From a virus, in IMG/VR virus record IMGVR_UViG_3300001450_007678, positions 1 to 29,961 of that record: 29,961 nt of DNA; one strand, given 5' to 3'. Below are positions 1-29,961 of this stretch, piece after piece. The position numbers and the translations under genes were made by a program. Under the pieces are notes generated by a model, which worked only from the letters and a program-made list of their open reading frames with translations, did not search any database and was not told where the DNA came from. Numbering within the stretch: position 1 is the first letter of the stretch; each line of letters begins with the position of its first letter.

Positions 1-18
1 AGTATAGGCATAATAGTT

Positions 19-26
19 TATCTTTG
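19..26 (+). promoter_or_regulatory. Bacteroidota-type -7 box TATCTTTG
   Basis: TATCTTTG matches the TAnnTTTG -7 consensus of Bacteroidota promoters and ends 26 nt before the ATG at 53. The matching -33 TTG would fall just outside the window, so only half of the promoter can be seen. Confidence 0.6.
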
Positions 27-52
27 TAGCAAAGTTAATAAAATTAAATTTA

Positions 53-487
53 ATGAATTCGAATTACTTAAAGTATTGGAGAGTTATAAGATATTTTATA
101 AAATCAAAGTACAACCTTACACAAGCAGACTTAGATATTCTTATTTTTTTATTTGACGAAAGCTATTTCTCAAAAGATAAATTTAAAGAATTTGACGAGC
201 TACTTAGTTGGAATGTAAATAGATTTGACAATCTTTTGCGTGATGGGTGGATAGAAGTGTTTAGAAAATATGACGGTAAAAGAAAGGGGTTATATGTTCT
301 TTCTTATAAAACAAATCGCCTTATTGCGTCTATATATAAAAAATTAAGTGGGGAAGAAATCCCTACTAGTCCTTCAGCTAACCCTATGTTTAAAAGAAAG
401 GTATCTTATACTGACAAAGTATATCGTAATATGATAATAGAAATGAACCGATTTATAAAACAACAACGACATTCATTTGACGAATAA
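53..487 (+). CDS. winged-helix (MarR-like) DNA-binding protein
   Basis: A 144-aa protein that looks like a small winged helix-turn-helix regulator. The stretch around residues 20-85 (LTQADLDILIFLFD, then KFKEFDELLSW, then FDNLLRDGWIEVFRK) has the helix, recognition-helix and wing pattern of MarR-like domains: a helix around LDILIFL, a buried NRFDNLLRDGWI helix and a basic strand. The tail (residues 110-144) is basic and probably helical. Similar proteins occur in marine phages, but no target is known. It has its own promoter at 19-26. Its last 35 nt overlap the 3' end of the convergent co-chaperonin gene, so the two transcripts run into each other. Regulation of phage transcription is an inference from the fold. 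Confidence 0.7.
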   Translation: MNSNYLKYWRVIRYFIKSKYNLTQADLDILIFLFDESYFSKDKFKEFDELLSWNVNRFDNLLRDGWIEVFRKYDGKRKGLYVLSYKTNRLIASIYKKLSGEEIPTSPSANPMFKRKVSYTDKVYRNMIIEMNRFIKQQRHSFDE

Positions 488-710
488 TTGCCACCACCTC
501 ATTATCAAGCAACATAGTGTGTCCTGATTGTTGGTCGTAGTATATAATGTCTTTTTTCTTAATCATATCTACATCTGTACCTACATTTAACACTTCACCT
601 TTTCTATATCGCATCTTAGATGTTTCTTCTCCTGAAAGAAGAAGCCCTGACTTTGTAGTTACCTCTTCATCTATGGGTCTTATTATAATATATGTTCCTA
701 TTGCTTGCAT
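453..710 (-). CDS. groES: co-chaperonin GroES
   Basis: An 85-aa GroES, shorter than the usual ~97 aa. It caps the GroEL ring and closes the folding chamber in the host cytoplasm. It opens with the family's IIIRPIDEE strand (cellular form: RPL.DRV), followed by the mobile-loop region TTKSGLLLSGEE, whose GLLL matches the hydrophobic GIVL contact to GroEL, then KGEVLNVG and KKKDIIYY, which match RGEVLAVG and GDIVIF. The roof hairpin looks shortened. It starts inside the last codons of groEL (13-nt overlap, 698-710), so it is probably translationally coupled. The order groEL then groES is the reverse of the standard bacterial operon. Its 3' end overlaps the opposing winged-helix gene by 35 nt. 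Confidence 0.9.
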   Translation of the reverse strand: MQAIGTYIIIRPIDEEVTTKSGLLLSGEETSKMRYRKGEVLNVGTDVDMIKKKDIIYYDQQSGHTMLLDNEVVAIIRQMNVVVVL

Positions 711-2317
711 GTTGTATCGTATGAACGTGCCATTGTAATAATAGCGTTAGTACTTAGTATGGTATTAGCAACTGATATAGCATTACTTAATGCACTTACG
801 GTAACTTTAGTAGGGTCTATTACCCCTAAGCTTATCATATTACCCTTTTTTTCAGTTACTACATTATATCCATCACCCTTTTTAAATGCTGTATTGTAAG
901 TTTTGTCAAAATTTAACCCTGAATTCTCAAGTATCTGTTTTACAGGAGAAGATAAAGACTTACTTAAAATTTTATAAGCTATTTGTTCAGCTTCAGTTTT
1001 TCCTTGAACTAACTCATCTCTTACATTTAACAGCGCAACCCCACTCCCTGGAAGTATTCCATCAGACAAAGCAGAACGTACAGCACATACAGCGTCATCA
1101 ACTCTATCATATAGTTCTTTTTGTTCTAGGTCAGTATTACCCCCCACATATATAACTCCTACCCCTCCGGTAAGTGATGCAATACGTGACAATATAAACT
1201 CTCTATCAATTTTTGTTTTAGCTCTACTATGTGCATCTTTTAATTCTTCTACCCTTACAGATAATAATTCTTGATGCTCTTCGTCTTTTGGCGAACAAAG
1301 GACAACAGTGGAGTCTCTCCCAACTATCACCTTGGACGCTCTCCCTAAATCGGAGAAGTTTACAATACTCAAGTCGTCCCCTGTTTTTTCTGAAAAATAT
1401 GTTGCTCCTACAGACATAGCTATATCTTGCATAAGCTCATGGGTTTTCCAACCAAATGACGGAGGTGGTATAATACACACCTTTAATCCTCTTTTCATAA
1501 CATTAGCCGCTAACGTTTGAACAACATTTTGTGAGCATGGTGCTATAATAAGAAGCTTTTTACTTTCTTGAATAATAGGTTTTAGTATTCCCTCAATATT
1601 TAAGACATTACTAATTTCAGCATCAGATACTAAAATGTGAACATTTTCTAATACACACTCGTCTTTCTTTTGATTATTAACAAATAAGTTACTAGAATAT
1701 CCTCTGTCTATTTTTATTCCTTCAGTAGTTTCTGAATAAGTATCAGAACTTTGTGACTTTTCCACTGTCACTATTCCGTTTTCCCCCACTATATTATAAG
1801 TGTCCGAAATTATCTTTCCCACAAACTCGTCATTGTTTGCAGAAATAGTTGCAACATTATTTAATGTTTTTTTAGTTACCTTAATACTATCTTTTTTTAA
1901 CCTTTCAATAATATCAACAGTATACGTAGATAAAGAACGTATAACTTCAGTAACACTAATGTTAGGGTTTGTTATTAATAACTCAGTAGTATTTTTAACT
2001 ATAGCTTCAGTTAAAACAATAGCGGTAGTAGTTCCATCTCCGGCCAGAGTAGCTGTTCTTTCAGCAGCTTGTTTCATTATTCTAACCGCTAAATTCTCTA
2101 CAGGGTCAAGAAGCTCAACCGACTTAGCAACTGTAACTCCATCTTTCGTTACGGTAATGCTAGCGGTATGTTCAGGTGATTCAATAAGAACTGTGTTACC
2201 TCGTGGACCGAGGGTACTTTTTACTGCCTTAGCAATTTTAGTAATTCCTTTGATTAACTTTTCTCTACCTTCTGTACCGAAGTCGAGCTCCTTGGGGATA
2301 TATCCTGTATTGTTCAT
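698..2317 (-). CDS. groEL: chaperonin GroEL (phage-encoded)
   Basis: A 539-aa group I chaperonin (cellular GroEL is ~548 aa) that would form an ATP-driven folding ring. Visible signatures are LGPRGNTVLIE (36-46; cellular LGPKGRNV), KDGVTVAKSVEL (58-69), the nucleotide-binding GDGTTTA (93-99, with the magnesium/ATP Asp), RVDDAVCAVRSAL near residue 403 with the hydrolytic Asp equivalent, and GILPGSG. The apical and intermediate regions are diverged. The C-terminus ends ARSYDTTCKQ and lacks the GGM-repeat tail of bacterial GroEL. These differences mark a phage lineage rather than recent host capture. Transcription probably starts at the TATATTTG box 29 nt upstream. The clients may be phage virion proteins such as the 2858-aa protein in this window, which is inference. 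Confidence 0.95.
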   Translation of the reverse strand: MNNTGYIPKELDFGTEGREKLIKGITKIAKAVKSTLGPRGNTVLIESPEHTASITVTKDGVTVAKSVELLDPVENLAVRIMKQAAERTATLAGDGTTTAIVLTEAIVKNTTELLITNPNISVTEVIRSLSTYTVDIIERLKKDSIKVTKKTLNNVATISANNDEFVGKIISDTYNIVGENGIVTVEKSQSSDTYSETTEGIKIDRGYSSNLFVNNQKKDECVLENVHILVSDAEISNVLNIEGILKPIIQESKKLLIIAPCSQNVVQTLAANVMKRGLKVCIIPPPSFGWKTHELMQDIAMSVGATYFSEKTGDDLSIVNFSDLGRASKVIVGRDSTVVLCSPKDEEHQELLSVRVEELKDAHSRAKTKIDREFILSRIASLTGGVGVIYVGGNTDLEQKELYDRVDDAVCAVRSALSDGILPGSGVALLNVRDELVQGKTEAEQIAYKILSKSLSSPVKQILENSGLNFDKTYNTAFKKGDGYNVVTEKKGNMISLGVIDPTKVTVSALSNAISVANTILSTNAIITMARSYDTTCKQ

Positions 2318-2345
2318 TTAATTTAAATTTAATTATAATTTACAG

Positions 2346-2353
2346 CAAATATA
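2346..2353 (-). promoter_or_regulatory. -7 box of the groEL-groES operon
   Basis: On the minus strand this reads TATATTTG, a perfect TAnnTTTG box, 29 nt before the groEL start. No clear TTG is present at -33. The leftward basic-protein operon has a -7 box at the same 29-nt distance from its start codon. Confidence 0.6.
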
Positions 2354-2385
2354 GGAATTATTTTCTTATACCACTAACTTTAGTT

Positions 2386-2550
2386 ATGTCAAATTTTTTT
2401 AATGATATTTATATATATATATATCCCCCTATTATATAAAAAAGATTCACTAAAAAAGCTTTAGTTTTTTGACATTTTCGACACTAGTTCTGATAGTCAG
2501 TTAGTTAAGTACTATAAATCGACACTATTTTCGACATTATAATGTCAATA
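2386..2550 (+). repeat. spaced GACA element, copy A (candidate origin or operator)
   Basis: The motifs are ATGTC at 2386, GACAT at 2471, TCGACAC at 2478, TCGACAC at 2519 and TCGACAT at 2531. The GACA starts are 85 (from ATGTC), 9, 41 and 12 nt apart. The same motifs at exactly the same spacing occur at 12922-13086, with no gaps needed. From 2471 to 2550 about 55 of 80 bases are identical to that copy, including TGATA.TCAG at 2491-2500. The 80 nt between ATGTC and GACAT are A/T-rich but unalike in the two copies. The right end forms the perfect palindrome GACATTATAATGTC (2533-2546). The ATG at 2542 sits where the primase start codon sits in copy B. Array plus AT-rich tract resembles an iteron-type origin, or an operator for one repressor; function is inferred. 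Confidence 0.8.
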
Positions 2551-2601
2551 ATAGACACTTTCTTAACATTAAATTAATATTAGAAGTATTATATTTATGA
2601 T

Positions 2602-2670
2602 ATGAGAATAGATATAACTACATACTTATACGTTATTATAATGATAGTGTGTTTTTTACTTGCAATTTAG
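2602..2670 (+). CDS. possible 22-aa membrane micropeptide
   Basis: A short open frame reads MRIDITTYLYVIIMIVCFLLAI then stops. Residues 6-22 are almost all hydrophobic, enough for one membrane segment. It lies 52 nt right of the GACA element and ends 11 nt before the leftward terminator hairpin. TATATTTA just upstream is a weak -7-like match. There is no other support, so it may be chance in AT-rich DNA. Confidence 0.25.
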   Translation: MRIDITTYLYVIIMIVCFLLAI

Positions 2671-2681
2671 ACCAAAAGAAA

Positions 2682-2700
2682 AGGGAGCATATAGCTCCCT
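2682..2700 (-). terminator. leftward rho-independent terminator
   Basis: A 7-bp stem (AGGGAGC / GCTCCCT) with loop ATATA. On the minus strand it is followed by TTTCTTTT. It ends the 3603 to 2729 leftward operon. Confidence 0.8.
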
Positions 2701-2728
2701 AATCATCGTCAAACAAAGGGGTAATTTT

Positions 2729-2932
2729 TTATTTAAACATTTTCTTTAAAGAAGACATCATAGCTTCTTTCATTTCTTTTTGTTGTTCAGCTAACTCTAT
2801 ACCCGCAGCAATATCTCTTACTGTGTGTGAGCTCTTCATAGCTCTTCTAGCTTTAGCTGCAGTAACAAGACCCATCTCTGAATCTGGCCTGTCATTAACT
2901 AATCTACCGTTTTTTACTCTTAATCCATCCAT
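2729..2932 (-). CDS. hypothetical protein, 67 aa
   Basis: A small helical protein that I do not recognise. The N-terminal third is polar (GLRVKNGRLVNDRPDSE). Residues 20-67 are predicted to be helical and alternate Ala/Lys/Glu, ending in a Met/Lys-rich stretch (KEAMMSSLKKMFK). It is the second gene of a two-gene leftward operon, 20 nt after the basic protein, and is followed by the terminator at 2682-2700. A minor virion or scaffold-type role is possible but nothing in the sequence decides it. Confidence 0.7.
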   Translation of the reverse strand: MDGLRVKNGRLVNDRPDSEMGLVTAAKARRAMKSSHTVRDIAAGIELAEQQKEMKEAMMSSLKKMFK

Positions 2933-2952
2933 GTTATTATATGTTTTTTAAA

Positions 2953-3603
2953 TTATACGTCTTCGTAACCAAACTTCTTACCTGAAGCATTTACTATTTC
3001 TCCTTTTCTTCTACCGTACTTAATAGCTGTTGTTTTTCTTTTAACAGTAGGGTCATTTCTATAAGAGTGTTTTTTGTCATCTTTTCTCTTTCTTCCACCT
3101 ATTCCTCCTTTTTTAGAAGCCTTAGTGTTTACTTCTTTAGTAGTATACCCGAATTGAGTAATGTTTTTAATTTTCTTTTTCTTTTTATTTACATCACCTA
3201 CTTTAGATTTACTCTTTCTAACTACCTCTTGAGATGTATTTGAACCTTTTCTTTGTACTACTGTAACTCTTTTTTTCTTTTGTCCCGTTTCAGGGTCTCT
3301 GCTTTTTGTAACAGTTCTTGTTCTTCCCGTTATAGGATTCTTATATACCTTTGTTCTTGTTCCATCTCCTTTCTTATACTTCTCTTTTCTTATTCTAGCA
3401 GAACGATTAGCTGTTTTTCTTTGAAGAGTTTTTAGTTTTTTATTACCCTTATCCTTAGTTATCTTACCACTCTCTATTTTGCCAACTATCTTTTGTCCTT
3501 TCTTTTCTTTACGAGCTTCCATTTTCTTAGCTCTATTTTCTTCTATCTCTCCAACACTTTTACCTGTGATTTTAGAACGGAACTTATCTCCTAGTCTTGA
3601 CAT
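2953..3603 (-). CDS. very basic Lys/Arg-rich protein, 216 aa
   Basis: About a third of the residues are Lys or Arg and there are few large hydrophobics, so it is probably disordered or unfolded without nucleic acid. Short runs such as KKKKKIKN and GGRKRKDDKK recur, and GRTRTVTKSRDPETGQKKKR looks like a beta-hairpin repeat unit. It should bind DNA or RNA by charge, as packaged or ejected DNA-condensing proteins of some phages do, but no family is recognised. It starts 29 nt downstream of a minus-strand TATCTTTG box and leads a two-gene leftward operon, the same strand as the virion genes at 19228-29952. That strand bias favours a late role; this is inference. Confidence 0.75.
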   Translation of the reverse strand: MSRLGDKFRSKITGKSVGEIEENRAKKMEARKEKKGQKIVGKIESGKITKDKGNKKLKTLQRKTANRSARIRKEKYKKGDGTRTKVYKNPITGRTRTVTKSRDPETGQKKKRVTVVQRKGSNTSQEVVRKSKSKVGDVNKKKKKIKNITQFGYTTKEVNTKASKKGGIGGRKRKDDKKHSYRNDPTVKRKTTAIKYGRRKGEIVNASGKKFGYEDV

Positions 3604-3631
3604 AGTATTTATTTTTTATAATGATTAATAA

Positions 3632-3639
3632 CAAAGATA
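3632..3639 (-). promoter_or_regulatory. -7 box of the basic-protein operon
   Basis: On the minus strand this reads TATCTTTG (TAnnTTTG), 29 nt before the ATG at 3603. No TTG is present at the expected -33 position. Confidence 0.6.
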
Positions 3640-3753
3640 CAAAATTTTATGAGATGTATATACTGTTTAGGTTCCCCCCCATCCCACGTTGGCTGACCCA
3701 CATAGAAAACCGATATTTTTTTAGGGGGTGGGGGTCTCTTTTTTGTCCGTTAG

Positions 3754-3770
3754 TCTCAATTTTTTTGAGA
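3754..3770 (+). terminator. TCTCAA/TTGAGA hairpin followed by TTTTG
   Basis: A 6-bp stem with a T5 loop, followed by TTTTG. It resembles a weak rightward terminator, but no rightward gene precedes it. It would make sense only if an unannotated RNA starts nearby. Confidence 0.35.
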
Positions 3771-3798
3771 TTTTGTCCGGCTCTGTACCTCTGTCAGT

Positions 3799-3814
3799 GT
3801 CTCTTTAAGGAGAC
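3799..3814. repeat. TTTAA palindrome, copy 1
   Basis: GTCTCTTTAAGGAGAC is a near-perfect dyad (one G-U type mismatch pair) related to the GTnTCTTTAAAGAGAC copies at 6196, 6295, 7848 and 9293. It is followed by a CACCGAACC motif similar to the one after the copy at 6194. Confidence 0.55.
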
Positions 3815-3841
3815 AGACCACACCGAACCACGCGAACCCGT

Positions 3842-3889
3842 CCCCCTCTCTCTCTGCTTACCCCTTCCCCCTCTCCCCCCTTCCCCCTC
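3842..3889 (-). other. polypyrimidine tract; candidate minus-strand G-quadruplex
   Basis: C runs of 5, 4, 5, 6 and 5 bases lie at 3842-3846, 3861-3864, 3867-3871, 3875-3880 and 3883-3887. The last four are separated by only 2, 3 and 2 nt. The minus strand therefore carries four tight G runs, the textbook G-quadruplex layout. Almost all of 3838-3889 is pyrimidine. This is striking in an AT-rich genome where G/C runs otherwise occur mainly in terminators. Confidence 0.75.
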
Positions 3890-3899
3890 ACTACATAAA

Positions 3900-3913
3900 A
3901 AGCTTTAAAGCTT
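3900..3913. repeat. perfect 14-bp palindrome AAGCTTTAAAGCTT
   Basis: A perfect inverted repeat just right of the polypyrimidine tract. It shares the CTTTAAAG core with the dispersed TTTAAA palindromes. It could be a dimer-protein binding site; no protein can be assigned. Confidence 0.5.
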
Positions 3914-4142
3914 ACAGAGGGAAGAGACCACCCCCGAACGCGTGCCGATTTGATTAAATAAAACATAGTGAAGAGCTCTAATATAATTAGTTGATTAACA
4001 GATATGAACAAGTAAAAGTTTATAAAAAGTCAAAATTTGTTTTTTATTTCGTCTTATTAGTTTGATTTAGTCGAGAATTAAACATATATTAGAGTATTAT
4101 TAATCGGGGACGTTATGCGACCCCTCAAAAATTTTAAAAATT

Positions 4143-4472
4143 ATGACAAATTCAAACGAAATTAAGACTACAAATTACTCTGTTAAGTACACAAAAAATG
4201 AGTACCGAGATACTGAAATACAATTAAATCATTTTAAAGGGTTTAAGGTTGTTTATTTATCCCCTACAAGCTACAACGGGACAAGAATCAAGCTAACAGA
4301 TTTGAGGACTAAAAAAAGTGTCACAATATCAAGAGGGGAAGAGGACAATTACAGAGATGACGCGATAAAGTATATAACAGAGGTATTAAAAATCAAGGTT
4401 AGTGGGTTTGTATCGGACGAAACATTAGGCTTCTACTTGATATTAACAGATGACTTTTCAAAATGTATATAA
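4143..4472 (+). CDS. hypothetical protein, 109 aa
   Basis: First gene of the rightward 4143-6136 cluster, started by an A-rich leader (AAAAATTATG) without Shine-Dalgarno. The protein is Thr/Lys-rich and predicted mostly beta (YSVKYTKNEYRDTEIQLNHF, then KVVYLSPTSYNGTRIKLTDL), ending in a hydrophobic strand (LGFYLILTDDFSKCI). No signal peptide, membrane segment or catalytic motif is visible, and I do not recognise the family. It shares its neighbours' more frequent CGA/GAC codon use. Confidence 0.7.
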   Translation: MTNSNEIKTTNYSVKYTKNEYRDTEIQLNHFKGFKVVYLSPTSYNGTRIKLTDLRTKKSVTISRGEEDNYRDDAIKYITEVLKIKVSGFVSDETLGFYLILTDDFSKCI

Positions 4473-4502
4473 ACAAATTAAAAACAAATTAAAATTAAAA
4501 TT

Positions 4503-5114
4503 ATGAGAAATTTATTAGATATAGAAAATACAATTCTATCAGAAAACCGAGCTTTAAGAGATGGCTTCAGAGTTGAGGAAATCAACGAAAATATGAACTT
4601 AATTTTCGAGGGTGGACTCTCCAAGTTTAATTCATCAGTAAAAATGGCAAAAATAGTCAAAAAATCTATGGACTTTTTCAATTCGGAAGAGTGTCAAAAT
4701 CAATTATATGAAGAGGGGGTTTCATGGACAAAAGAGGAGTTTTTTATGAAGCTTTACGGGTGGAAAAGAGCTTATGGTTACAAAATGCTAAAACTTGCAG
4801 AGGTTCACTCGAGTACAATTAGAAGCTTTGTGTCGAAAATGCAAACACTGAGAGATAATGGAGAAGACACGAAAGAAACCTCAATTAGTGTTGAAAATTG
4901 CTTAAAGTTTATTCGAGGTGGTGGAGAAGAAACCAACACCGAACCAACAACACCGAACCCTACCACGTTACAATTAACGTGTTTAATTGATGGAGTTAAG
5001 AAGAAAGTCACTATTAAATCAAATGGAGATATTAAAAGCAATTTAACACCTTCAGAACTTAATAATCAAATTGAGCTATTAAATCAAGTTATTGTAAACA
5101 ATAATAACAACTAA
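4503..5114 (+). CDS. hypothetical protein, possible DNA-binding helix bundle, 203 aa
   Basis: Residues 1-125 are helical. The segment EEFFMKLYGWKRAYGYKMLK (around 80-99) resembles the recognition region of phage or plasmid proteins that bind DNA through a YKMLKLAEV-like helix, but the match is by eye only. A Thr/Pro-rich linker (about 140-155, TNTEPTTPNPTT) leads to a small C-terminal beta unit (LTCLIDGVKKKVTIKSNGDI) and a helix ending in five Asn. It lies 30 nt after the previous gene and 26 nt before the amidoligase-like gene, so the three are probably co-transcribed. It may be a regulator or a substrate-carrying partner of the amidoligase; neither is shown. Confidence 0.65.
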   Translation: MRNLLDIENTILSENRALRDGFRVEEINENMNLIFEGGLSKFNSSVKMAKIVKKSMDFFNSEECQNQLYEEGVSWTKEEFFMKLYGWKRAYGYKMLKLAEVHSSTIRSFVSKMQTLRDNGEDTKETSISVENCLKFIRGGGEETNTEPTTPNPTTLQLTCLIDGVKKKVTIKSNGDIKSNLTPSELNNQIELLNQVIVNNNNN

Positions 5115-5140
5115 CTAACTAACAAATTAAATTTAAAACT

Positions 5141-6136
5141 ATGAATAATTTAACAGGTATAACATACCAAAACACCGGAGTAACGAGCCGAGGGACTCTC
5201 AGAGGTTACCACTCGAGCCCAAGCCCTAATTTCATCAACAAGACCCCTTACAACGTTGATTTAAGAGGTCTTAAACCAACAGAAAAACGCCGGCTCTTGA
5301 CTTTTGAGGGTGGAGAATTTCACTCGAAATATGCCGTCGGGTTTGAAATTGAGAAACTATATTTTAACAGATTTGAAGAGTGCGAACGAGGTTCGAGAAT
5401 TGGAGAACTTGCCTTATTCAAGGGGTTTGAACTTGATTCGAGTTGTGGAGTTGAAGCGATTACACACATTTTACCTCTATTACCTCGAGGTTTATGGAGA
5501 AACAAAGTATACAACATGTTTCACCAAGCCAAACACATTCTCGAGGAGGATTATTCCCCATCTACCAGAGATTGTGGGGGTCACATTACGTTAAGTTGCA
5601 AAGGCTTAACGTCAGCAGAGCTCTTCAAAAAAGTTTCGAAATATTCCGGATTGATTATGAGCTTATATCGTATGAGGTTAACAAATCACTATTGTAATCA
5701 CAATATGACTTTTAGAACCACGAATTCCGATTGGATTAATGGCACAATGAACACAAGAGGAGAGCGAAACACTCACATAAGCTCTTATAAATACGCATTC
5801 TGTAAATTGGGGTCTCATGGTACGATTGAATTTCGAGTACCTCCACGAGTTACGGGAGTTAAGCAATTAATGAAGAGGTACGAGTTGTTTTACGAGTTAA
5901 TTGATTGTGCAGTTAATGAGGTTAGTTGGTCGAAGTTTATGAGCCGAGTTAAACCGATTGTATTATCAATGTATCCCGACAACGAAAACAAGGCAAAATT
6001 AATTTTAAGCGAAGCGAAGTATTTTCAGAAGTTTATTAACACGAACGGAGAACGAACGCACGAAGTTACTGATACATATATGGAGTGCAACACCGAAGAA
6101 AAACAAGAACGCAGAAAAGAGTGGTTCAGTTTGTGA
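5141..6136 (+). CDS. amidoligase-like (glutamine-synthetase-fold) protein, 331 aa
   Basis: It resembles the putative amidoligase family (Amidoligase_2, PF12224), relatives of glutamine synthetase predicted to join a carboxylate to an amine using ATP. Motifs in family order are YAVGFEIEK (64-72, metal-binding Glu pair), ELDSSCGVEAITHILPL (97-113, the acidic strand and E.v..pl motif), DCGGHITLS (144-152, the CGgHiH-like His), LYRMRLTNHYC (175-185, Arg/Tyr/Cys) and GTIEFRVPPRV (227-237). The first ~60 residues are a probably disordered extension. The leader is A-rich, and a strong terminator follows at 6162-6187. The GATase-cyclotransferase gene 527 nt downstream would complete an amide-forming and trimming pathway. 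CGA arginine codons are much more common here than in the replication genes. The ligase activity and substrate are inferred. Confidence 0.65.
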   Translation: MNNLTGITYQNTGVTSRGTLRGYHSSPSPNFINKTPYNVDLRGLKPTEKRRLLTFEGGEFHSKYAVGFEIEKLYFNRFEECERGSRIGELALFKGFELDSSCGVEAITHILPLLPRGLWRNKVYNMFHQAKHILEEDYSPSTRDCGGHITLSCKGLTSAELFKKVSKYSGLIMSLYRMRLTNHYCNHNMTFRTTNSDWINGTMNTRGERNTHISSYKYAFCKLGSHGTIEFRVPPRVTGVKQLMKRYELFYELIDCAVNEVSWSKFMSRVKPIVLSMYPDNENKAKLILSEAKYFQKFINTNGERTHEVTDTYMECNTEEKQERRKEWFSL

Positions 6137-6161
6137 ATCACTTTTTTAATGCTTTTAAATG

Positions 6162-6187
6162 GGGGGACTTTGTCCCCCTTTTTTTTT
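6162..6187 (+). terminator. rho-independent terminator after the amidoligase-like gene
   Basis: GGGGGAC / GTCCCCC stem of 7 bp, loop TTT, then nine T. It ends the 4143-6136 unit. Confidence 0.9.
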
Positions 6188-6193
6188 ACTCTT

Positions 6194-6213
6194 ATGTATC
6201 TTTAAAGAGACAC
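6194..6213. repeat. 20-bp direct repeat with TTTAAA palindrome, copy 2
   Basis: ATGTATCTTTAAAGAGACAC, identical to 6293-6312, 99 nt away. Its core TCTTTAAAGA is a perfect dyad. It follows the terminator at 6162-6187 by 7 nt and is followed by CCGAACC, as is the copy at 3799. Confidence 0.7.
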
Positions 6214-6292
6214 CCGAACCCACACGCCACGCCTAAAAAAGTGGGTCGGCAGTTGGGAGACAGAAGAACACCCGACAAAAACACAGACTTGA

Positions 6293-6312
6293 ATGTATCT
6301 TTAAAGAGACAC
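6293..6312. repeat. 20-bp direct repeat with TTTAAA palindrome, copy 3
   Basis: Exact second copy of ATGTATCTTTAAAGAGACAC (6194-6213). The sequence after it differs, so only the 20-mer is conserved. Confidence 0.7.
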
Positions 6313-6504
6313 TTTCAATTATTTGTGTTTCAGTCAGTTAAAACACGAATTTTAGAAAAAAAGTTGTATCGGTCTTCCCGATTGGCAGACTACAATTATT
6401 TTTCAGGGCACAAGCGAGCACCGGCACACAAGCCGGACAAAAAAATAAATTTGGTGGTTATATATATATATATTATATTAGCAAAGAATTATTCATAAAT
6501 TCAG

Positions 6505-6559
6505 AAAAGTGGAGTTCGTAAGGCTATGGGGGTAGTCAAGCGAGTTTCACTTTTTTTTT
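6505..6559 (+). terminator. long hairpin with T tract
   Basis: A 50-nt imperfect hairpin. AAAAGTG (6505-6511) pairs with CACTTTT (6548-6554), and AGTTCG (6513-6518) with CGAGTT (6541-6546, two G-U pairs), giving a nearly continuous 14-bp stem. A 3x3 internal loop follows, then GGCTA/TAGTC and the loop TGGGGG. A T9 tract overlaps the right arm. It reads as a terminator or the 3' end of a small RNA, placed 12 nt before the next promoter. Confidence 0.65.
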
Positions 6560-6570
6560 ACCCCTCTCAT

Positions 6571-6601
6571 TTGGTTATGTCTAAATTTTGTCTTATATTT
6601 G
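6571..6601 (+). promoter_or_regulatory. Bacteroidota-type promoter (TTG-20-TATATTTG)
   Basis: TTG at 6571-6573 and TATATTTG at 6594-6601 are separated by exactly 20 nt. The stretch AAATTTTGTCTTATATTTGT (6583-6602) is identical to that around the promoter at 8599-8629. It drives the amidotransferase gene at 6663 with a ~55-nt leader. Confidence 0.85.
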
Positions 6602-6662
6602 TTTATTACTAATCGAGTTCTACCTCTCACTTATAGGGGTTGCTCACTAAAATTTTTATACT

Positions 6663-7828
6663 ATGTGTGTTATAATAGTCAAACATAAAAAAGAAAACAA
6701 AGTTTCAAGGGGAGTTCTTAAAACCTCAAGTAAAGTAACCCTCACGGATTGGGGGTTGTGTGGTTGGATACATTTGAAGTATCATATCACAAATCAAAAG
6801 ACTACCAAGTGTTAGATGTGGACAGACCTTATATTGCTCACTTTCGTTATGCGACAATGGGTAAAGTTAATCGCGCTAACACCCACCCTTTTGTGTGTGG
6901 TAATAATATAGATGAGTTGCTTATGATGAACGGAAGTATTTATTCATTAGGAGACCAAGAAACGTGCGACACTAAAGTTCTTGCTAATCAATTAGGCGAC
7001 AAGCCAAGACAAGTGTGGAAAGGGGAATTGTCTAATTATGAATGTAGATTTACTACAATAAACACTCGTACTCGTACCTATCAAATATATAATAAGGAGT
7101 TGTGGACAAAAAAGAATGGAGTATGGTTCAGTAAGGACAATGTTTTATTAGACAACGTCGTTGCAGTATATGGTACACTAAAAAAAGGCTACTCAAACTA
7201 TCAACATTATTTAAGAAGTTCTAAATATGTGGGTGGTGGAGTAACGCATGACAAGTACCCTTTAATAATAGAGGGTTTGCCTTATGTGGTAAACAAAAAG
7301 GGAATTGGTCACAATGTAGAGGTTGATGTGTTTAAAGTATCTAATACTAAGCTTACCGATTTAGATAACTTAGAGGGACACCCTCGTTGGTACAAAAGAG
7401 AAGTTGTGCCGGTAAAACTAAAGAGTGGTAAGATTGTTAATTGTTGGTTGTACTTTAATGACAAGCATATTAATAAAGACACCAAGTTACACAAAACCTA
7501 TGCTCAAACGTATACTGAAAATGTTTATGGTAGACACTCAAGTAATTGGTGGGGTGGATACTCTAAAAGAAAAAATGTAGTCGGTAAGGTTAAATCATAC
7601 GAGCCTAAAACATTTGATTGGTCGCAGTCCACGTTTGACTTTGACAATGATATGAGGGTGGATACTTTCAGAGAAAATGAGATTGTCCGTGTAGAGGAGT
7701 TGTGCGACAAAAAGCCTTTCTGTGTTAATTGCTACCATGATTTGGAACATGATGGATTTAATAACTATCATTGCAGTGGTTGTGATGGTTGGTTTACGGA
7801 GAACGAAGTACTAACCGATAGTATATAA
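6663..7828 (+). CDS. class II glutamine amidotransferase fused to gamma-glutamylcyclotransferase-like domain (1-nt frameshift near 6736)
   Basis: The gene starts at 6663 in one frame (MCVIIVKHKK to KTSSK) and continues in the -1 frame from about 6737 (NPHGLGVVWLD to the stop). One missing base in AGTAAAGTAACC (for example GTTAAC) restores a 388-aa protein. Class II GATase signatures then align: Cys2 nucleophile after Met, NPHGLGV (26-32), HFRYAT (60-65, glutamine-binding Arg), NTHPF (73-77), MNGSI (89-93, oxyanion Asn-Gly) and CDTKVLA (102-108). Residues ~165-270 are a gamma-glutamylcyclotransferase/AIG2-like domain (YGTLKKG 170-176, LDNLEGH 234-240), with Asp222 where the catalytic Glu is expected. 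A CxxC...CxxC zinc ribbon ends it. A caller using TTG at 6749 would miss the catalytic Cys. Predicted to release ammonia from glutamine and cleave gamma-glutamyl amides. Confidence 0.85.
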
Positions 7829-7839
7829 TATAAATGTGT

Positions 7840-7873
7840 GGGGGGTTGTCTCTTTAAGGACACCCCCTTTTTT
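7840..7873 (+). terminator. terminator with TTTAA palindrome in its loop
   Basis: Stem G5-TTGTC / GAC-A-C5 with one bulged T, loop TCTTTAAG, then TTTTTT. The stem-loop includes GTCTCTTTAAGGAC, a member of the dispersed TTTAA palindrome family. Confidence 0.85.
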
Positions 7874-7885
7874 AAAATAGAAATT

Positions 7886-8038
7886 ATGGAAAATAGAACA
7901 TTAGGAGAATTAATAAAAGAAAATAAGTCAATAAAAAATCTGTGGGAAGAATACCTAACACTATACAATTATGTAGACAATAAAATGGTGGAAGGTTGTG
8001 TACAAGCAGAAGAATTAATTAAAGAATTAAATAAATAA
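7886..8038 (+). CDS. hypothetical small protein, 50 aa
   Basis: First of four tandem small genes. The ATG at 7886 follows AAATT in the A-rich leader typical here; an earlier in-frame start would run through the terminator stem and is rejected. The protein is helical and acidic (MENRTLGELIKENKSIKNLW, ending in EELIKELNK). Its last codons and the following leader, ATTAAATAAATAAAATTATG, are identical to the junction after the next gene. No function recognised; early host-takeover peptides often look like this, which is inference. Confidence 0.7.
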   Translation: MENRTLGELIKENKSIKNLWEEYLTLYNYVDNKMVEGCVQAEELIKELNK

Positions 8039-8042
8039 AATT

Positions 8043-8177
8043 ATGAAAGAAAAACATATAGTATGGATAGGGGGAACACCGAACTATTTTGATAAATTAA
8101 TAGATGCTCAAATAGAACAAAAAGAATGGATAAACAAAGGATATGATGATGTAATAATAGAAACATTAAATAAATAA
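8043..8177 (+). CDS. hypothetical small protein, 44 aa
   Basis: A 44-codon frame starting MKEKHIVWIGGTPNYFDKLI and ending in IIETLNK. It starts 4 nt after the previous stop, behind the same AAATTATG leader, and stops 4 nt before the next gene. An N-terminal strand (HIVWIGG) precedes two helices. The exact shared junction with both neighbours argues that it is a real gene rather than chance. No family recognised. Confidence 0.65.
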   Translation: MKEKHIVWIGGTPNYFDKLIDAQIEQKEWINKGYDDVIIETLNK

Positions 8178-8181
8178 AATT

Positions 8182-8403
8182 ATGGAAAAGAAAATAGACA
8201 ACCACGAAGAAGTTGCAAAAGAATATAAAGAATTACAAAAGAAAATAGATAGTTATATAGAATGGTTTAAAGCAGATTGTTGTGACCCCCATGAAGAATT
8301 AGAATGGTTAATAGACTTACTATTAAATAGTAAACACAAAAAAGACATAGAACAAGTATTAGAAGATAATTATAATTGGAGTAAATCGAATTGGAATAAA
8401 TAA
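8182..8403 (+). CDS. hypothetical small acidic protein, 73 aa
   Basis: A helical protein rich in Glu/Lys/Asp, with EVAKEYKELQKKIDSYIEWF (about 9-28) likely a coiled coil, then a Cys pair (DCCDPHEELEWL). It ends in NWNK, giving the same AATAAATAA stop context as the two genes before it. No enzymatic motif. The shared leader and short spacing place it in the small-gene unit 7886-8591. Confidence 0.7.
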   Translation: MEKKIDNHEEVAKEYKELQKKIDSYIEWFKADCCDPHEELEWLIDLLLNSKHKKDIEQVLEDNYNWSKSNWNK

Positions 8404-8420
8404 ACTAAACGAATAAAATT

Positions 8421-8591
8421 ATGAGAAACGATTTAGAATATGCAAATTCACAACCAAACGAAGATGAAATAAAAAACAAGGTTAACGAAAAACTTGTACA
8501 ATGGTACGATAGATTCGGAGACTACATACAAAAAGTAGACTTTCACCTTTACAATGAAGCTTGTGAATATGCAGACGGAGAAAATAGTTAA
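8421..8591 (+). CDS. hypothetical small protein, 56 aa
   Basis: A 56-codon frame, MRNDLEYANSQPNEDEIKNK to YADGENS, behind the AAAATTATG leader. It is acidic and helical, with an aromatic middle (LVQWYDRFGDYIQKVDFHLY). Last gene of the small-gene unit; its stop is 8 nt before the next promoter's -33 box. Unknown function. Confidence 0.65.
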   Translation: MRNDLEYANSQPNEDEIKNKVNEKLVQWYDRFGDYIQKVDFHLYNEACEYADGENS

Positions 8592-8598
8592 GCAGAAT

Positions 8599-8629
8599 TT
8601 GGAGTTGTTCAAATTTTGTCTTATATTTG
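8599..8629 (+). promoter_or_regulatory. Bacteroidota-type promoter (TTG-20-TATATTTG)
   Basis: TTG at 8599-8601 and TATATTTG at 8622-8629 with 20 nt between. Shares AAATTTTGTCTTATATTTGT with the promoter at 6571-6601. It drives the genes at 8654 and 8902; the -7 box ends 24 nt before the ATG. Confidence 0.85.
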
Positions 8630-8653
8630 TTTAATAAATAAAATTATAATAAT

Positions 8654-8896
8654 ATGAAACAAGTTAAAAAAGACTTAAAAAAAATTATCAAAGCAATGTT
8701 TAACACCACTTACGAAAGATTAAAGCTTTTAGTATTATTACTTATGACCATTGGTTCATTAGGTAGTGGTATATATATTATCGCAATAACATTAGAAAAG
8801 TGTAGTTGGAATATACCCTTATTCTTGTTGGGTTGCGTGGGGACGTGGTTTGGTATTGGTATGATAGATATGTTTAAAGATTCATTTAAAAATTAA
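8654..8896 (+). CDS. small membrane protein with two membrane helices, 80 aa
   Basis: A Lys-rich N-terminus (1-17) precedes two clear hydrophobic helices, LLVLLLMTIGSLGSGIYIIA (about 25-44) and IPLFLLGCVGTWFGIGMI (about 54-71), and a short polar tail. The basic N-terminus suggests that both ends face the cytoplasm. Size and topology would fit a holin, but there is no lysin nearby and its early-type promoter and company of small genes fit equally well with a host-membrane or superinfection protein. Function is unassigned. Confidence 0.7.
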   Translation: MKQVKKDLKKIIKAMFNTTYERLKLLVLLLMTIGSLGSGIYIIAITLEKCSWNIPLFLLGCVGTWFGIGMIDMFKDSFKN

Positions 8897-8901
8897 AAAT
8901 T

Positions 8902-9291
8902 ATGGGAAGGTATTATTCGGGCGACATAGACGGAAAGTTTTGGTTCGCAGTTCAAAGTTCAGATTGTGCAGATAGATTTGGCTCTGCCGGCACAACACCA
9001 AGTTATTTAGATTATTGGTTTGATGATAGTCATTTAGAATCTATTAACAAAGAGTTAAAGGTAATAGAAGATAATTTAGGCGAAAACCTAAAGTTGTTGA
9101 AAGAGTTTTTTAAAACCACTCAAGGATACAACGAACAAATGATTAAAGACTTTTACAAAAAAAAAGGTAAAACCATAGGAGACGGAGACATTAAACATTT
9201 ACTCGAAGAGTATGCAGACTATAACATGGGTAAAAAAATAAGAGAGCACGTCAAAGAACATGGAGAATGTAACTTTACGGCAGAGTTGTAG
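8902..9291 (+). CDS. conserved phage protein of unknown function, 129 aa
   Basis: It begins MGRYYSGDIDGKFWFAVQSS, a start that I associate with uncharacterised phage proteins. The N-terminal 45 residues are aromatic and Gly/Asp-rich and look beta-structured (DGKFWFAVQSSDCADRFG), followed by charged helices (50-129). It lies 5 nt after the membrane protein and shares its promoter. Downstream are a structured segment and a strong terminator. No catalytic motif can be named. Confidence 0.7.
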   Translation: MGRYYSGDIDGKFWFAVQSSDCADRFGSAGTTPSYLDYWFDDSHLESINKELKVIEDNLGENLKLLKEFFKTTQGYNEQMIKDFYKKKGKTIGDGDIKHLLEEYADYNMGKKIREHVKEHGECNFTAEL

Positions 9292-9292
9292 T

Positions 9293-9365
9293 GTATCTTT
9301 AAAGGTTGTGCGTAGGAGAAACCACGCATGTAAAAGTAAACTATTTGTCGTGTTTACTATCCTAC
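9293..9365 (+). other. structured 3' region with alternative pairings
   Basis: Starts with GTATCTTTAAAG (9293-9304), the dispersed palindrome. GTAGGA (9312-9317) can pair with TCCTAC (9360-9365), enclosing AGTAAAC/GTTTACT (9335-9341, 9352-9358). Alternatively TGCGT (9309-9313) pairs with ACGCA (9324-9328), which excludes the outer stem because the two share 9312-9313. The terminator at 9371 follows directly. Confidence 0.45.
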
Positions 9366-9370
9366 AAAAG

Positions 9371-9394
9371 AGGGGACATTTGTCCCCTTTTTTT
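9371..9394 (+). terminator. rho-independent terminator
   Basis: AGGGGAC / GTCCCCT stem with loop ATTT, then a T run through 9394. Ends the 8654-9291 unit. Confidence 0.9.
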
Positions 9395-9420
9395 ATGCTC
9401 AAAAATAAATACAAAATGGT

Positions 9421-9451
9421 TTGTCATTAATCTAATTTTACACTATCTTTA
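9421..9451 (+). promoter_or_regulatory. promoter of the recombination operon
   Basis: TTG at 9421-9423, 20 nt, then TATCTTTA at 9444-9451 (one mismatch to TAnnTTTG at the last base). The ATG is at 9474, 22 nt after the -7 box, the same geometry as the other promoters. Confidence 0.7.
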
Positions 9452-9473
9452 TACTAAAGTTAAATCAAACAAA

Positions 9474-9800
9474 ATGGAAGATAGAATTAAATTAACAATA
9501 AGTAGATTAGAAAAATCTAAAAACCCACAGGCTTTTTATCTTGAAAAGCTAAACAGATTACTTCATAATACAACAAAACAAAATTGGGTAAACACCGGAC
9601 AATATCATAACGCAAAAATTTTTAAACGAAACTATCCGGAGTTTGATATCCCTAAAGGAGTTAGGCAGGTAATGTTTTATGCAGGAGACTATATTGTGTG
9701 TTTACAAAACGACACTTTCGTATGGGGTGGTTGCGAGTTTAAAAAACTGAGTGATATTGAAAATTGTATTTGGGATAAAGAAAGTAAAAACTATGAGTAA
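9474..9800 (+). CDS. hypothetical protein, 108 aa
   Basis: First gene of the 9474-12862 operon. The ATG at 9474 is preferred over an upstream in-frame start that would include the terminator and promoter. An N-terminal helix (EDRIKLTISRLEKSKNPQAF) precedes a beta-rich half with GVRQVMFYAGDYIVCLQNDT and FVWGGCEFKKL. The C-terminus overlaps the next gene by 8 nt, suggesting translational coupling. No family recognised. Confidence 0.7.
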   Translation: MEDRIKLTISRLEKSKNPQAFYLEKLNRLLHNTTKQNWVNTGQYHNAKIFKRNYPEFDIPKGVRQVMFYAGDYIVCLQNDTFVWGGCEFKKLSDIENCIWDKESKNYE

Positions 9801-10068
9801 GGAAAAAATACAACAAGTAAGCAGAAGGGTGTATGAAATGCTTTCAGAAAAAAATGATGCGTACGGAAATTCGGCGCTTGAACCTATTAATATATTTAGC
9901 AAGGGGAAGGCAAGCCAATCTTTATGCGCAAGGATAGACGATAAGTTAGCGAGAATAAAAAATAGAGGATTGTCAGATGAAACTGAGGATACTCTTTTTG
10001 ATTTATGTGGATACCTTATATTATTAATAATAGCAAAAGAAAACGAAAATGAAAAAAGAGATATTTAA
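9793..10068 (+). CDS. nucleotide modification associated domain 1 (Nmad1/DUF1599)-like protein, 91 aa
   Basis: The pattern KNDAYGNSALEPINIF (about 19-34), then LCARIDDKLARIKN (about 43-56) and ETEDTLFDLCGYLILL (about 62-77) matches the Nmad1/DUF1599 family, small alpha-helical proteins often found with base-modification or nucleotide-metabolism genes in phages. The acidic residues in E..D...D..GY resemble metal ligands of the helical NTP-pyrophosphatase type, so a nucleotide-handling role is plausible. No DNA-modifying enzyme is visible in this window, so the partner is missing or elsewhere. The ATG at 9793 (ATGAGTAA overlapping the previous stop) is preferred over an earlier in-frame start. 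Confidence 0.7.
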   Translation: MSKEKIQQVSRRVYEMLSEKNDAYGNSALEPINIFSKGKASQSLCARIDDKLARIKNRGLSDETEDTLFDLCGYLILLIIAKENENEKRDI

Positions 10069-10348
10069 CCAATATGTAGAAGAGGTCGCTCAAGCCTTTG
10101 AAGTGCGAGCATCAGACATCTTTACTAAAACAAAAGAAAGAACCAAAGTAGACGCGCGCCATGTGTTATATTACTTGTGTAAAAATCGACCAATGAGGAT
10201 AACCTACATTCAAAAATATATGGAAAGTAGAGGTTATAAAATAAACCACTCTTCTATTATTCACGGAATATCTCAAATAGAAGAAAAGATATCTGAAGAT
10301 AAAGACTACACAGATTTAATAAACAGAATAGAAGAATGTATAGCTTAG
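10049..10348 (+). CDS. DnaA domain IV-like DNA-binding protein, 99 aa
   Basis: Resembles the C-terminal DNA-binding domain of DnaA without the AAA+ ATPase: an N-terminal helix with Phe/Val (1-25), then VDARHVLYYL (34-43, where DnaA has aR.iamYL), a middle helix-turn-helix (MRITYIQKYMESRGY) and HSSIIHGI (67-74), equivalent to the DnaA signature HTTVihA that reads the DnaA box. It could recognise a specific DNA repeat, with the twin GACA elements as obvious candidates, or regulate host DnaA sites. Overlaps its neighbours by 20 and 13 nt. Binding specificity is not known. Confidence 0.8.
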   Translation: MKKEIFNQYVEEVAQAFEVRASDIFTKTKERTKVDARHVLYYLCKNRPMRITYIQKYMESRGYKINHSSIIHGISQIEEKISEDKDYTDLINRIEECIA

Positions 10349-10743
10349 AAGAAGTTTTCAATCAATCTTATTCAGACAGAGAAAGTGCGTTGCTCAATAG
10401 CAATTTGTACCAAGCAAAACTATTGCGAGGAATAAAAATTGTTAAAGACAATGAAACTTTAGAAGTTAATGTATTCAATACTACTTTAGGGGGAGACTTT
10501 TATAAAGAAATAACCCCAGAGCAATACAAACTTTTTTTAGAAAATGGTTGGAAAGTTGGGGTTTATGTTATATCTTTGTCTAACTATCGTAGAAAACTTG
10601 TTAAGATTGAACGGAGAATAAAAGAAGAAATAAATAGCAGAAAAAACGCGAAGAGTATTAAAACGGCTAAACAAAGAAGATTAAACATTCTTAAAAACTT
10701 TAGCGAAGTGTCAAATAAATTAAAAGAATTGCAAAATGAGTAA
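10336..10743 (+). CDS. hypothetical protein with coiled-coil C-terminus, 135 aa
   Basis: Residues 1-80 form a mixed fold with LRGIKIVKDNETLEVNVFNT and GWKVGVYVISLSNYRRKL. Residues 85-135 are strongly basic and helical (KIERRIKEEINSRKNAKSIK), likely a coiled coil. It overlaps the DnaA-like gene and the annealing-protein gene, and carries an internal promoter match at 10548-10578. A small protein just before the SSAP may be an accessory factor of recombination; this is a context-only guess. Confidence 0.65.
   Translation: MYSLEEVFNQSYSDRESALLNSNLYQAKLLRGIKIVKDNETLEVNVFNTTLGGDFYKEITPEQYKLFLENGWKVGVYVISLSNYRRKLVKIERRIKEEINSRKNAKSIKTAKQRRLNILKNFSEVSNKLKELQNE
10548..10578 (+). promoter_or_regulatory. 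internal promoter match (TTG-20-TATCTTTG)
   Basis: TTG at 10548-10550 and TATCTTTG at 10571-10578, separated by exactly 20 nt, a perfect match to the intergenic promoters of this phage but inside a coding region. It lies 157 nt before the annealing-protein gene and could give a second transcript for the 10736-12862 recombination block. Confidence 0.45.
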
Positions 10744-11338
10744 ATCAAAAAATTATTATAAAGAATTATCAGAACTACCTATTAAAAGGTTAGTAGAAAA
10801 AAAAGGTGGATTAGATTATCTATCGTGGTCTAACGCGTGGGATATGTTAAAGAAACAATACCCCTCAACACAAAGGAAAGTGTATGAGTGTGAGGCTACC
10901 GGACTTAATTATTTTACAGACGGAAATAGTGCTTACGTAAAAGTAGGGATAATAGTAAATAATATAGAACATATCGATTACTTACCGGTTATGGACTTTA
11001 GAAACAAATCTATACCTATGGCTAAAATGACATCATTTGATGTTAGTAAAACTATTCAAAGAGCAACTGCAAAGGCTATTGCTATGCACGGATTGGGATT
11101 ATCGTTGTGGACGGGAGAAGATATACCCTCAAAAACAACGGAAGATAATATAATGACCCACATAAGTTTAGATATTGGGAGTGATAATTGGACAAAAGCA
11201 TTGTCGTATGTTGTTGCTAACAAACATTTAGGGACAGAAAAACTTGTATCAATGTTATCTAAAAAATATAAAGTTACAGATGTTGTAAAAAAAGAGATTG
11301 AGAAAACAATTAAAATGAACACTTTAAAAAATAAATAA
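10736..11338 (+). CDS. single-strand annealing protein, Sak3/DUF1071 type
   Basis: A 200-aa recombinase of the DUF1071 (Sak3) group of phage single-strand annealing proteins, which pair complementary ssDNA during phage recombination. Signatures are GLDYLSWSNAWDMLKKQYPS (25-44), AYVKVGIIVNN (65-75), the LPVMDFRNKSIPMAKMTSFD stretch (83-102) and VSKTIQRATAKAIAMHGLGL (103-122) followed by LWTGEDIP. The C-terminal 60 residues look like a helical partner-binding tail. The RecE-like nuclease gene follows 500 nt downstream, the usual annealase-exonuclease pairing. Overlaps the previous gene by 8 nt and the next by 1 nt. Confidence 0.85.
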   Translation: MSKSKNYYKELSELPIKRLVEKKGGLDYLSWSNAWDMLKKQYPSTQRKVYECEATGLNYFTDGNSAYVKVGIIVNNIEHIDYLPVMDFRNKSIPMAKMTSFDVSKTIQRATAKAIAMHGLGLSLWTGEDIPSKTTEDNIMTHISLDIGSDNWTKALSYVVANKHLGTEKLVSMLSKKYKVTDVVKKEIEKTIKMNTLKNK

Positions 11339-11454
11339 TGATGGATATAATATATATATTATTTTTAGGAGTAGTTTTTTACACCGGCTTTATAGCAGGC
11401 ATGTATGTTGTTACACAAATATCTGAGTGGATAAATAAACAATTAAAAAAATAA
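11338..11454 (+). CDS. 38-aa single-pass membrane peptide
   Basis: MMDIIYILFLGVVFYTGFIA and following residues form one membrane helix (about 4-28), ending in a basic amphipathic tail (ISEWINKQLKK). The start codon shares its A with the stop codon of the annealing protein gene (TAATG), so translation is coupled. Probably inserts N-out/C-in. Similar tiny membrane peptides are frequent in phage operons; function unknown. Confidence 0.7.
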   Translation: MMDIIYILFLGVVFYTGFIAGMYVVTQISEWINKQLKK

Positions 11455-11459
11455 TAACT

Positions 11460-11585
11460 ATGTGTTGGGAAATAGAACCATATCAAGAAATGGTAGATAA
11501 AGAACTTTGTGCATTTTGTGGAGATATTTATACAGACAAAAAGTTTTGTAGCAATAGCTGTGCAGATGCTTTTTTTAATGATTAA
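11460..11585 (+). CDS. 41-aa zinc-ribbon-like protein
   Basis: MCWEIEPYQEMVDKEL leads to CAFCGDIYTDKKFCSNSC, a CxxC-x9-CxxxC arrangement that should bind one zinc ion as a small treble-clef-like finger. It is the last gene before the branched RNA structure at 11591-11675. A nucleic-acid or protein adaptor role is plausible; partner unknown. Confidence 0.7.
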   Translation: MCWEIEPYQEMVDKELCAFCGDIYTDKKFCSNSCADAFFND

Positions 11586-11590
11586 TTATA

Positions 11591-11675
11591 AAGGGGGGTG
11601 TTTTTTGGGTAATTTAATTTAGGTCGTTCCATTACCCACCTCGTATTGAGGACTTTGTGTTCAACCCCCCTTTTT
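11591..11675 (+). terminator. branched (three-way) RNA structure ending in a T tract
   Basis: The outer stem AAGGGGGGT (11591-11599) pairs with ACCCCCCTT (11664-11672), 9 bp, followed by T residues to 11675. Inside are two hairpins: GGGTAAT/ATTACCC (11607-11613 with 11631-11637, loop 17 nt) and CCTC/GAGG (11639-11642 with 11648-11651, loop GTATT). This is more elaborate than the other terminators here, which are single hairpins. It sits inside an otherwise continuous operon, so it may act as an attenuator, a processed small RNA or a partial terminator. Confidence 0.65.
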
Positions 11676-11688
11676 CTAAAAATAAATT

Positions 11689-11853
11689 ATGAGACAATCT
11701 ATACATACATACGAAGAAGATTTAAAAATAGGTGTTGAGTATTCTTACACTACTAATTATATAAGGGTGTACAACATTAAAGAACTTCGTAGAAAATTTA
11801 ATAGAATAATAAACAAACTTGAAACTAATAATAAAAAATGTCAAAAGAAATAA
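11689..11853 (+). CDS. hypothetical protein, 54 aa
   Basis: MRQSIHTYEEDLKIGVEYSY begins a small protein with a beta-like first half and a basic helical second half (KELRRKFNRIINKLETNNKK). The leader AAATAAATTATG fits the local pattern, and the 16-nt overlap with the nuclease gene fits this operon's usual coupling. Its position directly before the RecE-like gene suggests a recombination accessory role; not shown. Confidence 0.6.
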   Translation: MRQSIHTYEEDLKIGVEYSYTTNYIRVYNIKELRRKFNRIINKLETNNKKCQKK

Positions 11854-12566
11854 TAGAACAATTAAAAGACGATAATCAATACTATAGTGGGGTAGGCAAA
11901 AACTATTTGTCTAACTCAGACATAGGGACATTATTAAAAACCCCAAGAGATTTTGGAAAAGAAAAACCGGATAATGTAAACTTTATGAAGGGAAGGTTGT
12001 TTCATCAGTTAATTTTAGAGCCTAATAAGGTAAAAAATATAAAGTGTATTGATGTTAATTCTCGTAACACAAAAGCATACAAAGAATATAGTAACGGAAA
12101 AGTTATTCTTTTACAAAAAGAAGTAGATGAGATTACTGAACTTACAAAAATTATGTTAGGGAACTTAGATTTTTTTGATATGATAAGAGAAAAAAACAAT
12201 CAATATGAAGTGCCCATGATAAAAGAAATAAAAGGGGTATGGTGGAAAGGTAAAGCCGACATTGTAAACGAGCACGTTCTTGTAGATTTAAAAACCACAA
12301 GTGATATATCAAAGTTTAAATGGTCTGCAAGAGATTATAATTATGATAGTCAAGCATACATATACGAACAACTTTTTGGGAAACCTTTATTCTTTTTGGT
12401 TGTAGACAAACTAAACCAATCTTTAGGAATGTTTGAACCTACACCCGAATTTTTAGAAAGAGGAGAAAGAAAAGTAGAAAAAGCAATAAATGTTTATAAT
12501 CAATTCTTTTGTAAAAACGCAGAAGAAGATATAAATACTTATTACATTAACGAACAATTAAATTAA
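11838..12566 (+). CDS. RecE-like exonuclease (PD-(D/E)XK, DUF3799 type), 242 aa
   Basis: Matches the exonuclease VIII/DUF3799 family that resects dsDNA ends for annealing. The N-terminal YLSNSDIGTLLKTPRDF (23-39) and MKGRLFHQLIL (50-60, with the family His) precede the nuclease core KGKADIV (137-143, Asp141) and VDLKTT (149-154, the D-x-K motif), then YDSQAYIYEQ (169-178), the Q..Y helix of motif IV. All expected catalytic residues are present. Works as a pair with the Sak3-type annealing protein at 10736. Confidence 0.85.
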   Translation: MSKEIIEQLKDDNQYYSGVGKNYLSNSDIGTLLKTPRDFGKEKPDNVNFMKGRLFHQLILEPNKVKNIKCIDVNSRNTKAYKEYSNGKVILLQKEVDEITELTKIMLGNLDFFDMIREKNNQYEVPMIKEIKGVWWKGKADIVNEHVLVDLKTTSDISKFKWSARDYNYDSQAYIYEQLFGKPLFFLVVDKLNQSLGMFEPTPEFLERGERKVEKAINVYNQFFCKNAEEDINTYYINEQLN

Positions 12567-12589
12567 CTATTAACTAAATTATATTAAAA

Positions 12590-12862
12590 ATGTCAGAACA
12601 AGAAAAAATTTTTGCAGACGGGTTTTCTTTTAAAACAAGAGAAAATCAACCCGACTTTGTGGTCGGAAGAATGTCAATTAAAGTAGAGGACGCGTTAGCG
12701 TTTTTGAAAGAACGTTCAAGTAATGGTTGGGTAAACCTAAATATAAATAAAGCAAGAAGTGGAAAATACTATTGTGAACTTGACACATGGAAACCCAAAC
12801 AAGATAACAACACAACAAATAACACTCCCTTAAAGGAAGTTAAAGAAGATTTGCCCTTCTAA
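12590..12862 (+). CDS. probable small ssDNA-binding protein, 90 aa
   Basis: The first 68 residues have a compact beta pattern with alternating aromatics (FADGFSFKTRE, VVGRMSIKVEDAL, WVNLNINKARSGKYYCELDT), compatible with an OB-like ssDNA binder. Residues 69-84 are a Lys/Asn/Thr-rich linker, and the protein ends KEDLPF, the acidic-then-hydrophobic tip that SSB proteins use to recruit partners (DDIPF in E. coli). It follows the RecE-like gene and precedes the primase operon. The SSB identity rests on tail, size and context; no classic SSB signature is seen. Confidence 0.65.
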   Translation: MSEQEKIFADGFSFKTRENQPDFVVGRMSIKVEDALAFLKERSSNGWVNLNINKARSGKYYCELDTWKPKQDNNTTNNTPLKEVKEDLPF

Positions 12863-12879
12863 ATTTGATGTGTGATGAG

Positions 12880-12913
12880 AGGGGAGGTCTGTCATATTCC
12901 TCCCCTTTTTTTT
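12880..12913 (+). terminator. rho-independent terminator ending the recombination operon
   Basis: AGGGGAGG / CCTCCCCT stem of 8 bp, 11-nt loop, then seven T after the paired one. It separates the recombination unit from the primase unit. Confidence 0.9.
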
Positions 12914-12921
12914 GTGCCGAA

Positions 12922-13086
12922 ATGTCAAAAAAAACTCTTCGTAATATATATTTATATATTTTTATTTTATATTTTATTTTATTTTACCTAAATTGAACTT
13001 ATAATCGACATAATCGACACTAACATTGATAATCAGCTACTTACGTTAAACAAAACGACACTAAAAACGACACTACTATGACACAA
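12922..13086 (+). repeat. spaced GACA element, copy B (candidate origin or operator)
   Basis: Motifs ATGTC at 12922, GACAT at 13007, TCGACAC at 13014, ACGACAC at 13055 and ACGACAC at 13067. Every motif lies exactly 10,536 nt from its partner in copy A at 2386-2550. The 80 nt after ATGTC are nearly pure A/T (12944-12985 has only T, A and a few others). The last motifs abut the primase start codon at 13078, so a bound protein would block or control it. No TAnnTTTG promoter was found between the terminator and the primase start, so transcription may begin from an unusual promoter within this element. Confidence 0.8.
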
Positions 13087-15495
13087 AGCATCACTATATT
13101 TAAAAATATAAGAGAAACATCTACACCATTTTACAGAGAGGTATCAGTTGTATTGGATAGAATACAAGAGGGTTCATCTAAAGAGCTTGTTAAAAAAATA
13201 AGATTAGAAAAAGATAAATCTAATCGCAATGAGTTGAAAAAAGAATTACCTGCCATTTGCTTTTCTGGAAAGTTTAATAAAAGAAATGACAATTCAATAG
13301 TAGAGCACAGTGGGATAATATGTTTAGATTTTGACGGATATAAAAAGCAGAAAGATTTATTATCAGATAAAGAGCAGATAAGTAAAAACAAACACGTTTA
13401 CTCAGTTTTTATTAGTCCTTCGGGCAATGGTTTAAAGGTGTTAATTAAAACTCCACAAGATGCAGATAATCACGTGCATTACTTTAATTCTTTAGAAAAG
13501 CATTTCTCTTCTCCTTACTTTGATAAGACGTGCAAAAACCTTAGTAGGGTGTGCTATGAAAGTTATGACCCTTTAATATATGTAAACGAAAATTCTTCTG
13601 TATGGGATATTATAGAGGACATAGAATACACAGAAGTGAATGTTCACAGAGACCCCCCAACCATACCCATTACAGATGAAAATAAAATTGTGGAGATATT
13701 AATTAAGTGGTGGCAAAAAAAATATCCTATGATAGAAGGTCAAAGAAACCAAAACGTATATGTTTTGGCTATGGCTTTTAATGATTACGGAATTAATAAA
13801 TCTTTATCTTCTTATGTTCTTAATAATTATGCAACTCAAGATTTTAATTTAAATGAAATTCAAAGGACTATTGATAGTGCTTATTTACACACCCAAAATT
13901 TTGGAACTAAATACTATGAAGATGAAGAAAGGTTAAATACTATTAAATCAAAATTAAGAAGAGGGGTAACAAAAAAAGAAATAAGAAGTCAATTAGAAGA
14001 AACTAATTTAGATGACAAAACTATTGAAGCAGTTTTACATAAAGTTGAAGAAGAAAATAACTTAAAGCAATTTTGGACTAAAAGCGATAAGGGGGTTATA
14101 AAGATAGTGCATATATTATTTAAGCATTTTTTAGAAGATAGTGGGTTTTATAAGTATTGTCCCGAAGGTAGTAAGAATTATGTGTTTGTAAGAGTAACTA
14201 ATAATTTAATAGACCATACATCAGAAAAAGAAATAAAAGATTTTATATTAGACCACCTTATTCAATTAGATGATAGCTCTATATATAATTATTTTGCAGA
14301 CCAAACAAGGCTATTTAGAGAGGAGTTTTTAACCCTGTTGTCCACTATTGATATATATTTTATAGCAGACACTAAAGATTATTCTTATTTATATTACAAA
14401 AACTGTGCCGTGCAAATAAGTAAAAATGAAATTAAAACTATAGACTATTTAGATTTAGGTGGTTATGTTTGGAAAGACCATATTATAAATAGAAACTTTA
14501 ATCTTTGCAGTTCAGAAGATTGTGATTATAAAAAGTTTGTTTATAATGTTTGTGGTCAAGATGATGAAAGAACATTATCCATGGAGAGTACCATAGGGTA
14601 TATGTTACATGGACATAAAAACCTTTCTTATTGTCCTGCCGTAATTTTAAATGATGAAGTAATATCAGATAATCCGGAAGGAGGAACGGGAAAGGGAATT
14701 TTTATGAACGCATTGTCGCAAATGAAAAAAGTTGTCACTATTGACGGAAAGTCTTTTGCTTTTGAAAGGTCATTTGCTTATCAGTTAGTATCAGCAGACA
14801 CACAAATACTTGTGTTTGATGATGTAAAAAAATACTTTGATTTCGAAAGATTGTTTAGTGTTGTGACAGAGGGTTTAACATTAGAGAAGAAAAATAAAGA
14901 TGCTATAAAAATACCTTTTAGTAAGTCTCCTAAAATAGCAATAACAACAAACTATGCTATTAAGGGTGCGGGTAATTCTTTTGCTCGTAGAAAGTGGGAA
15001 TTGGAATTACATCAACATTACAATAAATCTTATTCTCCTTTAGATGATTTCGGAAAACTTTTATTTGGAGATTGGGGAGATGAAGAGTGGTGTCAATTTG
15101 ATAACTATATGATAAGTTGTCTACAGAACTATTTAACATCAGGATTGCATAAAAGTAAATTTGTAAATTTAAAAGTGAGACAATTATCTGCAGAGACTTC
15201 TCACGACTTTATAGAATGGTGTGGATTAATAAAAGGTTCACAACACAACCATAAATTAGTTGTAGATGCAAGGAACTATAAGCATAAACTATATTTAGAG
15301 TTTATAGAAGAGTATCCTGACTATGGACCAAAAGCTAAAATGACAATCTCAAGAACTAGATTTTACAAATGGTTAGTATCTTATGCTTTGTTTAAAGAAG
15401 GAGTGCAACCCGAAGAGGGAAGGGATTCGGCAGGAAGGTGGATAAGGATAAGAAGTAAAAAAGAATTAGAAGTACAAACCAATATAGAATTTTAA
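13078..15495 (+). CDS. primase-helicase (BT4734/VirE-type primase domain + SF3-type helicase), 805 aa
   Basis: A replication protein that would make primers and unwind DNA at the fork. Residues 1-190 match the BT4734/VirE N-terminal domain, a primase-polymerase-like fold common in Bacteroidota elements: CFSGKFNKRND, ICLDFDGYKK with acidic DFD (84-86) and FISPSGNGLKVLIK (111-124). A helical linker follows (WWQKKYPMIEGQRNQNVYVL). The ATPase has Walker A GGTGKG (535-540), Walker B ILVFDD (577-582) and the sensor-type ITTNY (622-626), with an Arg-rich segment (SFARRKWELEL) after it. The C-terminal ~130 residues look like a winged-helix domain. The start lies in spaced element B. The next gene begins 2 nt after the stop. 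Confidence 0.85.
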   Translation: MTQSITIFKNIRETSTPFYREVSVVLDRIQEGSSKELVKKIRLEKDKSNRNELKKELPAICFSGKFNKRNDNSIVEHSGIICLDFDGYKKQKDLLSDKEQISKNKHVYSVFISPSGNGLKVLIKTPQDADNHVHYFNSLEKHFSSPYFDKTCKNLSRVCYESYDPLIYVNENSSVWDIIEDIEYTEVNVHRDPPTIPITDENKIVEILIKWWQKKYPMIEGQRNQNVYVLAMAFNDYGINKSLSSYVLNNYATQDFNLNEIQRTIDSAYLHTQNFGTKYYEDEERLNTIKSKLRRGVTKKEIRSQLEETNLDDKTIEAVLHKVEEENNLKQFWTKSDKGVIKIVHILFKHFLEDSGFYKYCPEGSKNYVFVRVTNNLIDHTSEKEIKDFILDHLIQLDDSSIYNYFADQTRLFREEFLTLLSTIDIYFIADTKDYSYLYYKNCAVQISKNEIKTIDYLDLGGYVWKDHIINRNFNLCSSEDCDYKKFVYNVCGQDDERTLSMESTIGYMLHGHKNLSYCPAVILNDEVISDNPEGGTGKGIFMNALSQMKKVVTIDGKSFAFERSFAYQLVSADTQILVFDDVKKYFDFERLFSVVTEGLTLEKKNKDAIKIPFSKSPKIAITTNYAIKGAGNSFARRKWELELHQHYNKSYSPLDDFGKLLFGDWGDEEWCQFDNYMISCLQNYLTSGLHKSKFVNLKVRQLSAETSHDFIEWCGLIKGSQHNHKLVVDARNYKHKLYLEFIEEYPDYGPKAKMTISRTRFYKWLVSYALFKEGVQPEEGRDSAGRWIRIRSKKELEVQTNIEF

Positions 15496-15497
15496 AA

Positions 15498-15743
15498 ATG
15501 AATTGGAACTTACACCGAGCAATGTTAAATTCTTATTTTGTAATAATTAGAGATTATGACCCTTATTTGCTTATGAAAAACAACAGTGGGTTTTTTGCGC
15601 ACGACCCCACTAATAGTTTAAACAAAGAAGATGTGGAAGGGGTTCTTGCTTATTTTGAAGAAGAAGAAGATTATGTAAAGTGTAAAGAGATGAATAATTT
15701 TATTAAAACTAAATGGAGTTTAGAAAATATCAAAAAGAAATAA
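15498..15743 (+). CDS. hypothetical protein, 81 aa
   Basis: A small acidic protein, MNWNLHRAMLNSYFVIIRDY followed by NKEDVEGVLAYFEEEEDYVK and KCKEMNNFIKTKW. It sits between the primase-helicase and the SF2 helicase with a 31-nt overlap to the latter, so it is translated in the same unit. It looks like a helical adaptor; no motif identifies it. Confidence 0.65.
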   Translation: MNWNLHRAMLNSYFVIIRDYDPYLLMKNNSGFFAHDPTNSLNKEDVEGVLAYFEEEEDYVKCKEMNNFIKTKWSLENIKKK

Positions 15744-16942
15744 TAGATAAAAGTTTAGGGGTTTTATTAAAGTATAACTTTGTTTACCTGGCAATGGAAG
15801 TTAGAACGGGTAAAACATTAACAAGCTTGGGTATTGCGCAAAGTTTATTTGTAAACAACGTATTGTTTATAACGAAAAAGAAAGCCATTAGCTCTATAGA
15901 AAATGACTACAAATTGCTTTCTCCTAAATATAAACTTATTGTTATTAATTATGAGTCTCTTCACAAGATACCTAATCTAAAGTGGGATATAATTATATGT
16001 GATGAGTCACATAGCATGGGAGCATTTCCTAAGCCTAATAAAAGAGCCAAGGCAGTAAAAGATATTATATTCAAAACGCGTGCCAAAGTAATACTATTAT
16101 CGGGAACTCCTACACCAGAGTCCTACAGTCAAATATACCATCAAGTCTTCGGTATAATAAAAAACCCCTTCAATGATTGTGTTAACTTTTATAAGTTTGC
16201 TCATAAATACGTTAAAATAAAAGAAAAAAAAATAAACGGATTATTTATAAGAGATTACTCTAATGGTTCAGAGATTATTATTGATAAGATGAAACCATAT
16301 ACTATTAACTTTTCTCAAAAAGAAGCGGGCTTTAAAACAAGCATAAGTGAACAAGTTTTGTACGTGGATATGGACAATATTACTTACGAGGTTAGTAGTA
16401 AATTAAAAAAAGACCGAGTAGTAGAGGGGGATGAGGAAATTATTTTAGCAGACACTCCTGTGAAGTTAATGATGAAGTTGCATCAATTATATTCGGGCAC
16501 GGTAAAATTTGAAAGTGGCAACAAAATGGTGTTAGATTATAGCAAGGCACATTTTATAAAAAAGAACTTTAGTGGCAGAAAGATTGCGGTCTTTTATAAA
16601 TTCAAGGCAGAGCTTGAGGCTTTAAAAACAATCTTCGGAGATGATATAACAACAGACCTAAGTGTCTTTAAAGAGACAAATAAAAATATAGCATTACAAA
16701 TAGTTAGTGGAAGAGAAGGGATATCTTTGAAGGAGGCTGACCACATAGTATATTACAATATAGATTTTAGTGCCACAAGTTATTGGCAAAGTCGTGATAG
16801 AATGACAACAAAAAATAGAATGAAGAATAGTGTGTATTGGGTTTTTTCTAAAGGAGGAATAGAAGATGATATATATAAAGCAGTAACAAAGAAGAAAGAC
16901 TATACCGTTAGACACTTCAAAAAAGATTTATTATCTTTATAA
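15713..16942 (+). CDS. SNF2-like superfamily II helicase, 409 aa
   Basis: An ATP-dependent DNA translocase of the compact phage SNF2/SF2 type. Motifs: Q-like FRKYQKEII (3-11), Walker A EVRTGKT (29-35), motif II ICDESH (95-100), motif III LLSGTPTP (128-135), and the motif VI region YWQSRDRM near residue 360. The second RecA domain is present (IVSGREGISLKEADHIVYYN). At 409 aa it is a minimal form without an accessory domain. The VRR-NUC gene starts 2 nt after it, a helicase-nuclease pairing often seen in phages, probably for branched-intermediate processing. An internal copy of the GTGTCTTTAAAGAGAC palindrome lies at 16662-16677. Confidence 0.88.
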   Translation: MEFRKYQKEIIDKSLGVLLKYNFVYLAMEVRTGKTLTSLGIAQSLFVNNVLFITKKKAISSIENDYKLLSPKYKLIVINYESLHKIPNLKWDIIICDESHSMGAFPKPNKRAKAVKDIIFKTRAKVILLSGTPTPESYSQIYHQVFGIIKNPFNDCVNFYKFAHKYVKIKEKKINGLFIRDYSNGSEIIIDKMKPYTINFSQKEAGFKTSISEQVLYVDMDNITYEVSSKLKKDRVVEGDEEIILADTPVKLMMKLHQLYSGTVKFESGNKMVLDYSKAHFIKKNFSGRKIAVFYKFKAELEALKTIFGDDITTDLSVFKETNKNIALQIVSGREGISLKEADHIVYYNIDFSATSYWQSRDRMTTKNRMKNSVYWVFSKGGIEDDIYKAVTKKKDYTVRHFKKDLLSL

Positions 16943-16944
16943 AA

Positions 16945-17184
16945 ATGACAGAACAAAAAATTCAATTTAAAAAAATTAAAGAATTAGAACAGGAAGGTTA
17001 TTATGTAATTAAACTTACAACTACTAATAAAAATGGGATACCTGACCTAGTTGCTATTCCCAAAAATAGTGACGTGTTATTTGTTGAAGTAAAAAAGCCT
17101 AATGGTAAACTGTCTAAATTGCAAGAGTATAGAATTAAAGAATTAGAACAACATGGAATTCGAACCGAAGTATATAGAGGATAA
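16945..17184 (+). CDS. VRR-NUC domain nuclease, 79 aa
   Basis: A stand-alone VRR-NUC (PD-(D/E)XK superfamily) nuclease, the minimal phage form that acts on branched DNA. Key residues: GIPDLVAI (31-38, Asp34), LFVEVKKP (45-52, Glu48 and Lys50) and KLSKLQEYRIKELEQHG (55-71, the Q-x-Y motif). An N-terminal Gln/Lys helix may provide the first acidic residue. It directly follows the SNF2-like helicase and overlaps the next gene by 32 nt. Confidence 0.85.
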   Translation: MTEQKIQFKKIKELEQEGYYVIKLTTTNKNGIPDLVAIPKNSDVLFVEVKKPNGKLSKLQEYRIKELEQHGIRTEVYRG

Positions 17185-17470
17185 AGAAATAAAATGCAGG
17201 TTTGACGACTATTTTATAGACGAACTAATTACATTGCCTTACAATGCGGCCATAGGAATAATGGACGCAGTAAAAATAAATTCATCCCTGTTGCCAGAAA
17301 AAGATAATTGGTCACAGATGGTAGCGGGGGTTATAAAGGGAAGAGACCCTTTCTTTTTTGAATTAGAGTATATAAAAGAAAAAGGAGAAGACCCCCTTTA
17401 TTTAGATATATTAGAAATAAACTGTGACGAATACTTAGACTATATAAATTTAAATCAATTTTTAAAATGA
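17153..17470 (+). CDS. hypothetical protein, 105 aa
   Basis: A very acidic protein, with FDDYFIDELITLPYNAAIGI (about 17-36), DNWSQMVAGVIKGRDPFFFE (about 51-70) and a C-terminus rich in Asp/Glu/Tyr (DILEINCDEYLDYINL). The high negative charge could mimic DNA, but there is no direct evidence. It overlaps the VRR-NUC gene by 32 nt and the following DnaA-like gene by 4 nt (ATGA). Confidence 0.65.
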   Translation: MEFEPKYIEDKEIKCRFDDYFIDELITLPYNAAIGIMDAVKINSSLLPEKDNWSQMVAGVIKGRDPFFFELEYIKEKGEDPLYLDILEINCDEYLDYINLNQFLK

Positions 17471-17907
17471 AATTATCACCAGACGCACAAAACGCAAAAG
17501 ATATGATAGAAAGAAAGTTTCACCTAAAACTAGAAACTAAATGTCGAACAGCACCATACATAAAAGCAAGATGTATGTTTTCTAAACTTATGAAAAACCG
17601 GGGTTATGGTTGTTTAGCGATAAGTAAAATGTTAGAATTAAACCACGCTACTATTCTCAACTACTTTGAAAACTTCAAATGGTGGTATAAAACAGATGGA
17701 GATTTTTATACTACTTACGAACAATTTTATGAACAAATGAAAAGTTACTCTATAGTTTATACACAAATGAACGAATATGAGTTAAAAAAAGAACTACTTT
17801 TATTACAAACTGAGAATAAAAACTTATATTTACTCAACCAAAAGCTAGAAACCCAAGTAAAAGAACTAAAAGAAAGCAAGGTTATGTATATAGAAAGCAG
17901 AATGTAA
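17467..17907 (+). CDS. DnaA domain IV-like protein with coiled-coil tail, 146 aa
   Basis: The second DnaA-C-like protein of the window. YIKARCMFSKLMKNRGYGCL (31-50) corresponds to the basic R.i..yL helix of DnaA domain IV, and AISKMLELNHATILNYF (51-67) to the helix-turn-helix whose NHATIlnyf matches the DnaA HTTV signature. Residues ~105-146 form a heptad-like coiled coil (LKKELLLLQTENKNLYLLNQ), likely for dimerisation. No AAA+ domain is present. A dimeric DNA binder could recognise pairs of sites, such as the 12-nt-spaced GACA repeats; this link is inference. Confidence 0.75.
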   Translation: MKLSPDAQNAKDMIERKFHLKLETKCRTAPYIKARCMFSKLMKNRGYGCLAISKMLELNHATILNYFENFKWWYKTDGDFYTTYEQFYEQMKSYSIVYTQMNEYELKKELLLLQTENKNLYLLNQKLETQVKELKESKVMYIESRM

Positions 17908-17917
17908 TATAAATGTA

Positions 17918-18112
17918 ATGAGCAAAAAGCCAAATGCTGTAGAAAGAAATCGCCTTACCTACATTAATCATTTAATGGAAGAGGTTAACTCCGCTACTAC
18001 ACAAGTCTATGAGCATTTTGTAGATAAAGAATATAATGAAGCAAAACATGCTACTTATAATTTAATAAAAAGACTGAAAGAAGTCATCCAATCCCTAGAA
18101 GATGAAGTTTAA
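17918..18112 (+). CDS. hypothetical helical protein, 64 aa
   Basis: An all-helical two-helix hairpin: RNRLTYINHLMEEVNSATTQ and a second helix NEAKHATYNLIKRLKEVIQS ending in acidic LEDEV. It starts 10 nt after the DnaA-like gene and overlaps the metallophosphoesterase gene by 11 nt. It may be a small dimeric helical bundle. Function unknown. Confidence 0.65.
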   Translation: MSKKPNAVERNRLTYINHLMEEVNSATTQVYEHFVDKEYNEAKHATYNLIKRLKEVIQSLEDEV

Positions 18113-18821
18113 TTCCGATTTTCGTCCTCGATTAAAGGGGAATAAAAAAACAGCGTTTGATTATTTTACTAAAAATGAGAGAAGAATATTGGTCATTGGA
18201 GATATACACGCACCCTTTTCTTTAAATGGGTACTTAGAGTTTTGTAAAGATGTATATGCTAAACATAATTGTAATCAGGTAATTTTCATAGGAGATATTT
18301 TAGATAACCATTATAGTTCTTTTCATCAAACCGACCCGAATGGACTTGGTGGTGGACAAGAGCTTGAACACGCTATAACTATAGTTCAAGAGTGGCATAG
18401 TGCTTTTCCTGTAGCTGATGTTCTAATCGGAAATCATGACCGCATAATAATGAGGAAGGCAGTAGATTCTGATGTTCCTAAACAATGGATAAAAAGTTAT
18501 AACGAAGTATTAGGGGTTGATTGGAATTGGACTGAAAGAATAGTTTATGACAAAGTTCAGTACGTGCATGGAGAAGGAGGGACGGCGCGCACAAAAGCAA
18601 AAAACGATATGATGTCGACCGTGCAGGGCCATATTCATACCCAATGTTACACTGAGTGGTTAGTTGGGAGAAACTTCCGAGTCTTTGGAATGCAAGTAGG
18701 ATGTGGAATTGACGCTAAATCTTACGCGGCAGCTTACGCAAAGCATTTCAAAAGACAAGCTATTGGTTGTGGAGTTGTCTTAGGTGGGCACACTGCTATA
18801 AATTGTTTAATGGAATTATGA
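18102..18821 (+). CDS. calcineurin-like metallophosphoesterase, 239 aa
   Basis: All signature blocks of the binuclear metal phosphoesterase fold are present in order: GDIHAPF (33-39), GDILDNH (64-70), GNHDR (110-114), VHGEGG (155-160) and GHIHTQ (176-181). It would hydrolyse a phosphodiester or phosphomonoester; phage members of this group are found with replication genes and may act on DNA or nucleotides. The C-terminal VGCGIDAKSYAAAYAKHFKR is typical of phage homologues. The stop overlaps the next start (ATGA). Confidence 0.88.
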   Translation: MKFNSDFRPRLKGNKKTAFDYFTKNERRILVIGDIHAPFSLNGYLEFCKDVYAKHNCNQVIFIGDILDNHYSSFHQTDPNGLGGGQELEHAITIVQEWHSAFPVADVLIGNHDRIIMRKAVDSDVPKQWIKSYNEVLGVDWNWTERIVYDKVQYVHGEGGTARTKAKNDMMSTVQGHIHTQCYTEWLVGRNFRVFGMQVGCGIDAKSYAAAYAKHFKRQAIGCGVVLGGHTAINCLMEL

Positions 18822-19231
18822 GGTTTGAATCAAAAGAGGATTTAGTTAGAGAGACTAAGGCTATAGAAAGATTTGTTAGACTGTTCAGTGGTAGTTATAA
18901 AAAACTTGGGCCAAATGATATTGACTTTCGAGTGTTTGATAAAGATAAGAAAATTATAACTTACGTAGAGGTAAAAGGTAAAAGTAGTTGGTTGAAAGAG
19001 TGCTTTCCTTTATATGTAGCCGCCAGGAAGCTAGTAAAACTTTGTGACAAAAGACTAAACCCTGTAGTTATGTGGGCATGTAATGACGGTATTATATACG
19101 CTAAAGTTCCTGAGCTCGTAGGAGAAATGAGATGGGGTGGAAGAAAAGATATACGAGACGAAAGTGTAAACGACCAAGAGCTTATGGTTTATTTCGAAAA
19201 CCAAAAGTGTTTTAAATATTTAAAGTATTAA
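18818..19231 (+). CDS. PD-(D/E)XK-type nuclease-like protein, 137 aa
   Basis: The ATG at 18818 overlaps the previous stop (ATGA) and is preferred to an earlier in-frame start within the phosphoesterase gene. DIDFRVFD (34-41) and YVEVKGKSSWLKE (49-61) give the D...E-x-K core of the nuclease fold, with Glu11/Glu17 as possible first acidic residue. The second half (VVMWACNDGIIYAKV) holds a further strand. It may be a Holliday-junction or branch nuclease closing the replication operon. Its stop codon shares bases with the stop of the opposing giant gene (TTAA, 19228-19231). Confidence 0.75.
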   Translation: MRFESKEDLVRETKAIERFVRLFSGSYKKLGPNDIDFRVFDKDKKIITYVEVKGKSSWLKECFPLYVAARKLVKLCDKRLNPVVMWACNDGIIYAKVPELVGEMRWGGRKDIRDESVNDQELMVYFENQKCFKYLKY

Positions 19232-22200
19232 TTTTTTTTATTCTTCCTTCTTTTTCTTATATCATCTATTCTTTTTTGTTGTGCAGGAGATATTTTCTTT
19301 TTCTTAGACTTTTTCTTTCCTCTTGCTGAATTAGGTCGGTAAGAAGAACTAACACCTATCACATCATAAAAAGCGTCCTCACTAATATCTCCTTGTTCAA
19401 TTAATGTTTTAATAGGAAGGTTTACATCTACACCGTCCCCCTCTACACTTAACTCAAAGAATGGGTCAAATTGAAAACCTAAATAAAGCTCTCCTAAACT
19501 CTCTACTGTTTTAACTCCTTTCTGTAACTTAGATAAATCTTCATTTGCTAAATACTTAATCATTTCTGTTGTAACTCTATTAAAAGGATTAACACCTTCC
19601 TCTATTTGTCTTGGGTTTTCTCCAGACATTTTTAATAAAGCATATTCTAACGAACCACCCAAAAAAGGAACTTGACTAACAAGGTTCATCCCATACATAG
19701 ACCTTTTCATTTGTTTTAAGACCTCTTCTTTATCTTCATCTTCACCTTTAGTAAATTTAAATATATTAGCCATTGCTATAAATAAAACGTTAGCCACACC
19801 TAAATTTAAAACAAAAGCCCTCATGGCATCTGAGTCAACATTACCTTTAGCTCCCGCTCTCACAATGTTGGTCATACCCATATATACTTTATTCATTTGT
19901 AAAAACAGAGTGCTACCAAACATAGTAAAGAATCTATTTTTAAAATCAGTGCTCATTTGTAATGGAATCTTTTCTGTTCTCCCTCTTGTTTGCTGTGTTA
20001 ACTCATAGTTTTCAAAACTCTCTAAAGCTACTTCAGGGTCTACCCCCGCTCTTATGTCGGCATTATAATTAGCCATATAACCCATTACCCCCATAACGTC
20101 ACCCAATATTGTTGGTGAAGCCATTGCTGTTTTAAAAGCTCTTATAAAATCTCCCATCCTTGTTTCTTTTTGACTCACGCTTCTGTCTGTTGGACTACCA
20201 GAAACTAAACCATATAAGTCTCCTTGTAAACCTTTTTGAACCCTATCTCTAAATACAGGACTTAACTTGTAAGCTTTTTGTAATTGCTTAGGAAGCGTAA
20301 GCATTATATAACCCATGTCGGCCATAAAAGCAATTAGCTCAACAGGAGTAAGGACAGCATCTTTAAATTTAGTTGCTCTACTTTGTTGGTCTTTAGGCGC
20401 TCTACTTCTAGTAAATTTATAGTCTTCAAAAGCATTAATAAAAGAAGAGGCTTGTTTAGGAATCTGCATTAATCTAAACGCTAAAGCATAAGAGGTAAAT
20501 TTAGACATAATTTTTTCAATAAACCCTTGCTGAGAATCATTAAGAGAATCGGGGTTAATAGCAAAATTCATTGCTCTTTTTATAGCACGGTCTAACCCGG
20601 AAGCTTCTAATAATACCTTTACGGAGGGTGTATTAATAATAGCCGTTAAATCTTTAACACCTAAAGCGTAAGACTTGTAGTGCTCCATGTTTTCTACATG
20701 GTTAGATAACGTATCTAAAAAACCGGGGTCTAAATTAACATCCCCTGTAACATCAGCTCTTTCTTTTAAAGCAGAGTGGGTTTCATCTGTAAATATATTG
20801 CCAAAATTACCTTCTATTAAAAGTTGTTCCGTAGCCTTTTGTCTACTTATGGTTTGTGTTGGAAAGTAGTTTTCTACATAATCTAAACTAACATCATTTG
20901 ATTCTTTGTAAACCTCATTTATAGTTGGAAAGTATTCATTACTTAAAAAGTCCACTACTTTGTCTGCAAACTCTATAGGCTGAGCTCCTAATATTTTTTT
21001 AATCTCATCTATTTTTTCAGGCGTAAAGCCTTGCTTTTCAAGCTTAGCTCTTTGAGTTTCGTTTTTACTTAAAGTATATATACGTAATAATTGGTCACCA
21101 CTAAGCTCCATTGTTTCTCCTTTTACTTTTAAGTATACTTTACCAATATAAAGTTGTTTTCTTATTTCCCTGTAACCTTTTGTAATTCCAGGGATAGAGT
21201 TAGCTATCTCATCAAACTTCTTGTTTATCTTTTCAATACCAAGTATTTGATTTCGGTGCATCTTTCTTAAAGGTCTGTATATATTGTTTTTAAAAAAGTT
21301 TTTGCCCTCCAAACTTCTATCTAATATATCAGTAAGAGTTCCTAGGTGAGACAAGTGTTCTTTAAAAAATGAGCGAATACCTATTATGCTGTTAAATTTT
21401 AAACCTTTGACATAGTTTTTTAAATTCTTTAAAAGTTTTTTATCTCTAAATATGTCTTTAATTTTTAAGTTATCCTGACTTAATTGGTTTGCATTTTTAG
21501 GAATTTTATTTCCTTTTTCGTCAGTAGTAAATAACTCAGGATATGTTTTTTCTATTTGCTCTGTTGCTTGGTCACTTAACTTCTCTTGTTTAGCTGCTCT
21601 TTCTAATCTTTTTAATTGTAACCTTCCAATAGACTCCGCTCTAGCTTCTTCTAATATTTTTAATTTAGCTTCCACCTCTTCCATGCTTGCAGACATAATA
21701 TCACCTACAGTATCAAACGCTTTTATTTTATTAAGCATTGCCTGCTCTTTATTTGTTAAGGCTTCAGGGTTATTAAGAGCTTTTGCTATTAATTCAGCCT
21801 CAGTTATTTGAAGTTGTTTTAATATATTATCAGAACTTATTTCATCTTTTATTTTTTGAATCTCTAAGTTTCGGGTGTCATTATCTTTAATTAAAGCAAC
21901 CTTTAAAACTTTCTTCACCTCTTTAAAGAAGTCACGACCAATAGCATCTAAACCTTTACTAATTTTCCTACCACCTTTGGTAACTGCTGCTGCAGCTTTT
22001 TTTCTTACTAACTTTTCAATCTTTAAGATTAATTCGTTTTTAATTTTTGTTTTTTGTTTATCTACAATCTTCATCACCTCCTCTGTTTTTGCTATGTAAT
22101 TCTCAGAAGTCAAGTCAGTAATTCTTTTTAATAAAGAATTAATTTGTGTTTGACTATAGGTGCTTGACTTAGGAAGTGTTCTTCTAATTAAACCTCTAAG

Positions 22201-25200
22201 TTGATTCTGAAGGTTTTTTATATCTTTAACGGCTAACTTTTTATTCTTTATAATGTTTCTAATAGAACTTATTTCCTTTTGAATGGTTGGGTTGGTTCTT
22301 ATTTCTAAGCTTCTATCTAGCGCCACCTGCATAGCCATTTGTGTGTCGGCATTTTGTTTTTGATAAACCTCACTTTCTTTTAAAAGTCGTTGAGCTTCTG
22401 CTCTAACATCAGAATAAGTTCTAACTCTTCTTGCTCTTCTTTTACCTTCAGGAGTGGTGTAAGCAAACGTGTTTAATTTATTTTTAATAGTATTAAATAA
22501 TCTAAAACCATCTATTGCTCCTCCTTCTATATTAGTAAATTCAGTAGGTAAAGTAACATTCTCATCCACTTGAACTTTCATAGCTTCATTTATATCTGTA
22601 GCCTTAAAACCTCTTGATTGTAAAACACTTTTTATAGATGCGTCTGATATTCCCTGCTGTCTACCCTTGTTAACTATATCAACAATAGAGTCAGTAGAAC
22701 TAAACATTACTTCGGGGTTCTTTAATTGTATAAGTTGCTTGTCGGTAAGCTTTATTTCTTTACCAGAAAATATATCTGCTAGTGCTGTTCCTAAAAAGTT
22801 ATCAAGCGTCATGTTTTGAATTTCACTTGTAGTTAAATTTTTAGACATTTTAAATTGAGACTTAATGTAAGTCCACATTCCTTGCAGCCAATTGTTAAAT
22901 TTAGAAACCAAACTACCGCTTGCAATATCTTCACCTTTGTTGGCTATTAGTATAGCCATAGTCTCATCTACTGCTTTTTTAACATCACCATTAAATTTAC
23001 GTAATTGCTTTTGATAAAGCTGAGTCTCCATAACAAGCTGAGAACCTTTTTTATAAATCTCCCTACCCTTTTCTGTAGTTTGAAGAAAATTAGTCCACAC
23101 GTGACCAAACTCGTGAATCGAGGTATTAAATAATTCTGATTGACTATTATGAACTTCAGGGTTTATCCATATATCTCCATCTACAGTCACCCCATAATAC
23201 GTTTGACCATCTCTGGTATATTGCCTAACATCATCTCTGCTTATAACATTATTAAAAGCTTCTTGTGTTGAGCTTATATTTACTGATGGAAAAGCCTTGT
23301 TCATAAAAGCTAACATTTGAGTGTTGTTATTTACAGAGTCTCCCTCAGTTACTAAACCACTTATAACTTTTGATATTTCAGATGGAGTAAGAGGTCCAAA
23401 GCTAGCAAATGCTTTGTTAATAGCATCAACCAACATCTTTTCATCTTTAAAACTAAATTGAGTTTCTCCCATAACCTTTCTGTCTTGGTTTCTTCGAAAT
23501 TGCGTACTAGGGCTCTTACGAGTTGTAGGCTTTCTTCTTGTGGTTTTACCTTTTTCTTCTAAAGCCGACCATGTTCTTTCCGCTGTTGGGGAAGTATAAT
23601 TTTTATCAGATTTTAAAGGTTGGTTATAATTTTCTGTGACAAAAGAATTAGCACCTTCATACATTTGTTGACCTAATCCTAAACCTTGTAGGTCCGGATG
23701 TATTTCTGAAATGGTAACCGTTCCGTTTTCTTTCCCCATTTCCACACCCTGTCTTCCTGCTATCATTTCAAGCCTTCCTACTAACTGACCATCTGCATGT
23801 AAAAACACACGAGCCTTATAAGGATTTACTTGAAAGAAATCTCTTTGCTCTTTGGTCATTTTACTACCATCCATAACAAGGTACTTAACCTCTACTTCTT
23901 TATTTTTTATTTTGGTAACTAAATCTGCATCTAACTCAAAAGAAGGTTTGTTATCTTTAAATATACCTGTAGTAAACATCATACCCCCTCTTTTCTCTTT
24001 TCCATTTTTTGACAACTTGTTTACTAAATCATTAAAAGCTTTAACAACACCACCATCAACAGGAGACCTGTTAATATTCGGTTTTTTATTTTTATTTTCG
24101 CTTTTAAACTGAACAAACTCCGCATTATCATCTACCTTACCCTCTGTTTTAAAATCAACTTTTGATTTAGTGTCTTCTTGAAGCATTAACTCTAAGTCCA
24201 TAGCTCCCTGCATGTCGTTTTCAATTTCAGCCACTCTAGTTTCATTGTCAGTAAAAAGTTGTTGTTGAAACGGTGTTAATTTTTTCTTGTTAATATTTTT
24301 ATTTGCTACTTCTGATAAAAGACCATCGAGTCTTTGCTCATCTAACTCTCCACCTGCATATCTAGTTTTATCTTTTTGTGTAGCTTTTATAGGTTTAGGG
24401 ATAGAAGGTGGTTGTGCTTCTACGTCAGTCTCTTGCTCTTGGATTTTAGAAGTTTGGTCTTTAGTGGTAGTTTTTTGTTGGGTGTCTCCTTCTCCCACTG
24501 TTGAGCCATCTGTGGTTTGTTTTTCCACATCCACGCTCTCTGTTTTTGACTCTTGAACGGCATCTCTTTTTTTATTATTTAAAAGGGTTAATACTTCATT
24601 ATCATTAATTACGTTTATTTTGTCATCTAGCTCATCTACTTCTACGCTAGTTAATTTATTTAATCTTCTAATAAAAGATTTTTTGCTATATTTTTTACCA
24701 TCTATTGTATAAGAGGTTGTTTTCATGCCCGGAGCTTTCACGTCTAACAAAGCAGATACATTTATACCACCTTCTACTGTTTGTCCGGTGGCGGCCATTT
24801 GAGATAGCTCTGCGTTTATATCCGCTATAGTTTTAGAGTTTAATTGTTTTAGATTAGATGTTCGGCTTAAATCTTTTTTAGCACTCAATAACTCCATAGC
24901 TCTAGCTATATTTTTATTAGAAGCTTTTTTACCTAAAAGGTCTTTAGCAGTTCTACGGTTACCTATATTTTCTTGAATCTGTTGGTTTTGTTCTTTACTA
25001 ATTTTACCTAAATTAAGCATGTTGTTAGACCATTGAGATATTCTTGAGTCACTAACATTTTCATTAGCCATATAATTAAAGTCTAATAGATTGTTAGCTA
25101 TATCAGTATTACTGTTATTAACTTTGTCCATAAACATATTTACAGCCATACCAGAGGTGTTGTTTCCTAACCCTCCCCATGATTCTAATAATATTTCTTT

Positions 25201-27804
25201 ACTATTTATTTCTTGACCTGCAGTTACTTGAGCCAAATACTCACCAAACCCTTCTGCGGCCGGGTCAAATACAATTCTTTCTCCTGTTGCTGCTAAAATT
25301 TTTGTTGACTTCAAGGCAGTTTTACCTGTTGTAAACACTCTACCTGCTAATCCTGCAGAGAAAAAGTCTACTAAACCTATTGGAATACCTCTTTTTAACC
25401 CCATTTCTCTACCGGCTGCCCACACCTCTTTATCCGCAAAAGCTTTAGCTACATCATCAGGATTTGTTAAGTCATATCCGGCTTCACCCATAGTTTCCAT
25501 TAAAGAATTTGTATACTCTAAAACAAAACCTGACAAACCAAAACCTGTTCTAAAACCCCAGGCTGCTCCTGTAATGCCTCCCGGAAGTGCACCACCTCCT
25601 GCCGCAGTTGCTCCCACACCCGCTCCCAAACCTGCTCCTATAGCAGTGGTACTTGGTATTATAACCATTCCGTAAGGCAACATTTGCGTAAGACTCTCAC
25701 TCATTAAAGCTAACCCATTAACTAAAAGCATATCTACTCTCAATCCACTTTCTCCCAATAAGTATTTTGTAGACTCACCACTCACAGCTCCTCCCTCTGA
25801 ACGCATATACCTAGATAAAAGTTTGGATTGTCGTGGGTCTATATTACCTAAATACTCAGCTACTCTTTCTTGAGTTTCTTTATCTTGAGGGTCCTTCATT
25901 CCTAGCTCCATTTGAATTAAAAGTTTACCCGCTTGTCCTCTGTTCCATGCGTTTTTTAAAGAAACCCTCCAAGCCTCCATTCCCGTTAAATATTCTCGGG
26001 TAATATTTGCATCATTTTTTCTATCAAAAAATGTTTTAGAGACTTCGTATTTATAAGCTGCAAATTGTTGAGTTAATGTACCCACATCTCTTGATGCAAT
26101 AAGTTCTTGTTTTAATTTTTCTTCTTGTTCGTTTTTAGGAACAACAAACTGTAATGAATCTAAAGGAACACCAAATTGTTTTAATGACATAACATTCATT
26201 TGGTCTACATATTGAAGCGCTTGTTCATTTAGTTGTGCGGCTTCTTGAGCTTTGTATTCAAAATTACGTTGTAGTTTTAAATCTAACTCATCTCTTAAAT
26301 CTTCTGCTTCATTACTCATAACTACATCTCTAAGAGATTCTTCTTGCTCTTCTAAGGCTTCTAATGTTTCTTCATAGTTGTTATATAAATTATAATTTCC
26401 GTTTGCGTCTTTGTAAACGTAATCAGGATGTAGTTTGGCAACATCTTCAGGAATTTTTAAAGTATTTGTACCATATTTGGGCATATAATACTCTATAAAA
26501 TCTATATCATCTTTTACTTGGTCATAATTCTCAAACATTTCTTGTTCAGAATAATAATCTTTTCCTTTATCTTGATAAAACTGTTGAGCGAAAACTTCAG
26601 GTGAACTAATGTTTTTCCAACCACCTTCTGCAAATTTTGCTGCCTCTTCTTCAGTGTCAAAGTAATAAACCTCTCCTCTTGTTTTAGCAAACAATAAAGC
26701 GTCTTCCCAATCGTTTTCAGCAAACTCTGTCCATCTTTCAGGCCAAGCACTGTGTATGTCGTTGTCTGTAGGGAAAAGTGTAGGAAAAGCTACGAATCGA
26801 CCATCTTCTTCAGCATAAGCCATAAGGTGTGATGACACACTACCGTCTCCATTTTGTCTAGCTATTTTTCTGCTTTGTTGTGCTTTAATAGATTGTGAAA
26901 TAAAATCCGAAGGTCTTTCGCTTCTACTTTCTTCAGCAGTAGAAAACTTAATAATAAAGTCTTTTAATTTTGCACTTGCTTCAGGGTTTTTTTCATCAAC
27001 CTCAATTTCAATGTTATTTAATCCATCTAAGGTTCTTACTTGTATATTTTGACCCCGTCCTGTAGCTGAAAAAACAAAGCCATATTTAGAAAACTTTTCA
27101 GTTAAATAATTAACAACATCTTCTTCTTTTTGTGACGTTAAATCAGGGTCTATAGTTACTATATCCTGTTGAAATTCTATATTATTATATAATAAATCGT
27201 TATAAGCGTTTTCTTTTTCTAGTTTTTGAATTTCTAGTTCTTTATTTTTAATTTCATTTTGGTTTGGATAATTATTTCTTCTTTCTTTTTCTTCTTCAGA
27301 TAAAGCATCATACTCTTCTTTTCCCTTTTTTATTGCTTCTTGATTTCGCGTTTCTTTATCTATTATATCCATTTGTGGAGCTACCACGTCAACACCCCTA
27401 CGTGTTGCGTCCATTGGTTCGGATTGGGGGGTTAAATTGTTTTGTGATTGATTTTTAACATCTTCAAAAGTAAATGAATCTTTAACCTCATCACCCCCTT
27501 TTAACTCTTGAATTTTTTCTATAAATTCTGTTGGACTAGTTGACTGAGATTCCGATGAACCATCTTCCGAAGGAGAATCCAAAACGCTGACGTCTGGGTT
27601 TTTTTTTTCAGGCAAGGTTTCAATCCCCATTAATAAAGCGAAGTCCTCAACCTTTTTAGCATATCCTTCATTTTTAGCGTTATCGTACATTGTCATTAAC
27701 GCATCAAAATCTTCTGACATTAACTTTAAAAAGTCCGCTTTACTTTTACGGTAACCTTCATCTACGGCTACCTTATACATTACATCTACTGCTTCTTCAT
27801 TCAT
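19228..27804 (-). CDS. giant multidomain polyvalent protein, 2858 aa
   Basis: Probably an internal virion protein ejected into the host, of the large polyvalent protein type. Layout by approximate residue: 1-60 two repeats of a Y..A..EGY..K..DF..LM motif; 192-286 and 317-400 conserved-looking mixed domains (SHLMAYAEEDGRFVAFPTLF); 690-760 a Gly/Ala-rich hydrophobic stretch (IGAGLGAGVGATAAGGGALP) able to insert in membrane; ~1280-1410 a GNAT-acetyltransferase-like region with HPDLQGLGLGQQMYEGA; 1564-1568 HEFGH, a zincin HExxH metallopeptidase motif; ~1770-2200 Lys-rich coiled coils; ~2310 YVENYFPTQ; 2400-2800 helical, partly hydrophobic; last ~30 very basic (ARGKKKSKKKKIS). It is separated from the 712-aa gene by 9 nt and has no promoter in that gap. 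Its stop overlaps the opposing gene's stop by 4 nt. Enzymatic assignments are motif-based. Confidence 0.8.
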   Translation of the reverse strand: MNEEAVDVMYKVAVDEGYRKSKADFLKLMSEDFDALMTMYDNAKNEGYAKKVEDFALLMGIETLPEKKNPDVSVLDSPSEDGSSESQSTSPTEFIEKIQELKGGDEVKDSFTFEDVKNQSQNNLTPQSEPMDATRRGVDVVAPQMDIIDKETRNQEAIKKGKEEYDALSEEEKERRNNYPNQNEIKNKELEIQKLEKENAYNDLLYNNIEFQQDIVTIDPDLTSQKEEDVVNYLTEKFSKYGFVFSATGRGQNIQVRTLDGLNNIEIEVDEKNPEASAKLKDFIIKFSTAEESRSERPSDFISQSIKAQQSRKIARQNGDGSVSSHLMAYAEEDGRFVAFPTLFPTDNDIHSAWPERWTEFAENDWEDALLFAKTRGEVYYFDTEEEAAKFAEGGWKNISSPEVFAQQFYQDKGKDYYSEQEMFENYDQVKDDIDFIEYYMPKYGTNTLKIPEDVAKLHPDYVYKDANGNYNLYNNYEETLEALEEQEESLRDVVMSNEAEDLRDELDLKLQRNFEYKAQEAAQLNEQALQYVDQMNVMSLKQFGVPLDSLQFVVPKNEQEEKLKQELIASRDVGTLTQQFAAYKYEVSKTFFDRKNDANITREYLTGMEAWRVSLKNAWNRGQAGKLLIQMELGMKDPQDKETQERVAEYLGNIDPRQSKLLSRYMRSEGGAVSGESTKYLLGESGLRVDMLLVNGLALMSESLTQMLPYGMVIIPSTTAIGAGLGAGVGATAAGGGALPGGITGAAWGFRTGFGLSGFVLEYTNSLMETMGEAGYDLTNPDDVAKAFADKEVWAAGREMGLKRGIPIGLVDFFSAGLAGRVFTTGKTALKSTKILAATGERIVFDPAAEGFGEYLAQVTAGQEINSKEILLESWGGLGNNTSGMAVNMFMDKVNNSNTDIANNLLDFNYMANENVSDSRISQWSNNMLNLGKISKEQNQQIQENIGNRRTAKDLLGKKASNKNIARAMELLSAKKDLSRTSNLKQLNSKTIADINAELSQMAATGQTVEGGINVSALLDVKAPGMKTTSYTIDGKKYSKKSFIRRLNKLTSVEVDELDDKINVINDNEVLTLLNNKKRDAVQESKTESVDVEKQTTDGSTVGEGDTQQKTTTKDQTSKIQEQETDVEAQPPSIPKPIKATQKDKTRYAGGELDEQRLDGLLSEVANKNINKKKLTPFQQQLFTDNETRVAEIENDMQGAMDLELMLQEDTKSKVDFKTEGKVDDNAEFVQFKSENKNKKPNINRSPVDGGVVKAFNDLVNKLSKNGKEKRGGMMFTTGIFKDNKPSFELDADLVTKIKNKEVEVKYLVMDGSKMTKEQRDFFQVNPYKARVFLHADGQLVGRLEMIAGRQGVEMGKENGTVTISEIHPDLQGLGLGQQMYEGANSFVTENYNQPLKSDKNYTSPTAERTWSALEEKGKTTRRKPTTRKSPSTQFRRNQDRKVMGETQFSFKDEKMLVDAINKAFASFGPLTPSEISKVISGLVTEGDSVNNNTQMLAFMNKAFPSVNISSTQEAFNNVISRDDVRQYTRDGQTYYGVTVDGDIWINPEVHNSQSELFNTSIHEFGHVWTNFLQTTEKGREIYKKGSQLVMETQLYQKQLRKFNGDVKKAVDETMAILIANKGEDIASGSLVSKFNNWLQGMWTYIKSQFKMSKNLTTSEIQNMTLDNFLGTALADIFSGKEIKLTDKQLIQLKNPEVMFSSTDSIVDIVNKGRQQGISDASIKSVLQSRGFKATDINEAMKVQVDENVTLPTEFTNIEGGAIDGFRLFNTIKNKLNTFAYTTPEGKRRARRVRTYSDVRAEAQRLLKESEVYQKQNADTQMAMQVALDRSLEIRTNPTIQKEISSIRNIIKNKKLAVKDIKNLQNQLRGLIRRTLPKSSTYSQTQINSLLKRITDLTSENYIAKTEEVMKIVDKQKTKIKNELILKIEKLVRKKAAAAVTKGGRKISKGLDAIGRDFFKEVKKVLKVALIKDNDTRNLEIQKIKDEISSDNILKQLQITEAELIAKALNNPEALTNKEQAMLNKIKAFDTVGDIMSASMEEVEAKLKILEEARAESIGRLQLKRLERAAKQEKLSDQATEQIEKTYPELFTTDEKGNKIPKNANQLSQDNLKIKDIFRDKKLLKNLKNYVKGLKFNSIIGIRSFFKEHLSHLGTLTDILDRSLEGKNFFKNNIYRPLRKMHRNQILGIEKINKKFDEIANSIPGITKGYREIRKQLYIGKVYLKVKGETMELSGDQLLRIYTLSKNETQRAKLEKQGFTPEKIDEIKKILGAQPIEFADKVVDFLSNEYFPTINEVYKESNDVSLDYVENYFPTQTISRQKATEQLLIEGNFGNIFTDETHSALKERADVTGDVNLDPGFLDTLSNHVENMEHYKSYALGVKDLTAIINTPSVKVLLEASGLDRAIKRAMNFAINPDSLNDSQQGFIEKIMSKFTSYALAFRLMQIPKQASSFINAFEDYKFTRSRAPKDQQSRATKFKDAVLTPVELIAFMADMGYIMLTLPKQLQKAYKLSPVFRDRVQKGLQGDLYGLVSGSPTDRSVSQKETRMGDFIRAFKTAMASPTILGDVMGVMGYMANYNADIRAGVDPEVALESFENYELTQQTRGRTEKIPLQMSTDFKNRFFTMFGSTLFLQMNKVYMGMTNIVRAGAKGNVDSDAMRAFVLNLGVANVLFIAMANIFKFTKGEDEDKEEVLKQMKRSMYGMNLVSQVPFLGGSLEYALLKMSGENPRQIEEGVNPFNRVTTEMIKYLANEDLSKLQKGVKTVESLGELYLGFQFDPFFELSVEGDGVDVNLPIKTLIEQGDISEDAFYDVIGVSSSYRPNSARGKKKSKKKKISPAQQKRIDDIRKRRKNKKN

Positions 27805-27813
27805 AGTTATATG

Positions 27814-29952
27814 TTAAAAGTTCGACATACTATTTCCACTCGAATTAGAAGTGTTTTGATTAGCTTTACTCGGTCTAACACTTGACGGTTGCATTACTCC
27901 GTCACCACCACTCCACTGTTCAGCATTGTCTATTAGACCCATGCTTATAAATAAATCAGCATTATTCCAATCATCAAAATCATACCCACTATCATTTACT
28001 GAACCATAACTATTGATTTGTTGTTTATAGTCAATAGGTCTTATCCTCTGACCGGTCTTAGCAGCATTAAAAACATCTTCCATTATTTGATTGTAAACAT
28101 TCTGCATAGTCTCCCCTCCTTGTTCGGTTTGAGCGTAAGTAGGGATTGTTATAGGAGCGGTCATTAACTCAGGATAAAATATAGTAATTGAAGCGCCCTT
28201 TTCACGTCTTCCCGAATAACCATCTAGTAACACCTCTTCTCCTTTGGAGTTTGTATATGTGTACTCGGTGTTGTTATTTTGAACTATACCACCTTTTAAT
28301 TTGTCATTTGGTAAAAATTCTAATATATTTTCTGCTGAATCTATAAATTCGTTGCTGTTTTCGTTTCCAAAATATTTATCTTCTAAATCATTAAAACTAA
28401 CTTTATACAACGATGGACTAACAGTCCCTCCCTCACCATCATCTTTAGTGGCCGTGTTAAAGTCGTCAATCTTTTCTTGATAATCAATAGCAAACTCTCC
28501 TACACCGTCACCTCTTTCCATGTCTTTATATAGACCTGAGTTGGCTACTGCTTTATTTAAATTCGTTAAATCTTGGTCTCCTGATACGTGAGTAATAATA
28601 GACTCAATAAATTCTTGAGCATTATCACCTTTATCAATCCCAGGAATTCTAGTTACATTGCCATCCTTATCTCTTTTAGTTATATAAAGTTTTTGGTCTG
28701 TACCCATAAATATATCTACTATATCAGGGTTAGCTCCTTGAATCGTAGATAATACAGAGTTAACAGTATCATTATCGCCCGTCCACAGCTTAGCAAGATT
28801 AGAAACATAATCTTCAGCTTCATTATCCGCATCTCCTTCTTGTGATTTCCATTGTTGCTCTGTTCCGGCAGGTTTTTCTATTTTATCTAACTGTCCTTCA
28901 AGTTGAGTATTAAACATATCGTAAGCCGCTTTTTGTTGTTTCTTACCATTCTCAGTAGAAAAATCAGGAACTAATAAGCCACTGTTCATTCTTTCAGGGT
29001 CATTAATTAATAATATTAAGTCTTCGTTTGCTGCTGCTTCTTCAGGGTCCATAGTAAAGTTATATGGATTGCCTGTAATTGGGTTTACATTTAAATAATC
29101 TGTTAACATACTACCTACATCCACTGCATTTGTCATTCTACTATTTATCCAATTTTCTTTAGCTTCTTTATATGCAGGATTATCTCTTGCGTCTTGTGTT
29201 GTATAGCCGGGGTTAGCTCTAGTATACTCTGTCCACATAGTAGATAATTGACCCTCTATTTGATTTAAATTACCTTCTAAGTCGTATTTGTTTATTTTTT
29301 GTTTAACTCTATTTCTTAACTGTTGAACTTCAGCAAAGTCATTTTGATTCTGACTTATACCTCCTGTTAAATTACCGTCACTATCTACTTCTCTTTTACC
29401 CAAGGTAACTCTAAAATTAGTGGGATTTATATACAAAGCGTGGTTTTCTAATTTACCCAAAGCCTCTGCTTGCATCATTTGAAATTGCTCTTGAGCGGCA
29501 GAACAGTCAACACCTGTATCACCACCACAATTTTCCATACGCTTCATTGCTTCGTCATAGTCTGTGTTCCACGCCTCCATAGTGTCAAATATGTTACCTG
29601 TTCCATCTTTAAGATTTTGCGCCGACACAGTGTAATCTTTTAATGATATATTACCTGATTTAAGTTCTCTATCAAGCAATAGCATTGCTTGTTTAGCATT
29701 GTCTGCATATTCTAATAGTGCTTCATTTCTTCCTGCGTGATTACCAAGTGGAGAGTTGTTAAGAGTATCGAACATTTCGTCCGAATTCTTTTTTATCTCA
29801 GTTCTTTTATTCTCTCTATCCGTAGCAACGGCTTGCATTTCTTTATCAAGCTTATTGCTTATAGCACTCCAATCTGTAGTCTCTAAAGCTGTACCTCTTT
29901 TGTAACCTGTAGGTGCATTTGCTCCTGATACGTCTATTTTTCTTACTGCCAT
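27814..29952 (-). CDS. probable virion (internal or core) protein, 712 aa
   Basis: A large acidic protein rich in Asn, Asp, Gln and Glu, not recognised as a known family. It begins MAVRKIDVSGANAPTGYKRG. Residues 45-240 are predicted long helices (KQAMLLLDRELKSGNISLKD, QEQFQMMQAEALGKLENHAL), and the C-terminal half has Gly/Asn/Asp turns (ITIFYPELMTAPITIPTYAQ). It ends in a Ser/Asn-rich tail. No signal peptide or membrane segment is seen. It is the upstream partner of the giant protein in a leftward late-type operon, the arrangement of paired internal core proteins in podovirus-like phages. A structural role is inferred from size, strand and neighbour. Confidence 0.65.
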   Translation of the reverse strand: MAVRKIDVSGANAPTGYKRGTALETTDWSAISNKLDKEMQAVATDRENKRTEIKKNSDEMFDTLNNSPLGNHAGRNEALLEYADNAKQAMLLLDRELKSGNISLKDYTVSAQNLKDGTGNIFDTMEAWNTDYDEAMKRMENCGGDTGVDCSAAQEQFQMMQAEALGKLENHALYINPTNFRVTLGKREVDSDGNLTGGISQNQNDFAEVQQLRNRVKQKINKYDLEGNLNQIEGQLSTMWTEYTRANPGYTTQDARDNPAYKEAKENWINSRMTNAVDVGSMLTDYLNVNPITGNPYNFTMDPEEAAANEDLILLINDPERMNSGLLVPDFSTENGKKQQKAAYDMFNTQLEGQLDKIEKPAGTEQQWKSQEGDADNEAEDYVSNLAKLWTGDNDTVNSVLSTIQGANPDIVDIFMGTDQKLYITKRDKDGNVTRIPGIDKGDNAQEFIESIITHVSGDQDLTNLNKAVANSGLYKDMERGDGVGEFAIDYQEKIDDFNTATKDDGEGGTVSPSLYKVSFNDLEDKYFGNENSNEFIDSAENILEFLPNDKLKGGIVQNNNTEYTYTNSKGEEVLLDGYSGRREKGASITIFYPELMTAPITIPTYAQTEQGGETMQNVYNQIMEDVFNAAKTGQRIRPIDYKQQINSYGSVNDSGYDFDDWNNADLFISMGLIDNAEQWSGGDGVMQPSSVRPSKANQNTSNSSGNSMSNF

Positions 29953-29961
29953 ATTATGTTA

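Follow-up and report, generated by a model that had tools for sequence, protein, structure and literature searches.

Two copies of a composite element

The window, i.e., the whole stretch of 29,961 positions that was analysed, belongs to a phage genome record of 58,040 bp and carries two copies of a composite element. Copy A (2386..2560, plus strand) lies about 150 bp upstream of groEL (698..2317, minus strand), on the strand opposite to that gene. It is composed of an inverted iteron TGTC at its left edge (2387..2390, minus strand), which precedes iteron 1 by 84 bp, an AT-rich tract with a TATATATA run (2391..2470), which is the presumed DNA-unwinding element, iterons 1 and 2 (GACAT and CGACAC, 2471..2484, plus strand) with a period of 9, an IHF-like site (AGTCAGTTAGTTA, 2495..2507, plus strand) with two mismatches to WATCAANNNNTTR, where the family consensus reads WATCARNNANTTA, an iteron array with iterons 3 and 4 (CGACAC and CGACAT, 2520..2537, plus strand), and, in addition, an extra TGTC at 2543 and an extra GACA at 2554.

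Copy B (12922..13086, plus strand) follows the same plan immediately upstream of the primase-helicase gene, on the same strand, and ends in the start codon of that gene. Its inverted TGTC (12923..12926, minus strand) is followed by the AT-rich tract (12927..13006), again a presumed DNA-unwinding element, by iterons 1 and 2 (CGACAT and CGACAC, 13006..13021, plus strand), by the IHF-like site (AATCAGCTACTTA, 13031..13043, plus strand) with one mismatch to WATCAANNNNTTR, and by iterons 3, 4, and 5 (13056..13083, plus strand; starts at 13057, 13069, and 13080). Directly 5' of copy B, at 12881-12915 of the window, an intrinsic-terminator-like hairpin with a T run was observed, which is present in many relatives.

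An earlier note on this DNA had described twin non-coding elements with identical motif spacing. The motif positions that it gave are exact for copy A (TGTC at 2387; GACA at 2471, 2480, 2521, and 2533) as well as for copy B (TGTC at 12923; GACA at 13007, 13016, 13057, and 13069). The description as non-coding holds apart from the last 9 bp of copy B, which are coding, with the ATG at 13078 and the fifth GACA overlapping the start codon. The conserved IHF-like centre had no place in that description. A scan of both strands of the 58,040-bp genome with the pattern GACA-N5-GACA-N37-GACA-N8-GACA yielded two plus-strand matches, which start at 2471 and 13007, and no others. The frequency of 103 GACA per 29,961 positions leads to a chance expectation of about 2e-5 matches, a value that applies to a motif picked after the fact. 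Searches with Rfam and for tRNAs returned nothing, no near-identical DNA was found in deposited phages, and among the papers searched none was seen to describe the element.

The primase-helicase gene (13078..15495, plus strand) encodes a protein of 805 amino acids with a BT4734-like_N domain, a weak PriCT_1 match, a DUF5906 helicase domain with the Walker A motif GGTGKG, and a C-terminal winged helix. The domain order is thus that of the P4 alpha type, with an N-terminal primase, a central SF3/D5-like helicase, and a C-terminal winged helix, the primase assignment being based on family names and weak matches. The gene is flanked on either side by a gene for a DnaA domain-IV-like protein, namely D1 (10049..10348, plus strand), which is small, and D2 (17467..17907, plus strand), both of which have no ATPase domain. 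The window also contains a single open frame of 2,858 amino acids on the minus strand (19228-27804) of this 58-kb phage.

Conservation and placement in related phages

Relatives were gathered by primase-helicase and by GroEL, and an element profile was built from the regions upstream of the primase gene. The same layout was found upstream of the primase-helicase gene in most relatives fetched, and the profile matched copy A in 62 of 80 contigs and copy B in 148 of 197 contigs. All matches lay upstream of groEL or of the primase gene, besides matches at the A position, 7-10 kb before the primase gene, in loci where groEL was unrecognised or lay past the end of the locus. Nearly all A elements (69 of 71) are on the strand opposite to groEL, for copy B the primase strand was the one scored, and A and B have the same orientation in 12 of the 14 loci that hold both (L312 and L313 are the exceptions). 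The two copies are separated by about 8-11 kb, have the same orientation, and occupy two fixed places.

The earlier note had named two findings that would speak against it, a spacing that is not conserved in related phages and equally good matches in shuffled sequence, and neither was obtained. A 9-bp gap between iterons 1 and 2 is kept by 42 of 46 A elements and by 100 of 103 B elements, and Markov-1 shuffles of the same contigs gave zero profile matches. A gene-independent scan of IMG/VR for a half-element pattern led to at least 81 matches, essentially all at the A or B position; among the matches listed, 41 were B, 38 were A, and 2 more were found to be B on inspection, of which one lies where a contig ends.

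In several contigs with a seemingly missing A or B, the same architecture turned out to be present with other iterons (TGGAATA, TGAACA, or CGTCA). Real loss of B has occurred in a few contigs, and in one small lineage (L080, L125, and L136) A is kept and B was not seen. These A-only genomes suggest that A can suffice. Copy A without a recognisable B was observed in L080, L125, L136, and L357, with CGTCA iterons in L125 and L136 and TTCGACA in L357, and in these four loci a terminator-like sequence that includes a TTTTCATATTAATTGGTT-like stretch stands in front of the primase gene. The element is absent from Flavobacterium phage elemo, which has a related GroEL and a different primase-helicase arrangement.

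A shared anatomy with helical spacing

Across the family, the order of parts is inverted TGTC iterons, an AT-rich tract of about 80 bp, a GACA pair, the IHF-like site, and another iteron array, which follows an 11-bp lattice and in B is succeeded by the start codon. The family consensus is TAAAATYGACATWWTCGACAY, about 10 bp, WATCARTWAGTTA, about 12 bp, and AAATCGACAYTAAAATCGACAY, and the iteron consensus is TYGACAY/TCAACAY. Canonical DnaA boxes, TTATCCACA, are not present as repeats in the element.

The centre matches the Escherichia coli IHF consensus WATCAANNNNTTR (sixth position A or G), whereby the preference of Bacteroidota IHF/HU proteins may differ. At most one mismatch to this consensus, which is that of E. 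coli and may not be that of the host, was found in 60 of 74 A and 119 of 138 B elements. The site sits at a fixed place within the element, and exact consensus matches elsewhere occur once per 11,600 sites.

The tract to the left of the first iteron pair is T-rich, with an AT content of about 0.8-0.9 at -60 to -20, and in relatives it keeps TATATATA, CCCTATATATAT, or CTCTCTCT together with TTATTATT runs. In copy A of several genomes (L100, L126, L129, and L145), CTCTCTCTCT or GAGAGAGAGA was observed in place of the TATATATA run; it is therefore the alternation that seems to be kept, not the exact sequence. On the far side of the tract, inverted TGTC iterons are clustered at -82 to -86 and at -91 to -94. 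The TGTC that the earlier note had placed 84 bp before iteron 1 is enriched at -83 to -86 in relatives and often doubled at about -93. The TGTC clusters bound the AT-rich tract in relatives, and this upstream TGTC is therefore a conserved part of the element. The inverted TGTC at about -84/-93, the AT-rich tract, and the direct GACA pair are present in both A and B.

The spacings within the element are steps of approximately one helical turn. The gap from iteron 2 to the IHF-like site is 15 or 14. Between iterons 2 and 3 the commonest gap is 41, and most others are 30-31, 52-53, or 63, which forms a helical-turn lattice; some of the 30- and 52-bp gaps may reflect an extra or a missing iteron, not an indel, and both values are on the 11-bp lattice. 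Between iterons 3 and 4 the gap is 11-12. The 12-bp gap given in the earlier note is correct for the genome of the window, whereas most relatives have 11.

Concerted change of the iterons and covariation with the primase-helicase

The iteron words found across the family are GACA, AACA, TGGAATA, and CGTCA, while the IHF-like site and the geometry are unchanged. Whole-genome switches have led to TCAACA, to TGGAATA (L274), to TGAACA (L258 and L277), and to CGTCA (L125 and L136). Agreement of the first base among the four iterons of an element was 0.87 in A and 0.73 in B, compared to 0.62 and 0.585 predicted from the column frequencies, and this agreement is partly due to shared ancestry. Iteron words are also shared between the copies: for 19 genomes, the sharing between A and B of the same genome was 7.7, compared to 5.0 between A and B of different genomes, and 0 of 5000 permutations reached a value as high. 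The common words of A and B within one genome indicate that one protein very probably reads both copies.

The candidate for this protein was sought in an unbiased manner: 12 protein families of the replication region had enough homologues, and each of their alignment columns was compared with the iteron class. For the primase-helicase (798 columns), the three strongest columns were 735, 787, and 734, all of which are in the C-terminal winged helix. Two small families, orf15498 and orf17153, had similar or higher single-column values, which were obtained with 45-66 genomes and a high background. Residues 787 and 735 were found by association. R787 (codon 15436..15438, plus strand), in the wing strand, occurs with GACA iterons and is replaced by K with AACA iterons; K735 (codon 15280..15282, plus strand), where the first helix of that domain begins, is replaced by M with AACA iterons. 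Genomes with K787 have AACA iterons in 29 of 31 cases (2 are mixed), the combination R787 and K735 goes along with GACA in 89 of 97 genomes (5 mixed, 3 AACA), and all eight genomes with R787 and M735 have AACA. Among held-out genomes, K787 or M735 was found in 22 of 29 with AACA and in 0 of 3 with GACA. Nine AACA genomes have neither K787 nor M735, which shows that the residue rule is incomplete. In L274, L269, and L286, iterons TTTGGAATA were observed together with the wing motif GRYIE instead of GRWI, which represents another specificity class.

The covariation was also evaluated against the phylogeny. A tree from which the C-terminal domain had been left out implies about 16 changes of the iteron class. 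Phylogenetically independent pairs agreed in direction in 6.5 cases and were opposed in 0 (median p of 0.016), a result that is based on few independent events. In a tree-aware scan of the 400 most iteron-associated residue states of the primase-helicase, K787 ranked first (5.4:0; the next state had 4.4:1.0).

The C-terminal domain (residues 715-805, encoded by 15220..15492, plus strand) is the proposed origin-binding domain. AlphaFold models of this region are winged helices with a pLDDT of 80-82, in which R787 is found where the second wing strand begins and K735 where the first helix begins. A Foldseek search with the 91-residue model had as best PDB match 1ka8, the origin-binding domain of phage P4, and the match was weak (E 0.33, TM about 0.4). 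These values support the fold class, not homology. Searches by sequence led to no relevant solved structure for the C-terminal domain, that of P4 included.

A model of twin replication origins and its alternatives

Taken together, A and B very likely represent twin replication origins of the iteron/IHF type, which would be bound by the self-encoded primase-helicase, the proposed iteron binder and initiator. The architecture at two fixed places, the concerted change of the iterons, and the covariation with the winged helix were observed; initiation, IHF binding, melting of the AT-rich tract, and autoregulation are inferred. According to this model, the C-terminal winged helix of the primase-helicase would bind the GACA iterons, and a host protein of the IHF/HU family would sharply bend the site between the two iteron arrays. 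The bend would bring helically phased initiator complexes together, and the helicase would be loaded at the AT-rich tract, whose far end is marked by the inverted iterons and which would melt. The fused primase could then start synthesis, before a host polymerase takes over. A search of the phage genome for the two polymerase families PolA and PolIII-alpha found no gene of either; the phage genome also has no HU/IHF gene, and reliance on a host IHF/HU protein is presumed. At B, the bound initiator would cover the start region of its own gene. The overlap of B with the start codon suggests autoregulation, and B probably serves to autoregulate the primase-helicase gene in addition. GC skew tracks the gene strand in this genome and cannot place an origin.

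If A and B were operators or promoters only, the primase-helicase or another protein would, together with IHF, regulate groEL and the primase gene, and there would be no origin at either site. Each copy is indeed directly upstream of a gene, B overlaps a start codon, and iterons just in front of an initiator gene commonly mediate autoregulation. However, the orientation relative to the adjoining gene is opposite in A and B, which would not be expected from a fixed promoter geometry, an AT-rich tract between opposed iterons is the anatomy of an origin, and the covarying protein is the primase-helicase, which together make regulation without replication improbable. The reading of the earlier note, twin replication origins or operators, is the best supported, and of the two, origins are clearly preferred to a role as operators only. 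Within the origin reading, there could be a division of labour like that of P4, in which two cis iteron regions, ori and crr, are read by one primase-helicase; replication would then start at one copy, while the other would be needed as an additional cis element. The presence of two iteron regions and one primase-helicase is this arrangement, and the pairing and the orientation of A and B are fixed. Yet both copies have the full set of parts, including the AT-rich tract, and L080, L125, and L136 have A alone, so that B is not obligatory in all members. Such a division of labour is possible, though less likely than not.

A different binder had been suggested in the earlier note, namely one of the DnaA-C-like proteins encoded at 10049 or 17467. 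The iterons would in that case be modified DnaA boxes (TTWTCGACA versus TTATCCACA). Both proteins are widespread in the family, and the iteron TTWTCGACA differs by one central base from a DnaA box. Nevertheless, neither protein covaries with the iterons, in contrast to the winged helix of the primase-helicase: the maximal adjusted R2 values were 0.31 and 0.43, compared to a background of 0.46 (Sak) and 0.41 (exonuclease) in unrelated neighbours, and residues of the recognition helix show no consistent change with the iteron class. Binding by these proteins thus seems quite improbable, even somewhat more so than a purely regulatory role of the elements. The least probable of the explanations, which we hardly believe, is that A and B are partition or recombination sites. 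It is inspired by P1 parS and phage att sites, in which protein boxes likewise flank an IHF bend. However, the phage genome has no tyrosine integrase, no ParA/ParB-like protein was found among the proteins scanned, and neither function predicts two full copies in direct orientation or covariation with the primase-helicase.

Comparison with known replication systems

The origins of pSC101 and R6K are compact and consist of iterons, an IHF bend, and an AT-rich tract, and thus have all these parts in common with the phage elements. They are, however, read by a Rep_3-type initiator, whereas the phage would use a primase-helicase and has two copies of identical plan, with iterons on both sides of the bend. 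Similarity to P4 concerns the order primase, helicase, winged helix, which is the same in the alpha protein and in the phage primase-helicase, and the presence of two separate cis regions that share their iterons. On the other hand, there is no detectable sequence similarity to a solved P4 structure, 1ka8 being the first structural match and a weak one (E 0.33), and the phage differs from P4 in having an IHF-like core and the full architecture duplicated in both regions, and in not being a satellite.

For phage-inducible chromosomal islands (PICIs; SaPI and the Gram-negative PICIs), a paper that also mentions P4 ori and crr reports that the origins always contain two iteron sets around an AT-rich region and are read by a Rep/primase-helicase which the island itself encodes (PMC6092414). 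In SaPI Rep and in SCCmec Cch2, it is the C-terminal domain that contacts the iterons of the origin (PMC7581432). The phage elements are alike in that two iteron sets flank an AT-rich region, and the covariation of the iteron base with the C-terminal residues 735 and 787 would be in agreement with a similar mode of binding. In contrast to PICIs and SaPIs, which have a single origin downstream (immediately 3') of rep, the phage has two copies, B 5' of the gene and A at groEL, and its elements contain an IHF-like centre and a further iteron array. PICIs and SaPIs are helper-dependent satellites that lack a full virion gene set of their own, while this phage is full-size and has genes for the large subunit of the terminase and for many structural proteins of the virion. 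The system would work like those of PICIs, SaPIs, and P4 and is best filed as a variant of the primase-helicase/iteron kind of origin; what sets it apart is its position, the IHF-like core, the duplication of the complete element, and the fact that its carrier is an autonomous phage.

Host and significance

The nearest named record is MW202828.1, a circular podovirus assembly of 60,850 bp. More distant relatives of the primase-helicase and of GroEL are encoded by phages of Flavobacterium, Polaribacter, and Cellulophaga, and the host is therefore likely a member of the Bacteroidota. One related contig is in a Cytophagales bin, and others are in bins of unrelated phyla. The bins of L356, L357, L358, and L362 are labelled Aliivibrio, Gammaproteobacteria, and Pacearchaeota, which are probably cases of mis-binning.

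An uncultured phage family represented by hundreds of metagenome contigs thus gains a precise candidate origin, which can be located via one pattern. The duplication raises the question of why a phage of 60 kb would keep two origins. A more speculative reading, which we put forward as a possibility and do not favour, is that the nucleoprotein complexes of the paired origins act together by A-B coupling or looping, that single substitutions in the wing of the shared initiator (R787K) shift the iteron specificity, and that both origins are rewritten in concert. The family also offers initiator/iteron pairs as a natural series, along which the specificity has apparently been changed many times via the same one or two residues, and this series would make origin recognition by primase-helicases directly testable.
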